A stretch of DNA of 64,000 bases from Gammaproteobacteria bacterium (lineage in GTDB: Bacteria; Pseudomonadota; Gammaproteobacteria; Pseudomonadales; Pseudohongiellaceae): the NCBI GenBank assembly GCA_024644515.1, contig JAHEHN010000004.1:1-64000 (forward strand). Direction: 5' to 3'. The notes beneath the pieces are model-generated. The model worked only from the letters and a program-made list of their open reading frames with translations. It ran no database searches and was not told the origin of the DNA. A program made the translations under genes and the position numbers. Positions 1-64,000 of this stretch are shown here, in pieces. Position 1 is the first letter of the stretch, and each line of letters opens with the position of its first letter.

Positions 1-78
1 TTCATGCTCGATCTCATGTATCTCTTCTTCGGTCAGCTGTCTTGCCTTGATCGCTGTTGAGGCTATTAGATTATTCAT
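1..78 (-). CDS. nuoE: NADH-quinone oxidoreductase subunit E (N-terminal fragment)
   Basis: Only the first 26 codons are in the window; the gene runs off the left edge. The reading begins MNNLIASTAIKARQLTEEEI and continues HEIEHE, matching the LS-x-E...IEHE opening of NuoE, the 24-kDa thioredoxin-like subunit that carries the N1a [2Fe-2S] cluster in the peripheral arm of complex I. It lies 59 bases downstream of nuoCD on the same strand, exactly where NuoE is expected in the nuoA-B-CD-E order. The ATG at 78-76 has no clear Shine-Dalgarno sequence, which fits translation within a long operon message. The cluster-binding cysteines lie outside the window, so the call rests on the N-terminus and on position. 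Confidence 0.85.
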   Translation of the reverse strand, partial: MNNLIASTAIKARQLTEEEIHEIEHE

Positions 79-137
79 TGATTCTTTGGTTTCTCTTGCT
101 TCTATCTCTGGCTAGCTCTGGTTTTTACTTATCTGCT

Positions 138-1934
138 CTATTTATCCACGTCCGCCATAACAAAGTCAGTGGTGGCAACAACTGCTGTAAAGTCTGCCAG
201 CATCAGCCCGCGACTCAGGAAAGGAATGGCCTGAATATGGATGAAAGACGGTGTTCGGATACGTGTGCGGTAGGAACCACTACCGCCATCATTGATCAGG
301 TAATACATATTGAGGCCTTTCGTTGCCTCAATGGTCATTGATACTTCGGTTGGATCCATAATTGGCCCCCAGCTGACGCTCAGGAAGTGATCAATCAGGG
401 TTTCAATATGCAGCTTGCTTTTTTCCTTGATCGGCGGAGTGGTCAGCGGATGATCGGATTTATAGGGCCCTTCTGGCATATTCTCCAGGCATTGCTTGAT
501 AATGCGACAGCTCTGGCGCATTTCCTCAACACGGACGGATGCACGGTCATAACAATCGCCATTGACGGCAATAGGAACTTCAAATTCAAAGTTTTCATAG
601 CCACTATAGGGGCGATCTTTACGGTAGTCCCATTCCAGGCCCGTAGCTCGCAGTGCTGGCCCGGTCATTCCCCAGTCAAAAGCATCCTGGGTATTCATGG
701 CACCTACGCCACGGGTACGCTGGCGAATAGTCGTATTGGCCATGATCATCTTGTCGTATTCAGCCAAACGGGCAGGAAAATAATCCACAAATTCCTTGAT
801 CAGCTTGTCCCAGCCGTGGGGCAGATCCTGCGCCACACCACCGATGCGGAACCAGCTTGGATGCATACGACCGCCGGTGATGGACTCAATAATATTGAAG
901 GCTTTTTCACGGTCCACGAAACAGTAAAACAGCGGGGACAACTGTCCTAGGTCAACCGCCCATGTGCCATAAAACAGAAGATGGCTGCAGATACGGAAGA
1001 ATTCCGCCAGCATTACCCTGATTACCTTGACCCTTTCAGGCACCTGGATGCCAGCCATTTTTTCTACAGCCATTACGTAAGGCAGGTTGTTCATTACACC
1101 ACCCAGGTAATCAATTCGGTCAGTGTAGGGAATATAGGTATGCCAGCTTTGACGTTCACCCATTTTCTCTGCGCCACGATGGTGATAACCCACATCAGGC
1201 ACGCAGTCGATGACGTATTCACCATCCAGCTGCAGGGCAAAGCGGATAACACCATGGGCTGCCGGATGATTCGGACCAAAGTTGAGGAACATGTATTCTG
1301 ATGTGTCTGTTCCCCGTGTCATGCCCCATTCTTCGGGCTTGAAGCGCAAGGCTTCCTGCTCAAGGTCCTGGATCACGTCGCTCATGGTATAGGGATCCAT
1401 TTCCGTTGCTCTGGCGGGATGATCCTTGCGCAGCGGATGGCCATCCCAGGTTGGCGGACAGTAGATACGGGAAAGATTGGGATGTCCGGTGACATTGATA
1501 CCGAACATGTCCCACATTTCGCGTTCGTGCCAGTTAGCGGCCGGCCACAGAGAAATGATTGTCGGTATATTCTGGTCGTTTTCAGCAAGAGCGACTTTAA
1601 GTCTTATATCGCAATTACCGGAAAAAGAAATCAGGTGATAAACGACGGTAAACGCACTTTCAGGTTGCCCATCACGGTTTACACGTGCGCGCTCATCAAT
1701 AGCTGTTACATCCAGCAACATCTCAAAACGAGGAGAGTATTGATCCTTCAGATAGCGCAGGACTTCCAGCAGTTTATCCCGGCTTAGCCAGAGTGTAGGC
1801 ATGCCTTCCGCCGTGTGCTGGCGGATAAAGGATGACTCACCAAACTTCTGGTAAAGCGCAGTAATAACAGCCGGCAACTGGGCTTGGGCTTGTTGTGATG
1901 CTTGTTCGCTTACGTTACTCAAGTGCTTTCTCAA
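138..1934 (-). CDS. nuoCD: NADH-quinone oxidoreductase subunit C/D fusion
   Basis: Fused NuoC (about residues 1-190, 30-kDa subunit) and NuoD (about 205-598, 49-kDa subunit) of proton-pumping complex I. The fusion is the normal form in gammaproteobacteria and the 598-residue length is typical. The NuoC part shows the W-H-E-R-E-x-W-D-M-F-G signature near residue 135; the NuoD part has [10 protein letters not shown] near 219, contributing to the quinone site next to cluster N2, and ends VMADVDK as NuoD proteins do. It follows nuoB with a 93-base gap and precedes nuoE. The first codon of the open frame at 1934 is TTG; a second TTG at 1922 gives the more usual start LSNVSEQ, so the exact start is uncertain by four codons. 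Confidence 0.96.
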
Positions 1935-2027
1935 TATATGCAGGCAACCTGATGGAATCGGGTACCTGTCTATTAATAATTTGCTTTAGCGGAATTAATT
2001 GCCTGTTATCAAACAGCATTAATCAGC

Positions 2028-2723
2028 TTATGACTGATCCCGCGGCCCCTTTTTACCGGAAACTACATCAAAATATCCTGGGCCCACTTCATCAGGGCTT
2101 ACCAGCTCTTTGGCACTGATGCGATCCTTCAATCTGCTTTCACGCTGTATTTCGACTTTTTCACGCTCATAGATGCCCTGATCATTGATAACCCAGCTTA
2201 TCGGTCGGCGTTTCTTGCCAATGGAATCCTGTAACAGCGTGAGTCCCTGCAGCAAGGCTTCAGGGCGTGGTGGACAACCAGAGACATAAACATCCACTGG
2301 CAAAAATTTGTCGACACCCTGAACCACCGAGTAGATGTCGTACATACCGCCGGAATTGGCACAGGAACCCATACAGATTACCCAGCGTGGCTCCATCATT
2401 TGTTCATAGAGACGTTGTACAACTGGCGCCATCTTGCGGAAAACAGTTCCGGCAATAATGATCATGTCGGCCTGTCGAGGAGTGGCACGGAATACTTCAG
2501 CACCAAAGCGGGCGATATCATGGCGACTGGAAATAGCTGTTGCAGCTTCCACATAACAACAGGAAAGGCCAAAGTTAAATGGCCATAGTGAATTCTTTCG
2601 CGACCAGGCCAGCATATCTTCAAGCCTGGTCATGATTACATTTTTTCGAATGTAATCGTCAAACTGCTCCATTCCCGGACGCGGATCGGAAGCATCCTCG
2701 GGTCGGACTAATTCCCAGCTCAT
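2028..2723 (-). CDS. nuoB: NADH-quinone oxidoreductase subunit B
   Basis: NuoB (PSST) is the peripheral-arm subunit that holds the [4Fe-4S] cluster N2, the last electron carrier before quinone. All four ligands are visible: the vicinal pair C55-C56 in [11 protein letters not shown]122 in [10 protein letters not shown] and C151 in [10 protein letters not shown]. The 29-residue spacing between the last two equals that of E. coli NuoB. At 231 residues it is near family length. Its ATG overlaps the nuoA stop codon as ATGA, which implies translational coupling. The C-terminal tail beyond about residue 180 is longer and charged, as in Pseudomonas-type NuoB. Confidence 0.97.
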
Positions 2724-3178
2724 GTATGCTCTCCAGTATCTTCAGTCTTAGTTGCGCCCTTGCCTATATTAACAACACCGCCCTCTCCAACAAGGTCAGC
2801 TCTGTCGTCAATCTGGCGACGGGTACGCCATTCCAGTGCACCGCTGCGCCACAGGTAAATAAGCCCTGCGATAAGGATGGCAATAAAGATGAATATTTCA
2901 ATAAAGCCTACCCAGCCTGCCTCTCGAATGGAGATCGCCCAGGCAAACAGAAAGACCACTTCAAGGTCGAAAATGATGAATAGAATGGCTGTCAGGTAAA
3001 AAGGAACAGAAATCTTGATGTTGGGCGAGCCGGTTGGCAATACGCCTGATTCATAGACATCTGCGGTGGCATGATCTGTGCGTTTTTGCCCGAGAAATGC
3101 GGATAAAATCAGGAATCCGCCTATAAGAGCAACAACGATTACGCCGTAAACAATCAGTGGAAAAAGATCAATATTCAA
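2720..3178 (-). CDS. nuoA: NADH-quinone oxidoreductase subunit A
   Basis: Small membrane subunit of complex I and first gene of the nuo operon. Three hydrophobic helices are visible (about residues 8-28, 62-82 and 92-112). The conserved loop carries Y-E-S-G-V-L-P-T-G, which contacts the quinone channel, and the [11 protein letters not shown] stretch is typical. Neither candidate start is ATG: the open frame allows TTG at 3187 or TTG at 3178. I prefer 3178 because an AAGG lies nine bases upstream of it, whereas the same AAGG abuts the first TTG. The C-terminal 40 residues are hydrophilic. The stop overlaps nuoB by four bases. Confidence 0.95.
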
Positions 3179-3187
3179 GCTTGCCAA

Positions 3188-3715
3188 CCTTATAAAATTA
3201 TTAGCTTTTTGACTTATGTCTTCTAATTACAGACGGCAGTATTTGACACTTGGTTTAAACAGCATTCAACACTACAACCTGCTCTCAATAACCTTAACTC
3301 TGTCTCTAGCTATCAGATTAGCTCAATGTAAAGCTACTCGAACAACTATAATGCAACTGGCAGAACGGCATTATTTAAATACGCTCTGCGCGACTGGAGT
3401 ACTGCCAGTGTCTATGCATTCTCTGGAATAATTGGACTGACCAGCTAATCCAGTCCACTGCAACTGCCTAATGAACTATGTTTTATAAACTGTGCTTAAT
3501 AAACTTTGCTTTATAAACTATGCTTTATAAACTTCTGTGGGCAGGAAATCGGACTTAAAGAAAGATTAAAAGTTTGGCATATTTCACTGCATCAAGCGGG
3601 GTGTCAATTTACACTTTCAGCTGTTTTCGATCAAGTTTTTTTATGGAAAATGACCAAAGGAATCAAGGCCTACGGGGCATTTGGCATTCTTACATAAACA
3701 GTCAGCTCTGATTGT
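3188..3715. other. Intergenic region upstream of nuoA, with tandem repeats
   Basis: This 528-base stretch separates nuoA from the 3' end of sthA, both on the minus strand, so it should contain the nuo operon promoter and the end of the sthA transcript. It is AT-rich and I find no gene, tRNA or convincing rho-independent terminator. Its one striking element is the four-copy 14-base repeat at 3476-3531, listed separately. The left part (3216-3440) could encode a peptide on the plus strand, but nothing in it looks like a protein family. Confidence 0.6.
3476..3531. repeat. Four tandem copies of an AT-rich 14-bp unit
   Basis: Four head-to-tail copies, about CTATGCTTTATAAA, run from 3476: copies begin at 3476, 3490, 3504 and 3518. 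Copies 3 and 4 differ by one base; copies 1 and 2 carry two or three changes. The block sits about 290-350 bases upstream of nuoA. The 14-bp period is not a whole number of helical turns, so the units do not all face the same side of the DNA. Whether this is a binding array, an upstream AT-rich promoter element or a slippage product cannot be told from sequence. Confidence 0.85.
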
Positions 3716-5155
3716 TTAAAAAAGCCTGTTAATTCCGTTCAGCGCCGCCACCTTGTAAGCCTCGGCCATGGTCGGATAGTTAAAAGTCGTGTTTATGAAA
3801 TACTTCAGCGTGTTGGCCTTGCCACGCTGATTCATAATGGCCTGTCCAATATGGACAATTTCAGAGGCCTGATCGCCAAAACAATGTATGCCTAGAATTT
3901 CCAGCGTTTCGAAATGGAAAATGATTTTCAACATTCCTACCTCGTCACCGGTGATCTGGGCGCGGGCAATATTGCGAAAAAAGGCCTTCCCCACCTCATA
4001 GGGTATTTTTTTCTTGGTCAACTCCTGCTCGGTATAACCCACAGTGCTGATCTCGGGAATGGTATAAATGCCCGTGGCGACATCCTTAACATAATGAAAT
4101 TCATCGGGATTGATAATGGCATTGCAGGCCGCCCTGCCCTGATCATAGGACGAACTGGCCAGCGATGGCCAGCCAATGACATCGCCTGCGGCATAAACAT
4201 TTTTTACTGCCGTCTGATAGTTAATGTTAACCTCAAGTCTGCCACGACTGTCAGCTTCGAGCCCAATAGCGGCGAGATTAAGGCGGTCAGTGTTTCCGGT
4301 GCGTCCATTCGCCCAGAGGAGAATGTCACTTTTAATCTTTTTCCCGGATTCCAGGTAAGTCACAACGTGATCATCATGGTATTCAAGTTTCTGGAAATGC
4401 TCCTGATGGCGGCAGCGAACACCCATGTTTTGCAGGTGGTAACTGAGCGCGTCGCTTATTTCAGTATCAAGGTAGGAAAGCAAGGATTCGGCAGGATTGA
4501 TTAGTTCAACCTTGATTTTCATACCGCCAAAAATAGAGGCATATTCGCAGCCGATAACGCCGGCACCGATAATGGTGATTTTCTTCGGCGTGCTTTTCAG
4601 CTGCAAAATGGTGTCACTGTCGAACACCAGGGGATGATTGAAATCCACCTCAGCAGGACGGTACGGCCTTGAACCTGTAGTAATAATGAAATTATCAGCC
4701 TCAAGCAGGGTTTTACTTTTCCCTTCCACCAGTTCAATTTGTCTATTATTAACAAAACTGGCTACTCCGGGGAAGATGGGAACATTGTTGCGCTGGTAGG
4801 CATCCAGCCTTGATTGGCTTTGTTCGCTCATGACCCTTTCTGCATGGGCAAGGGCCTGCTCGAAGGTCAGTTTCTTCATATCGCCCAGAGCGCGCAGCAG
4901 AGGATTACTCTGAAAATGGATGACTTGCTTGACCGAATAACGAATGGCTTTGGAAGGAATCGTGCCAAGGAATGTACAGTTTCCTCCGGGACGCCCATCA
5001 TCACTGACGATAGCGACCTTTTTTCCGGCTTTGGCTCCATTCATTGCAGCAGCTTCGCCAGCAGGACCACTGCCAATCACCAGAAGATCAAACTTGATTC
5101 GAGGCTTTGTTGATTTGCGTGCTTTTTTGGTTACTGTCTTTTTTGCCTTGGCCAT
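3716..5155 (-). CDS. sthA: Soluble pyridine nucleotide transhydrogenase
   Basis: Soluble flavoprotein that equilibrates NADPH with NAD+, usually draining excess NADPH. At 479 residues it matches SthA (E. coli 466) plus a lysine-rich N-terminal extension. The FAD-binding [10 protein letters not shown] lies at about residue 26, the NAD(P)-binding [13 protein letters not shown] in the middle, and the FAD-contacting AAGDVIGWP further on. The redox disulfide of lipoamide dehydrogenases is replaced by C-x4-T ([12 protein letters not shown]), the known SthA hallmark. An upstream ATG at 5335 would run far into apbE, so I place the start at 5155, after an AGGGGTG. It follows apbE by 38 bases, so gap-apbE-sthA look like one operon. 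In relatives nqrM lies between apbE and sthA; it is absent here. Confidence 0.95.
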
Positions 5156-5193
5156 AGTTGAATCAAACACCCCTGGAGTAATGGCTGAGTAGT

Positions 5194-6261
5194 TTATAAA
5201 TATCTTTTGAATGCGTCTGAAGAGTGACCAGAAAGACCTGCCCTGTCGTCGACGATAAAATAGACAGGTAATTGTAAAGCATTTGCCAGTTTCATTCCTT
5301 CTTCTGCTCCCAAAATCAGCAAGGCTGTTGCCCATGCATCCGCAGTCATAGCAGAGCTGTGCAAAACGGTGACAGAAACCAGATCATGACTTATGGGCCA
5401 ACCTGTCACCGGATTTATAACATGGGAATATCGCCGGTTATCAATCACAAAATAATTCTGATAACTTCCTGAAGTGGCAATTGCCATTTTATCCCGGCTG
5501 CCTTTTATCTGACGGAACAATTCCGGAGGCGCCTGAACTGGTCGTTCGATTCCTATGCGCCAGTAATTACTATCCGGTCTGAGCCCCCTGCTGATAACCT
5601 CCCCGCCAATTTCCACCAGGTAGTTTTGCAGTCCGCTGGATTCCAGCAGCAAGGCCAATTGATCGACAGCATAGCCTTTGGCCAGCGCGGAAAGGTCAAG
5701 TGCCACGGCTTTATGTCGGGTCACTGAAAAGTTGCCCCCTTCTCCCTGTACCTCGACAGCGTTCATGCCTACTTTGGCCAGTGCCTTTTCAAGTCTCGTT
5801 TTATCAGGGATCTCTCTGGGAGTATCTGTGCCACCAAAACCCCACAAATCGATAAGCGGTTTCAGGCTTACATCAAAGGCCCCTGCTGATTTTTCATGGA
5901 TCAGTTTGGCATTCTCAATCACATTAGCCAGATCAGCAGATACAACAAGCGCTTCTCCGACAGTGGCCTGGTTTAGAGTGGATAATTCAGATGTTGACTC
6001 ATAGGTGGAAAAAATCCCCTTGTCCAGTTGATGCAGTCTTTCATCAATGGCTGTTTGCAATGCTGATCTTGCCGCGACAGACGCCAGGGAGGACGAGTCA
6101 AGGAGTATGCGGTAGCGGGTACCCATGGTATGCCCATTGAGTACCAGAAGAGAATTCCCGGGTAAGTTTACAGCGGCAAGAGCCGCCGCAAGAAAACAGA
6201 TAAAAAGGACAACGAAATAAGCCGGCTGTGCCCAGTTGGCAATGGCGCCGGCCTGTTTCAT
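5194..6261 (-). CDS. apbE: FAD:protein FMN transferase (ApbE)
   Basis: ApbE attaches FMN covalently to a threonine of membrane redox proteins such as NqrB/NqrC and RnfD/RnfG in the periplasm. Visible family landmarks are HTMGTRYRI after an N-terminal hydrophobic export segment (about residues 10-30), the [14 protein letters not shown] stretch, E-I-G-G-E-V, the [10 protein letters not shown] loop and M-T-A-D-A-W-A-T-A near the C-terminus. I chose the ATG at 6261, immediately after the GAPDH stop; one at 6282 would overlap the GAPDH gene by 20 bases. In Pseudomonas and Vibrio this gene ends the nqrABCDEF operon. Here no nqr or rnf gene is in the window, so its flavinylation target is unknown. 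Confidence 0.93.
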
Positions 6262-6262
6262 A

Positions 6263-7735
6263 TTAATTGGCCATGAACACATTTTCCGGATAAGTTAGGA
6301 ACTTTACGCCTGCCATCATATTGACCATTCTGACTACCTGCGCACTGTAGCCATACTCATTGTCGTACCAGAGATAAAGAATCATGTTTTTGCCATTCAC
6401 CTTGGTAGCGGTGGCATCTACGGTACAGGCTTCACGCGAGCCAATAAAATCACTGGAAACGGCATCCGGCGATTCCGTATAGCCGATCTGGTTTTGCAGT
6501 GGCGAGTACAAGGCGAAATTTCTGAGGTATTCATTGATCTCCTCAACACTGGATTCCTTGACCAGGGTGAGGTTCAATATGGCGATGGAGACATTGGCCA
6601 CCGGCACCCTGACAGCATTGCCGGTCAACTTGCCTTCCAGTTCCGGAACGGCTTTGGATACCGCTTTCGCTGCACCGGTTTCAGTCAGCACCATGTTTAA
6701 TGGGGCACTACGGCCGCGACGGTCGGCCTTGTGAAAATTATCAATCAGGTTCTGGTCATTGGTGTAGGCATGGACTGTTTCTACATGTCCATGGACGATG
6801 CCATACTTGTCATTAATTTGTTTTAACACCGGCGCAATAGCATTGGTGGTGCAGGACGCCGCTGAAATGATTTTGTCTTCAGGGGTGATCGTGTTGTCAT
6901 TAATGCCAAAGACAATATTTTTAAGATTCCCCTTGCCTGGGGCTGTCAGCATTACTTTACTAACACCTTTGGATTTCAGGTGCTGGCTGAGGGCTTCTTC
7001 ATCTCGCCAGATGCCGGTGTTATCAATTACCAGCGCATCATTAATACCGTATTCGGTGTAATCGATAGTGTCAGGTGAATTGGCATAGATAATCTGAATC
7101 ACGTTGCCGTTGGCAATAATACGGTTGTTTTCCTCATCAACTCGTACTGTGCCGGAAAAAGTGCCATGCACGGTGTCATTACGCAGCAGATTCACCCTTT
7201 TTTCCAGATCACCGTCACCGGCTTTCCTGACTACGATTGCCCGCAAGCGCATAAGACGGCCATTTCCGGTTTGTTCTACCAGAAGCCGTGTTACCAGGCG
7301 CCCGATTCGGCCAAAGCCATAGAGAATGATGTCTGTGGGCTTGTTTACCGGCTGGTAATCAACACCCAGCAGGTGATCAAGTTCCCTGGCGACAAGAGCA
7401 TCAATATCAACCCCCGGATCTTTCTCAAGAGCTTCCATATAGCTGACTGTGAGTTTACCCAGGTCAATCTGCGCCGGGCAAAGAGGCAGTTTTGCCAGCG
7501 CTTTGAGCACCAGGCTGCTTTCAAACTCTGATAATTCGTTTCGCGCTACTTCTCGCACACGTCGGTGAGACTTCATGATATTTGCCACCGAGCGGTTATT
7601 CAGAGTTCGGCCATACAGGAAAATCTGCACTCCTTTCTCATTTTCAAGTTTACCCATAATTGGAAGCATTTCCTGGGACAGAGCCTCACGTGCTTTCCAG
7701 TCACCAAAATAGTCGTCTACACTTGGTCGTTCCAC
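6263..7735 (-). CDS. gapB: Long-form glyceraldehyde-3-phosphate dehydrogenase
   Basis: Belongs to the roughly 480-490-residue GAPDH group of Pseudomonas, Vibrio and Shewanella, distinct from the 330-residue glycolytic GapA. An N-terminal extension of about 125 residues precedes the Rossmann domain (LYGFGRIGRLVTRLL at about 138). The catalytic cysteine is in SAASCTTNAIAP (about C295), and the ETVHAYTNDQN histidine region follows. The first ATG (7807) would add a non-conserved leader, so I use the GTG at 7735, which has an AGGA eight bases upstream and begins VERPSVDDYFGDW, giving 490 residues. It converts glyceraldehyde-3-phosphate and 1,3-bisphosphoglycerate with NAD(P); cofactor preference is not evident by eye. 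It is divergent from mfd and its stop abuts apbE. Confidence 0.92.
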   Translation of the reverse strand: MERPSVDDYFGDWKAREALSQEMLPIMGKLENEKGVQIFLYGRTLNNRSVANIMKSHRRVREVARNELSEFESSLVLKALAKLPLCPAQIDLGKLTVSYMEALEKDPGVDIDALVARELDHLLGVDYQPVNKPTDIILYGFGRIGRLVTRLLVEQTGNGRLMRLRAIVVRKAGDGDLEKRVNLLRNDTVHGTFSGTVRVDEENNRIIANGNVIQIIYANSPDTIDYTEYGINDALVIDNTGIWRDEEALSQHLKSKGVSKVMLTAPGKGNLKNIVFGINDNTITPEDKIISAASCTTNAIAPVLKQINDKYGIVHGHVETVHAYTNDQNLIDNFHKADRRGRSAPLNMVLTETGAAKAVSKAVPELEGKLTGNAVRVPVANVSIAILNLTLVKESSVEEINEYLRNFALYSPLQNQIGYTESPDAVSSDFIGSREACTVDATATKVNGKNMILYLWYDNEYGYSAQVVRMVNMMAGVKFLTYPENVFMAN

Positions 7736-7911
7736 GATTTGTTTTCCTGTAAAATTCCGGTTGAAAATGAGGCACGTATTATCCAAGGATGCGCAAGAGA
7801 AGTCCATTATCTGTGATTGTTAATAGTTTGCCGGCAGAAACTTCTTCTTCGGTCTGTTAAATTTCTTCCAGGCTTCGCCTGACATTGGCAATAAATTCCA
7901 GAAAGAAAACT

Positions 7912-10900
7912 ATGAAAAAGTTGAAATTATATGACCTCCCGCGCCTCTCCGGCGCTGGTGACAAACAGCGCTGGGACGGCATGGCAGGTGCCGGTGCCAG
8001 CCTGGTACTGGCTAACCATGCGCTGCAAAGAGGCGGCCTTACAGTGGTTGTTACTGAAAATTCCCAGCAAGCAGAGCGTTTGCAACAGGAGACAGCCTTC
8101 TTCTGTGGCGAGCGCACCAGTCTGCTGGAGTTTCCTGACTGGGAGATACTTCCCTACGACAATTTTTCACCGCATCAGGATATTATTTCCCAGCGCCTGA
8201 CCACATTGTCGAAAATTAACAGTACCAATGACGCCCTGCTGATTATTCCAGTAAGTACCCTGATGCACCGACTGGTGCCGGCCAGCTATATAAAAGGCAT
8301 GAGTCTCAGTCTTGAGGTCGGTCAGCAGCTTAATCTTGATCATATGCGTCGAGAACTGGAGTCAGCAGGTTATCTCTGCGTTGAATCGGTGTATGAGCAT
8401 GGGGAATTCGCTGTGCGCGGCTCCATCATGGATATCTTCCCTATGGGAGGAACTCAGCCGGTCCGCATTGAGCTATTTGACGAAGATATAGAAAGTCTGC
8501 GTCATTTTGATGCCGAGACACAGCTCTCCAGAGACAAAATCACCTCTGTAAAATTATTACCTGGTAAAGAATTCCCCTTGACCGAACAGGGCATCAGTAC
8601 TTTCAGGCAAAACTTTCGAGAGAGTTTTGATATTGATGTCCGAAAATGCCCCCTCTACGAAGATATATCCAAAGGTAATGCAGTAGCTGGCATTGAATAT
8701 TATTTACCCCTGTTTTTTGAGGAACTGAGTAGTCTGTTCGATTATCTGCCCGAGCAGACCACTATTTTCACCATGGGCGAGGTCCATGAAGCAGCAGAAC
8801 TATTCTGGCATGACGTCAACCTTCGTTATGAAGACCGAAAGGTAGATCCAGAGAGGCCATTGCTGGAACCAGAAAAACTTTTCATTCCTGTAGATCACCT
8901 GTTTGCCAGTTTTAATCATTATGCCCAGGTAAATTTGCGCGCTATCGCCTCTGACAATAGTCAGGCAACCTTGCCGGTCCTGCCTGTCCCTGAAATTGAT
9001 ATTGAGCATAAAAAAGAAAACCCTCTTCACAAACTCCAGCATTTTCTTGAAGCAGTGACTGAAACCCCCGTACTGTTTTGTGCTGACTCACCAGGCCGGC
9101 GTGAAGCCTTGCTGGATTTGCTAAAAACCATAAATATCCGTGCCGAGAGTATTGATAGCTGGGAAAATTTTTGTGCCGAAATGCCGTCACTTGCCATAAC
9201 TGTTGCACCAGTTGAAAACGGCATCTGGCTGGATGATCCGCGTTACATCCTGATCACCGAAAGCCAGTTATTTGCTGACCACGTAAGTCAGCCCAGGCGA
9301 CGCGGTAAATTTACCGATAATGCCGATTTTATTATCAAGAGTTTATCGGAACTGCATATTGGCGCCCCGGTGGTTCATATCGATCATGGTGTTGGTCGTT
9401 ATCGCGGGCTGCAAACCTTTGAAGTGGAGGGGCAGCTCACAGAGTTCCTGATGCTTGAGTATGCCGACGAGGCAAAACTCTATGTGCCTGTTTCTTCTCT
9501 TAATCTAATAAACCGATACAGTGGTGCTGATGCCGATAATGCCCCGCTGAGCAAGTTAGGAAGCGATCAGTGGGAAAAAGCAAAACGTAAAGCGGCGGAA
9601 AAAGTAATTGATGTCGCTGCAGAGTTGCTCGATGTTTATGCGCGCAGAGAGGCACAAAAAGGAACCCAATTCAAACTTCCGCATGATGATTATCAGGTTT
9701 TTGCCAATGGTTTTCCGTTTGAAGAAACTGAGGATCAAAAAGATACGATCGATGCCGTAGTTGCTGATCTGCAAAGTGAAAAAGCAATGGATCGACTTGT
9801 CTGCGGTGATGTCGGATTTGGCAAAACCGAAGTGGCTATCCGCGCTGCTTTCATTGCTGTCAGCAACAATACCCAGGTGGTGATTCTTGTGCCCACGACC
9901 CTGCTTGCCCAACAGCACTATGATAATTTTAAAGATCGCTTTGCTGACTGGCCTATAAACATTGGGTTGATGTCACGCTTTGTCAGTGGCAAAAAACATG
10001 TTGAAAACCTGAAAGAGCTGGAAGCCGGCACAATAGATATAGTTATAGGGACACACAAACTATTACAGGCTGACGTCAAGTACAAAAACCTTGGGCTGCT
10101 TATTATTGATGAAGAGCATCGATTCGGGGTGCGTCAAAAAGAAAAACTGAAATCCCTGCGCGCCAATGTAGATATTCTTACCTTAACAGCGACCCCTATT
10201 CCCAGAACGCTGAACATGGCGATGTCAGGCATCCGGGATCTTTCCATTATTGCCACTCCCCCGGCAAGAAGACTGTCAGTGAAAACATTTGTACGCGAGT
10301 CTTCTGATGCGCTTCTCAAGGAAGCTATTCAGCGAGAACTGTTGCGTGGCGGGCAGGTTTTTTACTTGCACAATGAAGTAAAAAGTATTGAGAAAACCGC
10401 TGATGATATTCGTGCTTTACTTCCTGAAGCGAGTGTCTGTGTTGGTCATGGCCAACTCAGAGAAAGCAGACTGGAAAAAGTGATGTCGGATTTTTATCAC
10501 CGCCGCTATAACGTTCTGGTTTGTTCAACCATTATAGAAACCGGCATTGATATTCCAACAGCCAATACCATCATTGTGGAAAGGGCTGACAAATTTGGGT
10601 TGGCACAGTTACATCAACTACGCGGCAGGGTCGGGCGCTCCCATCATCAGGCATACGCCTATCTTCTCACACCACATCCAAAATCAATGAGTGCCGATGC
10701 TTTAAAGCGTCTGGATGCCATTGGTTCTGCAGATACACTTGGCGCCGGTTTCGTTCTGGCAAGTCATGACCTGGAGATACGTGGTGCTGGAGAACTGCTG
10801 GGGGATGAGCAAAGTGGACATATCCAGACCATTGGCTTTTCGCTCTACAGTGAGATGCTAGAGCATACCGTTAAGCTAATGAGGCAAGGCAAGGTGCCCG

Positions 10901-11376
10901 ATTTGAATCGCCCCATCCAAACAAGTGTGGAAATCAATCTGCATATACCCGCGCTCATTCCCGAGCAATATTTACCGGACGTACATATTCGTTTGATGAT
11001 GTACAAACGCATTGCCAATGCCGTCGATAAACGTGAGCTTGATGGCCTGAAAATTGAAATGATAGATCGTTTTGGACTGCTACCAGAAGCCGGTAAACTT
11101 CTGTTCGAAGTCACCTTGCTCAAACTGTATGCCGAGTCGCTTGGCATACAAAAGATTGAAACCAATGCCCGTTTTGGCAAGGTAATATTCAACAATGATA
11201 CTGTGGTTGATCCTTACTCCATCGTTAAAATGGTCCAGGACAATTCGCGGGTTTATTCGCTTAGTGGTGCAACCGAATTAAAATTCAGACATGAACTGGA
11301 TGATGCCCGTGATCGTATCGAATTTGTAAAACAACTGCTGACTACTTTATCTCCCGAATCACTTAAGGTAGCCTGA
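7912..11376 (+). CDS. mfd: Transcription-repair coupling factor
   Basis: Mfd removes RNA polymerase stalled at DNA lesions and recruits UvrA. Domains in order: UvrB-like N-terminal module, the RNA-polymerase-interacting domain (around residues 475-550, V-V-H-I-D-H-G-V-G-R-Y), the RecG-like translocase with Walker A GDVGFGKTE near 631 and DEEH near 733, motif VI Q-L-R-G-R-V-G-R-S, and the C-terminal D7 domain. The length of 1154 residues compares with 1148 in E. coli. The open frame reaches a TTG at 7885, but the ATG at 7912 has AGAAAG six bases upstream and starts MKKLKLYDLPRL, a better match to the family. csiV follows five bases after the stop. Confidence 0.97.
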   Translation: MKKLKLYDLPRLSGAGDKQRWDGMAGAGASLVLANHALQRGGLTVVVTENSQQAERLQQETAFFCGERTSLLEFPDWEILPYDNFSPHQDIISQRLTTLSKINSTNDALLIIPVSTLMHRLVPASYIKGMSLSLEVGQQLNLDHMRRELESAGYLCVESVYEHGEFAVRGSIMDIFPMGGTQPVRIELFDEDIESLRHFDAETQLSRDKITSVKLLPGKEFPLTEQGISTFRQNFRESFDIDVRKCPLYEDISKGNAVAGIEYYLPLFFEELSSLFDYLPEQTTIFTMGEVHEAAELFWHDVNLRYEDRKVDPERPLLEPEKLFIPVDHLFASFNHYAQVNLRAIASDNSQATLPVLPVPEIDIEHKKENPLHKLQHFLEAVTETPVLFCADSPGRREALLDLLKTINIRAESIDSWENFCAEMPSLAITVAPVENGIWLDDPRYILITESQLFADHVSQPRRRGKFTDNADFIIKSLSELHIGAPVVHIDHGVGRYRGLQTFEVEGQLTEFLMLEYADEAKLYVPVSSLNLINRYSGADADNAPLSKLGSDQWEKAKRKAAEKVIDVAAELLDVYARREAQKGTQFKLPHDDYQVFANGFPFEETEDQKDTIDAVVADLQSEKAMDRLVCGDVGFGKTEVAIRAAFIAVSNNTQVVILVPTTLLAQQHYDNFKDRFADWPINIGLMSRFVSGKKHVENLKELEAGTIDIVIGTHKLLQADVKYKNLGLLIIDEEHRFGVRQKEKLKSLRANVDILTLTATPIPRTLNMAMSGIRDLSIIATPPARRLSVKTFVRESSDALLKEAIQRELLRGGQVFYLHNEVKSIEKTADDIRALLPEASVCVGHGQLRESRLEKVMSDFYHRRYNVLVCSTIIETGIDIPTANTIIVERADKFGLAQLHQLRGRVGRSHHQAYAYLLTPHPKSMSADALKRLDAIGSADTLGAGFVLASHDLEIRGAGELLGDEQSGHIQTIGFSLYSEMLEHTVKLMRQGKVPDLNRPIQTSVEINLHIPALIPEQYLPDVHIRLMMYKRIANAVDKRELDGLKIEMIDRFGLLPEAGKLLFEVTLLKLYAESLGIQKIETNARFGKVIFNNDTVVDPYSIVKMVQDNSRVYSLSGATELKFRHELDDARDRIEFVKQLLTTLSPESLKVA

Positions 11377-11380
11377 GTTC

Positions 11381-12304
11381 ATGTCACTTCGCACACTTCT
11401 CGTCATCATGCTTTTCACGGCAGCATATGCTCTCTCAGCCATGCCTTCTGCTATGGCACAAACCTTTAGTTATGATGGAAATCGCTGGTATGAAATCGAA
11501 GTCAGTATTTTTACCAACGAAAGCTCCGATGAGAGTAATGAACTCGTCATTCCAGAGAAAATATCGCTGAGCTATTTCGAACCATCAATAGCGCTGACCC
11601 CTGCCAGTAAAATTTACCAAATACCCTTTACCAATAATGAATTCGCATTTGTTCTTTCCGATGCATTGATTGGCGCCAGACAAGATTTACCTGCAGCAGA
11701 AGCAATCGCGGGAGAGTTTATTGGGCCGAGAGATTATTCGCCTGATGGAGAATTTCGCATTACTGATTTTAATCGGGATCCGTTCATCGCGCTTGGCAAT
11801 GAGTCCGCCAGATTTTTGAGCTATAACGAAAAAATTAACCAGTCTCCCGAGCACCGCCTGCTTTTTCATGCAGTATGGCGCCAGCCAGTGCTGAATCGGG
11901 TTCAAAGCACAGGTATTTTGGTGCAGGGTGGAGATCAATATGGCTTGCATCATGAATTGGAAGGCAGTTTACGTTTCAGCTATAACGTAAATCGTGTCGA
12001 TGTCGAGGCAAAACTCTGGCTCGCTTCATTTGTAAGTAACGCAGAATTTGCAAGTAGTGCAGTATTACCAATTGGCAATACTCCTGAAACGGAGCTGCCC
12101 CCTCTTCCCGTTGAGTTGGTTTCGGATGATAGTGTTATAAATTCCGGATTTGAAAATCCATACTCGATCACTGACCTTGCTTATATGGAGCAGATGCGGG
12201 CTATGATCAGTAATGAGCTGCATTATCTGGATCATCCCGCGCTAGGGATCATCGTTGAAGTACGGCCTTATCAATTACCCGAGCAAAGCAGCTTTTTTGA
12301 CTGA
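11381..12304 (+). CDS. csiV: CsiV-family periplasmic protein
   Basis: An exported protein of 307 residues with a signal peptide (residues 1-27, cleaved after A-M-A) followed at once by the family opening W-Y-E-I-E-V-S-I-F. CsiV is a periplasmic peptidoglycan-binding protein described in Vibrio, where it supports the lipoprotein LpoA that activates PBP1a. In Pseudomonas a member lies directly after mfd, as it does here, four bases past the mfd stop, so the two are probably co-transcribed. It converges with mtiP, with seven bases between the stops. Similarity is strongest at the N-terminus and at the end (Y-L-D-H-P-A-L-G-I-I-V-E-V-R-P-Y); the middle is variable. Confidence 0.8.
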   Translation: MSLRTLLVIMLFTAAYALSAMPSAMAQTFSYDGNRWYEIEVSIFTNESSDESNELVIPEKISLSYFEPSIALTPASKIYQIPFTNNEFAFVLSDALIGARQDLPAAEAIAGEFIGPRDYSPDGEFRITDFNRDPFIALGNESARFLSYNEKINQSPEHRLLFHAVWRQPVLNRVQSTGILVQGGDQYGLHHELEGSLRFSYNVNRVDVEAKLWLASFVSNAEFASSAVLPIGNTPETELPPLPVELVSDDSVINSGFENPYSITDLAYMEQMRAMISNELHYLDHPALGIIVEVRPYQLPEQSSFFD

Positions 12305-12311
12305 GCAAGCA

Positions 12312-13064
12312 TTAAAGCTCAGCGATTGTTTTCAGCAATACCTTTTTAATGTCAACCATTCCTTTGTCAAGCACGGCACTGATGTCCGCGAAAGAAATTG
12401 CTTCCTGTCTCAGACCGGCAGCCCAATTTACCACCAGGGCAATACTTGCATAAGCGATATCCAGCTCTCTAGCCAAGGCGGCTTCCGGCATCGCTGTCAT
12501 GCCAACGATATCGCAGCCATCATTTTTCATGCGCTTGATTTCAGCGGCGCTTTCAAGTCTTGGGCCCTGTGTGCAACCATATACCCCTTTCACTTCTCCA
12601 AGCTTTACGGGCAACGCCATTGCCAGAGCATTTGCCGCCAGTAGTTTTGCCAGAGCCATATCGTAGGGCCAGGTAAAATCAATGTGATTTTCCGGCTTAT
12701 CAAGGATGTCAAAAAAGGTATGTTCCCTGCCCCAGGTGTAGTCAATTATCTGATCGGGAATGACAATGCTGCCAGGAGACATCTGCTCTGAAATTCCACC
12801 GACAACATTCACAGCTATAATGGCGTCCACGCCGCGTGTCGCCATGGCATGCAGGTTGGCTCGATAATTAATACGATGAGGCGGGATGCCATGGTTGCTA
12901 CCATGGCGTGCCAGAAACACTATTTCATGACTGGCGATTTTGCTTTTGTAGAGGGTGACAGGGTCTTCAGCATAAGGGGTTATTATACTTTCTGACTCAA
13001 CAGCGTTACTGTCATCAAGTGCATAAAGGCCGCTTCCCCCTATTACTCCAATCACTGATGACAT
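12312..13064 (-). CDS. mtiP: S-methyl-5'-thioinosine phosphorylase
   Basis: A 250-residue member of the trimeric purine nucleoside phosphorylase family (MTAP group), with phosphate-binding GGSGLY at residue 9, ARHGSNHGIPPHRINYRAN around 53-71, and A-V-N-V-V-G-G-I near 84. In Pseudomonas the orthologous position (after mfd-csiV) is held by an enzyme that cleaves 5'-methylthioinosine rather than methylthioadenosine, so methylthioadenosine is first deaminated. Context and length favour that function. A true MTA phosphorylase cannot be excluded without checking the base-specificity residues: the M-T-A-M-P-E-A segment near 189 differs from the eukaryotic enzymes. The role is salvage of methylthio-nucleoside from polyamine and homoserine-lactone synthesis. 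Confidence 0.82.
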   Translation of the reverse strand: MSSVIGVIGGSGLYALDDSNAVESESIITPYAEDPVTLYKSKIASHEIVFLARHGSNHGIPPHRINYRANLHAMATRGVDAIIAVNVVGGISEQMSPGSIVIPDQIIDYTWGREHTFFDILDKPENHIDFTWPYDMALAKLLAANALAMALPVKLGEVKGVYGCTQGPRLESAAEIKRMKNDGCDIVGMTAMPEAALARELDIAYASIALVVNWAAGLRQEAISFADISAVLDKGMVDIKKVLLKTIAEL

Positions 13065-13124
13065 ATTGCTAATCGCTATATTATGGTGAGGCTTTGACGC
13101 TTCTCTGGGTTGTCATGCAATGGC

Positions 13125-13706
13125 TTATTTATAGTAAGCGTTTTCCTGCACACTGTGATCGGTTACATCCCGGATCTCCTTGATCTGGGGTAACTGTTCC
13201 ATCAGGGATTTTTCAACGCCATCCTTCAGGGTCACATCAACCATGCCACAGCCCTGGCAGCCACCGCCGAAACGAAGCACTACAACCGCATCTTCTGTTA
13301 CCTCTTCCAGTGAAATAAAGCCGCCATGCGCTGCCAAACCGGGGTTGATTTCGTTATACAGAATGTAATTGATACGATCTTCCAAAGGACTGTCTTCTGA
13401 TATTTTGGGCATACGGGAGTTGGGGGCACGAATAGTAAGCTGGCCACCCATGCTGTCCTTGGCAAAATCTACGACGGCTTCCTCCAGGTACTGTTTACTT
13501 TTGGACTCAATAAAAGCCTTGAATTCCGTGTAGTCAAATACTTCATCATCAGCCTCTTCTTCTCCCGGACGGCAAAAGGCGATGCAGGTTTCTGCCTTGG
13601 GTGTGCCGCCGTCAAGAACAAATACGCGAATTGCGATACCTTCACAATCCTGTTTATCCAAGAGCTGCTTAAGATATGTTTTGCCTGAATCTGTAATTTC
13701 TATCAT
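13125..13706 (-). CDS. nfuA: Fe-S biogenesis protein NfuA
   Basis: NfuA carries [4Fe-4S] clusters to target apoproteins, especially under oxidative or iron-poor conditions. It has the two-domain layout: an N-terminal degenerate A-type domain (about 1-95), which has lost the A-type cysteine pattern, and a C-terminal NifU-like domain with the cluster-binding C150-Q-G-C153 in R-F-G-G-G-C-Q-G-C-G-M-V-D-V. The length of 193 residues and the cysteine positions match E. coli NfuA (191, C149/C152). It begins with ATG at 13706 and has its own upstream region. The neighbouring sulfite reductase is itself an Fe-S/siroheme enzyme, a plausible client, though divergently placed. Confidence 0.96.
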   Translation of the reverse strand: MIEITDSGKTYLKQLLDKQDCEGIAIRVFVLDGGTPKAETCIAFCRPGEEEADDEVFDYTEFKAFIESKSKQYLEEAVVDFAKDSMGGQLTIRAPNSRMPKISEDSPLEDRINYILYNEINPGLAAHGGFISLEEVTEDAVVVLRFGGGCQGCGMVDVTLKDGVEKSLMEQLPQIKEIRDVTDHSVQENAYYK

Positions 13707-14042
13707 GAATATTCATTTTCCTGCTAGGAGTCTGCGGTGTTGGAAAAGCGGCTGATTATCTATGTTGTGACGCTTGATGTCACCCTTGGAGTGAGTCTAT
13801 ATAGTGGCTATACGGCAGTAATCAAGGGCTGGGATCACATTGTGGGACAAGTGATCTAATAAAGCAAAACAAGACCCTATATAGTGTATGTTTATTAAAG
13901 GATTTCATGGACTTACCCATAGCGCTAAACCCTGTCTCGTAGTATCATCGCGGCCCTTGAAAATCATCAATAAGCAGTGCATCAGAACACTCTCCAAAGA
14001 TGACAAGGCCTTACTCCATTAGAAGAATACCGGGACCGGGAA
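13707..14042. promoter_or_regulatory. Divergent control region between nfuA and cysI
   Basis: This 336-base region separates two divergent genes. It holds two copies of CTATATAGTG, at 13797-13806 and 13877-13886, exactly 80 bases apart in the same orientation. Between them is a dyad at 13833-13856: GATCACATTG, five bases, then CAAGTGATC, with one bulged A. Such paired palindromic cores suggest operator sites for a regulator of sulfite assimilation or Fe-S repair. I do not recognise them as IscR, CysB or Fur boxes. No start-site evidence is available from sequence alone. Confidence 0.45.
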
Positions 14043-15701
14043 ATGTATAACTACGATAACTATGATAAGCAAATGTTGCAGGAGCGAATTGTCCAGTTTC
14101 GTGACCAGACCAGGCGATTTCAGGCTGGTGAACTGAGCACAGAGCAGTTTTTGCCCTTGCGTTTGCAAAATGGCTTGTATATCCAGCGACTTGCACCAAT
14201 GTTGCGTGTTGCTATTCCCTATGGTTGCCTGTCGTCTCGACAATTACGCAAACTTGCTTCCATCAGCAGAGATTATGACAAGGGCTATGCCCATTTCTCC
14301 ACACGCCAAAATATCCAGTACAACTGGCCTATTCTTGAACAGGTGCCTGATCTTTTGGCCGAACTGGCAGAAGTAGAAATGCATGCTATCCAGACCAGCG
14401 GCAACTGTATTCGAAATACTACTACAGACCAGTTTGCGGGTGTTGCTGTCGATGAAATAGAAGACAGCCGTCCCTGGTGTGAAATTATTCGCCAATGGTC
14501 TTCATTCCATCCCGAATTTGCTTACCTGCCCCGTAAGTTCAAGATTGCCGTCTGTGGCACGCCCAATGACCAGGCTGCCACCCAGGTGCATGATATTGGC
14601 CTCTATATTAAAAAAGATGATAAAGGCGAAATTGGCTTTCAGGTACTGGTCGGAGGAGGATTGGGTCGTACGCCTGTCATCGGCGCAACAATCTGTGAAT
14701 TCTTGCCCTGGCAGCACCTGCTGACCTATCTTGATGCCATTATGCGGGTCTATAACCGTTTTGGACGCCGAGATAATAAATACAAGGCGCGCATCAAAAT
14801 ACTGGTAAAAGAAATTGGCGCAGAGGCATTTCGTGAAAAAGTAGAGGCTGAATGGCTCCATGACAAGGATGGCTCTGCCACCCTGACGCAGGATGAAGTC
14901 GAGCGTTGCAAAGGCTTTTTTACCGATCCTGATTATCAGGAACTGGATAATACGAATCAGGCTATTGAAGGCGCCGCAGCAAGCGACTTATTGTTCAGTC
15001 ACTGGCTTGAGCGCAATGTCGCACCTCATAAAAAGTCCGGGTATCGTATTGTTAACCTTTGCCTGAAAGAAACCGGTGTTGCCCCCGGGGATATTACCGA
15101 TACCCAGATGGAATTTGTTGCCGATCTTGCTGATAAATACAGCTTTGGCGAAGTTCGCGTTACCCATGAGCAAAATCTGGTACTGACCGATGTGCGCTTA
15201 CAGGATTTGTATGTGGTGTATAAGGCCCTCAAGACAGAATCTCTGGCAACGCCCTATCTTGGATTAATCAACGATATTGTCTGCTGCCCTGGTGGCGATT
15301 TTTGCTCGCTGGCCAATGCCAAGTCGATTCCTATCGCAGAATCAATTCAACGCCGCTTTGAAGACTTTGATGTTCAAAAGAATATTGGCGATATTACCTT
15401 GAATATTTCTGGCTGCATGAATGCCTGCGGTCATCACCATGTTGGCAATATTGGCATCCTGGGCGTCGATAAAAAAGGTGCTGAATTCTACCAGGTAACC
15501 CTGGGGGGTTCTTCAGACAGAGAGACTTCTCTGGGCAAGGTGCTCGGCCCCTCATTTGCCCAGGCTGAAATGCCCGATGTCATGGAAAAAATTATTAACG
15601 TTTATTTGGAAAATCGTCAGGACAACGAAAACTTTCTTGCCACCTACAATCGTATTGGCATGGAACCCTATAAGGAAAAAGTGTATGCCAACGCTGATTA
15701 A
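14043..15701 (+). CDS. cysI: Assimilatory sulfite reductase hemoprotein (nitrite/sulfite reductase family)
   Basis: Siroheme/[4Fe-4S] enzyme that reduces sulfite to sulfide with six electrons for cysteine synthesis. At 552 residues it is the Pseudomonas-type CysI rather than the enterobacterial flavoprotein-coupled form. Siroheme-region motifs S-T-R-Q-N-I-Q and G-N-C-I-R-N-T-T-T-D (about 86 and 120) are present, together with the coupled-cluster ligands C415-x5-C421 and C458-x3-C462. The A-C-G-H-H-H following C462 suits sulfite or nitrite reduction. Pairing with a DUF934 gene, overlapping by 17 bases, favours the assimilatory sulfite role. The electron donor is not encoded nearby and is probably ferredoxin. 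Confidence 0.92.
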   Translation: MYNYDNYDKQMLQERIVQFRDQTRRFQAGELSTEQFLPLRLQNGLYIQRLAPMLRVAIPYGCLSSRQLRKLASISRDYDKGYAHFSTRQNIQYNWPILEQVPDLLAELAEVEMHAIQTSGNCIRNTTTDQFAGVAVDEIEDSRPWCEIIRQWSSFHPEFAYLPRKFKIAVCGTPNDQAATQVHDIGLYIKKDDKGEIGFQVLVGGGLGRTPVIGATICEFLPWQHLLTYLDAIMRVYNRFGRRDNKYKARIKILVKEIGAEAFREKVEAEWLHDKDGSATLTQDEVERCKGFFTDPDYQELDNTNQAIEGAAASDLLFSHWLERNVAPHKKSGYRIVNLCLKETGVAPGDITDTQMEFVADLADKYSFGEVRVTHEQNLVLTDVRLQDLYVVYKALKTESLATPYLGLINDIVCCPGGDFCSLANAKSIPIAESIQRRFEDFDVQKNIGDITLNISGCMNACGHHHVGNIGILGVDKKGAEFYQVTLGGSSDRETSLGKVLGPSFAQAEMPDVMEKIINVYLENRQDNENFLATYNRIGMEPYKEKVYANAD

Positions 15702-16185
15702 AGACGGACAGGTTGTTGATAATCCCTGGTGCCTGCTGGAAAAAGGCGTTGACCTGAATGCAGCGCTTTCTGACAAAGCCGAGCAAATTGTCGTGCCATT
15801 TGCCTTATGGCAGGATCATAAGGATTCCCTTATGGAGAGCAGCAAAAAAATTGCAGTGTGGCTGGATTCCGAAGATGATCCTTATGAGCTTGCCAATGAC
15901 GTGATTGATCTGCCTTTGATTTGCCTGAACTTTCCGGTATTCAGGGATGGCAGAGCCTTTTCAGCGGCGGTAATTCTGCGGGAACGCCTGAATTATCAGG
16001 GAGAAATTCGTGCTATTGGGGATGTCTTGCGTGACCAGCTTTTCTATATGAAAAAATGTGGAATGGACAGCTTTGATCTGGCTGATGGGGTTAATGTAGA
16101 AAATGCACTAAACGCTTTTAATGACTTTTCCACCAGTTATATGAGCACTGTGGAAGAACCCCTGCCCCTGTTTCGACGCCGCTAG
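15685..16185 (+). CDS. DUF934 protein, sulfite reductase partner
   Basis: A soluble protein of 166 residues starting MPTLIKDGQVVDNPW, the usual opening of DUF934. The family is almost always encoded directly after CysI-type sulfite reductase in Pseudomonas and relatives and is presumed to help electron delivery or assembly; its biochemical role is not established. Conserved stretches near the middle read L-I-C-L-N-F-P-V-F-R-D-G-R-A-F-S and R-A-I-G-D-V-L-R-D-Q. The ATG lies inside cysI with a 17-base overlap, so translation is probably coupled. The gene converges with sohB, leaving 22 bases between stops and no obvious terminator. Confidence 0.88.
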   Translation: MPTLIKDGQVVDNPWCLLEKGVDLNAALSDKAEQIVVPFALWQDHKDSLMESSKKIAVWLDSEDDPYELANDVIDLPLICLNFPVFRDGRAFSAAVILRERLNYQGEIRAIGDVLRDQLFYMKKCGMDSFDLADGVNVENALNAFNDFSTSYMSTVEEPLPLFRRR

Positions 16186-16207
16186 AGGGGCTCAGTTAAG
16201 CCACGAA

Positions 16208-17263
16208 TCAGGAATAAAGTTCATCCTTGCTGCGCCCTCGATGCAACCAGCGCAGTAAGGTATTGTCGAGGGTAGATTCCATCATCTTGCCCAGTTTGTC
16301 TGCGATATTCTTTTTCTTCTCATAGGCTACGTGGTAAACCTCGGCGTCCTTGAAGGCATTTATGATAATTTCATCACTGGTGCCCACGGCATCTACCAGA
16401 CCCAGGCTAAGGGCGCGACTGCCCAACCAGGTTTCGCCTGTTGCCAGTTTCTCGATATCCATCGCCGGTCGTGACTCCTTGATAAAGTCCTTAAACAAGT
16501 CATGGACTTCTTTGACATCCTCAAGCATCTTCTCCCGCCCCTGATCCGTATTTTCACCAAACATGGTCAGGGTTCTTTTGTATTCACCGGCAGTGACCAT
16601 TTCAAAGTCGACATATTTTTCCTTGAGCAGACGATGAAAGTTGGGTATCTGAACCAGCACACCAATGGAGCCTATATAGGCAAAAGGTGCGGCTATAAGT
16701 TTACTGGCTACACAGGCCATCATATAGCCACCACTAGCAGCAACTTTGTCGACACAGATAGTCAGCGGAATATTTTTACTGCGCACGCGGTGAAGTTGGG
16801 AGGCAGCCAGACCATAGGCATGTACCATGCCGCCAGGGCTTTCCAGACGCAAAAGAACTTCATCTTTTTCTTCACGTGCCATGGCGAGAACGGCAGTGAT
16901 AGCCTGGCGCAGTTCTTCTACCTGGCTGGCCTTTGGATCGCCATCAAAGTCGATAACATAGACGCGTTTTTTTTCTTCTGCAGCATTGCCTGACTTTTTA
17001 AGGGCTTTCTTTTCCTGTTTCAGCTTCTTCTTTTCTGCCTTGGCGGCTTCCTTTAAAGACTGTTCATCTTCAACAACATTTCTGATGGCATCACTCAGAT
17101 GTTTCAGGTCTTCATTGAGATGAGTGACCGTAATTGCTCCCTTGCCCACTTTCTTTTGTTTCATGGCATTGGCCAGCGCTGCGGCCATAATGATGAGTAC
17201 CGCGGCAACCACCGTCAGGGTTTTGGCCAGAAAAAGACCGTATTCAGAGAGAAATTCCAACAT
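16208..17263 (-). CDS. sohB: Inner-membrane protease SohB
   Basis: Serine protease of family S49 facing the periplasm. An N-terminal membrane helix (about residues 11-34) is followed by a lysine- and glutamate-rich linker predicted to be coiled coil (50-100), then the protease domain. The catalytic serine is S177 in KVAASGGYMMA and the lysine K229 in AGEYKRTLTMFGE, the Ser-Lys dyad of this family. The 351-residue length matches SohB (E. coli 349) rather than the double-length SppA. Substrates are not defined; in E. coli, extra copies suppress loss of the periplasmic protease DegP. It stands alone on its strand, with a terminator-like hairpin upstream that belongs to the next gene. Confidence 0.93.
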   Translation of the reverse strand: MLEFLSEYGLFLAKTLTVVAAVLIIMAAALANAMKQKKVGKGAITVTHLNEDLKHLSDAIRNVVEDEQSLKEAAKAEKKKLKQEKKALKKSGNAAEEKKRVYVIDFDGDPKASQVEELRQAITAVLAMAREEKDEVLLRLESPGGMVHAYGLAASQLHRVRSKNIPLTICVDKVAASGGYMMACVASKLIAAPFAYIGSIGVLVQIPNFHRLLKEKYVDFEMVTAGEYKRTLTMFGENTDQGREKMLEDVKEVHDLFKDFIKESRPAMDIEKLATGETWLGSRALSLGLVDAVGTSDEIIINAFKDAEVYHVAYEKKKNIADKLGKMMESTLDNTLLRWLHRGRSKDELYS

Positions 17264-17360
17264 TAACGCTCCACGAAGTTATAGGCAGTGCTTTTGTTCT
17301 TCTGACCTTCTAACTTTCTTAAAAGAAAACGAATTGATAAAACATCAATATACTATTAAG

Positions 17361-17396
17361 AAAAAGGATCTGCCGTTACACGACAGATCCTTTTTT
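17361..17396 (-). terminator. Rho-independent terminator after the ArsB/NhaD-type gene
   Basis: A perfect stem of AAAAAGGATCTG (17361-17372) with CAGATCCTTTTT (17384-17395) around an 11-base loop, flanked by A and T tracts. It lies 80 bases past the stop of the 17477-18817 gene and upstream of sohB, so it mainly ends that transcript. The tracts on both sides could allow function in either direction. Confidence 0.88.
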
Positions 17397-17476
17397 ATTG
17401 GTAAACATTCTTACCATTTTATGCCTGATGACATAAGGCAACTAATCACTTGTTACCCGCGAGCAGATCCCAGTTC

Positions 17477-18817
17477 CTAGATAGCACTTGGATCGCTGTA
17501 AAAACCGAAAAACGCAGTCATGATGATGGAACAGATGATTAGTGTCAGCACCATAATTGGTGCACCTTTTCTAAACCAGAGCCCCGGGGTAATTGCCAGA
17601 CTTGGATTACCTTCATCCTTCGCCAGCTTTTCTGAGATAGTCACAATGAATACATTGGCTGTCGACCCCAGATGGCTACCATTACCACCCATACCAACGC
17701 CGGCGGCCAGCGACCACCAGAGCGCATTGACATTCACACCCTGCTGCTCGAGACCAAGAATAATGGGAATCATCGCTGCCGTGAAAGGTATGTTGTCGAT
17801 GAAAGCCGACATAATGGCGGCAACCCACATTAACAAGATACAGGCTGTTAACAGATCATCCTGAACAAACGGCAAAATGAACTGACCAATGTACTCAAGG
17901 AAGTGACTGTGTTCTACACCACCGACGATAATGAACAAGGCCATGAAAAACATCAGCAAGGTCAGTTCGACGTCAGCAAAATGTTCGTCCATATCTACAT
18001 CTTTACCGAAGAACACCAACAAGGTAAGCCCCATGCCGGCAACAAACCATGCTTCCCAGTGCAGCGTTCGGTGCATGATAAAACCTACAACCATGATGCC
18101 AAGAACAATTAGGGAAACTTTCCAGGTGTAAGGGTCTTTCATCTCTTCCTGTTGGCTGAAATCCTGCAGCACAGGGGTCTCGGCAAGCTCTTTCTTGAAG
18201 ATAAACTTAAGGGCAAAGAGCGTTGCTACCCAGGCCACGAATACAATACCACCCATGTGGTAGAAGAAAGTATTAAAGTCAATGCCGGCAGCAGAACCAA
18301 TCATCAGATTGGGGGGGTCACCAACCAGTGTCGCCACACCACCAGTGTCTGACAGCAAGGCGGCAGCCAGCAGATAAGGTATAGGATTAACCTTCATCGA
18401 TTGACAGATAAGAATAATCAGCGGACCAAAGATAACTACGGTGGTTACATTGTCCAGCAATAAAGACAGGACCGTCACCAGCGTACCCATCATTGCCAGC
18501 AACAGGAACAAGCGTCCTTTACTGAAATCAGCAATACGGTAGGCCAACATCTGAAATCCCCCGGTGGGGATCATTATGGCGACAACTGTCATCATCGCAC
18601 CTAACAGGAAGATAACATTCCAGTCGATGGATTCTATCGCCAAATCAGGGCTGTAAAAACCAAAATACTGTCCTGCCAGGACCATAGCGCCTGCACCACC
18701 AAGGGCAAATTTGGCGCGGTGAAAACCGTGCACACCTTCGGTAAAGATTCCCACAAAGGTAATTACAAGAATGATGCCAGACACCATCATCGCGGTATCC
18801 ATTTCTAGCACTTCCAT
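17477..18817 (-). CDS. ArsB/NhaD-superfamily ion transporter
   Basis: Polytopic membrane protein of 446 residues with about 11-12 hydrophobic segments. Two inverted-repeat signature loops are visible: L-L-D-N-V-T-T-V-V-I-F-G-P near residue 121 with S-D-T-G-G-V-A-T-L-V-G-D-P-P-N near 158, and F-I-D-N-I-P-F-T-A-A near 345 with N-G-S-H-L-G-S-T-A-N-V near 386. These are typical of the ArsB/NhaD/P-protein branch of the ion transporter superfamily. NhaD-type members exchange Na+ or Li+ for protons; others are uncharacterised. In Pseudomonas an NhaB antiporter gene lies in a comparable neighbourhood, which makes Na+/H+ exchange a fair guess but not shown. Monocistronic, with its own terminator. Confidence 0.82.
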   Translation of the reverse strand: MEVLEMDTAMMVSGIILVITFVGIFTEGVHGFHRAKFALGGAGAMVLAGQYFGFYSPDLAIESIDWNVIFLLGAMMTVVAIMIPTGGFQMLAYRIADFSKGRLFLLLAMMGTLVTVLSLLLDNVTTVVIFGPLIILICQSMKVNPIPYLLAAALLSDTGGVATLVGDPPNLMIGSAAGIDFNTFFYHMGGIVFVAWVATLFALKFIFKKELAETPVLQDFSQQEEMKDPYTWKVSLIVLGIMVVGFIMHRTLHWEAWFVAGMGLTLLVFFGKDVDMDEHFADVELTLLMFFMALFIIVGGVEHSHFLEYIGQFILPFVQDDLLTACILLMWVAAIMSAFIDNIPFTAAMIPIILGLEQQGVNVNALWWSLAAGVGMGGNGSHLGSTANVFIVTISEKLAKDEGNPSLAITPGLWFRKGAPIMVLTLIICSIIMTAFFGFYSDPSAI

Positions 18818-18951
18818 AGTGATTCCTTATAGGCTTAGAGGTTGGAATTCAAGGGTTTGTAAAAGATTATCTATCGATTGTATGTGGTCAGAAGGGCAAG
18901 GATTATAAGCACGAGAGCACCCTACTTCAAGAAATACCGGGTTCATAAACA

Positions 18952-19659
18952 TTAATTTTTCAACCATACACAGCCGTTTTCCGCTGCTTTGTCAATTTCC
19001 ATGAGACGGGATTCGTGTGCTGAAAGCTCTTCCTCGGTTGCGCGAATAACTTTTAATGGTTTGCGTTTGGCTGAGAGTCTTTTCAGCTGCTGTGCAGAGC
19101 GTTTTTCAGAACTCTCTTCGTAGCCCAGAGAAAAGCTGGATTGCCCGCCTGTCATCATCAAATAGACATCAGCAAGGATTTCCGCATCAAGCAAGGCGCC
19201 ATGGAGATCGCGCTGGGTATTATCAACCATATAACGCTTGCACAAAGCATCGAGATTGTTCTTCTGCCCGGGATGCTTTTTCCTGGCCATCAGCAGGGAG
19301 TCCAGAATTTGGCAATAGTCCTGCATCACCTTGTAGCCTTTTTTCAAGGCGGCAAGTTCATGGTCCAGAAAGCCAATATCAAAGGGCGCATTATGGATAA
19401 CCAGTTCTGCACCACTGACAAATTCAATAAAACTCTCTGCGACATCGGCAAATAAAGGCTTATCTGCCAGAAAATGGTTTGTGATGCCATGAACTTCAAG
19501 CGCTGCTGCCTCAATTTCCCGTTGCGGATTAATGTATACGTGGAAATGATTGCCAGTCAGCTTTCTGTTGAGCAGTTCAACACAGCCAATTTCAATAATC
19601 TTGTGTCCCTGAGCTGGATCCAGTCCGGTAGTTTCGGTATCGAGTACAATTTGCCGCAT
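18952..19659 (-). CDS. dnaQ: DNA polymerase III epsilon subunit
   Basis: Proofreading 3'-5' exonuclease of the replicative polymerase. DEDDh residues are all present: D7 and E9 in LDTETTGLD, D94 in HNAPFDIGFLDHE, H153 and D158 in LHGALLDAEILADVY; spacings match E. coli DnaQ. The C-terminal segment after about 175 is the flexible tail that binds the polymerase alpha subunit. At 235 residues the length is normal. It lies 64 bases downstream of rnhA on the same strand. In E. coli dnaQ and rnhA are divergent; here they are collinear, as in Pseudomonas. Confidence 0.97.
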   Translation of the reverse strand: MRQIVLDTETTGLDPAQGHKIIEIGCVELLNRKLTGNHFHVYINPQREIEAAALEVHGITNHFLADKPLFADVAESFIEFVSGAELVIHNAPFDIGFLDHELAALKKGYKVMQDYCQILDSLLMARKKHPGQKNNLDALCKRYMVDNTQRDLHGALLDAEILADVYLMMTGGQSSFSLGYEESSEKRSAQQLKRLSAKRKPLKVIRATEEELSAHESRLMEIDKAAENGCVWLKN

Positions 19660-19723
19660 GTGTTTGTTAGTTATCCAGTAATCTGCCGTTAATTATTTGT
19701 CTGATCGACAAGCTCAGGAGCAA

Positions 19724-20161
19724 TTACAACTCATCAATGCCCTGATTGGCCAGTTGGTCAGCCATTTCGTTTTCCGGGTGACCACTATGCCCTTTCACCC
19801 AATGCCAGGTTATATCAAAAGGCTGTACCAACTGGTCCAGGCGCTGCCAGAGATCAACATTCATGACCGGTTTTTTGCTGGCACTGCGCCAGCCCTTTCG
19901 CTTCCAGCCCTCAATCCATTCAGTTATACCCTGCAGAACATATTTTGAGTCCGAGGTTATTTCCAGGGGCCACTTGTTACCCTTGATACATTCCAGTGCC
20001 TTGATTACCGCAGTTAATTCCATGCGGTTATTTGTAGTTTCCTGTTCTCCACCATGGAGTTTCTTGACCTTACCGCCATGCATGAGAACAGCGCCCCAGC
20101 CACCGGGACCGGGATTACCTCTGCAAGCACCATCTGTATAAATCCTGATCGGGTCAGCCAT
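19724..20161 (-). CDS. rnhA: Ribonuclease HI
   Basis: Degrades the RNA strand of RNA-DNA hybrids, removing R-loops and primers. Catalytic acids are visible: D10 in [16 protein letters not shown]48 in [10 protein letters not shown]71 in [10 protein letters not shown] and the aspartate of E-N-E-M-A-D-Q-L-A near the end; the basic handle [10 protein letters not shown] is also present. The 145-residue length is standard. It starts eight bases after the methyltransferase stop, so methyltransferase-rnhA-dnaQ probably form one transcript. Confidence 0.97.
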
Positions 20162-20169
20162 GGAGTTTC

Positions 20170-20982
20170 TCAGGAATTTTCCTCATTACTGGCCACCCGC
20201 AGGTCTCTGGATACCCGGGTAATATTTTCCGCAATGGGCATACCAACATTCGCATTGGCAAATTCTCGCCAGGAGGTTTGAATCGGTGTGAGCGGCAAGG
20301 CCTGCTTTCTTGCAGAGATCATGCAAACCCCGCCGGTAGGCCAATTCAGCCGTGACGCAAGGGGGGCGAGCAAACTTGAATACTTGATAATAGCGGGCGA
20401 ATTAATCGGCAATGTGTAGGCGCCATAGCGAATCTGTTCAATCTGAAAATCCAGTAATTTCAACCAGTCTGAAATACGTGAAGTACTTAAAAGTCTGCCA
20501 TTCCAGGGGTGGACTTTTTCCCCGGGAAACCGGGTTCTAAGCCCCCAGCTGCTGAGCGGATTAAACCCGACAATGACAATGTGGCCGCCGGCAATAAGAA
20601 CTCGTGAGACTTCACGCAATAACTGGTGCTGAAAGAAAGAGTAATCCAGGGCATGGTGGAGCAGAACGACATCCACTGATTCACTGGTAAGTGGTATAGC
20701 TTCGCCTCTGGCAGCAATGCCATGTCCGGCAAGGTTGTCATTATGGGTAATGGAAAACTTGTGCCCGACGGGACTATTTTCATACATTGGGAAGTTGGCG
20801 CAGCCTATTTGTAGAAGATGATAGCCAAAACGCCTCGGCAGGCAGCGCTCGAGTAAGGACATTTCAACTTCGCGGAGACGATGGCCAAGTGGTGTTTCAT
20901 ACCACTGACTCATGGCATCATAAAAGCCAGGACTGTCGAGATTTTCCCTGTTACTTTTCCAGATCACTTTGCTGCCCGACAT
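20170..20982 (-). CDS. Class I SAM-dependent methyltransferase (YafS-like)
   Basis: A cytoplasmic protein of 270 residues with a Rossmann methyltransferase core (Pfam Methyltransf_11 type). Motif I is degenerate, L-Q-I-G-C-A-N-F-P near residue 57; [12 protein letters not shown] and [11 protein letters not shown] mark motifs II-III. The gene is conserved between gloB and rnhA in many gammaproteobacteria (yafS in E. coli), divergent from gloB, as here. The substrate is unknown. Context with replication genes reflects conserved order and says little about function. Confidence 0.85.
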
Positions 20983-21082
20983 GATTGTTGAAATTGGGTA
21001 TCATACCTGAGTCTCATTGTGCTGACGAGCAAACCAGTGCCGTCATTAGCCTTCACCATGATAAAAAAACAGGGGCAATACC

Positions 21083-21865
21083 ATGCTGGAAGTGACACCC
21101 ATTCGGGCTTTTAATGATAACTACCTTTGGCTGTTCAGAGAGGCCGGAAGTCGTGATTGCGGTATCGTGGATCCGGGCGATGCAGCGCCGGTTCTTCAGT
21201 ATTTAAAGGAGCAAAACCTCAATCTCGCCGTGATCATTATTACACATCACCACGGCGATCATACCGGTGGCATTAGCCAGTTACTGGAAAACTACAATGT
21301 GCCGGTTTATGGCCCTGATTCAGCAAATATTCCTGCAGTGACGTATAGTGTCAAACAAGGCAGCCAGATTGATATCCTCGGCCACAGATTCGAGATAATC
21401 GAAATACCGGGTCATACCCTGGATCATATCGCCTATTTCAGTGCATCGGATCAAAACCAATCTCCTGTGCTGTTCTGTGGCGACACACTGTTTGCCGGAG
21501 GCTGTGGCAGGGTCTTTGAAGGCACATTCCCGATGATGCACGAGTCATTGCAAAAACTCTCGCGCTTGCCTGCTGAGACTCTGGTTTATTGTGCCCACGA
21601 ATATACTCTCGCCAACCTTAGTTTTGCCAAAGCGGTGACTCCGAACAATAAAACGCTGGCCGATCGCATTGCGCAGGAAAAAGAAAAACGCAACAGGGAT
21701 ATTCCTACGGTTCCCACCAGCATAAAAGCAGAACTAGACACCAATCCTTTTCTGCGTTGCGCAGAAGCGGAAATTATTGCCGCAGCGGCCAGGTACAGTG
21801 GTCGACAACTAAAAGCTACCGAAGAGGTATTTGGCGTAATCCGGGGCTGGAAAGATTCGTTTTAA
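21083..21865 (+). CDS. gloB: Hydroxyacylglutathione hydrolase (glyoxalase II)
   Basis: Metallo-beta-lactamase-fold enzyme that hydrolyses S-lactoylglutathione to D-lactate and glutathione, the second step of methylglyoxal removal. The metal-binding T-H55-H-H57-G-D59-H60 is clear, as are further ligands in I-P-G-H-T-L-D-H, C-G-D-T-L-F-A-G-G and Y-C-A-H-E-Y. The C-terminal glutathione-binding region includes N-P-F-L-R. At 260 residues it is of family length. It is divergent from the methyltransferase and its stop overlaps that of the convergent ABC ATPase by four bases. Confidence 0.97.
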   Translation: MLEVTPIRAFNDNYLWLFREAGSRDCGIVDPGDAAPVLQYLKEQNLNLAVIIITHHHGDHTGGISQLLENYNVPVYGPDSANIPAVTYSVKQGSQIDILGHRFEIIEIPGHTLDHIAYFSASDQNQSPVLFCGDTLFAGGCGRVFEGTFPMMHESLQKLSRLPAETLVYCAHEYTLANLSFAKAVTPNNKTLADRIAQEKEKRNRDIPTVPTSIKAELDTNPFLRCAEAEIIAAAARYSGRQLKATEEVFGVIRGWKDSF

Positions 21866-23481
21866 AGTGGACTTTTTGAAGGTACGGCAAGCCCCTCAAG
21901 CAGTGACTTGCCAGGGATGGCATCAAGCAGGGCTCGGGTATAGTCCTGGGTCGGTGTTTCAAAGACTTCGCTTACCGACCCGGTTTCAACCAGCACGCCC
22001 TCTTTCATTACCACGATCCGATCGGACAAATAACGCACTACCCCAAGGTCATGGGAGATAAACAGCATGGTCAGGTCAAAGCGCTCAACCAGTTCAAGCA
22101 GCAGATCAAGTATTTGGGCCTGAATAGTAACGTCCAGCGCTGATACCGGTTCATCAGCAACAATGAATTCGGGCTTTGTGGCAATTGCGCGACCAATAGC
22201 AATACGTTGTCGCTGGCCACCAGAAAATTCATGGGGATAACGCAGAACACTTTCCCGGGACAAGCCCACAGAATCCATCAATGCAAACACTTCGCCTTCC
22301 AGTTCATTGCGCGTACAAATGCGGTGCAATAAAAGCGGCTCTGCCAGTGTGTCATAAACCGTCATGCGCGGGTTCAGGCTTGCATAGGGATCCTGAAAAA
22401 TAATCTGCATATGCCGTCTCAGGGGCTTCATCCTTGCCAGGGAATAATGGCTGATTTCCTCGTCGTTAAAATAGATCTTTCCTGATGTCGGGTTAACCAG
22501 ACGTGTTATTGCGCGGCCGAGAGTGGATTTGCCCGACCCCGATTCTCCAACCAGTCCCAGGATTTCATGGCGATTAATATCAAGGCTGACCGAATTGACA
22601 GCAACTACCGTGTCCTGGTTTTTCCCACCCGGAAATTCGACGACCAGGTCTTCAATGCTTACCATGGGGGCATTTGATTCCCCGGTAGCCTCCTTTTGAG
22701 TGCCTGGAACAGCCGCCAATAACCTGCGGGTATAGTCGTCCTGCGGGTTATTGAAAACAGTATCACGATCCCCCACCTCCACGAATTTTCCATACTGCAT
22801 GACGCCGATCTCATCGGCGATATCTGCCACTACGCTAAGATCGTGGCTGATAAAGATAACGCCAATATTGCGGCGCACTTGCAGTTCTTTCAATAGTCGG
22901 AGTATCTGTGCCTGGACAGTAACGTCCAGGGCCGTGGTGGGTTCATCGGCGATAATAATGTCGGGTTCGGTAACCAGGGCCATGGCAATCACCACCCGTT
23001 GCCGCATGCCGCCAGAAAATTCGAAAGGCCAGGCATTCATGCGCTGAGCCGCATTTTTAATGCCGACTTCTTCCAGGATATCTATACTTTTTTGCCAGGC
23101 CTCTTTCTTGCTCAAACCAAAGTGTAGCCTGAGAGGTTCCATCAACTGGTCACCAATTTTCAGGAAAGGGTTCAGGGTTGTCATGGGATCCTGGAAGATA
23201 ATGGAAATGCCCTTGCCTCGAACCTTACGGAGTTCTTTCTCCGACAGCTTTAATAAATCCTGCCCCTGAAACATAACCTTGCCAGATTCAATCTTGCCAG
23301 GCGGCATTGGAATCAGACCCAGCATGCTATAACAGGCAACGGACTTTCCCGAGCCGGATTCACCAATTATGGCGAAGGTCTTCCCTGCCTCTACATTAAA
23401 ACTGATGCCGTCAACCGCCTTCACCACACCATTACGGGTGTGGAAGTAGACGGACAAATCCTGAACCTGAAGTAATGACAT
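21862..23481 (-). CDS. Peptide ABC transporter, fused double ATPase
   Basis: Two complete nucleotide-binding domains in one 539-residue chain, equivalent to OppD plus OppF or to YejF. First domain: Walker A GESGSGKS at 40-47, signature FSGGMRQRV, Walker B IIADEPTTALD. Second domain: Walker A GESGSGKS near 316, signature FSGGQRQRI, Walker B IVADEPVSALD. It powers the permease pair encoded just upstream (9-base gap). The DppD/OppD-type C-terminal extension is reduced in both halves and I see no clear cysteine-cluster motif. Last gene of a four-gene minus-strand operon. Confidence 0.94.
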   Translation of the reverse strand: MSLLQVQDLSVYFHTRNGVVKAVDGISFNVEAGKTFAIIGESGSGKSVACYSMLGLIPMPPGKIESGKVMFQGQDLLKLSEKELRKVRGKGISIIFQDPMTTLNPFLKIGDQLMEPLRLHFGLSKKEAWQKSIDILEEVGIKNAAQRMNAWPFEFSGGMRQRVVIAMALVTEPDIIIADEPTTALDVTVQAQILRLLKELQVRRNIGVIFISHDLSVVADIADEIGVMQYGKFVEVGDRDTVFNNPQDDYTRRLLAAVPGTQKEATGESNAPMVSIEDLVVEFPGGKNQDTVVAVNSVSLDINRHEILGLVGESGSGKSTLGRAITRLVNPTSGKIYFNDEEISHYSLARMKPLRRHMQIIFQDPYASLNPRMTVYDTLAEPLLLHRICTRNELEGEVFALMDSVGLSRESVLRYPHEFSGGQRQRIAIGRAIATKPEFIVADEPVSALDVTIQAQILDLLLELVERFDLTMLFISHDLGVVRYLSDRIVVMKEGVLVETGSVSEVFETPTQDYTRALLDAIPGKSLLEGLAVPSKSPL

Positions 23482-23489
23482 AGTAAGGC

Positions 23490-24383
23490 CTAATCTCTTG
23501 AAGCTTTCGGGTCGAGGGCGTCACGCAGTCCGTCGCCAAGAAAATTAAGGGCAAATAATGTAGTGGTTAGTGCCAATCCGGGGAATATAAGCAACCAGGG
23601 GTATTCCTCCATGGTTTCAACCCCATAGGAGATAAGCAGTCCCCAGGAGGATTCTGGCGGTTGTATACCCAGGCCAAGGAAGCTTAAAAAGGCCTCCAGC
23701 AGCATCACATTGGGTATGGTCAGCGTGGTGTAGACAATGACCGGGCCGAGCGCATTGGGAATCAGGTGCTTCATGATGATGGCGGCTGGCGACAGCCCCA
23801 GTGAGATCGCAGCCTCTACATATTCCTGTTGCCTGAGACTTTGAATCTGACCGCGGACAATTCGTGCCATGACCAGCCACTCAACCGCGCCGATCGCCAG
23901 GAACAGCAATAACAGATTTCGTCCAAACACCACCATCAAAAGAATAATGAAGATCATAAAAGGCAGAGCGTAAAGAATGTCTACCAGGCGCATCATGAAG
24001 GCATCAGTTTTACCACCGGCGTAACCAGCGATAGCCCCATAAGTGACGCCAATAAGCAGAGCAACAGACGTCGCTATAAAGCCCACTAATAATGAGACTC
24101 TACCGCCATACATAATCCTGGTTAACATGTCTCTGCCAAACGTGTCAGTCCCCAACCAGTGTTCCATCGAGGGCGGAATGGCACCAAGCCGAAGATTTTG
24201 TTCTTCGTATCCATAAGGGGCTATCCATGGCGTGAGAAGACAAACAATCATAATGAACACTAGGAACCCCAGGCCAATCATGGAGAGTCTGTTTTTACGC
24301 AAGCGTACAAGTGCATCTTCCCAAAGCGATGTGCCCTTGGGGATGTCTTGATCAAGTACCTGAGATGTTATTTTTGAAGTCAT
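23490..24383 (-). CDS. Peptide ABC transporter permease, OppC type
   Basis: Inner-membrane permease of 297 residues with a first helix at about 35-55, then the linker A-P-Y-G-Y-E-E-Q-N typical of OppC/DppC proteins and five further helices. The ATPase-contacting EAA loop is visible as E-A-A-I-S-L-G-L-S-P-A-A-I-I-M-K-H near residue 188. Its ATG overlaps the OppB-type stop by one base (TAATG), indicating coupled translation. It pairs with the preceding permease to form the membrane channel. Confidence 0.94.
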   Translation of the reverse strand: MTSKITSQVLDQDIPKGTSLWEDALVRLRKNRLSMIGLGFLVFIMIVCLLTPWIAPYGYEEQNLRLGAIPPSMEHWLGTDTFGRDMLTRIMYGGRVSLLVGFIATSVALLIGVTYGAIAGYAGGKTDAFMMRLVDILYALPFMIFIILLMVVFGRNLLLLFLAIGAVEWLVMARIVRGQIQSLRQQEYVEAAISLGLSPAAIIMKHLIPNALGPVIVYTTLTIPNVMLLEAFLSFLGLGIQPPESSWGLLISYGVETMEEYPWLLIFPGLALTTTLFALNFLGDGLRDALDPKASRD

Positions 24384-25312
24384 TATTTTTTAAATTGGTA
24401 ACGCAATCTGGGGTTAACCCAGGCAGCCGCAATATCTGACAATAAATTAAACACTACAATCAGCGTGGACAGGAAAACCGTGGTACCAAGGATCATCGTA
24501 TAATCCCGATTAAACGCTGCCTGCACATAAAATCTACCGAGGCCGGGAATCTGGAAAATGGTTTCCACCACAAACGAGCCACTAAGCAGCGCTGCAAATG
24601 CCGGCCCCAGATAGCTGATAACCGGCAACAGCCCTCCCCTTAAGGCATGCTTGAGAATAACCACATATTCCGGCAAGCCCTTTGCTCTTGCGGTACGCAG
24701 ATAATCCTGCGACATGACTTCCAGCATGCCCGAACGGCTAAGACGGGCGATATAGGCGGCATACATCGCGCCGAGCGTAATACTGGGTAACACCTTGTCC
24801 CCATAGGAATTCCCCCAGCCAGAGACAGGCAGCCAGTCCAGCATAATGCCAAATACCAGCACCAGTACTGGCCCCAGCAGAAATGAAGGCATGCAGATCC
24901 CTACCATGGCGATGCTCATGGGAACATAATCCTGGATGGTATTGGGTTTAAGGGCCGCAATGACGCCCGCGAAGCTGCCGATAATGACCGCGATCAACAA
25001 GGCATATAGTCCAAGTTCTGCAGTAATGGGCAGCCCTTGAAAAATAAGCTCGTCGACGCTGCGTCCCGGGTAATAAAAGGAAGGCCCCATATTTCCCTGA
25101 ACCAGATCAGTAAGATAAGAAATGTATTGTTGCAGCGGGGGCTGATCAAGGCGGTACTGGGCTTCCAGAGCAGCCTGTACCTGGGGTGATACCGCTTTTT
25201 CACTGGAGAACGGGCCACCGGGGGCAGCGCGAACCAAAAAAAACGTCACCGTAATGACGGCTAAAATGACCGGTATGGCCTGTAAACTCCGAAGCCCAAT
25301 AAAACGCCACAT
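24383..25312 (-). CDS. Peptide ABC transporter permease, OppB type
   Basis: Inner-membrane permease of 309 residues starting M-W-R-F-I-G-L-R-S-L-Q-A-I-P, with six predicted helices. The OppB/DppB hallmark R-A-A-P-G-G-P-F follows the first helix, and the EAA loop R-T-A-R-A-K-G-L-P-E-Y-V-V-I-L-K-H-A-L lies near residue 205. It sits 15 bases downstream of the substrate-binding lipoprotein gene. Similarity to OppB is strong; the transported peptide class cannot be read from the permease. Confidence 0.94.
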   Translation of the reverse strand: MWRFIGLRSLQAIPVILAVITVTFFLVRAAPGGPFSSEKAVSPQVQAALEAQYRLDQPPLQQYISYLTDLVQGNMGPSFYYPGRSVDELIFQGLPITAELGLYALLIAVIIGSFAGVIAALKPNTIQDYVPMSIAMVGICMPSFLLGPVLVLVFGIMLDWLPVSGWGNSYGDKVLPSITLGAMYAAYIARLSRSGMLEVMSQDYLRTARAKGLPEYVVILKHALRGGLLPVISYLGPAFAALLSGSFVVETIFQIPGLGRFYVQAAFNRDYTMILGTTVFLSTLIVVFNLLSDIAAAWVNPRLRYQFKK

Positions 25313-25327
25313 AAAGCTCAGCCTGTT

Positions 25328-26956
25328 CTATTGGGAAGCGTCAAGATAGACATACTTCCAGTTGTAATAATCCATAATGTTGGGCGGCATGCCTTTAAGA
25401 CTGGGATGTTTCAGATGTTTACTCTGATAGGTGTAGATGGGAATAACGGGCATGGCATTCATCAAAATAGTTTCAGCTTCCTGATAGAGTTTAAAACGCT
25501 CTTGCTGATCAAGCGTGGCCGGAGCATCCCGCAGAATCAGTTGATCGTAACGGGAGTCACTGAAGCCTGTTTTGTTATTTCCGCCATCTGTAATCATCAT
25601 ATCGAGGAAGGTATTGGGATCAACGTAATCGCCAATCCAGCCACGCCTGGAAATTGAATAATTAAAGTTATCCGTTGAATCAAGATAGACCTTCCACTCC
25701 TGGTTCATCGGTGTTGCACTAACGCCAAGTGTTTCCATCCACATTTGCTGAATAGCCACGGCAATTTTCTGATGGTTCTCCTGAGTGTTATACAAAATAT
25801 CAAAAGATGGAAAGTTTTCACCACCGGAATAGCCTGCTTCAGCCAGCAGTTGTCTCGCCTGTTCCGGATCATAGGTAAATGTTTCTGGAGGTTCATACCC
25901 AAGAGTGCCGGGTGGAACCAGAGCATAGGAAGGCAGATAAAGGTTTTCCAGGATGGTTTCCACCAGTAAGTCGCGGTCAATAGCCATGGAAAGTGCTTTG
26001 CGCACCCGTACATCATCAAACGGCTCCCGCGTCGTGTTGATCAAATAGTAATAGGTCCCAAGATATGAGGCAATCTCAAGCAGTTCAGGCTGCTCACTGC
26101 GATAAACAGGCACTTTGTCCAGCGCCACTTCATTGGTGAAATGGATCTGTTCGTCACGAAACATTCTTTCTTCTGTGACGATGTTTTCAGTGGGATAAAA
26201 AACGATGGCATTCAGTTTAACTTCGTCAGCATCCCAGTAGTAAGGCGACTTTTCCACCCTGATATGGGAATTAACCTGCCATTGGGTGAGTGTGAATGCA
26301 CCATTGGTCACGATATTGCCTTCCCGGGACCATTGCGAAAAACGGTCAGTGGGTGAGCCGAAAGCAAGAACCGTTGGCGGATGCACAGGATAAGTACTGT
26401 AGTGATCAAATAGTTGTAACAGGAAGGGAGTAGGTTCGCGTAATGTAACTTCCAGAGTGCGCTCACCCAGTACCTTCACCCCTACTTCACTAAAATCATC
26501 AATGGCTCCGGTAGCAAAGCCTTCCGCATTAAGAATCGGAAAAAACATGTAATTATAAAGACTGCCCAGTTCAGGGGTTAAGGCTCGTTCCCATGACCAG
26601 CGGAAATCTTCTGCGACTACCGGGTCGCCATTACTCCAACGGGCATTATCCCGAAGCTGAAAAGTATAGACTCTGCCGTCTTCACTAATGTCCCAGCTTT
26701 CGGCTACGCCAGGCTCTGGTTCCAGGGTATAGGGGTTTTTTGTGACCAGCCCCTCGAACAGAGCGCCGATAATATGATGTTCCGGAACACCGGTAACAAT
26801 ATGGGGGTCAATGCCTTGTGGCTCAGTGCCGTTACCTAAATGAAGAACGCCTTGCTGATTACCCGTTATCACCCGCGACTCATTATTACCACCGCCACAA
26901 GAAATAAGAAAAAGTGACAGCAAAAGGGCTGGAATCAGGGCTCTACTTAATTTCAT
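25328..26956 (-). CDS. Peptide ABC transporter substrate-binding lipoprotein (OppA-like)
   Basis: Family 5 extracellular binding protein of 542 residues. The start at 26956 gives a lipoprotein signal, MKLSRALIPALLL and then S-L-F-L-I-S-C20, so it should be tethered to the membrane; longer frames reach 27004 but only add a leader. OppA-like landmarks: G-T-E-P-Q-G-I-D-P-H, L-F-E-G-L-V, V-A-E-S-W-D-I-S-E-D-G-R-V-Y-T-F, R-G-W-I-G-D-Y-V-D-P-N-T-F-L. First gene of the operon. In Pseudomonas a comparable operon sits between mltD/gloB and fabI/ppiD, with fabI and mltD missing here. Oligopeptide uptake, possibly cell-wall peptides, is the likely role. Confidence 0.92.
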   Translation of the reverse strand: MKLSRALIPALLLSLFLISCGGGNNESRVITGNQQGVLHLGNGTEPQGIDPHIVTGVPEHHIIGALFEGLVTKNPYTLEPEPGVAESWDISEDGRVYTFQLRDNARWSNGDPVVAEDFRWSWERALTPELGSLYNYMFFPILNAEGFATGAIDDFSEVGVKVLGERTLEVTLREPTPFLLQLFDHYSTYPVHPPTVLAFGSPTDRFSQWSREGNIVTNGAFTLTQWQVNSHIRVEKSPYYWDADEVKLNAIVFYPTENIVTEERMFRDEQIHFTNEVALDKVPVYRSEQPELLEIASYLGTYYYLINTTREPFDDVRVRKALSMAIDRDLLVETILENLYLPSYALVPPGTLGYEPPETFTYDPEQARQLLAEAGYSGGENFPSFDILYNTQENHQKIAVAIQQMWMETLGVSATPMNQEWKVYLDSTDNFNYSISRRGWIGDYVDPNTFLDMMITDGGNNKTGFSDSRYDQLILRDAPATLDQQERFKLYQEAETILMNAMPVIPIYTYQSKHLKHPSLKGMPPNIMDYYNWKYVYLDASQ

Positions 26957-27131
26957 CTTGAAAAATACCTGCATGGATGTTGGTGTCATTGGAAACGCCG
27001 CCAAGAGGATTTAACGCTTGGATTTGTTCTGGCAGCCAGCACTGGGCAAATAGAATAAACGGCCTGTATGCTTAAGTCTACAAGGTTTAACGTTATTCAG
27101 GATATTGCACGGCAATCTTGTTTTGCTATAA

Positions 27132-27168
27132 AAAAAGGCCGGACTTCCAATGGAAATCAGGCCTTTTT
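27132..27168 (-). terminator. Rho-independent terminator after ppiD
   Basis: Hairpin with outer stem AAAAAGGCC/GGCCTTTTT and inner pairs TTCC/GGAA around an AAT loop, interrupted by two mismatches. It starts 18 bases past the ppiD stop on the minus strand and ends in a T tract. The opp-type operon promoter must lie between it and 26956. Confidence 0.85.
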
Positions 27169-27185
27169 AAAAGTAGCCACCCTGC

Positions 27186-29072
27186 TTAACGGATAATATC
27201 AGCCCTGTTCTGCAGGCCTGTTATCAGTGCTTCAAAATCCGCATTCGCAGACTGCTGGGCAATAAAGCTTTCCAGGCTGTTTAATTCAGTTTCGTCAAAA
27301 TCTTCCAGCGAGCCGTCTTTGACTGCCTGTAATTCAATAACTACATACTCGCCGCTATTAAGCATTAGTCCGTCGATAACCGTTCCATCGTCTTCAGGAA
27401 CTGTCATTTCAAATATGTAATTAACCAGCTGAGGAGGCAGAACCTGATCAGATCGTTCCAGTCCGTTAAGTTGGTTCCAGCTCAAATTTTGGGTTTCCAG
27501 CAAACTGTCGATATTTTGATCGTTCTGGTAGTTTGACTTGATAGTCTCACCCAAGTTGAGAGTTTTTTCCTGGATTTTCTCAAACTGGAGCATTATCTCA
27601 ATTTCACCACGGACATCTTCCATAGCTTGCAACCGCGGCTGATTATGCTCAAGCACCCGAATCACGACACTTCGTGATGGGGTAACAGAGATTAGGTCAC
27701 TATTCAGCCCATCAAGCAGTATCTGTGGACTAAAGGCCGTGTTGATTACATCGCTATTGGCGGCTATGCCAACACCACCGCTGCGGCTAAACAACCCTGT
27801 AGTCTGAATCTCAAGCCCCATTAGCTGGGCAGGATCAGAGAGATCAAAAGATTCAAAGGCCAGATTGCCCAGTTCTTCAGAGCGTTGTAGGAAAAGGGTA
27901 TCTACTTCATCTGACTTGAGGTCGCGTTCCAGCCTTTCCCTGCTGTCTTCAAAAGATTCCAGCGCAGATTCACTTCGTTCTGTGAGCTTGATCAGATGAA
28001 CCCCAAATTCTGTCTGTACAGGCCCTGAAACCTCACCAACATCGAGGGTCAGCAGTGCCTGTTCAAATGGCTCTACAAAATTATCTCCGGTTGTGTAACC
28101 CACATCACCGCCATCCTCGGCAGAGCCCAGATCGTCAGAATACTCTAGGACCAGCGCTTCAAAGCTCTCACCATTATCAATCCTGCTCTTTAATTCTGTG
28201 GCAATTGTCAGATTTTCAGCCATACCTTCGTCATCAAAGGCTTCCAGCAGAATATGAGCGGCGCGACGTTCAATCTGCGACTGATACTCCAGCTGCTCTT
28301 CTTCATAGCGCTGAACAATCTGTTCCTCAGTGACAACAACCTCATCAAAAATAGCGTCTTTATCCAGTTCAAGGTATTCAAGAGAAACCTGCTCTTCTAA
28401 CATGAACTGGCTTTCATTGGCGCTGTAGTATTCTTCAATTTCTTCTTCGCTGACATCTATATTATTTAATTGGGTATCAAGACTTACCAGGATGTAACGT
28501 AAATCGCGGGTCTGGTTGAGTAATTTCGCAATATTTTCTATTTCTGGTGTAGTGACAAAGCCGGATAGCCCATAGGCGAAGGAAACCTGGTTAATAAGGC
28601 CCTGTGAGGCAAGCGCAGCACGATAGGAGTTGGGTGTATAGCCCATGCTGGCAATCAGCATTTGAGCACGTTCACCATTAAACATACCGTCAACCTGAAA
28701 GTCGGCAGTCTGTGCTATTGAGCGGTCAATCGATCTTGAAGAAATAACCATCCCGGTATTTTCAGCATACTGGAGCAATAATTCCTGCTGTATTAGTTCA
28801 TTTAGTGCGGCTTCTCTGGCCAGGTCTTCATCAATACTGGAGAGATCCGCGTCTGGACCTAACGATTGCATCATCTCTTGCAACCTGATCTGGGTAGTTC
28901 TTTCTACTTCCAATTCATCTATATCAGTGCCATTTACAGAAACAGCAGGTGTGCCGTTAATGACAGACGAAACAATCGTACTGGCTCCCCATGCACCGAA
29001 TATTACGATAATGAACCAGACAAAAATCTTGGCTCCAATACCCTGTGAGTTATCACGAATTTTTTGCAGCAT
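27186..29072 (-). CDS. ppiD: Periplasmic folding chaperone / peptidyl-prolyl isomerase PpiD
   Basis: Membrane-anchored chaperone at the Sec exit that assists newly translocated envelope proteins. An N-terminal helix (about 15-36, F-V-W-F-I-I-V-I-F-G-A-W-G-A) is followed by the SurA_N-like domain (40-180) and one parvulin domain (about 266-365) starting R-R-A-A-H-I-L-L and containing D-L-G-S-A-E-D-G-G-D-V-G-Y and E-F-G-V-H-L-I. The 628-residue length matches the family (E. coli 623). It follows hupB on the same strand, as in E. coli and Pseudomonas, with a hairpin terminator between them. Confidence 0.95.
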   Translation of the reverse strand: MLQKIRDNSQGIGAKIFVWFIIVIFGAWGASTIVSSVINGTPAVSVNGTDIDELEVERTTQIRLQEMMQSLGPDADLSSIDEDLAREAALNELIQQELLLQYAENTGMVISSRSIDRSIAQTADFQVDGMFNGERAQMLIASMGYTPNSYRAALASQGLINQVSFAYGLSGFVTTPEIENIAKLLNQTRDLRYILVSLDTQLNNIDVSEEEIEEYYSANESQFMLEEQVSLEYLELDKDAIFDEVVVTEEQIVQRYEEEQLEYQSQIERRAAHILLEAFDDEGMAENLTIATELKSRIDNGESFEALVLEYSDDLGSAEDGGDVGYTTGDNFVEPFEQALLTLDVGEVSGPVQTEFGVHLIKLTERSESALESFEDSRERLERDLKSDEVDTLFLQRSEELGNLAFESFDLSDPAQLMGLEIQTTGLFSRSGGVGIAANSDVINTAFSPQILLDGLNSDLISVTPSRSVVIRVLEHNQPRLQAMEDVRGEIEIMLQFEKIQEKTLNLGETIKSNYQNDQNIDSLLETQNLSWNQLNGLERSDQVLPPQLVNYIFEMTVPEDDGTVIDGLMLNSGEYVVIELQAVKDGSLEDFDETELNSLESFIAQQSANADFEALITGLQNRADIIR

Positions 29073-29236
29073 TTTTTATTCCAGAATTTCAAAAATTATT
29101 GAACTAATCAGCAACAGTTGATCACGGTGGAAAATTAGCTCTTAACAGAGAGCGTGGTTGTTACGTCAAAAACTGGCAGTACAATTTATTACAATTAATC
29201 TTAACGTCTAATTATCTACTACTAACAAAAACAGAA

Positions 29237-29306
29237 GGCGCATCAATGATGCGCCCTCTAGGAACTTTCCTGATATTTATTTCGGCTGCTTTGAAGCAGC
29301 CGAAAT
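29237..29306 (-). terminator. Two hairpins ending the hupB transcript
   Basis: On the minus strand the first hairpin after hupB has a perfect 11-bp stem, TTTCGGCTGCT with AGCAGCCGAAA (29280-29305), but no good T tract. The second, GGCGCATCA with TGATGCGCC (29237-29255), is followed by TTCTGTTTTT and looks like the actual terminator. The double arrangement probably also protects the abundant hupB message from 3' decay. Confidence 0.8.
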
Positions 29307-29314
29307 TAACGCCA

Positions 29315-29590
29315 TCAGGAATTAACGGCGTCTTTCAGTGCTTTACCAGCTTTAAATGAAGGTACTCGAGCAGCAGCAATCTGAATAGGCGCTCCTGTTT
29401 GAGGATTACGACCAGTACGAGCTGGACGGTCTTTTACATTAAAAGAACCAAAACCAACCAGTGCGACTGAGTTACCAGATTTTAATGATGAAGCAATTGC
29501 ATCAGTCATAGCATCAATGGCACGAGCAGCAGCAGCTTTTGGTAAGTCTGCAGTTTCAGCAACAGCATCTATTAATTCGGATTTATTCAC
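29315..29590 (-). CDS. hupB: DNA-binding protein HU-beta
   Basis: A nucleoid protein of 91 residues that bends and compacts DNA. The sequence opens [12 protein letters not shown], contains G-F-G-S-F and the arm motif [12 protein letters not shown] with the proline that intercalates in DNA, and ends [13 protein letters not shown]. The start codon is GTG at 29590 with AAGGGG five bases upstream, a strong ribosome site. It lies between lon and ppiD as in E. coli, with its own promoter (29683-29712) and terminators. Confidence 0.97.
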
Positions 29591-29682
29591 GTTGTCCCCT
29601 TGTTATCATTTACAGTTCGGTTTTTATGGAGTTTTATACTATCTTATTTGAAAGCGATTCGTTTGCCTTTAAATCGATAAAC

Positions 29683-29712
29683 TTTATACCAACTGTGTTG
29701 AAGCAATGTCAA
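29683..29712 (-). promoter_or_regulatory. Sigma-70 type promoter of hupB
   Basis: On the minus strand, TTGACA (29712-29707) and TATAAA (29688-29683) are separated by 18 bases, about 90 bases before the GTG start. Both hexamers are near consensus, fitting a highly expressed nucleoid protein. Confidence 0.75.
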
Positions 29713-29727
29713 GGAATACAAAGTATT

Positions 29728-32163
29728 CTAGTGTGTATTTATGGATTTTTTTCTTTTATCTTTCACTTCATTCTCAGTTGTTTTTGAGGAACCTTTTTCA
29801 AGTGCTTGAGTTTTATTATCTTCCGCTGGTTCGGGCATATAGGCAAGCGCAATTTCCAAAACTTCATCAATCCACTTAACCGGTTTTATATCCAAATCCG
29901 CTTTTATGTTATCCGGAATTTCTTTAAGGTCCCTTTCATTTTCTTTTGGAATAATTACAGTTTTTATATCACCACGATGAGCAGCAAGTAATTTTTCTTT
30001 CAAACCGCCGATGGGAAGTACCTGTCCTCTGAGTGTAATTTCACCCGTCATGGCAACGTCTTTCCTTACCGGGATGCCTGTTAACACAGAAACCAGTGCG
30101 GTACACATTCCAACACCTGCGCTTGGACCATCCTTTGGTGTCGCGCCTTCTGGGACATGAACGTGTAGGTCGTTGTTTTCATGGAGGTTTTCTTTAAGCC
30201 CGAGAGTGCCGGCACGACTCCTGACCACGGTTAAAGCTGCCTGTATGGACTCCTGCATAATATCGCCGAGGGATCCAGTCATGGTTGTTTTTCCTTTACC
30301 TGGTGTAGCAACGGCTTCAATTGTTAACAGCTCGCCACCAACCTGTGTCCATGCCAGACCATTCACCTGACCAATGGCATCATCCTGTTCTGCCCGACCG
30401 TAATCGTATTTTTGTACGCCCACATACTGTTCAAGGTCTTTGGCAGTAAGCTTCAGTTTTGGTGATTTTTTTTCCAATACATGTTTTTTTACAATCTTTC
30501 TGCAAATTTTTGCAATTTCTCTTTCCAGGCCTCGAACACCTGCTTCACGGGTGTAATGTCTTATCAGGTTAAGTATTGCATCATCCGTTAAAGTAACTTC
30601 ATCTTCTTTCAGCCCATTATTTTCTTTCTGCTTGGGTACCAGGTAGCGGCTCGCAATATTGAGCTTTTCATCTTCCGTGTAACCAGGTAAGCGAATCACT
30701 TCCATTCTGTCGAGTAATGGTCCAGGAATATTCATGGAATTTGATGTACAAATAAACAACACATCGCTCAAGTCATAATCCACTTCCAGATAATGGTCAT
30801 TAAAATTATGATTCTGTTCCGGATCCAGCACTTCCAGCAAGGCAGAGGCCGGATCACCACGATGGTCCATTCCCATCTTGTCGACTTCATCAAGTAGCAC
30901 CAACGGATTGCGAACACCGACTTTTGCCATTTTCTGTATTACCTTACCTGGCAATGAACCAATATAGGTTCGACGATGACCGCGAATTTCAGCTTCATCG
31001 CGTACTCCACCGAGAGCCATACGGACAAATTTACGGCCTGTGGCTCTGGCCACAGACTCGCCAAGGGAGGTCTTGCCCACGCCTGGTGGGCCCACCAGAC
31101 ACAGAATAGGGCCTTTCAGTTTCTTTACTCGTTTCTGAACGGCGAGATACTCAACGATTCTTTCTTTAACTTCTTTCAGTCCATAATGGTCATGATCAAG
31201 TATTTCCTCTGCCTTTGTCAGATCAGTACGGATTTTCGATTTCTTTTTCCATGGCACACTAATCATCCAGTCTATATAAGTCCGGACTACAGACGCCTCT
31301 GACGACATTGGCGACATCATTTTCAGCTTATTCAGCTCTGCGGTCGCCTTTTCTTTGGCATCCTTCGGCATTCCCGCTTCTTCTATTTTATTCTTTAGCT
31401 CTTCGCCCTCATTAGGCACATCATCAAGCTCGCCTATTTCTTTTTGAATGGCCTTCATCTGTTCATTCAGATAGTACTCGCGCTGGCTTTTTTCCATTTG
31501 TTTTTTAACGCGCCCACGTATGCGTTTTTCAACCTGGAAAATATCAATTTCAGCCTCTATCAATGACATTAAATGCTCTATACGAGGTTTCAGATTGGCC
31601 AATTCAAGGATGTTTTGCTTTTCCTGTAGCTGGAGAGACATATGCGTTGCAATGGTGTCTACAAGTCGGCTTGGCTCATCAATACTTGTAATGGATGTTA
31701 ATACTTCTGGCGATATTTTTTTGCTCAGTTGAACATACTGGTCAAATTGGGAAAGTAATGAGCGCACCAGAATTTCAGTATCTTTCTCTTCAGTAGTGCT
31801 GCCATTCATACTGCTGGTGTCGGCGGTATAATAGTCGCCGTCAATATGGAGCTTTCGAATCTGAACTCTTTCCACGCCTTCGACGAGTACCTTTACAGTT
31901 CCGTCATTAACATGCATAAGTTGAAGCACGGAGGCCACAGTACCGATTGTAAAGACATCATCCTTGCCAGGCTCGTCATCGGAATGCTGCTTCTGTGCTG
32001 CCAGAACCACTTTCTTGTCACCAGCCATAGCGGCTTTCAGGGCTTTGATGGATTTTTCCCTGGCAACAAATAGTGGGTGGACAATTTGCGGGTATACAAC
32101 AACTCCTCTAAGAGGCAAAAAAGGAAGGGTACTGGAAGGATTACTTGCGTCCTGTTTGTCCAT
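29728..32163 (-). CDS. lon: ATP-dependent Lon protease
   Basis: Hexameric AAA+ serine protease for misfolded and short-lived regulatory proteins. An N-terminal substrate domain (1-210) and coiled coil lead to the AAA+ module with Walker [10 protein letters not shown] at 358-366 and Walker [10 protein letters not shown], then the protease domain with catalytic S681 ([10 protein letters not shown]) and K724 (G-G-L-K-E-K). The length of 811 exceeds E. coli Lon (784) because of a charged C-terminal tail rich in K, E and S. It follows clpX by 197 bases, which include a candidate heat-shock promoter. Confidence 0.97.
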
Positions 32164-32336
32164 AAATTGTGTCAGACCTGTGGAATTAAAATTAAGTTAC
32201 ATTGAATTACAAATTCATCATATTTACCAGAGAGTGACAGTAAATGCTGATGAAATTGAGACGCTTACCTGGCCAGGGGGTTATAGCTGCCCCGGATACT
32301 GATCGAACCTTGCCAGTAGTTGTTGCCATACTGATC

Positions 32337-32365
32337 TATGTGAGGGCGGAATTGATTATTTCAAG
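32337..32365 (-). promoter_or_regulatory. Candidate heat-shock (sigma-32) promoter of lon
   Basis: On the minus strand CTTGAAA (32365-32359) is followed after 12 bases by CCCTCACATA (32346-32337), resembling the sigma-32 pattern CTTGAAA-N(11-16)-CCCCATnT. Its -35 element overlaps the clpX stop codon. lon is a classic heat-shock gene, so position fits, but the -10 element is imperfect and the leader would be about 170 bases. Confidence 0.4.
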
Positions 32366-33650
32366 CTGGATCTTTGCTACCGGAGATACTTTGTGCAGAT
32401 TCTCCGGTTTCATACATCAACAAAGGTTCTGACTCGCCATTAATAACAGCTTCATCAATAACCACTTTTGTTACACCTTCCTGTGATGGAATGTTGTACA
32501 TGGTATCAAGTAACACCGACTCCATGATTGAGCGTAATCCCCGGGCTCCGGTCTTTCTTTCCTGAGCTTTGCGGGCGATCGCCTTGAGTGCGTCATCGCG
32601 GAATTGAATCTCAACCCCTTCCATCTCAAACAACTTCGCATATTGTTTGGTTAGTGAATTCTTTGGTTCTTTCAGAATTTTAACCAGCGCCTCATCATCG
32701 AGCTCATTGAGGGTGGCTATCATGGGCAAACGACCCACGAATTCCGGGATCAGGCCGTACTTAACCAGATCTTCGGGTTCGACATCCTGCAAGGTTTCAC
32801 CGACCTTCTTCTCTTGTTCCGGACTACGCAGTTCAGCGGCAAAACCAATACCACTTTTATCTGAACGATCACGTATGATTTTGTCGAGACCAGCAAAAGC
32901 ACCACCACAAATAAACAGAATATTGGAGGTGTCTACCTGCAGAAACTCCTGTTGCGGATGCTTACGTCCGCCCTGGGGCGGAACCGAAGCAACCGTTCCT
33001 TCAATTAGTTTAAGTAAGGCCTGCTGAACACCTTCACCTGAAACGTCTCGTGTTATTGAAGGGTTGTCGGATTTTCTGGAAATCTTGTCTATTTCATCAA
33101 TATAGACAATGCCAATCTGGGCTTTATCCACATCATAGTCACATTTTTGCAGAAGCTTCTGAATGATGTTTTCTACGTCTTCTCCAACATAGCCCGCTTC
33201 TGTAAGCGTGGTTGCGTCGGCAATGGTGAAAGGGACATCCAGCAGGCGCGCAAGCGTCTCTGCAAGAAGCGTCTTGCCTGTGCCGGTAGGACCAATGATG
33301 AGGATGTTACTTTTACTAAGTTCTACATCATCACCTTTTGCTTCAAAATTCAGCCGCTTGTAATGATTGTAGACAGCGACGGACAAGGTTTTCTTTGCCT
33401 TGTCCTGCCCAATTACATATTCATCGAGCGTGTCCCTGATTTCTTCAGGGGTGGGTAATTTGCGTTCATCCTGGCCTGAAGACTTTTCCTGAATTTCTTC
33501 CCGGATAATGTCATTGCACAGATCAACGCATTCATCACAGACAAAGACGGAAGGTCCTGCAATGAGTTTCCTCACTTCGTGCTGACTTTTGCCGCAAAAT
33601 GAACAATAAAGCAATTTTCCGCCATCGTCATCTTTCTTGTCATCAGCCAT
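32361..33650 (-). CDS. clpX: ClpXP protease ATPase subunit ClpX
   Basis: Unfoldase that feeds substrates such as ssrA-tagged proteins to ClpP. The N-terminal zinc domain has C16-x2-C19 and C38-x2-C41. Walker A is I-G-P-T-G-T-G-K-T (about 118), Walker B is I-V-Y-I-D-E-I-D-K, and the ClpP-docking IGF loop appears as S-G-I-G-F-A near 271. Sensor 2 lies in T-G-A-R-G-L-R-S-I. At 429 residues it is close to E. coli ClpX (424). It lies 210 bases downstream of clpP on the same strand. Confidence 0.97.
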
Positions 33651-33860
33651 TTGTCGTTGTCCTGTTTTCCCGGTTATATAATTAGCGAAACTACTATAAA
33701 GATTTCTTTCAGATAATCAAAACTTCTTAAATTTGTGAATCAATCAGCAAATAAGATGAAGGCAAATGGTGTATTTTACAAGTAAAAAATTGCGCTTTTG
33801 CACAATACTACAATCTGGCCATATCCTGGAATAAAACACTAAGGGTGGCATCCAGTAGTA

Positions 33861-34523
33861 TCAGGATTCCACTCCAGAACCGCCTTCATTTGATGGCAGT
33901 ATACGTTTATCAAGTACGCTATCGATTAGCCCGTAGTTCACTGCTTCATTTGCATTCATGAAATTATCGCGGTCGGTATCCTTGGCAATTACATCGATTT
34001 CCTGGCCAGTATGCTGAGCCATTATCTCGTTGAGGCGGCTTCTTACATTAAGGATTTCCTGTGCCTGAATATGGATGTCAGAGGCCTGGCCTTGTGCTCC
34101 GCCACTAGGCTGATGAATCATCATTCTTGAATGAGGCAGCGCAAATCGCTTGCCTTTTTCTCCGCCGGTAAGCAACAAGGCGCCCATGCTCGCAGCCTGG
34201 CCAATACACATGGTGCTGACATCTGGCTTGATAAATTGCATTGTGTCATAAATAGATAGCCCTGCAGTCACAGAACCACCCGGGGAATTGATATAAAGAT
34301 GGATATCCTTGTCAGGGTTTTCAGACTCCAGAAACAGAAGCTGAGCAACAACGAGATTGGCCATGTGATCTTCCACTTGCCCAACCAGAAATATTACCCG
34401 CTCTTTTAAAAGTCGCGAATATATATCATAGGAGCGCTCACCACGTGCGGTCTGTTCTACAACGATTGGGACGAGGCTCCCAGTTTCCTGTTCAAACCCG
34501 GTTTTGTGATCAATATTCTTCAT
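33861..34523 (-). CDS. clpP: ATP-dependent Clp protease proteolytic subunit
   Basis: Serine peptidase forming the tetradecameric chamber with ClpX or ClpA. The catalytic triad is visible: S112 in [12 protein letters not shown]137 in [11 protein letters not shown] and D186 in T-D-R-D-N-F-M. At 220 residues it includes an N-terminal propeptide like that of E. coli (207), cleaved on maturation. The gene sits 57 bases after tig and upstream of clpX, the usual tig-clpP-clpX order. Confidence 0.97.
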
Positions 34524-34580
34524 GCGTTTGGTTCCTGCAGTCCGCTTATGTTTGGTAAGTAAATGTTCCGGGTTTTTCGG

Positions 34581-35999
34581 TTATTCCTGGGAATCGGCTT
34601 TTACCTCAGCTTCTTCCTTGGCCTGTGACTCCGGCGCTTTTTTATCCTTGCTACCCTTGCCTTCTTTGTCTTTATCTTTTGCAGTTGCCGGCTCTGGCTT
34701 CGCAACAGGTTTCAGGGCTTCTTCATAAGATACGCTGGATTCAGTAACTTTGGCCTTATCAATCACCATGTCGATAACTGCATCTTCAAGTGCCATTGCT
34801 TCTATATTGGCCAGCTGTTCCTTGTCACTGTAATACCACTTGATCACATCTTCTGGCTTTTCGTAGCTTTCTGCCATTTCTTCTATCAAGCCACGAACTG
34901 TATCAGCATCGGGCTTCAGGTCATTTTTGCTTACAATTTCACTCATCACCAGGCTAAGAATGACCCGACGTTTTGCCTGTTCTGCAAACAGGTCATCTGG
35001 CAACATTGAAGGATCAATATTCTTGCCACCGCCAAACTGCTGCATCGCCTGCTGTCTGAGGCCATTAATTTCATTGGCTACCAGCGCTTTAGGGGCATCT
35101 ACTTCATGAATTTCCAGTAAGCCTTCGATTACCTGGTTCTTGATATTATTACGATTGGCATTTTTAAGTTCCCGGGTCATATTGGCGCGCACTTCAGTTT
35201 TGAATGCTTCCAGCCCTCCTTCTGCTACATCAAAAGAGGCAAAAAACTCATCATCCAGTTCCGGCAGAGTCGGCTCACTTACATTATTTACGGTAATAGC
35301 AAACTCTACTTCCTTACCCGCCAATTCCTTGTTCTGGTAATCTTCAGGAAATGTCAGGGGCAAAGTCAGATTGTCACCACTACTAACACCCACAAGTCCT
35401 TCTTCAAAACCCGGGATCATGCGTTTGGAACCCAGAATCAGCTTAGTCCCCTTTGCTTCGCCACCGTCAAACTTTTCACCGTCCAGGGTACCAACAAAGT
35501 CTATATTGACCTGATCTCCTTCCTGGCTTTTTCGATCCACTTCCTTGTATATCTTACGCTGCTCACGCAGGGTTTCGATCATTTTGTCTATGTCTGTGTC
35601 GAGAATCTCGGCTTGTTTCTTTTCGATAGTCACGGCCGAAAAATCCTTTAATTCAATTTCCGGGTAGACTTCAAAAGTAGCAATAAACTCCAGGTTTTGC
35701 CCTTCTTCAAGGTTTTTCGGCTCGATACTGGGCTGACCGGCAGGCTTAACATTTTCCTTGGTAACCGCCTCAACCCATGATTGACTGATTACCTCGCCTA
35801 CAACTTCCTGACGCACACCTTCACCAAACCTGTTTTTGATAACCTTTACTGGTACCTTTCCTTTTCTGAATCCTTTCATATTAAAGGTCTTCGCGGCTTC
35901 CTGAAGACGGCTACGCACCTGGCTTTCCACTTCTTCAGCCGGCACCTCGATAGTCATACGTCTTTCAAGGCCTGTAAGGGTTTCAATAGAAACTTGCAT
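34581..35999 (-). CDS. tig: Trigger factor
   Basis: Ribosome-associated chaperone with prolyl isomerase activity. The ribosome-binding domain contains G-F-R-K-G-K-V-P near residue 44; the FKBP-like isomerase domain spans about 150-245 (G-D-Q-V-N-I-D-F-V-G-T-L-D-G); the rest forms the helical arms. The protein is 472 residues against 432 in E. coli; the extra 40 residues are a C-terminal tail of alternating K, E, D and A that looks disordered. A perfect 10-bp hairpin lies in its leader. First gene of tig-clpP-clpX-lon. Confidence 0.96.
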   Translation of the reverse strand: MQVSIETLTGLERRMTIEVPAEEVESQVRSRLQEAAKTFNMKGFRKGKVPVKVIKNRFGEGVRQEVVGEVISQSWVEAVTKENVKPAGQPSIEPKNLEEGQNLEFIATFEVYPEIELKDFSAVTIEKKQAEILDTDIDKMIETLREQRKIYKEVDRKSQEGDQVNIDFVGTLDGEKFDGGEAKGTKLILGSKRMIPGFEEGLVGVSSGDNLTLPLTFPEDYQNKELAGKEVEFAITVNNVSEPTLPELDDEFFASFDVAEGGLEAFKTEVRANMTRELKNANRNNIKNQVIEGLLEIHEVDAPKALVANEINGLRQQAMQQFGGGKNIDPSMLPDDLFAEQAKRRVILSLVMSEIVSKNDLKPDADTVRGLIEEMAESYEKPEDVIKWYYSDKEQLANIEAMALEDAVIDMVIDKAKVTESSVSYEEALKPVAKPEPATAKDKDKEGKGSKDKKAPESQAKEEAEVKADSQE

Positions 36000-36047
36000 G
36001 GTGTAATCCTGATTGTTAGTTGCTAATACACATTAAAAATACTCACG

Positions 36048-36070
36048 AGTCAGGCAAGAGTTGCCTGACT
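36048..36070 (-). promoter_or_regulatory. Perfect hairpin in the tig leader
   Basis: AGTCAGGCAA (36048-36057) and TTGCCTGACT (36061-36070) form a perfect 10-bp stem with a three-base GAG loop, about 50 bases before the tig start. Downstream on the minus strand a short T run follows after nine bases, so it could be a weak attenuator, an mRNA-stabilising leader stem or a dyad operator. Confidence 0.6.
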
Positions 36071-36830
36071 GAAAGTCGCTAAACTTCATTTATTCTGGCT
36101 GAACAGATTCGGCTGCTGAATAAACGATATTGCCAGATTCAATAAATCTCGAGATTGTTCTTCTGGGCTGCTGGAAACAGTGGTTTTAACCGTACACATC
36201 AAGGAAATAGCAAAGAAAACATGATGTACGGATATTTAAAAATACTACTTATAAATCAGATAGTTATTAATATAGCACCGGTAAGCAGGGCGGGATTGTG
36301 CCATATCAAAAAAGCATATTCAATAGCCCATCCCCAGGCGTTCCTGCTGGGCAATTAGCCACATTGGCAAGTTGTTGACAGAAAATCTGCAATTGCTGAG
36401 CAAGGTCTACAAGTTAAAGCGAAAGATTTATTAAAACCCCATATATTTCAGTATGATAGCTTATGTTTGGAGAAATTATAATAGGCCTCTTATTTTTGAA
36501 CAGTCAGTTCAGTAAAAAAAAGATTTTTAAAGATTTTGTAAGTCCCTATTGGTAAATAAGATTTTTTTCACTGACCGGCGCTAAGTGTATTTCTGGATGA
36601 CCCTGATGTACAAATAGTAACCATTTTTATACATTAGGTACTTAGTGTATCTTATTGTTTTACAATGATTTATAAAGCCCTTAACTGGTAATTTTATTCG
36701 CTAACCTATTGATTTGCAGACTAAAGCTAAACTTCTGGCATGGTTGAAGCGCAGGCATCGACTTTATATCTTGGCATATTTATTGCGGTCTGTTCTGAAA
36801 AAGGCATCATCATTATCTTGTTCTGCACTC

Positions 36831-36915
36831 GTTAGCCCGAGGCGAATAAACCAGATGTTGACCACAGACATCATATAAAAAGAAGATAAAAACAGGACAA
36901 TCGCCTCGGGCTAGC
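36831..36915. repeat. Long-arm inverted repeat
   Basis: Left arm GTTAGCCCGAGGCGA (36831-36845) and right arm TCGCCTCGGGCTAGC (36901-36915) pair over 13 perfect positions plus one G-T and one outer G-C, with 55 bases between. The loop is A-rich on the plus strand. GC-rich arms stand out from the AT-rich surroundings. It lies 150-230 bases past the stop of the RND gene. It may be a processing or stabilising structure at the end of that transcript, or a remnant of a mobile element. Confidence 0.75.
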
Positions 36916-37061
36916 GGAGACCAAATACTTCCTGCGCTAACTAAAACCGACCTCCCGAATCTTAATCTGCTCTGGAACGCTATCTTTCTGAATCCAGTCT
37001 CCGGATATTCGGCGGTTTAACTTAAGCCATTCCTTAAACGATCCAGAGCTATGCGTGTATT

Positions 37062-39572
37062 TTAGAGAGGAGCCTCTTCTTTGAAGGGTTTGAATATGAT
37101 CAATAAATGAGGCAAAAGTGTAAGTGCTCCGGTCAATGCCAGGCACATGGCCAGACTGGTGAGCAGGCCAAAGTATATGGTTGGAATAAAGTTCGAGAGG
37201 ATAAGAATGGAAAACCCGGCGACAATAGTAAAACCAGTGTAATACATCGCTTTTCCTATACTGCCGTGGCAATAGGTCATGGTTTCAACATAATTATTGA
37301 ACTCGGGGAAACGTGATTTGTAACGATGCATGTAATGAATCGTATTATCTACGCCAATACCCACAGAAATGGCCGCTATAGTGATCGTCATCATATCCAG
37401 GGGTATTCCCAGCCATCCCATGAGTCCCAGGACTGATAGCGCCGCAAGAATATTTGGAATAATTCCAATCAGGGCTAGTTTCCATGACCTGAACAACACC
37501 AGAAACATCGCGGTGATTACCAGTAGAACCATGCCAAGTGTCAGAATTTGTGACTCAAACAGACTTTGTAGCATGTTGTTATACAGAACCAGCATACCGG
37601 TCAGATGAACCTGCTCACCAGAATAACCAAACTCATCGCTTAGCCCCTGACGAATCTTTTCCAGTAAATCAGCACGCACCAAGCCCTCAGACGTCTCCAG
37701 CACGCGGATGGAAAATCTAATCTGATCATTGACAACAGAAACATAGGGTTTGAGCAGACTTTCCTTATAACTATCGGGAATTTTATTGTAGAGCACCGCC
37801 AGCTCAATACTGTTAAGCGGTTCATCTTCGTTAAGCTCATAGGCGATATTCAGCAAGGTCGCCAGAGAAAGCACTTTTCCAGTTTCTGGCATGGCATCAA
37901 GATAATCATGTATGGCAATGATTTCCTGCATCTTGTCACTGGTAAACCAATAGGCCTCTTCATCTCCCTCTTCTTCCTCACCAAAGTCATCAAATTCATC
38001 AAAATACTCGTCCTCGGCAAAAGGGTCGTCAACAAATTCTGCATCCGCCTGGCCCAGATCAAATGGATTGGGTGGTCGCATATCAATGATCACATCCAGG
38101 GGGGTAGTCCCACCCATATTTTGGTCTATGGCCACCATACCCTGATAAATTTCAGTACTGTCATCAAAATAATCGATAAAACTGTTTTCAACCTGCAAGC
38201 GGCTGATCCCGATTATGCTGAGAACAAATAACAGGCCCGCAACCAGCAAGATATAGGGGCCGTTTGACTGAGTGAAGCGCCCGATTGAAGGCGTAATATC
38301 GATGGATTTCTGCATGACCCTGGAACTGCTTTCCGGGAGCAGGCCAAGCACTGCAGGAAAAATCAGGAAAGTAAGCAGTAAAGCACAACAAACCCCCATC
38401 ACCATCATCCAGCCAAAGTCGATAATGGGCGGAATATCACTGATCACCAGGGACCCAAAAGCGACAATAGTGGTGAGACTGGTATAGGCGCAGGGCTTTA
38501 TCATACTCTGCAGGGTGAGTTTAAGGCGCTCATGGTGGTTCAGTGAGGCTTGTTCAACCTCAAGTTCACGAAATCGGACAATCAGATGGACCGTCAACGA
38601 TACGGTGATGATCAGCAGCAGGGAAATAAAGTTTGAAGAGATGACCGTTACGGCCCAATCCATCAAGCCGAGCAAGCCTATCACGCATATGGCAATGGCT
38701 GCCCCGCAAAGCAACGGAATGGCAACATATCTTGCCTTGCGAAACAGATAGGCAAGTGAGGCTATTATAAAAAAGAGTATCGCGGCCCCGAAGGTAAACA
38801 GATCATTGCGCACAAAAGTGACAAGGTCATCAGCTATCATGGGCACGCCACCGAGGTAAATGGTGGCATTGTCACGATATTTTTCCAGAATGATACGGAT
38901 ATCAGCAATATCCTTATGTAATTGGTTGGCTGCGGAAACCCTCGCAGCAGTACTCAGAGCCTCTACCTCTTCAAGACGTATTGCCTGGTTTGCTGTTAGC
39001 TGAGATGCCCTATCCAGTTCGCGCAGAGCTGACCGTTCCTCAAGCAACGATGCCAATGCTGTATCCGGCGTGAAATTGACAATCAGTGCAGTTGTGAGGC
39101 CATCTTCACTAAGCAGCACATTGCGGTAGGCATCACTGCTCATCAGATCGTCGCTGGCCGCGGACAGGTCAACCCCGGCAAATTCGAGGGTAATGATATT
39201 ATTGGTAATTTCACTGAGGGAAACGTTCGCGGCCTTGAATAAGGGCACATCGAAAATACTATCCACAGATTCTACATTGGTAATCTGCTCCAGCTCATTC
39301 TTCAAGGCCTTGAGTCGCGTAAGTGAGGGGGGAGTAAAAAGCCCCAGGTTTGGGGCATAGGTAACAAAGACAAAGTCACCAGCACCGTAACGGCTGTTGA
39401 TCACTCTTGAATATTCCAGATCCGCATCCCCTTCGACCACCAAAGAATCAGCTGAGGCATCCATACTGAATTGCTGGGCGTTCCAGCCAAGGAACAAGGT
39501 CAGCAAAAAAACACTGAGCAGCACTGTAAATGGCTTGCCAAGGACCAGATTGATGTATTTTTCAAAGAACAT
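37062..39572 (-). CDS. RND/MMPL-family transporter with acidic insert
   Basis: An inner-membrane protein of 836 residues with the duplicated RND layout: helix 12-30, periplasmic loop, five helices (about 258-412), then helix 438-456, second loop, five helices (about 675-825). It resembles the HAE3/MMPL exporters of Proteobacteria often linked to lipid or hopanoid transport. The first loop contains a long helical, probably coiled-coil region (about 170-232). The second loop carries a highly acidic insert (about 509-540, dominated by D and E with phenylalanines), unusual for the family. No membrane-fusion protein or outer-membrane factor gene adjoins it; it is divergent from the DUF6502 gene. 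Substrate unknown. Confidence 0.85.
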   Translation of the reverse strand: MFFEKYINLVLGKPFTVLLSVFLLTLFLGWNAQQFSMDASADSLVVEGDADLEYSRVINSRYGAGDFVFVTYAPNLGLFTPPSLTRLKALKNELEQITNVESVDSIFDVPLFKAANVSLSEITNNIITLEFAGVDLSAASDDLMSSDAYRNVLLSEDGLTTALIVNFTPDTALASLLEERSALRELDRASQLTANQAIRLEEVEALSTAARVSAANQLHKDIADIRIILEKYRDNATIYLGGVPMIADDLVTFVRNDLFTFGAAILFFIIASLAYLFRKARYVAIPLLCGAAIAICVIGLLGLMDWAVTVISSNFISLLLIITVSLTVHLIVRFRELEVEQASLNHHERLKLTLQSMIKPCAYTSLTTIVAFGSLVISDIPPIIDFGWMMVMGVCCALLLTFLIFPAVLGLLPESSSRVMQKSIDITPSIGRFTQSNGPYILLVAGLLFVLSIIGISRLQVENSFIDYFDDSTEIYQGMVAIDQNMGGTTPLDVIIDMRPPNPFDLGQADAEFVDDPFAEDEYFDEFDDFGEEEEGDEEAYWFTSDKMQEIIAIHDYLDAMPETGKVLSLATLLNIAYELNEDEPLNSIELAVLYNKIPDSYKESLLKPYVSVVNDQIRFSIRVLETSEGLVRADLLEKIRQGLSDEFGYSGEQVHLTGMLVLYNNMLQSLFESQILTLGMVLLVITAMFLVLFRSWKLALIGIIPNILAALSVLGLMGWLGIPLDMMTITIAAISVGIGVDNTIHYMHRYKSRFPEFNNYVETMTYCHGSIGKAMYYTGFTIVAGFSILILSNFIPTIYFGLLTSLAMCLALTGALTLLPHLLIIFKPFKEEAPL

Positions 39573-39731
39573 AATTGCGGAAAAGCCTTTACTCGTCCCC
39601 TGGTTAAAGAGCCAGGCAGTATACCACCTGACTGCAACAAAACCGCTACTCTTCCCCGGACTTAATAATGTGAAAGCTCAGCACCATCAAAAATGTGGGA
39701 TTTTTTCCCTCAAGGGACTATACTTTGCGTC

Positions 39732-40634
39732 ATGCAGGAAAATGAATCTTCAAAACAGGTAAATAGCGCAGTGATCACAGCGCTCAGAAAAGTTCTGAGA
39801 CCGCTGGTAAAGTTCATGGTTGCGAACCAGATTACCTATACTTACCTTAGTAATATGCTTAAGGCTATTTACGTGGATGTTGCTGAAAAGGACTTTCCTG
39901 TCGCGGGAAAAAAGCAGACCGATAGCAGAATCAATTTATTAACCGGTGTTCACCGTAAAGACGTAAAACGGCTGCGGGCTGAGCCTGATAGCCAGGACAG
40001 CAGGCCTGCAAATATTTCTATTGGTTCGCAACTGGTTGCGCGCTGGGTCGGCGACAAAAGTTTGCTCAATTCCGATAATTCCCCTCGAAAACTTCCTCTG
40101 CAGGATGATAATGAATTCAGCAACAAGTCATTTGAAGGCTTGGTAACCAATATTGCCAAGGGTGACATAAGGCCGCGTGTTGTTCTCGATGAACTGATGC
40201 GTCTCGACATGGTCGAACTGGATCCGGATCATAATGTGATACTCAAGACCAAAGCCTTTACCCCTAATCGTGGGCAGGAGGAAAAGCTTTTCTTCTTCGG
40301 CAAAAATATACAGGATCATTTATGTGCGGGTGTTCACAATTTAAGTGGAGAACAGCCCCCCTTCTTTGATCGCAGCGTTTATTATGATGAATTGTCAGCA
40401 GATTCTGTTGCTCAGCTTAAAGAACTTGCCGATGAGTTGGGCATGGAAGCGCTGATCAAAATGAATGAAAAGGCATTGGCTCTGCAAACTGCAGATCAGG
40501 GATCAGCGGATGCCCATTTCCGAATGAATTTCGGGGTTTTTAATTACAATGAGAATTATCAGGCTGATTCGTTGGCGGCATTGGCAGATGACCAGCAAGA
40601 TGAAATATCAGATCCCCGCAAGCCATTAACCTGA
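39732..40634 (+). CDS. DUF6502 family protein
   Basis: About 300 residues, soluble. Starting at the ATG at 39732 gives MQENESSKQVNSAVITALRK; a longer frame from 39693 adds 13 unlikely residues. The region L-R-P-L-V-K-F-M-V-A-N-Q-I-T-Y followed by L-K-A-I-Y-V-D-V-A-E-K-D-F and I-N-L-L-T-G-V-H-R-K-D-V-K-R-L is the signature of DUF6502, whose N-terminal part resembles a winged-helix module, so a regulatory role is conceivable but unproven. As I recall, DUF6502 genes often accompany genes for proteins with G-G-T-G linkers, and the next gene is one. 48 bases separate them. Confidence 0.75.
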   Translation: MQENESSKQVNSAVITALRKVLRPLVKFMVANQITYTYLSNMLKAIYVDVAEKDFPVAGKKQTDSRINLLTGVHRKDVKRLRAEPDSQDSRPANISIGSQLVARWVGDKSLLNSDNSPRKLPLQDDNEFSNKSFEGLVTNIAKGDIRPRVVLDELMRLDMVELDPDHNVILKTKAFTPNRGQEEKLFFFGKNIQDHLCAGVHNLSGEQPPFFDRSVYYDELSADSVAQLKELADELGMEALIKMNEKALALQTADQGSADAHFRMNFGVFNYNENYQADSLAALADDQQDEISDPRKPLT

Positions 40635-40682
40635 TCGCTGGAAAACGTAGGTATTTGCTCATAAACGCGATAAAATGAAAAA

Positions 40683-41591
40683 ATGAAACGCAGCACCACA
40701 AACATAGCCTCTAAAGCAACCATCTTGGTGGAAAACCACTCTCTTGTGGCTTCCCTGCTGGCAGTGCTGTGTCTTGCGTTTGCTGTTAATTATTTCCTGG
40801 TTGGACCTAGCAGCGATGGCGGTAGTGGTTTCGGTGGCACAGGTAAAGCCGGTGGCGAAAGCGGCTTTGGTGGAACCGGAAAAGGGCCTGATATGGGTCC
40901 AGGGTTTAAACTCGGCGCTAATGACCAGGATTCTGCTGACGGCCAGGACTCACTGACTGATACTTTGCCTGGTTTTGAAGAATTCCGTGATGGGGCCAAC
41001 TCTGAAAACTCACTGGCAATGTCGCTACCCGCACTTGCAAGCGATAATGGCTCAATACCCCAGACTTCCGAGTTCGATATTTCGATGTTGAAACTCACTC
41101 CACAACCTGATTTCCTCGCAGAAATAACGCCAGACAATCGCTCTGCAGAGTCTGTTGATACAGACATCTCATCTATCGTAGAAACTATCTCATTGGTTGA
41201 AGTGAAAGTAATTGATGAAGTTAAGGAATCGACAGACTTTGACAGCCTTGTTGGTACTGAAATCAATCAGCTGGCTGATGAAACACTGCTCTCCAGTCTG
41301 GATATTTTGAACCGCCTGATGCTCGTTGAAGCACAAGCCAAACTGTTGGAAAGCACAGCCTCGAATAATTCTGCCATTGACGGTGATACTCAGGGAATTA
41401 CAGACCTCGGCAATGAAAGGATTGCCCTGGCTGATAACACTATTCGCAACAGGATTGCTCTACCCGCAAGACCTGAACGTCCAGACCGTCTTAATGTCCC
41501 GGCCCGTATCGCACCGGTACAACGGGTTAATATTCCTTCCCCGCCTCCGGTGCGGCCAATGCGTACCCTGTCAACAATATTAAATCGTTAA
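40683..41591 (+). CDS. Membrane-anchored protein with twin GFGGTGK motifs
   Basis: I do not recognise a domain. A short basic N-terminus leads to one hydrophobic segment (about 22-41), then a glycine-rich linker holding SGFGGTGK twice (about 48-55 and 60-67). An acidic, Ser/Asp-rich middle follows (70-250), and a basic, proline-rich C-terminus (255-302) with P-A-R-P-E-R-P-D-R and P-S-P-P-P-V-R-P-M-R. Charge segregation suggests an extended, disordered protein outside the cytoplasm. Related GGTG linkers occur, as I recall, in DUF5666 proteins next to DUF6502 genes; no DUF5666 domain is visible here. The start ATG overlaps the stop of a micro-frame ATGAAAAAATGA at 40675-40686, and no Shine-Dalgarno sequence is evident. 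Confidence 0.7.
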   Translation: MKRSTTNIASKATILVENHSLVASLLAVLCLAFAVNYFLVGPSSDGGSGFGGTGKAGGESGFGGTGKGPDMGPGFKLGANDQDSADGQDSLTDTLPGFEEFRDGANSENSLAMSLPALASDNGSIPQTSEFDISMLKLTPQPDFLAEITPDNRSAESVDTDISSIVETISLVEVKVIDEVKESTDFDSLVGTEINQLADETLLSSLDILNRLMLVEAQAKLLESTASNNSAIDGDTQGITDLGNERIALADNTIRNRIALPARPERPDRLNVPARIAPVQRVNIPSPPPVRPMRTLSTILNR

Positions 41592-41724
41592 GCACGCTTT
41601 AAGCGTTGTTGCATCAGACTAAACCGTTCAAAGGCTTTAATCTGCCCTCAAATAATTACTGATTCTTACCCGTTTCCGAAATTTATAGCCTTGTTAAGGC
41701 AATCGATTAAGGCCTGCTGCTGTT

Positions 41725-42534
41725 TCAGGGCAGGGTGTAGGAGGCTTGCAAGCCAAAGGTTTGATCCGCACTGCTCGCTGTAAAGCCGACTATGGTATAG
41801 AGCATGAAATTCCATTGCTTACCCAGGTTATAGGACACAAACGGCATTAATTCATGGCTCTCAAAGGCATTGCTGGATGCCCGTTCACGGTAATCATATA
41901 TGAGACCGAGGAAGGTATTATCGCCATATTGGCGCATCATTCCCAAAGAGGCATAGAAGGAGTTCTCAAGATCGAACAAGGGGGTTTTTCCACGTTGACG
42001 GTAACCTAGCGTAGAAAAATAGGTATTTCTTTCCAGCGTTGAATAGAAATCGAGCTGATAACCCAAATCCAGCTCTCCGGTACCCAGATCCCTGGTTTCA
42101 TCTGCCGTGGGCAGTTTTGCCTGCAAGGTGAAATCTACAAATACCCAGTCATTGAGTACAGGAGGAAATTGATAAGTCGCTGACAAAAATACATCGCCAA
42201 TCCCCTGCTCATCAACAAACTCATTTACCTCATCACGTCCACCACCGATATTACCGGTTTCGAAAAACACATCACCAGGTCCCTGCAAGGCAAGATAAGG
42301 CGCCGTCACTGATAATACCCAGGGAAATGTCGTTAACTCATAGGAAATCGGGAAATAGGTAATATCAGTTTCTTCAGTTGAACCATAATCACCCTGACTG
42401 AAATAAGAACCCAGCGTGAATTTGTGAACTTTAGGGTCATCCTGGGCAGTTGCTGACTGATTGATTAGAAGAATTAGCAGGACAATGAGACTTCGGGGTG
42501 ACGGGACTATTGCGAGGGACATTAGATCTTTCAT
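41725..42534 (-). CDS. Putative outer-membrane beta-barrel protein
   Basis: A protein of 269 residues with a signal peptide (about 1-31, ending S-A-T-A-Q). The rest alternates short amphipathic strands with polar turns, and the last residues L-Q-A-S-Y-T-L-P resemble a barrel-ending strand. The order of strands, with Y-F-P-I-S-Y, D-V-F-L-S-A-T-Y-Q-F and A-K-L-P-T-A-D-E-T-R-D-L-G-T-G, resembles the 'transporter' outer-membrane family whose members lack known substrates. It is convergent with the GGTG protein gene and divergent from the SLAM-like gene, sharing a control region with the latter. Confidence 0.65.
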   Translation of the reverse strand: MKDLMSLAIVPSPRSLIVLLILLINQSATAQDDPKVHKFTLGSYFSQGDYGSTEETDITYFPISYELTTFPWVLSVTAPYLALQGPGDVFFETGNIGGGRDEVNEFVDEQGIGDVFLSATYQFPPVLNDWVFVDFTLQAKLPTADETRDLGTGELDLGYQLDFYSTLERNTYFSTLGYRQRGKTPLFDLENSFYASLGMMRQYGDNTFLGLIYDYRERASSNAFESHELMPFVSYNLGKQWNFMLYTIVGFTASSADQTFGLQASYTLP

Positions 42535-42865
42535 GGGGAGGTTCCAGCTACAGCTTTTTGGGATAGGCCGTACCCTCTATAGATACATTAATCGGGTAAT
42601 TTGTTAACACAGAAGCTATAAAATTGTTAACGGGTAGGCCTAATTACCATCACCCGACTATACAGACTGCATCTATAGAGTAAAGATACGGACTATTAAT
42701 ACAATTTGAAAACTCTTGATATTCACCACCTCCTGTTTATTTTAAATTACAGTACAAGTTTAAGAGGGAAATTTTCCCACGTCAATGTTTAGTTCATTTG
42801 AAAAGACCATAAAGAATAAAAAAGTATAAAAAAGTGCTATACCCCATTGAATTTATTAGTATTGG
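42535..42865. promoter_or_regulatory. Divergent control region with paired palindromes
   Basis: 331 bases between two divergent envelope genes. The palindrome TCTATAGA occurs at 42576-42583 and 42672-42679; extended, the two sites form an inverted pair (GTATCTATAGAG and GCATCTATAGAG, one mismatch) centred near 42628. The palindrome GTTAAC occurs at 42603-42608 and again at 42626-42631, the second copy almost at that centre. This symmetry suggests regulator binding shared by both genes. The right half (42680-42860) is AT-rich with no gene. Confidence 0.5.
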
Positions 42866-44271
42866 GTGAGAAGTGTGAGTTATATCGCAAACATGGAAAA
42901 ATTAGTTAAAACCATGAAAAGCTCTAATAAACAGAAAACGCCTGTAATTAAGCTGACTATATTACTTGCGCTCCTGTCATTCTCACTTACTAATCCTTTG
43001 ACCTATGCAGCAAGTGAAAATGACAACGTCATCGGTCAGATGAATGCAATGATCGCCCAGGGACAATACAATCAGGCCTATACTCTGGGCCAGGCCAGTT
43101 TGTTTGACCTTGAGGGGGATCCTGAATTCGACTTTCTCTATGGCCTGGCGGCTCTCGAATCTGGCAGGCCTGATGAAGCTGTATTTGCCTTTGAACGTAT
43201 TGCCTACATTTATCCGGATCAACAACGTGTAAAACTTGAGTTGGCCCGGGCCTATTTCACCAGCAATAACCTCACCGCAGCCAGAACCCTGTTCAACGAA
43301 GTACTCGCCTCTGGTCCTGGCCCAAATGTCAGTGCCAATATCCAGGCTTTTCTTGATTTGATTGAGCAGCGTGAAAACGCTGTCAACAGTACCTTTACCT
43401 GGTATGTAAACTCCAACATTGGCAGTGACTCAAACATCAACAGTGCCACTGAACTCGGCGTTATAGACACCCCTATTGGTGATGTTGAACTGAGTCCCAG
43501 CGGCCAAAGTATTGATGATAACTTCATGGATCTTGGTGCAGGGTTTACTATAACTATCCGTTTAATAAAAACAGTTCAGCTTTTGTGCGGGGGAACTTCA
43601 ACCAGCACAACAATTTTTCCACCAGCGAGTTTGACATTGATGTGCTCTCAGCAGAAACAGGTTATGCGGTAATACGTGAAAATGTTCGACTGTCAATGTA
43701 CGGTCGCTTCCAGCGCGTTAACCTGAATGAAGAGGAGTTTCAAAGAAGTTCAAGCATTATGGGTACCATGCAACGCAATGCAGGGGATGGCTGGTCCCAG
43801 GGCATTACAGCGGCGTATACCGCCGTCAGATTTGATACCGGGCCCAATCCTGACAATAACCTGAGAGATGTTAACCAGATGTTGTTATCCGGAAATATCG
43901 CCAAAGCTGCCGGCAGGTTTTTACATAATGTCAGTGTTTATTATGGTGATGAAGATGCCCAACGCAATGCCGGGAAAAATAATGCCCAGACTTTCTATGG
44001 CATTGCCTTTTCAGAACAGATCCAGTTCCGTCCCGGCCATATCCCCTACGTACGCGTATCCTTTCACAAAAGTGAAAACAAGAGCGTAGCACCGGTATTT
44101 AATATTGATCGGGAAGATGACACGTTCTCAACTTCTTTCGGCTGGATATGGCAGTTCAACCGTAATCTGAATATCACGACTGATGTGACTTACACGGAAA
44201 ATGACAGCAACATAGATCTTTATAGTTTTGACAGATTAAAGTACCAGACCGGATTACGTTACCAGTTCTAG
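42866..44271 (+). pseudogene. TPR plus beta-barrel outer-membrane protein (SLAM-like), frameshifted
   Basis: The gene is readable in two frames: 42866 to about 43546, then about 43549 to 44271. Joined it would be about 468 residues: a signal peptide (around 30-48), TPR-like helices (about 55-170, with Y-G-L-A-A-L-E-S-G-R-P-D-E-A-V) and a 14-strand-type barrel ending G-L-R-Y-Q-F. This layout matches surface lipoprotein assembly modifier (DUF560) proteins, which move proteins to the cell surface. Restoring one T in the run at 43544-43546 gives a continuous G-F-Y-Y-N-Y-P-F-N. So it is either a recent frameshift, a phase-variable switch or a sequencing error. Possible starts are GTG 42866, ATG 42893 and ATG 42914. 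Confidence 0.75.
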
Positions 44272-44332
44272 TCTTTGCGCTAGCCTGCTCTTCCTTGTCT
44301 CGGCTTATTCTTTTTTATTCTTCCTATACTTT

Positions 44333-44731
44333 CTATTCTTCGCCGTCGAACTTTAGTGATGCTGAGTTAATACAGTATCGAAGCCCTGTCGGGTTTGGCC
44401 CATCATTAAACACATGCCCCAGGTGTGAATCACAATTGCTGCAAACCACTTCAGTTCTGGTCATGCCAAGGCTGTTATCTTTGATCTCATTAACACCCTC
44501 ATCGTTTGCGGGCTTATAAAAACTCGGCCACCCCGAACCGGAATCATACTTTGCGTCTGAATCAAACAGAGCTTCGCCACAGGCTCGGCAAAGATAAGTG
44601 CCCTCTTCGCCAGTGCACTTCCAATATTCACCCGTAAAAGCTCGTTCTGTGCCTTTGTTTCGGCAAATATTGAATTCTTCTTCAGTTAACAACGCTTTCC
44701 ATTCATCTTCAGTTTTATTGATTTTGGCCAT
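44333..44731 (-). CDS. msrB: Peptide-methionine (R)-S-oxide reductase
   Basis: Repairs the R form of oxidised methionine in proteins. Zinc ligands C48-x2-C51 and C97-x2-C100 are present, as is the catalytic C120 in [10 protein letters not shown]; it is therefore a selenium-free, zinc-containing MsrB. Further landmarks are G-S-G-W-P-S-F-Y and D-S-H-L-G-H-V-F. The length of 132 residues is normal. It is divergent from alaA, an arrangement I also recall from Pseudomonas. Confidence 0.96.
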
Positions 44732-44840
44732 GGCTATATAATTCCGAATTGGGTTTCTGTAAAATTCGCTCCCCTTCTACCTCCGGTAGAATACCATATC
44801 TAACCGGTTTATTTGTCCGGTCAACATTGGATGCGTGTCT

Positions 44841-46055
44841 ATGAGTTCAATATTACAAAGCGAAAAGCTTCGCCATGTCTGCTATGAAATCAGAGGCCCG
44901 GCCTTGCAGGAAGCAAAAAAACTCGAGGAAGAAGGACACCGAATTACCAAATTGAACATTGGTAACCCAGGTGCTTTTGGTTTTGAAGCCCCGGAAGAAA
45001 TATTAAAGGATGTGATTCTGAACCTGCCAGAGTCACAAGCCTATTCCGATTCCAAAGGATTGTTCTCTGCCCGCAAAGCGGTCATGCACGAAACTCAGCG
45101 TCTGGGTGTCCCGGGTGTAGATATTGAGGATATTTACCTTGGAAACGGTGTCAGCGAGTTAATCGTCATGGCAATGCAGGCGCTGTTGAATGATGGCGAT
45201 GAAATACTTATCCCTGCACCGGATTATCCACTGTGGACAGCCGCTGTAACTCTCAGCGGCGGTAAAGCCGTGCATTATCGTTGCGATGAGTCTTCTGACT
45301 GGAATCCTGATCTTGAAGATATTAAAAGCAAAATAAACAGCAGAACCCGTGGCATAGTCGTTATCAACCCCAATAACCCTACGGGTGCTGTATACACCCC
45401 TGATCTGCTCAAGGGAATTGTTAAGCTGGCGGAAGAAAAAGACCTGGTTATTTTTGCTGATGAAATCTATGACAAGATCCTTTACGACGATGCCAAGCAC
45501 ACACCATTGGCGACCTTGTCTGAAGACATTCTGATTGTAACTTTCAACGGCTTGTCAAAATCCTACCGGGTAGCCGGCTTTCGTTCAGGCTGGTTATTCC
45601 TGAGCGGTGCAAAAAAACCTGCTCGGGACTATATTGAGGGCCTTGAAATCCTTTCCAATATGCGTCTGTGTTCCAATGTACCGGCTCAGCAAGCCATTCA
45701 GACTGCACTTGGTGGTTATCAGAGTATTAATGAATTAATCATGCCTGGCGGGCGTTTAAGGGAACAGCGTGATATTGCCTGGAAAATGCTGAATGATATT
45801 CCAGGTGTCAGCTGTGTTTTGCCTAAAGGGGCGATTTATCTTTTCCCAAAACTGGATCCTGCACGCTTCAATATCAGGAATGATGAACAGCTGATTCTTG
45901 ATTTATTGCTTCAGGAACATGTACTTATGGTTCAGGGAAGTGGTTTCAACATTGATGACAAACAACATTTCCGTATAGTATTTCTGCCTCGCGAAGACAC
46001 GCTGGTGGAAGCCATTGGCAAACTGGGCAACTTCCTCGAACATTACAGCCAGTAA
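44841..46055 (+). CDS. alaA: Glutamate-pyruvate aminotransferase AlaA
   Basis: Class I PLP enzyme of 404 residues that makes alanine from pyruvate with glutamate. It aligns along its whole length with E. coli AlaA (YfbQ, 405): Y-E-I-R-G-P-A-L-Q-E-A near the start, A-P-D-Y-P-L-W-T-A-A-V, I-N-P-N-N-P-T-G-A-V-Y, the PLP-binding aspartate in F-A-D-E-I-Y-D-K-I-L-Y-D-D and the PLP lysine in F-N-G-L-S-K-S-Y-R-V-A-G. The open frame starts with GTG at 44835, but the ATG at 44841 gives MSSILQSEKLRHVCYEI, which matches the E. coli start. It converges with pdxB, with a single base between the stops. Confidence 0.95.
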   Translation: MSSILQSEKLRHVCYEIRGPALQEAKKLEEEGHRITKLNIGNPGAFGFEAPEEILKDVILNLPESQAYSDSKGLFSARKAVMHETQRLGVPGVDIEDIYLGNGVSELIVMAMQALLNDGDEILIPAPDYPLWTAAVTLSGGKAVHYRCDESSDWNPDLEDIKSKINSRTRGIVVINPNNPTGAVYTPDLLKGIVKLAEEKDLVIFADEIYDKILYDDAKHTPLATLSEDILIVTFNGLSKSYRVAGFRSGWLFLSGAKKPARDYIEGLEILSNMRLCSNVPAQQAIQTALGGYQSINELIMPGGRLREQRDIAWKMLNDIPGVSCVLPKGAIYLFPKLDPARFNIRNDEQLILDLLLQEHVLMVQGSGFNIDDKQHFRIVFLPREDTLVEAIGKLGNFLEHYSQ

Positions 46056-46056
46056 A

Positions 46057-47178
46057 CTAGCTTGCCTGAAACCCCACTTGCTTCAGTTTTTCCAGGATTG
46101 CAAAAGGGATGGTGTTGGCTGCAAGAGCGTAGTCTGAAAACTCTCTGCGGAAGCAGTAATTGTTTCGCATTAAATCAAAACTTGTAGCTAACTGCTGTGG
46201 GCTTTGCCCGCGTTCAATAAAATCTTTTTCTATCGGGTACGCATTCAAAATATTAAGACTTATTGTCTCAATATCTGTGTTCCCTGTTTCGCCTTGCATT
46301 AACAAACGGGACGGTGAGTCTTGATCTCCCTTATTTGCTATTGAAAAAAACCTGCAAAAATCATCAAAAATTTTACGCGTGCCGTTCAACTTGCCATTAG
46401 TACTGTAACCAGCAATATGGGGAGTCACCATATGAACCTTATCAAGAAGAGAGGGATTTATGCCTGGCTCCAATTCCCAAACATCCAGTGCTACCTTTAA
46501 ATCCGGTGTTTCTTGCAATATCTCCAACAAGGCCTGATTATCGACCACTTCCCCTCTGCAAGCATTAATCAATAACGCATCATTGTTTAATCCAGCCAAT
46601 CGTTTACGGTTCAGCAGATGATGCGTGGGGTGGTCTCCCGTATAAGTAAGCGGTGTGTGCAAGGTGATAATGTCATGTTGTAATACATTTTCTAGAGAAG
46701 CAAAGTTGGGGGCCAACTCATGGTCAGAATGCAGAAATGGATCATATATTGAAAAATCCATACCAAGTTTTTGCAACCTTGCGGCTAATCGCGAGCCAAC
46801 ATTGCCCGCACCAATAATGCCTACAGTTTTCTTTTGCCAATCAACCTGATAATGAAGATTGAACCAGGCCAAAGCTGCAAAAAAATAATCGACAACTGCA
46901 TTGGCATTGCAGCCTGGAGCATGCTCGAAATGTATTCCTTTCTCCTCCAGTATAGGCTTGTCAATATGATCAAAGCCGCTACTTGCACTACCAACAAATT
47001 TAACTGACGTATTTCCAACAAGTTCCTGATTAACTTTGGTCACAGTTCTTACCAGTAATGCGTCAGCATCTACCAGATGCTGTTGAGAAATCTCTCTACC
47101 AGGAAGTAAAACAAGCTCTCCCAGGCAGGAGAAATAGTCTTCAACCTGATAGATATCCTGGTCAGCAATTATTTTCAT
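46057..47178 (-). CDS. pdxB: Erythronate-4-phosphate dehydrogenase
   Basis: Oxidises 4-phosphoerythronate in the DXP-dependent route to pyridoxal phosphate. It is a D-2-hydroxyacid dehydrogenase of 373 residues: the opening M-K-I-I-A-D-Q-D-I, NAD-binding V-G-I-I-G-A-G-N-V-G-S-R, substrate loop L-T-Y-T-G-D-H-P-T-H-H-L-L and D-V-W-E-L-E-P-G-I-N, then a PdxB-specific C-terminal dimerisation domain after about 285. PLP made here serves enzymes such as the neighbouring AlaA. It follows tusA by 40 bases on the same strand. Confidence 0.95.
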   Translation of the reverse strand: MKIIADQDIYQVEDYFSCLGELVLLPGREISQQHLVDADALLVRTVTKVNQELVGNTSVKFVGSASSGFDHIDKPILEEKGIHFEHAPGCNANAVVDYFFAALAWFNLHYQVDWQKKTVGIIGAGNVGSRLAARLQKLGMDFSIYDPFLHSDHELAPNFASLENVLQHDIITLHTPLTYTGDHPTHHLLNRKRLAGLNNDALLINACRGEVVDNQALLEILQETPDLKVALDVWELEPGINPSLLDKVHMVTPHIAGYSTNGKLNGTRKIFDDFCRFFSIANKGDQDSPSRLLMQGETGNTDIETISLNILNAYPIEKDFIERGQSPQQLATSFDLMRNNYCFRREFSDYALAANTIPFAILEKLKQVGFQAS

Positions 47179-47218
47179 TGGCTTTCAGTTTGCGCTAGTT
47201 TTCTGTATGAAGCAGTTA

Positions 47219-47473
47219 TCAGGACGACGAGGACTTGCGAATAGAGTAACGGTAGACCTTGTCATTTTCAGCAGAACTTAACAGCTCATGTCCAAGAAAA
47301 TGACAGAATTTGGGCACATCCCTTGTTGTTGAAGGATCGGTTGCGACAAGTACCAGCACTTCCCCCTCATTAATTTCGCGTATTTTTTTATGCAGCAACA
47401 TGACCGGCTCAGGACAAAAAAGTCCTCTAGCATCCAGCAAATGCTCGGTCGAATTGCTATTTTCAGAGGTCAT
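47219..47473 (-). CDS. tusA: Sulfur carrier protein TusA
   Basis: A sulfurtransferase of 84 residues that passes persulfide sulfur, classically to the TusBCD relay for 2-thiouridine in tRNA. The conserved C-P-x-P motif is in D-A-R-G-L-F-C-P-E-P-V-M. It lies between ttcA (17 bases upstream) and pdxB. The direct linkage to ttcA, a tRNA thiolation gene, supports a role in sulfur supply for tRNA modification. Confidence 0.95.
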   Translation of the reverse strand: MTSENSNSTEHLLDARGLFCPEPVMLLHKKIREINEGEVLVLVATDPSTTRDVPKFCHFLGHELLSSAENDKVYRYSIRKSSSS

Positions 47474-47490
47474 CTGGCAGCCTGTTAGAT

Positions 47491-48390
47491 TTACGAGTTT
47501 GTTGAAATACTGACGAGCTTTATCCTGTTTGCCATAGCATCTGTTGCATTGCCTGGCTCCGAAGAATCTCCATGTTGCAGCTTCATTGCAGCTTCTCTTT
47601 CAGCTTCCAGTGAGTGGAAATCAAACAGGGAGGTATCGGCAAGATGACTGGGAGCAACATTGGTAATGCTTTTAAATAACACATCAAGCCTGCCCGGAAA
47701 TTTCTTTCCCCACTCATTCAACATTTTTTTTATTTCCTGACGCTGCATATTTTCCTGACTACCACACAAATTGCAGGGGATGATCGGAAACTGCCTGAGT
47801 TCAGCAAATTTGGCTATCTCCTCTTCCTTGCAATAAGCCAGCGGTCTGATGACGATGTGTTTTTTGTCATCACTTAAAAGTTTTGGTGGCATGGATTTCA
47901 GTTTTCCACCAAAAAACATGTTGAGAAAAAGCGTCTCCATTATGTCATTTCGATGATGACCAAGAGCTATTTTGGTTGCGCCGATTTTTTCTGCCAGAGA
48001 ATATAAATTTCCCCGTCTCAATCTGGAGCATAAACCGCAATAGGATTTACCTGGCTCTGTTTTTTCCATGACTATGGAGTAGGTGTCTCTCTCGAGAATA
48101 TGATAAGGCACACCTATAGACTCCAGATATTCAGGCAGAATATGTTCTGGAAATCCTGGCTGCTTTTGATCCATGTTGACAGCAATTATCTTGAAATCAA
48201 TTGGCGCATGCTTTTGCATATTCAGCAGAATATCCAGCATCACATAGGAGTCTTTACCACCCGAGAGGCAGGCCATGACGACATCGCCATCGGCAATCAT
48301 TTTATAATCTGCAATAGCTCGGCCTGTTTCCCTGCGCAGGTTTTTTTGCAGCCGATTGAGGCTAAAGGTTGTTTTTCGAGTATCTTTCAT
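47491..48390 (-). CDS. ttcA: tRNA 2-thiocytidine(32) synthetase
   Basis: An Fe-S-dependent enzyme of 299 residues that thiolates cytidine 32 in certain tRNAs. It has the PP-loop C-L-S-G-G-K-D-S-Y near residue 46 and two C-x2-C pairs, S-Y-C-G-L-C-S near 121 and I-P-C-N-L-C-G near 206, that bind the [4Fe-4S] cluster. An upstream extension to 48483 is possible but not conserved; the ATG at 48390 gives [15 protein letters not shown], a better start. First gene of ttcA-tusA-pdxB. Confidence 0.95.
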
Positions 48391-48443
48391 TAGAGTGGTA
48401 GCAGTATCCAAAGGGACGACAGTATAATTCCTGATAACCCTAA

Positions 48444-49535
48444 TTGCTATTGAGAACACACGTGCCCTGCTACCTTCTTCCAAAACGTCTATTGCTTGCA
48501 GCTACCATTGTGGCGGGCTTTTTTATGGTACTTCCCTTGTTGGTTCAGGCTCAATCTGAAAATCAAGCAGTCATACTTCAGTATCATCATGTCAGCACAT
48601 CGACCCCTCCGGTCACCAGTCTTAGCCCGGAATCTTTCATTCAGCATATGGATTATCTTGAAAGCAATGGATTTACAGTGCTGCCTTTGGAGGAGGTCAT
48701 TCTTAAATTAAGAAACGGTACTTTACTGCCAGACAAATCTGCCGTTATTACCTTCGACGATGGTTATGCCTCCGTTTACGAAGTCGCCTTTCCAGAACTA
48801 CAAAAGCGCGGCTGGTCATATACTGTATTTGTTACTTCCGGGCTGGTGGGGACGAATGACAGGCTCTACTCCACCTGGGATCAGATCAGAGAAATGGCAA
48901 ATGCCGGGGCAACCATCGCTAATCATACGATTGATCATCCTTATTTGCTGGAGCGTGAGACTAACGAATCAGACGCTGCCTGGCTGGAGCGAGTGAGAAC
49001 GCAAATAGTGATGGCAGAAGAGACAATAGCGCAAGAAACCGGACAGAATCACAAGATACTTGCTTACCCGTATGGGGAATATGATCCCGACATTCAATCG
49101 CTGGTAAAAGAACTCGGCTATGTCGGAATAGCCCAGCATTCTGGCCCCATCAATGCCAGCTCGGATTTTACCGCCCTGCCCCGCTTTCCTTTCTCTGGTA
49201 TTTACGCCTCCATGAACAGCTTTCCCACCAAGGTATCAAGCCTCACTTTCACGCTTGACTCTTTTTCTCCCTATAGTCCCTTGACGTCAGAGACTTCACC
49301 ACAGGCAACTCTGGATTTTAGTGATGAGCAGGCTGGCTTGTCGCAACTAGCCTGCTTTAATAATAATTCAGTAATGCAGGTAATCGCGCTGAATATAGAA
49401 CAGGGGGTCTTTGAAATTAGAACTGAGGTAGAAAACAAAAGCCGCCGCTTTCGCTATAACTGCACTGCCCCGGGGATCAACGGCAGGTATTACTGGTATT
49501 CCATTCCCTGGATAAACCCGGCAATTAAAGAGTAG
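48444..49535 (+). CDS. Exported polysaccharide deacetylase
   Basis: Carbohydrate esterase family 4 protein of about 363 residues. It has an N-terminal export signal (hydrophobic 16-35, ending V-Q-A-Q) and the NodB domain with I-T-F-D105-D106-G-Y and the metal-binding pair H161 and H165 in [15 protein letters not shown] lies further on. A C-terminal region (about 280-363) has no domain I know and may bind glycan. It probably deacetylates an extracellular or periplasmic sugar polymer. The first codon is TTG; TTG 48450 and GTG 48462 are alternatives. Its end overlaps the convergent glucosaminidase gene by 11 bases. Confidence 0.87.
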
Positions 49536-50349
49536 AATTATCTCTGGATAGCAAATTATTGCTATATATCATGTTTTGCAGTTCATCGATGTAGTCGTGT
49601 CCCCTGGATGAATAACTTTCAAGGCCATCGGTGAGCGAGGCGCCATCAACCGGTTTATTCTGGACTCTTAACTGCTGCCTGATTCGTCGCAACATCTGAT
49701 AACTGGGGAAAGTATTCAGGTTGTGTATATAGGCCAGCACAGAATCCTTTACAGAATCAAAACTTCTGACTTCGTGGGTAGCGCCTGCCCGGCGCCGATT
49801 TGGCACCAAACCACAACCATCAGAGTAGCACCACTGACCAAAATAATTATTACCTTGCTGGGCAAATCTTGACGTACCCCAGGCTGATTCGTTGGCCGCT
49901 TGGGCCAATGCCAGCGAAGCTGGTATTTTATCCACACGCCGCAACAGTACTGTCAGAAACTCCGCGTCGGTCAGATCATCTGTATCCAATTCATATAACT
50001 CAGCCAGTGTGGAGAGATACCTCAAATCAGAAGCAGACAGCTCTTCGCCTTGCTGCATTTTTGCCTGGATAGCGAGAACACGCTGTCTTTGCTGAATTAT
50101 TTCAATATTAACCTGATCTACAAAGGGCTCAATAAAATTGAAAAAAGACTGCTTTTTCACCTGCACATCATTGATACTGGCAAAATCGGGGATTTCATCA
50201 GGTAAGTCCGGGATTTCAATGACAAGAGGCTGTGGTTCTGCAGAATCTTTAAGTTTGATAGAAATGGATATGGATATAGGCAGGAAAAACAACAGAACAA
50301 TGAGGCAATAAGTCAGAGAAGTTTTATATGCACTCCAGGATATCTGCAT
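49525..50349 (-). CDS. Bax-like glucosaminidase-domain protein
   Basis: About 274 residues with one N-terminal membrane helix (about 12-30) and a C-terminal glucosaminidase domain (about 135-265), resembling E. coli Bax. The likely catalytic glutamate lies in A-A-N-E-S-A-W-G-T-S-R-F, followed by Q-G-N-N-Y-F-G-Q-W-C. It should act on peptidoglycan or related glycan in the periplasm. The ATG at 50349 gives MQISWSAYKTSL after a purine-rich GGAAAGAAGAG; frames to 50415 add a charged leader. It converges with the deacetylase gene, hinting at linked cell-wall roles. Confidence 0.85.
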   Translation of the reverse strand: MQISWSAYKTSLTYCLIVLLFFLPISISISIKLKDSAEPQPLVIEIPDLPDEIPDFASINDVQVKKQSFFNFIEPFVDQVNIEIIQQRQRVLAIQAKMQQGEELSASDLRYLSTLAELYELDTDDLTDAEFLTVLLRRVDKIPASLALAQAANESAWGTSRFAQQGNNYFGQWCYSDGCGLVPNRRRAGATHEVRSFDSVKDSVLAYIHNLNTFPSYQMLRRIRQQLRVQNKPVDGASLTDGLESYSSRGHDYIDELQNMIYSNNLLSRDNSTL

Positions 50350-50488
50350 TTCTGTGTTCTCTTCTTTCCTCTTATGCTCTTTATATGCTTCTAAAATCTT
50401 AACACAGATAATCAACTAGCTTCACTATATTCGAACCATACGAGTAAAACTCGGGAAAAGTTCATAATTTAATATATCTCTTTGATAT

Positions 50489-50794
50489 TTATATATTTTT
50501 TCCCGCGCATAAGGGGGAGTCAGGAACTGCCAGTTCCTGAGCCCACTCCTCAGGGGTAAAAAGATGCAGGGCTAGTGCATGCACTGGCCCTGAAAGCTCC
50601 TCGCTTAACAGTTTATAAATAAATTGATGGCGCTTGACCGGATTCAGCCCGGCAAAATGCCCTGATACCAGAATCAATTTGAAATGGGATTCGCTTGCGG
50701 GGCCAGCGTGCATATGACTTTCATTGATCAATTCCATGTGCTCAGGCTGGCAATTACTGGTGAGCTTTTCCTTTAGTTTATTTGTTTCTTCCAC
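50489..50794 (-). CDS. bolA: BolA family transcriptional/Fe-S regulator
   Basis: About 101 residues matching BolA: E-S-H-M-H-A-G-P-A-S-E-S-H-F-K, V-S-G-H-F-A-G-L, K-R-H-Q-F-I-Y and V-H-A-L-A-L-H-L-F-T-P-E-E-W. BolA proteins bind monothiol glutaredoxins and [2Fe-2S] clusters and influence morphology and stress response. The start is uncertain: GTG at 50794, with AAGGAG twelve bases upstream, gives a family-length protein (E. coli 105); an ATG at 50854 would overlap the divergent rbgA start codon. The gene is head-to-head with rbgA. Confidence 0.88.
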   Translation of the reverse strand: MEETNKLKEKLTSNCQPEHMELINESHMHAGPASESHFKLILVSGHFAGLNPVKRHQFIYKLLSEELSGPVHALALHLFTPEEWAQELAVPDSPLCAGKNI

Positions 50795-50852
50795 GACGAC
50801 TCGGCGCTCCTTTTTTGAGACAATGCCTCCCTGTTTTTGGTAGGGGTAAAGC

Positions 50853-51704
50853 ATGCAAATTGGCTGGTATCCGGGACATATGAACAAGGCCCGAAAGGAC
50901 ATTATACATGTCCTTAAGAAAGTCCATGCGGTTCTTGAAATCGTCGATGCCCGCCTGCCCTATTCCAGCGAAAACCCATTATTACACCAACTAGCTGAAA
51001 ACAAGCCAATGCTTAAAATCCTCAATAAATCCGACCTGGCTGATCCCAATATCACCCAGGTCTGGCTTGACCATTACCGGCATAATCAAATCTCGGCGAT
51101 GACGGCCTGCGGTAAAAATCCCGGGGATATACGCGCCAGAGTTATTCAGCATTTTTCAGCCTTACAAAAAAACACCAGGCCTCCATTTCGAATCATGATC
51201 GTCGGGATTCCCAATGTTGGTAAATCAACACTCATTAATGTGTTGTCTGAAAGAAAAATTGCCAAGACAGGAAATGAGCCCGCCGTAACCAAAGGCCAGC
51301 AGCAAGTCATGCTGAATGATAATTTTGCCCTGCTTGATACTCCTGGCATGCTCTGGCCAAAGATCGAAGATCAGGATTCGGCCTATCGTCTTGCCGTCAC
51401 CGGGGCAATCAAGAACACTGCCTTTGAATTTGCAGACATTGGGCTTTACGCCATTAGCGTGCTGAATGCAAATTACCCTGACAGGCTCACCAAGCGTTAT
51501 GGCTTTGACACAGTTGACGCAGAGCCTGTTGATTTACTTGAAGAGCTGGGAAGAACTCGTGGCTGTCTAAGCAAGGGAGGTGTTGATTTCAACAAGACCG
51601 GAGAACTCCTGCTCAATGAAATCAGAAGCGGTAAACTCGGCTTACTCAGCTTTGAATTGCCGAGCGATATCAAGGAAGTGCTCATCGAAGAGTCTGATCA
51701 ATAA
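50853..51704 (+). CDS. rbgA: Ribosome biogenesis GTPase RbgA/YlqF
   Basis: Circularly permuted GTPase that assists late assembly of the large ribosomal subunit. The motif order is G4 (N58-K-S-D61) before G1 (G-I-P-N-V-G-K-S-T, 118-126) and G3 (D-T-P-G, 162-165), the diagnostic permutation. The family opening M-Q-I-G-W-Y-P-G-H-M-N-K-A is exact. The length of 283 residues is typical. A good AGGGG precedes the ATG. The start region overlaps any long form of bolA, so the two genes share a very compact divergent promoter. Confidence 0.94.
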   Translation: MQIGWYPGHMNKARKDIIHVLKKVHAVLEIVDARLPYSSENPLLHQLAENKPMLKILNKSDLADPNITQVWLDHYRHNQISAMTACGKNPGDIRARVIQHFSALQKNTRPPFRIMIVGIPNVGKSTLINVLSERKIAKTGNEPAVTKGQQQVMLNDNFALLDTPGMLWPKIEDQDSAYRLAVTGAIKNTAFEFADIGLYAISVLNANYPDRLTKRYGFDTVDAEPVDLLEELGRTRGCLSKGGVDFNKTGELLLNEIRSGKLGLLSFELPSDIKEVLIEESDQ

Positions 51705-51709
51705 ATCTG

Positions 51710-52456
51710 TTAAAGCAGGATAAAGGCCCTGCCGAGTACCAGCAAAGCTGAAATGGCACATAGCCCCAGCAAAACAGGTCTCACCGTCTGTTTATCTATT
51801 CTTCGCTTTATTGGGCCAGACAAACCTACCCCCGGTATTACACCCAGCAACAAAATCGCACTATAGATCAGATCCTTGAGTTGGAACTTTCCAACAATGA
51901 TTAGTGCTGTGAGAGAAACCATGCAACCCATGGTAAACAGGATCGACAGGTTTGCCCTGAGTGCCGGCCCCCTGGCATTTTGATAAACCAGAGCCAACGG
52001 CGGCCCCCCAATAGATGACATTGTACTCATGAAGCCGGAGGCTATGGTGGCCAGAAATACATTTCTGGGGCTTGCGATGATATTGGCATGTATCAGGCTT
52101 AGCAGGACCGCCAGTAATACCAGAGAGCCAAAAACCAGGTCATAAGTGGCAGCTGAAAGGCTTCCTATCAATAACGCCGCTGGCGGTGTACCGATCAATC
52201 TACCGAAAAGCGCCGCCTTTAGATTAGATAGATCAAGCGCATGTCGATCAGCATAGGACATCCATATAACCAGAAAAAAAGCCGCTACAATAAGAGGGCC
52301 AGGCACAAAACTTCTGCTAACCAGGACCAGTAGTGGCGCCGCTATCATGGCAAGACCAAAGCCGATAGCGGACTGAATAGCCGTCCCAATGGCGACAATC
52401 GTTATAGCGAGGGCAATATCCAGCAGCGAGAGATCGAGAGAAGATAATAAATCCAC
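51710..52456 (-). CDS. TauE/SafE family membrane exporter
   Basis: About 248 residues with roughly eight hydrophobic segments in two related halves; G-T-A-I-Q-S-A-I-G-F-G-L-A and S-T-M-S-S-I-G-G-P-P-L-A are the repeat signatures of TauE/SafE permeases. Members export sulfite, sulfoacetate or other organic acids. Upstream in-frame codons run back into the sulfotransferase gene; the GTG at 52456, just past the sulfotransferase stop, gives a family-length product, while ATG 52525 is an alternative. Last gene of the hydroquinone-linked operon; with a sulfotransferase directly before it, a sulfur compound is a reasonable but unproven cargo. Confidence 0.85.
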   Translation of the reverse strand: MDLLSSLDLSLLDIALAITIVAIGTAIQSAIGFGLAMIAAPLLVLVSRSFVPGPLIVAAFFLVIWMSYADRHALDLSNLKAALFGRLIGTPPAALLIGSLSAATYDLVFGSLVLLAVLLSLIHANIIASPRNVFLATIASGFMSTMSSIGGPPLALVYQNARGPALRANLSILFTMGCMVSLTALIIVGKFQLKDLIYSAILLLGVIPGVGLSGPIKRRIDKQTVRPVLLGLCAISALLVLGRAFILL

Positions 52457-52460
52457 AGAA

Positions 52461-53090
52461 TCAGATATCTTTAGCTTTTCGGGCTTTGAATTCCTCAGTG
52501 GAATTGCTTTTCGGGAAAGGTTCATCGGGAACCGCGATACCCAGGGCCTGACAAATTGGTTCCCAGCCATCAGCAACCTCCCAAACCAGCAAGCGCTGTG
52601 CAGGTACCTGTTGCCTGACATTTGCTATATGCGCATTAAAGGCAGCGATAGACTCCTCCTGCCGCGAAAACCCATTAGGATAGATACTTTTGTAGGAATC
52701 CAGCATCATATTCAGCCATGCTCTACGGGCCGGACTAAGGTCTGCAGGTGGATTTTGTTTTACCGGTAAAATAGTTGTACTGGCACTTTTCCACCAGCTT
52801 TCAGCATCGCGAACGGAAAGAATTATCAGCGCATCCGGATAATAGGCACTAATGGACTGCCATTGCGTAGAGACCGGCTCATCAACAGCGGCAACATAGC
52901 CATTCAATACCCTGTTCCATTCTACTGGCTCGCCACGCGCTGCCGCGTGCCAAAGCGGTGTATGTTCATCGAGATGATTAAACAACTCTGTCATGTGATA
53001 ACAGGGGCCACCGAGCAGTTTTTCCAGGGCAATTTTAAGTGACATGGTGCCGGTTCTACCAAGACCGGCACCAATGACCTGAAGACTCAT
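52461..53090 (-). CDS. Sulfotransferase family protein
   Basis: A protein of 209 residues of the Sulfotransfer_4 type. The PAPS-binding 5'-phosphosulfate loop is seen as G-L-G-R-T-G-T-M-S-L near residue 9, and the 3'-phosphate-binding V-R-D-A-E-S-W-W near 93; W-E-V-A-D-G-W-E-P-I-C near 169 is also typical. Such enzymes are poorly characterised in bacteria; the acceptor may be a small alcohol, phenol or lipid. It starts 11 bases after the aldehyde dehydrogenase gene and ends just before the TauE/SafE start, so it belongs to the same transcript as the hydroquinone genes. Confidence 0.88.
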   Translation of the reverse strand: MSLQVIGAGLGRTGTMSLKIALEKLLGGPCYHMTELFNHLDEHTPLWHAAARGEPVEWNRVLNGYVAAVDEPVSTQWQSISAYYPDALIILSVRDAESWWKSASTTILPVKQNPPADLSPARRAWLNMMLDSYKSIYPNGFSRQEESIAAFNAHIANVRQQVPAQRLLVWEVADGWEPICQALGIAVPDEPFPKSNSTEEFKARKAKDI

Positions 53091-53101
53091 TTTAGTAATG
53101 C

Positions 53102-54580
53102 CTAACGCGGGTAAAATGGTGGAATCTTGGCATCATAATTTACCCAAACAGATTTCGGTTCGGTGTATTCATGCATGGCAAAATGCCCCATTTCCCTGCC
53201 GTAGCCGGAATCCTTGATGCCACCAAATGGCGAGCCCGGGTGGAAACGTTTATAGCAGTTTATCCAGACCATACCGGCTTCCATTGCCTGAGCCATCTTA
53301 TGTGCCCGGGTCAGATTATTGGTCCATAAACCACCACCAAGGCCATAAATACTGTCATTTGCCTGGGCTAACACTTCCTCATCGTTTTTGAACGTAGACA
53401 CTACAACAAAGGGGCCGAACACTTCTTCCCGGCTTACTCGATCAGAAGCTTTGGCACGGACAATAGTCGGAAGTACAAAGCAGCCTTTCTGCAAAGCCGG
53501 ATTATCCGGCTGTTTGCCACCCAGAAGAATTTCTCCTCCCTGCTCTCTGGCAACATCACAGAAACTTAGTACACGTTCCTGGTGCATTTTTGATGTCAGT
53601 GGACCCATCTCTGTAGTCGGATCCAGAGGATCTCCCTGCTTGATTGAAGCCGCCAGTGCGGTGAATTTTTCAAGAAACTCTTCGGCGATGCTTTCGTGTA
53701 ATAACAATCTGGACCCTGCAATACAAGCCTGCCCCTGATTGTGGAAAATGGCGAACGCTGAGCCACCAACGGCAGCATCAATGTTGGCATCTTCAAACAC
53801 TATATTGGCGCCCTTGCCACCAAGTTCCAGTTGAACCCGCTTTAGATTCCCGGCAGAAGCCTCAACAATTTTTCTGCCAGTAACAGTAGAGCCGGTAAAG
53901 GATATTTTATTGATTCCCGGATGCTCTGCCATACATTGACCTGCAGTATGACCAAAGCCTGGAACCACGTTAATGACACCCGGAGGGAAACCAGCTTCGC
54001 GCGCCAGTTCTGCCACTCGCAGAGTTGATAAAGGCGTAAGCTCTGCCTGTTTCATAACAACAGTATTACCAGCAGCCAGCGCAGGCCCCAGTTTCCAGCT
54101 GGTAAACATCAGGGGGAAATTCCAGGGCACAATCTGGCCGACCACACCCACCGGTACCCGCTGCACATAATTCAGAAAGCCGGTATCCACGGGGATAACC
54201 GTACCTTCGTTTTTATCAGGCATACCTGCGAAGTAACGATAGGTCGCTACCGTGCGCATCACATCCAGATTGTGCGTATCACGAATCGGATGACCGGTAT
54301 CCAGAGACTCAACCAGTGCGATATTGTCACGATCCTTTTCTATGGCATCGGCCAGCTTACCTATCAGAACGCCGCGGTCAGAAGGATTCATCGCAGCCCA
54401 GGCCGGGAAGGCATCTCGTGCGGCTTTAACTGCTCGATTTATGTCTTCTTCTTTGGCTTCAGCAACATTGGCCAACAGGGAGTTATCATAGGGATTAAAC
54501 ACTTCAAAAGTGCCGCCGTCAGCAGCATCGACAAATTCATTGTTAATAAAAAGTTGGGTCTTAAATTGAGCTTCTAGCAT
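53102..54580 (-). CDS. Aldehyde dehydrogenase, probable 4-hydroxymuconic semialdehyde dehydrogenase
   Basis: NAD(P)-dependent aldehyde dehydrogenase of 492 residues. Landmarks: V-P-W-N-F-P-L near 151, the catalytic glutamate in L-E-L-G-G-K-G-A near 254, the nucleophilic cysteine in N-Q-G-Q-A-C-I-A-G-S-R near 288, and E-E-V-F-G-P-F near 390. The generic fold fits many aldehydes; the position directly after the hydroquinone dioxygenase genes and the length match HapE/PnpE, which oxidises 4-hydroxymuconic semialdehyde to maleylacetate. A maleylacetate reductase gene, the next step, is not in this window. A 174-base gap with an inverted repeat separates it from the dioxygenase gene. Confidence 0.85.
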   Translation of the reverse strand: MLEAQFKTQLFINNEFVDAADGGTFEVFNPYDNSLLANVAEAKEEDINRAVKAARDAFPAWAAMNPSDRGVLIGKLADAIEKDRDNIALVESLDTGHPIRDTHNLDVMRTVATYRYFAGMPDKNEGTVIPVDTGFLNYVQRVPVGVVGQIVPWNFPLMFTSWKLGPALAAGNTVVMKQAELTPLSTLRVAELAREAGFPPGVINVVPGFGHTAGQCMAEHPGINKISFTGSTVTGRKIVEASAGNLKRVQLELGGKGANIVFEDANIDAAVGGSAFAIFHNQGQACIAGSRLLLHESIAEEFLEKFTALAASIKQGDPLDPTTEMGPLTSKMHQERVLSFCDVAREQGGEILLGGKQPDNPALQKGCFVLPTIVRAKASDRVSREEVFGPFVVVSTFKNDEEVLAQANDSIYGLGGGLWTNNLTRAHKMAQAMEAGMVWINCYKRFHPGSPFGGIKDSGYGREMGHFAMHEYTEPKSVWVNYDAKIPPFYPR

Positions 54581-54624
54581 CGATTATCCCTGCATTTTTT
54601 CTGTTTACTGGATTAAAAATAAGT

Positions 54625-54670
54625 CCGGCCTGCATTACCTTATAATAACTCAAGGCATTGGACAGGCCGG
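54625..54670 (-). repeat. Inverted repeat inside the hydroquinone operon
   Basis: CCGGCCTG (54625-54632) and CAGGCCGG (54663-54670) pair perfectly over eight bases around a 30-base spacer, in the gap between the large dioxygenase subunit gene and the aldehyde dehydrogenase gene. No T tract follows on the minus strand, so it is more likely an intra-operon stabilising stem than a terminator. Confidence 0.55.
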
Positions 54671-54754
54671 CGATTACGATGGATGGAGCCCATACGGGCA
54701 CCTTTCCAGCTTGTTATTGTAGTAAGGTTAAAATAGCCAATGGGCTATCCATGC

Positions 54755-55762
54755 TTACCAACGACTGGCGGTAATCGGGAATGGCTCCAATTCACCAGTA
54801 GCATATTTTTCCTCAAGTCCGGGAGTTCCATTCTCAAGTACCATCAGCATGGAACGCTTCGGAGAATACCCCTGATGACGTATGTCAGCAGGCATGGCAC
54901 AGATGTCGCCAGACTTCATGACAATACGTCCACGTGGATTTCCGGAGTTTTTATCCTGGATATTCCAGTGAATTTCATCAGTTAACTGAATGAACCACTC
55001 ATTACGATCATTGCCATGGATAACCGGCAACATATGTTCTTCGCTGGTTACACAACAGATACAGGCACGGGTAATTGAGGTAAAAGAAGGATTCCAGGTC
55101 ACATCGGCTCGAGCAATATGGTCAAACAGGTTGATGGCATGAATCTGTTCTTCAAACCCTGGTTCGGCTTCGATATCAGGTAAATCATAATCAAGGTCTG
55201 CAAAAGCACGATTAATCGGGTGCCCGGTTTCATCAGAACGCGGTTGTACATCGCCAGCCAGTCCCAGCATTCGTCGTGCTGGTTCAAAGCCTCGAATAAG
55301 AGGACCTGATGCTTCCTGCTGCTTGGCACCAAGTGGTGAACCGGTTTCCAGAGGAGCACTTAGCGGATCATAGCCTTCGTTAATCCAGTTTGTGGAAATT
55401 GTTTCAAAAGCGACACGAACGTCATCCGTATTGTAGGTTTCCAGATAATCAACACCGGTGTCTTTGTGGCCCTTGCTATAAGCACCGGCATAAATATCTA
55501 CGGTACCGTAATGGTTCTGGGTGCCAAACACATCATCGAAGAAAATCCAGCCGTAAAAGAATCCCCAACCGATGTCACGTACCATCGCCCTGAGAAAACG
55601 GTCAACTTCCATGGTGTGAACACCTTTAGGCCACTCAATATGGACAAAATAGGCATCTCGGGTAAATTTAAATTCGCCGAACTGAAAACTGCGATAACCC
55701 AGAACCGGATCCGGTTCCGAGGCAATGACAGATACTTTCTCTGGTGTAACTTCAGTATTCAT
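54755..55762 (-). CDS. Hydroquinone 1,2-dioxygenase large subunit (HapD/PnpD-like)
   Basis: A cupin-type protein of 335 residues that I recognise as the catalytic subunit of the two-component Fe(II) hydroquinone dioxygenase, which opens hydroquinone to 4-hydroxymuconic semialdehyde. Family landmarks: R-D-I-G-W-G-F-F-Y-G near 62, N-H-Y-G-T-V-D near 83, and the iron-ligand pattern H249-x-N251-x3-E255 plus H296 (in P-A-D-I-R-H-Q-G-Y-S), as I remember it from PnpD. It starts 27 bases after the small subunit gene. The product could act on substituted hydroquinones; chemistry on plain hydroquinone is known only for characterised relatives from nitrophenol and hydroxyacetophenone degraders. Confidence 0.85.
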   Translation of the reverse strand: MNTEVTPEKVSVIASEPDPVLGYRSFQFGEFKFTRDAYFVHIEWPKGVHTMEVDRFLRAMVRDIGWGFFYGWIFFDDVFGTQNHYGTVDIYAGAYSKGHKDTGVDYLETYNTDDVRVAFETISTNWINEGYDPLSAPLETGSPLGAKQQEASGPLIRGFEPARRMLGLAGDVQPRSDETGHPINRAFADLDYDLPDIEAEPGFEEQIHAINLFDHIARADVTWNPSFTSITRACICCVTSEEHMLPVIHGNDRNEWFIQLTDEIHWNIQDKNSGNPRGRIVMKSGDICAMPADIRHQGYSPKRSMLMVLENGTPGLEEKYATGELEPFPITASRW

Positions 55763-55789
55763 GATTTATTTCCTCTCTAGATTATTCGC

Positions 55790-56281
55790 TTAGTTCAGCA
55801 CACAAATTTCGGACCATTTCTCAACGCTTTCCGGTCCGGCCATGGTTTGAAAAAGCACCACGCCAGGATTTGCGGATGTTAATCGGTAAGCTGAGCCCTG
55901 AGGTAACAGGACCTCATGGCCACGACGGGCAGTAACTTTTCCCATGCGTTTGCCTTTAGGGTCCGCTGCGAGTCTGACAGCACCAGCTTCATTAGCAGGT
56001 TTCTCGTCGTCTTCCAGCTGATAAAATTCAAATTCAATTTCGCCTTCCATAACAATGGCAAACTCATCATGAGGTGCGGTGTACCATGGCGATGCACCTT
56101 CTGCCCGGGTTACTTCTGCACAGTATTCAAGGTTGGAGGCAACCATGATCCTTTCATAAGGTGAAGAGCTGTTACAAATTTCAAAAATATTGGAAAAGGC
56201 ATAGTGCTTGAGATCATCATTTAACTCGATGCTCCCTTTCTCGTAAGAGTCCAGGGACCCCACCATAGTCTTATAACTCAT
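55790..56281 (-). CDS. Hydroquinone 1,2-dioxygenase small subunit (HapC/PnpC-like)
   Basis: A protein of 163 residues with a cupin fold: E-G-A-S-P-W-Y-T-A-P-H-D-E-F-A-I near 65 and R-R-G-H-E-V-L-L-P-Q-G-S-A-Y near 119, ending V-E-K-W-S-E-I-C. Size (about 18 kDa) and sequence match the small subunit of hydroquinone dioxygenase, which pairs with the 38-kDa large subunit encoded next. The ATG has a strong GAAGGGGAA upstream. First gene of the apparent operon small subunit, large subunit, aldehyde dehydrogenase, sulfotransferase, TauE/SafE. Confidence 0.83.
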   Translation of the reverse strand: MSYKTMVGSLDSYEKGSIELNDDLKHYAFSNIFEICNSSSPYERIMVASNLEYCAEVTRAEGASPWYTAPHDEFAIVMEGEIEFEFYQLEDDEKPANEAGAVRLAADPKGKRMGKVTARRGHEVLLPQGSAYRLTSANPGVVLFQTMAGPESVEKWSEICVLN

Positions 56282-56677
56282 TTAATTCCCCTTCTAGGTA
56301 GTAAAATAGTATTAACGTATTATTTAAGCAGTGTTGATGTACAGTTAAATTCGAAAAGTTTTTGTCGGGTTTTGACGCATATTTGCCTGTTCAAAACAGC
56401 TCTTGATTATTATCAACACTGAAATCAATCTCTCCTTGATCCAGATCACTTCCTTTAAGGCCTGCTGCCTTTGGCTAAAATGTCTCGCTCATCCAAAGTG
56501 CCTACGTTACCAGCCCCACAGCTAAACGATAATATGAATATAAACAGCAGGAATCAAGCTATCTCAAGGTCCAGAGTAACACGGACTGCAGTACCTCCAC
56601 GGCCATTCTGCTTTTCTCCCCAGAATGGCTTAATCACTTCAACTTCTGCCTACATATTTCTATATTTTCGATTATCG
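56282..56677. other. Intergenic region upstream of the hydroquinone operon
   Basis: 396 bases between the PQQ dehydrogenase stop and the dioxygenase small-subunit start, both on the minus strand. It should hold the promoter of the dioxygenase operon. No clear terminator follows the PQQ gene, so read-through is possible. The left 180 bases are AT-rich. A short open frame with coding-like residues (56554-56637) is listed separately. No regulator gene adjoins the operon. Confidence 0.5.
56554..56637 (-). CDS. Possible 27-residue peptide or gene remnant
   Basis: Starting from GTG at 56637 the minus strand reads M-I-K-P-F-W-G-E-K-Q-N-G-R-G-G-T-A-V-R-V and ends T-L-D-L-E-I-A. The composition looks protein-like rather than random and the frame extends to a TAG at 56652-56650. 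It is neither PqqA (no E-x3-Y) nor anything I can name. It may be the 3' remnant of a lost gene, a small peptide gene, or chance. It lies 41 bases past the PQQ dehydrogenase stop. Confidence 0.25.
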   Translation of the reverse strand: MIKPFWGEKQNGRGGTAVRVTLDLEIA

Positions 56678-58429
56678 CTAAGGCAAGGCAAAGGTATATT
56701 GCCTGCTCTCAATACCTGGGGGAGTCCCTTCGAGAAAGCGGGCCTGCCCTGCGGTAGTTACAGAAGTCCCTGTTCCGACAGAGACATATTGTTTTCCATT
56801 GACGCCGAAAGTTATCGGATAGCCGGTGATGGAAGAGCCCAGATTAACTTCCCACAAGACTTCGCCGGTCATCTGGTCAAATGCGCGAAAATTGCCCTCA
56901 ATATCCCCGCCAAACACCAGCCCACCCCCTGTGGCGACCATCGACATCACCGTGCCCGCGGCTTCATACTGCCAAAGCGTTTCTCCGGTTTCTGCTGAAA
57001 TCGCAAATACGGTGCCTACATTGGTTCTGCCTTCGGCCAGCTTTTCTCTGGCGAAGAAGCCATAAAGTTCCTCTGAATCCGCTTCTGCAGTAGTGACGGT
57101 AAGATCCATGCAGGTATTCTGAACACCATAGTACATGGCATTGGAGAGAGGACTATAGGCACCTGCCCACCAGTTCTTGCCACCACCGGTAGAGGGGCAA
57201 ATTTCCCGCTGCTGGCCTTCCTCATGAAACAGGGCCTCGGGATTTACATTGGCTTTTCCGGTTTCTCCGTTAATTTCACTTATTACGTTTTGAAAAACAG
57301 TGGATCTGGCCCAGAGAAACTCTCCGCTTTCCCTGTCGATGGTATAAACAAGGCCTGTTTTCCCTGGAATGCCGGTAATAACTTTATATTCTTTATTCGG
57401 GTCAATATCCGGATTGATCCATGGCACCTGTTCTGCATCAGGAGCAACGCGGGTATTTACCAGCAAACGTTCAAAAGGATGGTCAAGATCCCAGTGATCA
57501 ACCACATGCTGATAGTGCCATTTTAAAGTGCCATCTTCGGGATTAATCGCAAGAGTTGAGTTGTGATAAAGATGTTCCTTGTCATTACCGCCGAGAAGAA
57601 ATTTTGGGGATGGCGCGGTCACGGATGTGCCCATATAAATGAGATTAAGCTCCGGGTCATAACTTGGCGCCATCCAGGCACCTACATGCCAGCGCTGTTC
57701 CCAGTCCAAATCCCCCCAGCTGTCGTTCCCATCGCCGGTGGGACGCTGGATAGTATAAAGTTTCCAGATTTCTTCCCCGGTGTCAGCATCATGGGCGGCA
57801 ATGAAGCAGGCATCAGGTCCTGCAGGGGGCAAACAGTTTCTGCCCGATACCGCCATGCCGTTAATGATTATTGGTCCATTGCTCTGCTGCGAAGGATGAG
57901 TACGATAATCAAGAATACGGGTTTCCCATTTCACCGCGCCCGTGTGGACATCGAGAGACACGATATAGTCATCATTGCTGGTATAAATAATGGATTGGTC
58001 ATGGATGGCAATATTACGCATTGTGGCATTTGCACCAATGTAATCACCAAGATCCTCTGGCATTTCCCGCTTGTATTCCCAAAGCATGTCACCGCTCACC
58101 GCGTTAAATGCCTGTATCACATCTCCAGGGTTAGGCAGGTACATAATGCCGTTATAAACCAGGGGCGTACCTTCCTGTATTCCTGACGTCATTTCAGTGG
58201 ACCAGAGTAATTCCAGATTCCCTACGTTGTCGTGATTGATCCCATCGAGGGGGCTATATCCCCAGGAGTTCAAGGTTCGACGCCAATGTAGCCAGTCCTC
58301 AGGGTCAGGGTTCTCCAATATGTCATCTGTAACTGGCTCATAATCCGTTAGCTGGGCAACTGCATATCCGGCAGGTAATGAAAGTGTTGAGGCAAGTGCG
58401 AGGATCGAAAATAAATTTTTTCTGGACAC
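56678..58429 (-). CDS. Periplasmic PQQ-dependent alcohol dehydrogenase
   Basis: About 583 residues from the GTG at 58429, which has AGGGGA six bases upstream and opens a clean signal peptide (cleavage near residue 25, A-V-A). The eight-bladed propeller of quinoprotein dehydrogenases is visible through repeated tryptophan-docking motifs (for example A-V-S-G-D-M-L-W-E-Y and E-T-G-E-T-L-W-Q-Y). The active-site region reads V-V-D-H-W-D314-L-D316, an aspartate two residues after the catalytic aspartate, as in lanthanide-using enzymes (XoxF, PedH). The vicinal cysteine pair of methanol dehydrogenase is absent; C199 and C208 lie apart. No heme domain is present, so a separate cytochrome is needed. 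Substrate unknown; context suggests an aromatic or other alcohol. Confidence 0.87.
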   Translation of the reverse strand: MSRKNLFSILALASTLSLPAGYAVAQLTDYEPVTDDILENPDPEDWLHWRRTLNSWGYSPLDGINHDNVGNLELLWSTEMTSGIQEGTPLVYNGIMYLPNPGDVIQAFNAVSGDMLWEYKREMPEDLGDYIGANATMRNIAIHDQSIIYTSNDDYIVSLDVHTGAVKWETRILDYRTHPSQQSNGPIIINGMAVSGRNCLPPAGPDACFIAAHDADTGEEIWKLYTIQRPTGDGNDSWGDLDWEQRWHVGAWMAPSYDPELNLIYMGTSVTAPSPKFLLGGNDKEHLYHNSTLAINPEDGTLKWHYQHVVDHWDLDHPFERLLVNTRVAPDAEQVPWINPDIDPNKEYKVITGIPGKTGLVYTIDRESGEFLWARSTVFQNVISEINGETGKANVNPEALFHEEGQQREICPSTGGGKNWWAGAYSPLSNAMYYGVQNTCMDLTVTTAEADSEELYGFFAREKLAEGRTNVGTVFAISAETGETLWQYEAAGTVMSMVATGGGLVFGGDIEGNFRAFDQMTGEVLWEVNLGSSITGYPITFGVNGKQYVSVGTGTSVTTAGQARFLEGTPPGIESRQYTFALP

Positions 58430-58668
58430 TGAATTTCCCCTTTTTGGTGTTGAATACTGGCAGGCCATCGATATGGCTGTAGCTGTCTCAACCCTGTTTT
58501 TGGTGATTGTTTTTATATTATTGCTTTTGTTTGTCCTGAAAGCCATTTGACAGGTTTTATTCAGGATTTTTGTGCGTCGACAGTAGCAAAGTTTATTTGC
58601 GCTGTCACTCTACAAACCCCCGTATAACAGCTATACTTCAAGCCTTTGCCAAACCAAGCCCGGACCCT

Positions 58669-61647
58669 ATGCAGTTAAACAAATCTTCGCAAGCTACAAG
58701 CAATTCTTCTCCTAAAGACTCTGCCTCTTACCCCACTTTCATTCTTAAACGCAATCAGCGACTGGATACGCTGAACATTACCGTTGAGGAATATGAACAC
58801 AGGGAAACCGGCGCTGTGCATTACCACCTTGCCAGCGATAATCCGGAAAATGTTTTTCTGGTGGCTTTGCGTACGGTACCCATGGACTCTACAGGGGTGG
58901 CCCACATCCTTGAACATACCGCACTCTGCGGAAGCAAAAAATACCCGGTTCGCGACCCTTTCTTTATGATGATCAGGCGTTCCCTGAACACCTTTATGAA
59001 CGCTTTCACCAGCAGTGACTGGACAGCCTATCCTTTTGCTAGCCAGAATCGAAAAGACTTCAACAACCTGCTTGACGTCTATCTGGATGCAGTTTTCTTT
59101 TCCTCACTCAATGAACTGGATTTTGCTCAGGAAGGACATCGCATTGAATTTGTCGAGCCGGACAATACCAACTCTGCACTGGAATACAAAGGTGTTGTAT
59201 TCAACGAGATGAAAGGCGCGATGAGTGCCCCCACCTCCAGAATCTGGCAACAGGTATGCCAGCACCTTTTTCCAACTACCACTTATCATTACAACAGCGG
59301 TGGCGAGCCCACAGATATTCCCAGCCTGAGCTATCAGGATCTGAAGTCATTTTATGAAACCCATTATCATCCAAGTAATGCTATTTTCATGACCTATGGT
59401 GACATCCCTGCCTGCGAGCACCAGGAACGCTTTGAAAATCTGGCTCTCAAGGAATTTAAAAAGCTCGATATCCACATTGCCGTAGACGATGAAAAGCGTT
59501 TCAAGGCCCCCTTAAGAGTGAGCGAAAGCTACCCGCTTGATGAGCCGGACAGCACTAACAAAACTCATGTCGTGGTTGCCTGGCTACTGGGTAAAAGCAC
59601 GAACCTTGCGGAAATGTATAAAGCACAGTTACTTTCAGGAGTCTTGCTGGACAACAGCGCGAGCCCGATTTTACATGTGCTGGAAACCACGTCTCTGGGA
59701 CGCTCTCCTTCACCATTATGTGGTTTGGAAGACTCCTATCGTGAGATGAGTTTCATGTGTGGGCTTGAGGGCTGCGCTGAAAACACTACGGAAGAAATTG
59801 AATCACTTATTATTGGAGCCCTGGAAGATATTGTGGCCAATGGTATTGATCAGGACAAGGTTAAGGCGGCCTTGCGCAGTCTGGAACTAAGTCAGCGTGA
59901 AATCAGTGGTGACTCCTATCCCTATGGCTTGCAGTTAATCCTGTCAGCACTTTCAACAGCTACCCATCGCGGTGACCCAATCGAATTGCTCGATATAGAT
60001 CCTGTTTTGCTGCAACTGGAAAAAGATATTCAGGATGAAAACTATATTCCCAATCTGATCAAGGAATACCTGCTGGATAACCCGCATCGTATAACCCTTA
60101 CTGTGCACCCTGATCCAGAGCTTGCGGACAAGGTAGCCAATGAAGAAATAGCAAAACTTGCCAGCATCAAGGACAAGCTCGATGAAAACGACAAGCAGGC
60201 TATTGTTAAAAGAGCACAACTGTTAAAGCAGCGACAGGAAGAAGACGATGACCCATCTGTCTTGCCCAGCGTGACTCTGGATGATGTCCCTGTGGAAATC
60301 AACTGGCCAGAATCCGAACATCTTGAAGTTCCGCTGAAAGACAAAACCTTCCCGGTGCGCTTTTTTGCTCAGGGAACCAATGGCCTGAGTTACCAGCAAG
60401 TTATTCTGAATATGCCTGCCCTGGATGAATCCCTGACCAAACAGCTCCCCTACTTCACCAGTTGCATGCCAGAATTGGGTATCGGCAACAAAAGTTACCT
60501 GGAAGTACAAGCTCTCCAGTCAGCCATTAGTGGTGGGGTAAATGTTTACAATACGATACGCAGTGACATCAATGACGAGCAGTCCTTCAAAAACTATCTG
60601 GTTTTATCAAGCAAGTCGCTCTATGCGAACCAGGACAAAACCAGCGATCTGCTACGGGATACTTTCCTGCATTGTCGCTTTGATGAGCATCAGCGCATCA
60701 GGGAATTAATGGAGCAAATCAGCTCCCGCAAAGAACAAAGTATCACCAGTCAGGGGCATAGCCTGGCCGTCGGTGTTGCCTGCAGCAACATGAGCCCTAT
60801 TGCCTCAATGAATTATCAAAGCTCAGGCATGGCTGGTATTCAGCAACTCAAACAACGCATAAAAGATTTCGAGAATCCTGACAGCCTGGCTGAATTTGCC
60901 GCCAGTTTTGAACAACTGCATAGTCAAATTCTCAATGCAAAGAAGCAGTTTCTGCTAATTAGCGAACAACGTGAAAAAGAAGCGCTGCTGGGCAGCATTA
61001 AAAACACTTGGGAAAACACGCTGGATACGCAAGCCCAGACGTCACAATTTTCCTTTCCCCCTTGTCGTGAAAGAGTTGAAGAAGCATGGCTTGCCAATAC
61101 CCAGGTTAATTTCTGCGCTATGGCTTTTCCTTCAGTTCCTGTAGGTCACGAGGACGCTGCAGCCCTGACAGTGTTGGGCGGCTTTCTCCGCAACGGTTTT
61201 CTTCATCGCAGCATAAGGGAGCAAGGTGGAGCCTATGGCGGTGGCGCCAATCAGGATTCAGGTACAGCCTCGTTCCGCTTCTATTCCTACCGGGATCCGC
61301 GCTTGCTGGAGACATTGGAAGACTACAAGCGCTCAATTGACTGGATGCTCAAAAACAATCATGAGTCCAGGGCTCTGGAAGAAGCCATTCTTGGGGTCAT
61401 CTCCAGTCTGGACAAGCCCTCCTCGCCTGCCGGCACTGCCAAGCAGGCTTTTTACAATGAGCTCTTTGGCCGCGGCAAGGAACAACGGGCAGCCTTTCGT
61501 CAGCAAGTACTGCAGGTCAGCATTGAAAGCCTGAAAGGTGTCACCGAAAAATACCTGGCGAACCAGCAGCCCAGTATCGGCATCATCAGTAATAAATCTC
61601 AATCAAGCCAGCTGGAATCACTTGGCCTATCAATTTGCCAGCTTTGA
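58669..61647 (+). CDS. M16C metalloprotease, presequence-protease (PreP/Cym1) type
   Basis: A large zinc peptidase of about 992 residues. The inverted zinc motif H79-I-L-E82-H83 lies in G-V-A-H-I-L-E-H-T-A-L-C-G-S, with the distal glutamate in G-V-V-F-N-E-M-K-G-A-M-S; S-L-N-T-F-M-N-A-F-T-S-S-D-W-T is the usual PreP stretch. A second, inactive M16 half follows with the R/Y pair in R-E-Q-G-G-A-Y-G-G-G. Mitochondrial relatives degrade targeting peptides; bacterial ones are thought to clear unstructured peptides. No signal peptide is evident from the ATG at 58669, so it should be cytoplasmic. Upstream in-frame codons to 58570 are less likely. Confidence 0.92.
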   Translation: MQLNKSSQATSNSSPKDSASYPTFILKRNQRLDTLNITVEEYEHRETGAVHYHLASDNPENVFLVALRTVPMDSTGVAHILEHTALCGSKKYPVRDPFFMMIRRSLNTFMNAFTSSDWTAYPFASQNRKDFNNLLDVYLDAVFFSSLNELDFAQEGHRIEFVEPDNTNSALEYKGVVFNEMKGAMSAPTSRIWQQVCQHLFPTTTYHYNSGGEPTDIPSLSYQDLKSFYETHYHPSNAIFMTYGDIPACEHQERFENLALKEFKKLDIHIAVDDEKRFKAPLRVSESYPLDEPDSTNKTHVVVAWLLGKSTNLAEMYKAQLLSGVLLDNSASPILHVLETTSLGRSPSPLCGLEDSYREMSFMCGLEGCAENTTEEIESLIIGALEDIVANGIDQDKVKAALRSLELSQREISGDSYPYGLQLILSALSTATHRGDPIELLDIDPVLLQLEKDIQDENYIPNLIKEYLLDNPHRITLTVHPDPELADKVANEEIAKLASIKDKLDENDKQAIVKRAQLLKQRQEEDDDPSVLPSVTLDDVPVEINWPESEHLEVPLKDKTFPVRFFAQGTNGLSYQQVILNMPALDESLTKQLPYFTSCMPELGIGNKSYLEVQALQSAISGGVNVYNTIRSDINDEQSFKNYLVLSSKSLYANQDKTSDLLRDTFLHCRFDEHQRIRELMEQISSRKEQSITSQGHSLAVGVACSNMSPIASMNYQSSGMAGIQQLKQRIKDFENPDSLAEFAASFEQLHSQILNAKKQFLLISEQREKEALLGSIKNTWENTLDTQAQTSQFSFPPCRERVEEAWLANTQVNFCAMAFPSVPVGHEDAAALTVLGGFLRNGFLHRSIREQGGAYGGGANQDSGTASFRFYSYRDPRLLETLEDYKRSIDWMLKNNHESRALEEAILGVISSLDKPSSPAGTAKQAFYNELFGRGKEQRAAFRQQVLQVSIESLKGVTEKYLANQQPSIGIISNKSQSSQLESLGLSICQL

Positions 61648-62002
61648 CATACCCGCTATTACAGGGTCCTGATTTCAAATTAGTTTTTAAGATTTTTTGT
61701 AAAAAAGGAGCCAGCATAGGGGGCGAATAGTTTTTTTGGGCTCATCGAAGGGAACTTAATCGCTAAATTGATATCTTATTAGTGGGAGGCCATTGAGTTG
61801 TGGTAGCAGTATCATGCGCTTCTCTCTTGATTTGAAAAGCCTGGTGTAAACCGGGCTTTTTTTTGCCTTCCGTTTCATGACATTCCCTATTTTTTATTTT
61901 CATACTTCTTTCATGCCTGCTTTAATGTCATGCTTACGCTTGTTGATTTTTTGCTACAGGCCTTTCCCTACTCAGACTGGATAACGGTTTGAAATCTTTC
62001 TA
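61648..62002. other. Intergenic region after the M16C gene
   Basis: 355 bases between two plus-strand genes. It contains a rho-independent terminator at 61835-61864, about 190 bases past the metalloprotease stop. That distance is long for a simple gene end, so a short RNA gene between about 61735 and the terminator is possible. The 140 bases after the terminator should carry the promoter of the cation-efflux gene. No protein gene is seen. Confidence 0.5.
61835..61864 (+). terminator. Rho-independent terminator
   Basis: AAAAGCCTGG and CCGGGCTTTT form a ten-pair stem with one T-G wobble around TGTAAA, followed by TTTT, giving eight consecutive Ts. It ends the M16C transcript or a small RNA just before it. 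Confidence 0.88.
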
Positions 62003-63136
62003 ATGAGCAAACTGCAAAACAAAAAAGACAAGCAAGCTGCCACCCGCGTTACTCTGATCGGTGCGTTGCTTGACCTGGTATTGGGGCTGGCAAAAATCAT
62101 TACCGGAATTGCTTCCAACTCACTGGCATTGATCAGTGATGGTGTACATTCCCTGTCTGATCTTCTCACAGATGCCTTTGTGCTGATTATCACCCACATA
62201 TCTCATGCAGAACCAGACAGAGATCATCCCTATGGACACCGTCGATTCGAAACACTGGGTACTATTGCACTTGGCATCGTTCTTTTTGCTGTTGCCAGTA
62301 TTATAGGTTTTGACAGTATTGAAAGGATTGGTGGTGATTCAGCACTGCCTATACCGGGCTGGACTGGTCTGCTGGTTGCCCTGGCCAGCATAGTTTCCAA
62401 AGAATGGATCTATCGTTACACCAAAAAAGTGGCTGAACTTACCAACTCCTCTCTTTTACTGGCGAATGCATGGCACAGTCGAACTGACTCATTTTCTTCC
62501 ATTGCAGTTCTGGTGGGAATACTAGGCTCCATGCTGGGGTACCCGGTAATGGACGCACTGGCAGCTATTTTTGTTGCCATGATGATTGCCAAGATTACCT
62601 GGGACCTTGTTTCATCGAGTCTCAGAGAGCTGGTTGATACCGCTTTACCAAAGGATAAGGTCAATGCTATTTACGCCCATATAAATCAACTGCAAGGGAT
62701 AGTTGATGTTCATGAACTGCGCACGCGCCAACATGGCGGAAGAAGTTTTGTGGACCTTCATGTTCAGGTGGATAAGCGCATTTCGGTCTCAGAGGGGCAT
62801 TTTCTTGCCGATTACATCAGTGACTCAGTGAAAAAGGCATTTCCGGATATTTCTGACATTGTTGTGCACATAGACCCCGAAGAGGATTTAGAAGATACGG
62901 AAATTCCGACACTCCCCATACGTGCGGAAGTAGAGAAAGTGCTGTATTCACGCTGGCAGCCTATTCTGAACAAAGCCTCAGTAAAAAGACTGGATCTGCA
63001 CTATCTTCAAGGCCAAATAGAAGTGGATCTTTATATAGATATAATTATTATTAACAGTGAGTTAGAAGATATTCTTAACAAATCACTTAAAGATATTGAA
63101 TGGTTTAAAAAGCTTACTGTTTACGGGACTTCTTAA
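62003..63136 (+). CDS. Cation diffusion facilitator family transporter
   Basis: A protein of 377 residues with about six membrane helices (15-215). Metal-site residues are visible as D-G-V-H-S-L-S-D near residue 46 and A-W-H-S-R-T-D near 153; the D-H-P-Y-G-H-R-R-F-E-T loop lies near 73. The cytoplasmic domain (about 215-300) contains V-H-E-L-R-T-R-Q-H-G-G. Typical members export Zn2+, Fe2+, Cd2+ or Mn2+. The protein is about 75 residues longer than FieF; the extra C-terminal part (300-377) reads like a second ferredoxin-like domain. Its 3' end overlaps the convergent djlA by 23 bases. Confidence 0.92.
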   Translation: MSKLQNKKDKQAATRVTLIGALLDLVLGLAKIITGIASNSLALISDGVHSLSDLLTDAFVLIITHISHAEPDRDHPYGHRRFETLGTIALGIVLFAVASIIGFDSIERIGGDSALPIPGWTGLLVALASIVSKEWIYRYTKKVAELTNSSLLLANAWHSRTDSFSSIAVLVGILGSMLGYPVMDALAAIFVAMMIAKITWDLVSSSLRELVDTALPKDKVNAIYAHINQLQGIVDVHELRTRQHGGRSFVDLHVQVDKRISVSEGHFLADYISDSVKKAFPDISDIVVHIDPEEDLEDTEIPTLPIRAEVEKVLYSRWQPILNKASVKRLDLHYLQGQIEVDLYIDIIIINSELEDILNKSLKDIEWFKKLTVYGTS

Positions 63137-63896
63137 TCGTTTCATAGGCACTTTTTATATCCTGTGCCTTGCGGTTGGCCATTTCCATCATTTCTTCAGG
63201 CAAGCCTTTTGACACCAGCTTGTCCGGGTGATGCTGGTTCATCTGACGACGGTAGGCTTTCTTGACCTCCTGATCACTGGCACTCTTGCTAATACCCAGT
63301 AAATCATAGGCGTCCTCCAGACTCATTCCGAATGTATCAGCTGACTGGACATGGCGCTGTGCCTGCATGCGCTGCAAAATTGCCCTGTACTGCGCTGGAG
63401 AAAAACCCAGTGCGGAAGCCGCATATTCCAGTATTGTGCTTTCACTGGCATCCAGAGTGCCGTCAGAAAGGGCAACCATGATCTGGATTTCCATGAACAT
63501 CTGCAGCAGATTGGTGCGGCGGTGGCACTCTACTCTGAACTGTTGCAGTACATCATTGACAGGAAAACCTGCTTTTTTACCTTCATTGAATAAACGTTGA
63601 GCAACCTTTTTCTGCTCGGAATTCAGACGCATCTGACGCATCAGGTCTTCTGCGACAAAGATCTCTGTCCGCGAGACCTGCCCATCTGCCTTGGCAATGT
63701 GTCCCATCATGGAAAAGGTAGTAGTAAAGAACGCGGTCTGGATGCGTTCTACGTCACCAGTGAATGCTGTACCGGCAGCAAATGAACCCAAACCCTTATC
63801 AAAGTTATGGCCAAAAGCGGCACCAAAAACAGCACCCAGCGGCCCACCGAGCATAAAGCCCAGTCCACCCCCGATTATCTTGCCCCACCAGCTCAG
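63114..63896 (-). CDS. djlA: Co-chaperone DjlA (membrane-anchored J protein)
   Basis: DjlA stimulates DnaK at the inner membrane. From a CTG at 63896 the frame gives S-W-W-G-K-I-I-G-G-G-L-G-F, matching the E. coli start Q-Y-W-G-K-I-I-G and including the glycine-rich membrane helix (about 5-33). The first ATG (63854) would remove half of that helix, and the frame is closed by TAA at 63920, so no ATG, GTG or TTG can start the full protein. A GAGG lies eight bases before the CTG. Then follow the TerB-like middle domain (about 60-170) and a C-terminal J domain with the H-P-D motif in N-Q-H-H-P-D-K. About 260 residues (E. coli 271). Confidence 0.9.
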   Translation of the reverse strand: MSWWGKIIGGGLGFMLGGPLGAVFGAAFGHNFDKGLGSFAAGTAFTGDVERIQTAFFTTTFSMMGHIAKADGQVSRTEIFVAEDLMRQMRLNSEQKKVAQRLFNEGKKAGFPVNDVLQQFRVECHRRTNLLQMFMEIQIMVALSDGTLDASESTILEYAASALGFSPAQYRAILQRMQAQRHVQSADTFGMSLEDAYDLLGISKSASDQEVKKAYRRQMNQHHPDKLVSKGLPEEMMEMANRKAQDIKSAYETIKKSRKQ

Positions 63897-64000
63897 AAGA
63901 GTAACCTCATAAACCAGTTACGACCCAGTTCCTTTTCACATTGGGAATATTGACGCTGATAGAGATTGGCATTGGCCTGAACTTTGCGACTGACATCAAT
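63893..64000 (-). CDS. C-terminal end of an unidentified protein
   Basis: The last 35 codons of a gene that continues past the right edge. The visible residues, starting I-D-V-S-R-K-V-Q-A-N and ending R-N-W-F-M-R-L-L-F, include Y-Q-R-Q-Y-S-Q-C-E-K-E-L-G. The frame is continuous, and its TGA overlaps the proposed djlA start codon, implying coupled translation. I do not recognise the family from this piece. Confidence 0.6.
   Translation of the reverse strand: MDVSRKVQANANLYQRQYSQCEKELGRNWFMRLLF

Follow-up and report, generated by a model that had tools for sequence, protein, structure and literature searches.

A Gene Cluster for the Opening of Hydroquinone-Type Aromatic Rings

Six genes follow one another on the minus strand, from position 58429 to 51710, of a 64,000-nucleotide stretch of a gammaproteobacterial genome (hereafter the window). 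They encode a quinoprotein dehydrogenase, PnpC, PnpD, a PnpE-type aldehyde dehydrogenase, a Sulfotransfer_4 protein and a TauE/SafE permease, and the question raised by this arrangement is whether the last two genes belong to hydroquinone cleavage or were added to a ring-cleavage module. All six were found as open reading frames at the place and on the strand given in an initial annotation, with family matches far above chance, and the locus does constitute a cluster of genes by which rings of the hydroquinone type are opened. The genes that had been described as fused are simply adjacent, but their spacing is indeed tight from the aldehyde dehydrogenase gene on (11 bp to the sulfotransferase gene, then 4 bp to the TauE start). 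PnpC and PnpD genes are 27 bp apart; gaps of 174 bp between the PnpD and PnpE genes and of 396 bp between the quinoprotein and PnpC genes leave a single transcript for the whole set putative. Promoter and terminator scans of the locus returned sites no commoner than in shuffled sequences, and this also applies to the promoter-like matches at 56557-56529 and 56348-56319 in the intergenic region upstream of pnpC (56282-56677).

The small dioxygenase subunit (PnpC, 55790-56281) matched the solved enzymes with E values of 4e-51 (4zxa_A) and 7e-43 (5m21_A), and the large subunit (PnpD, 54755-55762) carries the PnpD_N domain (PF18191, E 8e-47). The two homologues are encoded side by side, as in type II (two-subunit) hydroquinone 1,2-dioxygenases. 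The Fe site of PnpD from strain WBC-3 consists of His256, Asn258, Glu262 and His303, roles that we take from the 4ZXA structure. Loss of the Fe(II) ligands, on which the initial annotation had let its proposal depend, was not observed: H249, N251, E255 and H296 are all intact in the window protein and are invariant in 35 + 34 sequences. From its family, PnpCD of this clade is predicted to cleave hydroquinone to 4-hydroxymuconic semialdehyde.

The aldehyde dehydrogenase (53102-54580) scored 750 bits against PnpE of WBC-3 (4GO3/4GO4), an ortholog-level score, and the next match, a betaine aldehyde dehydrogenase, reached 493 bits. All nine substrate and catalytic residues known from docking and mutagenesis of PnpE are conserved: C286 and E252 correspond to the catalytic C281 and E247, and N154, F155, F159, W162, H280, I287 and F452 to the pocket residues N149, F150, F154, W157, H275, I282 and F447. 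No difference was found between the two proteins; what differs is that the window gene is followed by those of the sulfotransferase and TauE. The set PnpC, PnpD and PnpE thus retains every Fe-site and PnpE catalytic residue of a hydroquinone-type ring-cleavage system. The pairing of HapE with PnpE in the initial annotation was a naming slip: the monooxygenase of the hap cluster is HapE, and its dehydrogenase is HapF.

The Quinoprotein and the Conserved Core

The first gene of the cluster (56678-58429, possibly beginning at 58546) encodes a periplasmic PQQ-type quinoprotein alcohol dehydrogenase of the 4CVB/sorbose dehydrogenase type (PF01011; PQQ alcohol dehydrogenase match with E 3e-120; 401 bits to 4cvb_A) with a readable Sec signal peptide, MSRKNLFSILALASTLSLPAGYAVAQ. 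Its D-x-D metal motif, DHWDLDHPFERL, is unchanged in all eight relatives whose sequences extend over it. As the D-x-D motif is the criterion for lanthanide-type PQQ dehydrogenases (PMC11996626), the combination of PQQ propeller family and motif fits a lanthanide-type PQQ-dependent alcohol dehydrogenase. It shares both features with 4CVB-type dehydrogenases and with the putative marine lanthanide-dependent sorbose dehydrogenases described in PMC11996626, but differs from them in lying beside pnpCD and in a genome without recognisable PQQ synthesis genes. PqqA, the first marker considered for PQQ synthesis, gave no match in any genome and was uninformative, and PqqE and PqqC were used instead. 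PqqC was absent from the genus of the window and its sister genus, whereas 35 further genomes of the family scored above the cut-off, and PqqE did not exceed its cut-off in six genomes of the window's genus. Since the synthesis genes were not found, the PQQ of this quinoprotein would presumably be supplied from outside. A literature search returned nothing relevant on hydroquinone dioxygenases together with PQQ.

In the sister genus, the quinoprotein-pnpC-pnpD-pnpE core lies at the equivalent chromosomal position, between PreP/RapA and CobO/YlqF, which supports a conserved linkage of the quinoprotein gene to the dioxygenase genes. PnpD genes of this clade are linked with quinoproteins in Gamma- and Alphaproteobacteria alike.

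A Genus-Specific Sulfotransferase-TauE Pair

The sulfotransferase (52461-53090) is a PAPS-type enzyme of the Sulfotransfer_4 family (PF17784, E 3e-59, 200.8 bits against a cut-off of 22.8) that has a 5'-PSB loop, GAGLGRTGTMSLK, and, in alignment with 9KF1 and 8Y9P, the 3'-PB Arg/Ser and an Asp matching the conserved Asp of its solved relatives. These signature residues are retained in five sequences of the genus. Family and PAPS-binding loop are common to SgdX2 (8Y9P), 9KF1 (154 bits) and the oxamniquine-activating sulfotransferase (4MUA), whereas the window enzyme sits beside hydroquinone genes and has a putative phenol substrate. The permease (51710-52456, 248 aa; relatives 246-248 aa) matches PF01925 over most of its length (71.3 bits against a cut-off of 32.6, E 1e-19), and its most likely start is the GTG at 52456, 4 bp past the sulfotransferase stop. 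TauE/SafE is a broad permease family, in which export of sulfite or organosulfur anions by TauE is putative.

The linkage proposed between these two genes and the dioxygenase genes held within the genus, where the pair follows pnpE in six of six genomes, and failed outside it, where no compared locus contains the pair. We therefore regard it as a genus-specific accessory and rejected it as a general component of hydroquinone operons. The core of the sister genus is complete at the equivalent place without the pair, so that the earlier assignment of sulfotransferase and exporter to the hydroquinone pathway itself is not supported. Where the sister genus does have the sulfotransferase, it is found at another place and without TauE.

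Our main reading, to which we assign a probability of roughly 45%, is that the locus combines a ring-cleavage module with a genus-specific accessory pair serving as a safety valve for phenols. A role of the pair in sulfating excess phenol and exporting it is plausible: an APS kinase for PAPS supply is present, and a fungal PAPS sulfotransferase, HwSULT, accepts hydroquinone (PMC11677658). A literature search returned nothing relevant on TauE with a sulfotransferase and phenol. There is also a real possibility that the two genes merely share the pnpE transcript and perform unrelated work, such as sulfation of surface lipids or secondary metabolites, or transport of other anions. The complete core of the sister genus is consistent with this, as are a second Sulfotransfer_4 gene elsewhere in the genome and the nearest sulfotransferase outside the genus (63%), which adjoins a GGDEF protein with neither PnpCD nor TauE nearby. 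Moreover, the evolutionary rates of the pair exceed those of PnpD and PnpE severalfold, as would be expected of less essential or unrelated genes, although both genes are under purifying selection (pN/pS 0.19-0.29 for the sulfotransferase and 0.09-0.33 for TauE). However, gene order and a spacing of 4-18 bp have been kept across the genus despite synonymous sites that are saturated in most comparisons, which argues against this alternative.

PnpD Belongs to a Separate Deep Clade

Two-subunit hydroquinone dioxygenases are known mainly from pollutant degraders, in which the product passes through maleylacetate reductase (MAR). The window enzyme resembles PnpCD of WBC-3 (4ZXA) and HQDO of Sphingomonas sp. 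TTNP3 (5M21) in its two-subunit type, its four Fe-site residues and the order of small and large subunit, but its large subunit is only 53% and 51% identical to theirs, respectively, compared with 64% between the two, and its operon lacks MAR. In the tree, PnpD fell with 100/100 support into a deep clade that includes neither of the solved enzymes; because midpoint rooting was used, the tree does not indicate which side of the split is older. About 20 positions are fixed differently between the clades, including F74 for N84, F159 for R169 and N254 for V261, the last adjoining the Fe-site residue E255. No characterised member of this clade was found in the literature.

These differences, the quinoprotein linkage in two classes and a MAR that is absent from the operon and usually from the genome would fit a natural substrate that is a substituted or larger ring rather than plain hydroquinone, such that maleylacetate and MAR never enter. 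We consider this tentative, because all residues with a demonstrated role towards 4-hydroxymuconic semialdehyde are conserved in the window PnpE, and because methyl- and methoxyhydroquinone are already substrates of the TTNP3 enzyme (PMC3222310), so that such rings do not call for a new clade.

Absence of a Canonical Maleylacetate Reductase

The search for MAR elsewhere in the genome, suggested in the initial annotation, proved informative: no bona fide MAR was found in this draft genome (98% completeness), the only candidate being an Fe-dependent alcohol dehydrogenase (Fe-ADH) on contig C10 with 31% identity. The canonical route from hydroquinone through maleylacetate to beta-ketoadipate, which calls for MAR in the cluster or the genome, is thus not recognised here. 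MAR was absent from operons of the window's PnpD clade, and no recognisable MAR was present in about 22 of the 33 genomes carrying this clade; among alphaproteobacterial genomes with the clade, it was absent from 13 of 18. Burkholderia genomes, whose PnpD belongs to the other clade, served as positive controls, with MAR about 2.5 kb from pnpD. Clusters of Burkholderia and Paraburkholderia are arranged as MFS-LysR-pnpC-pnpD-pnpE-MAR-intradiol dioxygenase; they share the pnpC-pnpD-pnpE order with the window but lack the quinoprotein, sulfotransferase and TauE, whereas the window lacks MAR, the LysR regulator and the MFS transporter.

An ordinary route to beta-ketoadipate, with the reduction of maleylacetate left to an enzyme that is non-orthologous or highly divergent, for example the C10 Fe-ADH, appears unlikely. 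The genomes are drafts and an Fe-ADH does exist, but it adjoins an acetolactate-synthase-like gene, and of the five further genomes of the genus three gave no match to it at E 1e-10; the absence of MAR recurs across many genomes, isolates included. Finally, the growth substrate is very improbably a sulfonated or sulfated aromatic whose sulfite is exported by TauE, an idea drawn from the TauE/SafE family name, since the neighbourhood contains no desulfonating oxygenase or sulfatase and sulfotransferases attach sulfo groups instead of taking them off; the earlier suggestion of sulfite release from a sulfonated substrate was rejected for lack of any desulfonating gene.

Proposed Pathway and Significance

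In the pathway that we propose, the exported quinoprotein, whose metal motif predicts a lanthanide, would act in the periplasm on a precursor, aromatic or other, and oxidise an alcohol group on it. PnpCD, by its family a non-heme Fe(II) enzyme, would then cleave the ring of hydroquinone, or of a substituted hydroquinone, at the C1-C2 bond and so give a 4-hydroxymuconic semialdehyde, which PnpE, as its residues suggest, would oxidise to a maleylacetate. Because the canonical MAR was found neither in this genome nor in the majority of those carrying this PnpD clade, the following step may involve an unrecognised reductase, another route, or a ring substituent that changes the fate of the product. 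The sulfotransferase and TauE would most likely act aside from catabolism, as a safety valve through which a surplus phenolic (hydroquinone or its precursor) is sulfated from PAPS and exported as an anion. A broader scenario, in which an uncharacterised dioxygenase branch of Gamma- and Alphaproteobacteria feeds a MAR-free route coupled to lanthanide-type quinoproteins and one genus has gained a "phase II" valve for sulfation and export, is distinctly improbable as a whole.

The less ordinary features of the locus are those of the core, namely the PnpD clade, the missing MAR and a quinoprotein without PqqC, and not the accessory pair. The recurrence of a PnpCD branch in many bacteria that lack MAR, and near quinoproteins in two classes, suggests a natural substrate or downstream step not yet described, and the conserved pnpE-sulfotransferase-tauE triple makes it possible to ask directly whether bacteria detoxify phenols by sulfation and export.

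Gene Organization of the Cluster

The six adjacent minus-strand genes of the cluster (58429-51710) encode, in this order, a quinoprotein dehydrogenase, PnpC, PnpD, PnpE, a sulfotransferase (Sulfotransfer_4), and a TauE/SafE permease, with successive gaps of 396, 27, 174, 11, and 4 bp. They are flanked by plus-strand genes encoding a YlqF/RbgA-type GTPase (50853-51704) and a PreP-like M16 peptidase (58570-61647). The most plausible start of tauE is a GTG at 52456, 4 bases past the sulfotransferase stop, in agreement with the length of TauE relatives (246-248 aa). The initial annotation had thus observed a genuine gene cluster and named and located its genes correctly, but these genes are adjacent and not "fused", as it had stated. 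The genes may be co-transcribed, and all the enzyme activities given for their products are predicted.

The Ring-Cleavage Enzymes

The window PnpD matched, over nearly its full length, the large subunits of two solved hydroquinone dioxygenases, PnpCD of Pseudomonas sp. WBC-3 (4ZXA, 53% identity) and HQDO of Sphingomonas sp. TTNP3 (5M21, 51%), which share 64% identity with each other; PnpC matched the small subunits of such enzymes. Residues His256, Asn258, Glu262, and His303 of WBC-3 PnpD, which we take to be those of the Fe site in 4ZXA, correspond to H249, N251, E255, and H296, invariant over 69 aligned sequences, and the loss of Fe(II) ligands envisaged in the initial annotation was not observed. 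The aldehyde dehydrogenase scored 750 bits against PnpE and 770 bits against 4O6R, a chain titled only "Aldehyde Dehydrogenase", the next match being a betaine aldehyde dehydrogenase (493 bits). All PnpE residues identified by docking and mutagenesis (PMC4225490) are kept.

A maximum likelihood tree of PnpD (86 rows) was split into two sides with 100/100 support. WBC-3 PnpD and TTNP3 HQDO were both found on the side opposite the window PnpD, together with Burkholderia enzymes and second, "B-type" copies from the window's family. The other side, here called clade A, comprised the window PnpD and those of its relatives from two genera, one from a Nevskiaceae bin, and numerous sequences from Sphingomonadales and Caulobacterales, sampled outside the family by a single scan (80 loci retained). 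About 20 positions are fixed differently between the two sides, and no characterised clade-A member was found in the literature searched. The contig L012, titled Klebsiella pneumoniae, shows the gene order quinoprotein-pnpC-pnpD-pnpE seen in the sister genus and looks like a mislabelled bin.

B-type pairs were also seen in other settings. The window's own genome carries one at a contig end (C115, 12103-13007), where its neighbours are DUF6152-like genes (identified by eye) and genes for G8/CEMIP beta-helix proteins. Two loci of the window's genus (L128, 2945-11959; L130, 6943-16001) contain B-type pnpCD without a maleylacetate reductase (MAR) gene. The genes that follow pnpCD there resemble, by eye, those for a streptogramin-lyase-like propeller, an MmgE/PrpD-type protein, a hydrolase, a protein with a metallo-beta-lactamase fold, and a LigB-type ring-cleavage dioxygenase, and may represent another unusual pathway for aromatic compounds. 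In two alphaproteobacterial bins (L030 and L032), B-type pnpCD with MAR lies within 10 kb of a clade-A pnpCD-pnpE set that is accompanied by genes of a branched-chain-type ABC transporter.

Maleylacetate Reductase

Almost all Burkholderia loci have a MAR gene some 2.5 kb from pnpD, whereas none is near pnpD in the window. Nor did any locus compared have MAR beside a clade-A pnpD, save two contigs with the MAR of a neighbouring B-type copy. The search elsewhere in the window's genome (98% complete), which the initial annotation had proposed, returned a single Fe-alcohol dehydrogenase, 31% identical to MAR. Within the family, bona fide MAR (44-55%) was found in G004, G005, G007, G009, G011, G015, and G048-G052, mostly adjoining a B-type pnpD. 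It was absent from nine genomes that have the clade-A cluster (G000, G001, G006, G008, G010, G012, G013, G014, and G016), although G014 has only the pnpE end of it. No match above 34% identity was detected in 13 of 18 alphaproteobacterial genomes with a clade-A pnpD, for which completeness was not given; these include isolates of Alteraurantiacibacter, Sphingobium, and Croceibacterium. Both Burkholderia control genomes gave several matches each. In total, about 22 of 33 clade-A genomes contain no recognisable MAR. Draft assemblies can drop a gene, but it would be surprising if chance had removed this one from so many genomes.

The Quinoprotein Dehydrogenase

A Sec signal peptide is readable in the quinoprotein, which groups with 4CVB-type alcohol/sorbose dehydrogenases. 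At the metal site, where 4CVB has D-S-E, the window's protein has a D-x-D motif (DHWDLDHPFERL) that is unchanged in all eight relatives covering the site. A survey of marine quinoproteins takes D-x-D as the signature of lanthanide use (PMC11996626). WDxD is also present in the quinoproteins encoded close to clade-A pnpD at two loci of Alphaproteobacteria, which are only distantly related to that of the window. The PqqC model had no match in the window's genus or the sister genus, whereas 35 further genomes of the family scored above its cut-off; PqqE was below the cut-off in all six genomes of the window's genus. Either the cells would import PQQ, as E. coli does to supply its glucose dehydrogenase, or the enzyme would use something else. 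The suggested tie of the quinoprotein to hydroquinone comes solely from the conserved neighbourhood. In two Erythrobacteraceae genomes (L018, 10001-16500; L036), a distantly related full-length quinoprotein gene follows clade-A pnpD and precedes a PnpE-type aldehyde dehydrogenase gene.

The Sulfotransferase and TauE

In each of the six genomes of the window's genus (G000, G012, G013 [loci L004/L097], G014, G015, and G016), pnpE is followed by the sulfotransferase and TauE genes. The sister genus has the same core in the same chromosomal place, with different genes after pnpE; its sulfotransferase, where present, sits elsewhere (in G001 it adjoins a GGDEF gene). Across all loci compared, TauE relatives were found only beside these six sulfotransferases. 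The pathway initially proposed is partly supported; the linkage of these two genes to the dioxygenase genes is real and conserved, but limited to one genus. Purifying selection acts on both genes (pN/pS 0.19-0.29 for the sulfotransferase and 0.09-0.33 for TauE), but their evolution is much faster than that of PnpD and PnpE (0.005-0.06), a pattern consistent with an accessory function that the genus has kept. This function may be to sulfate a toxic phenol and export the product, a kind of valve that is chemically reasonable because an APS kinase in the window's genome provides PAPS and because the fungal HwSULT, a PAPS sulfotransferase of another family, accepts hydroquinone (PMC11677658). That the two proteins do unrelated work is about as likely as the valve. 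A second Sulfotransfer_4 gene (C106 of the window's genome, 1438-2124), which shares about 41% identity with the operon copy, is flanked by serine dehydratase-like and amidohydrolase-like genes.

More broadly, these results point to a hydroquinone dioxygenase clade that has no adjoining MAR, and usually none genome-wide, and that is associated with D-x-D quinoproteins in two classes.
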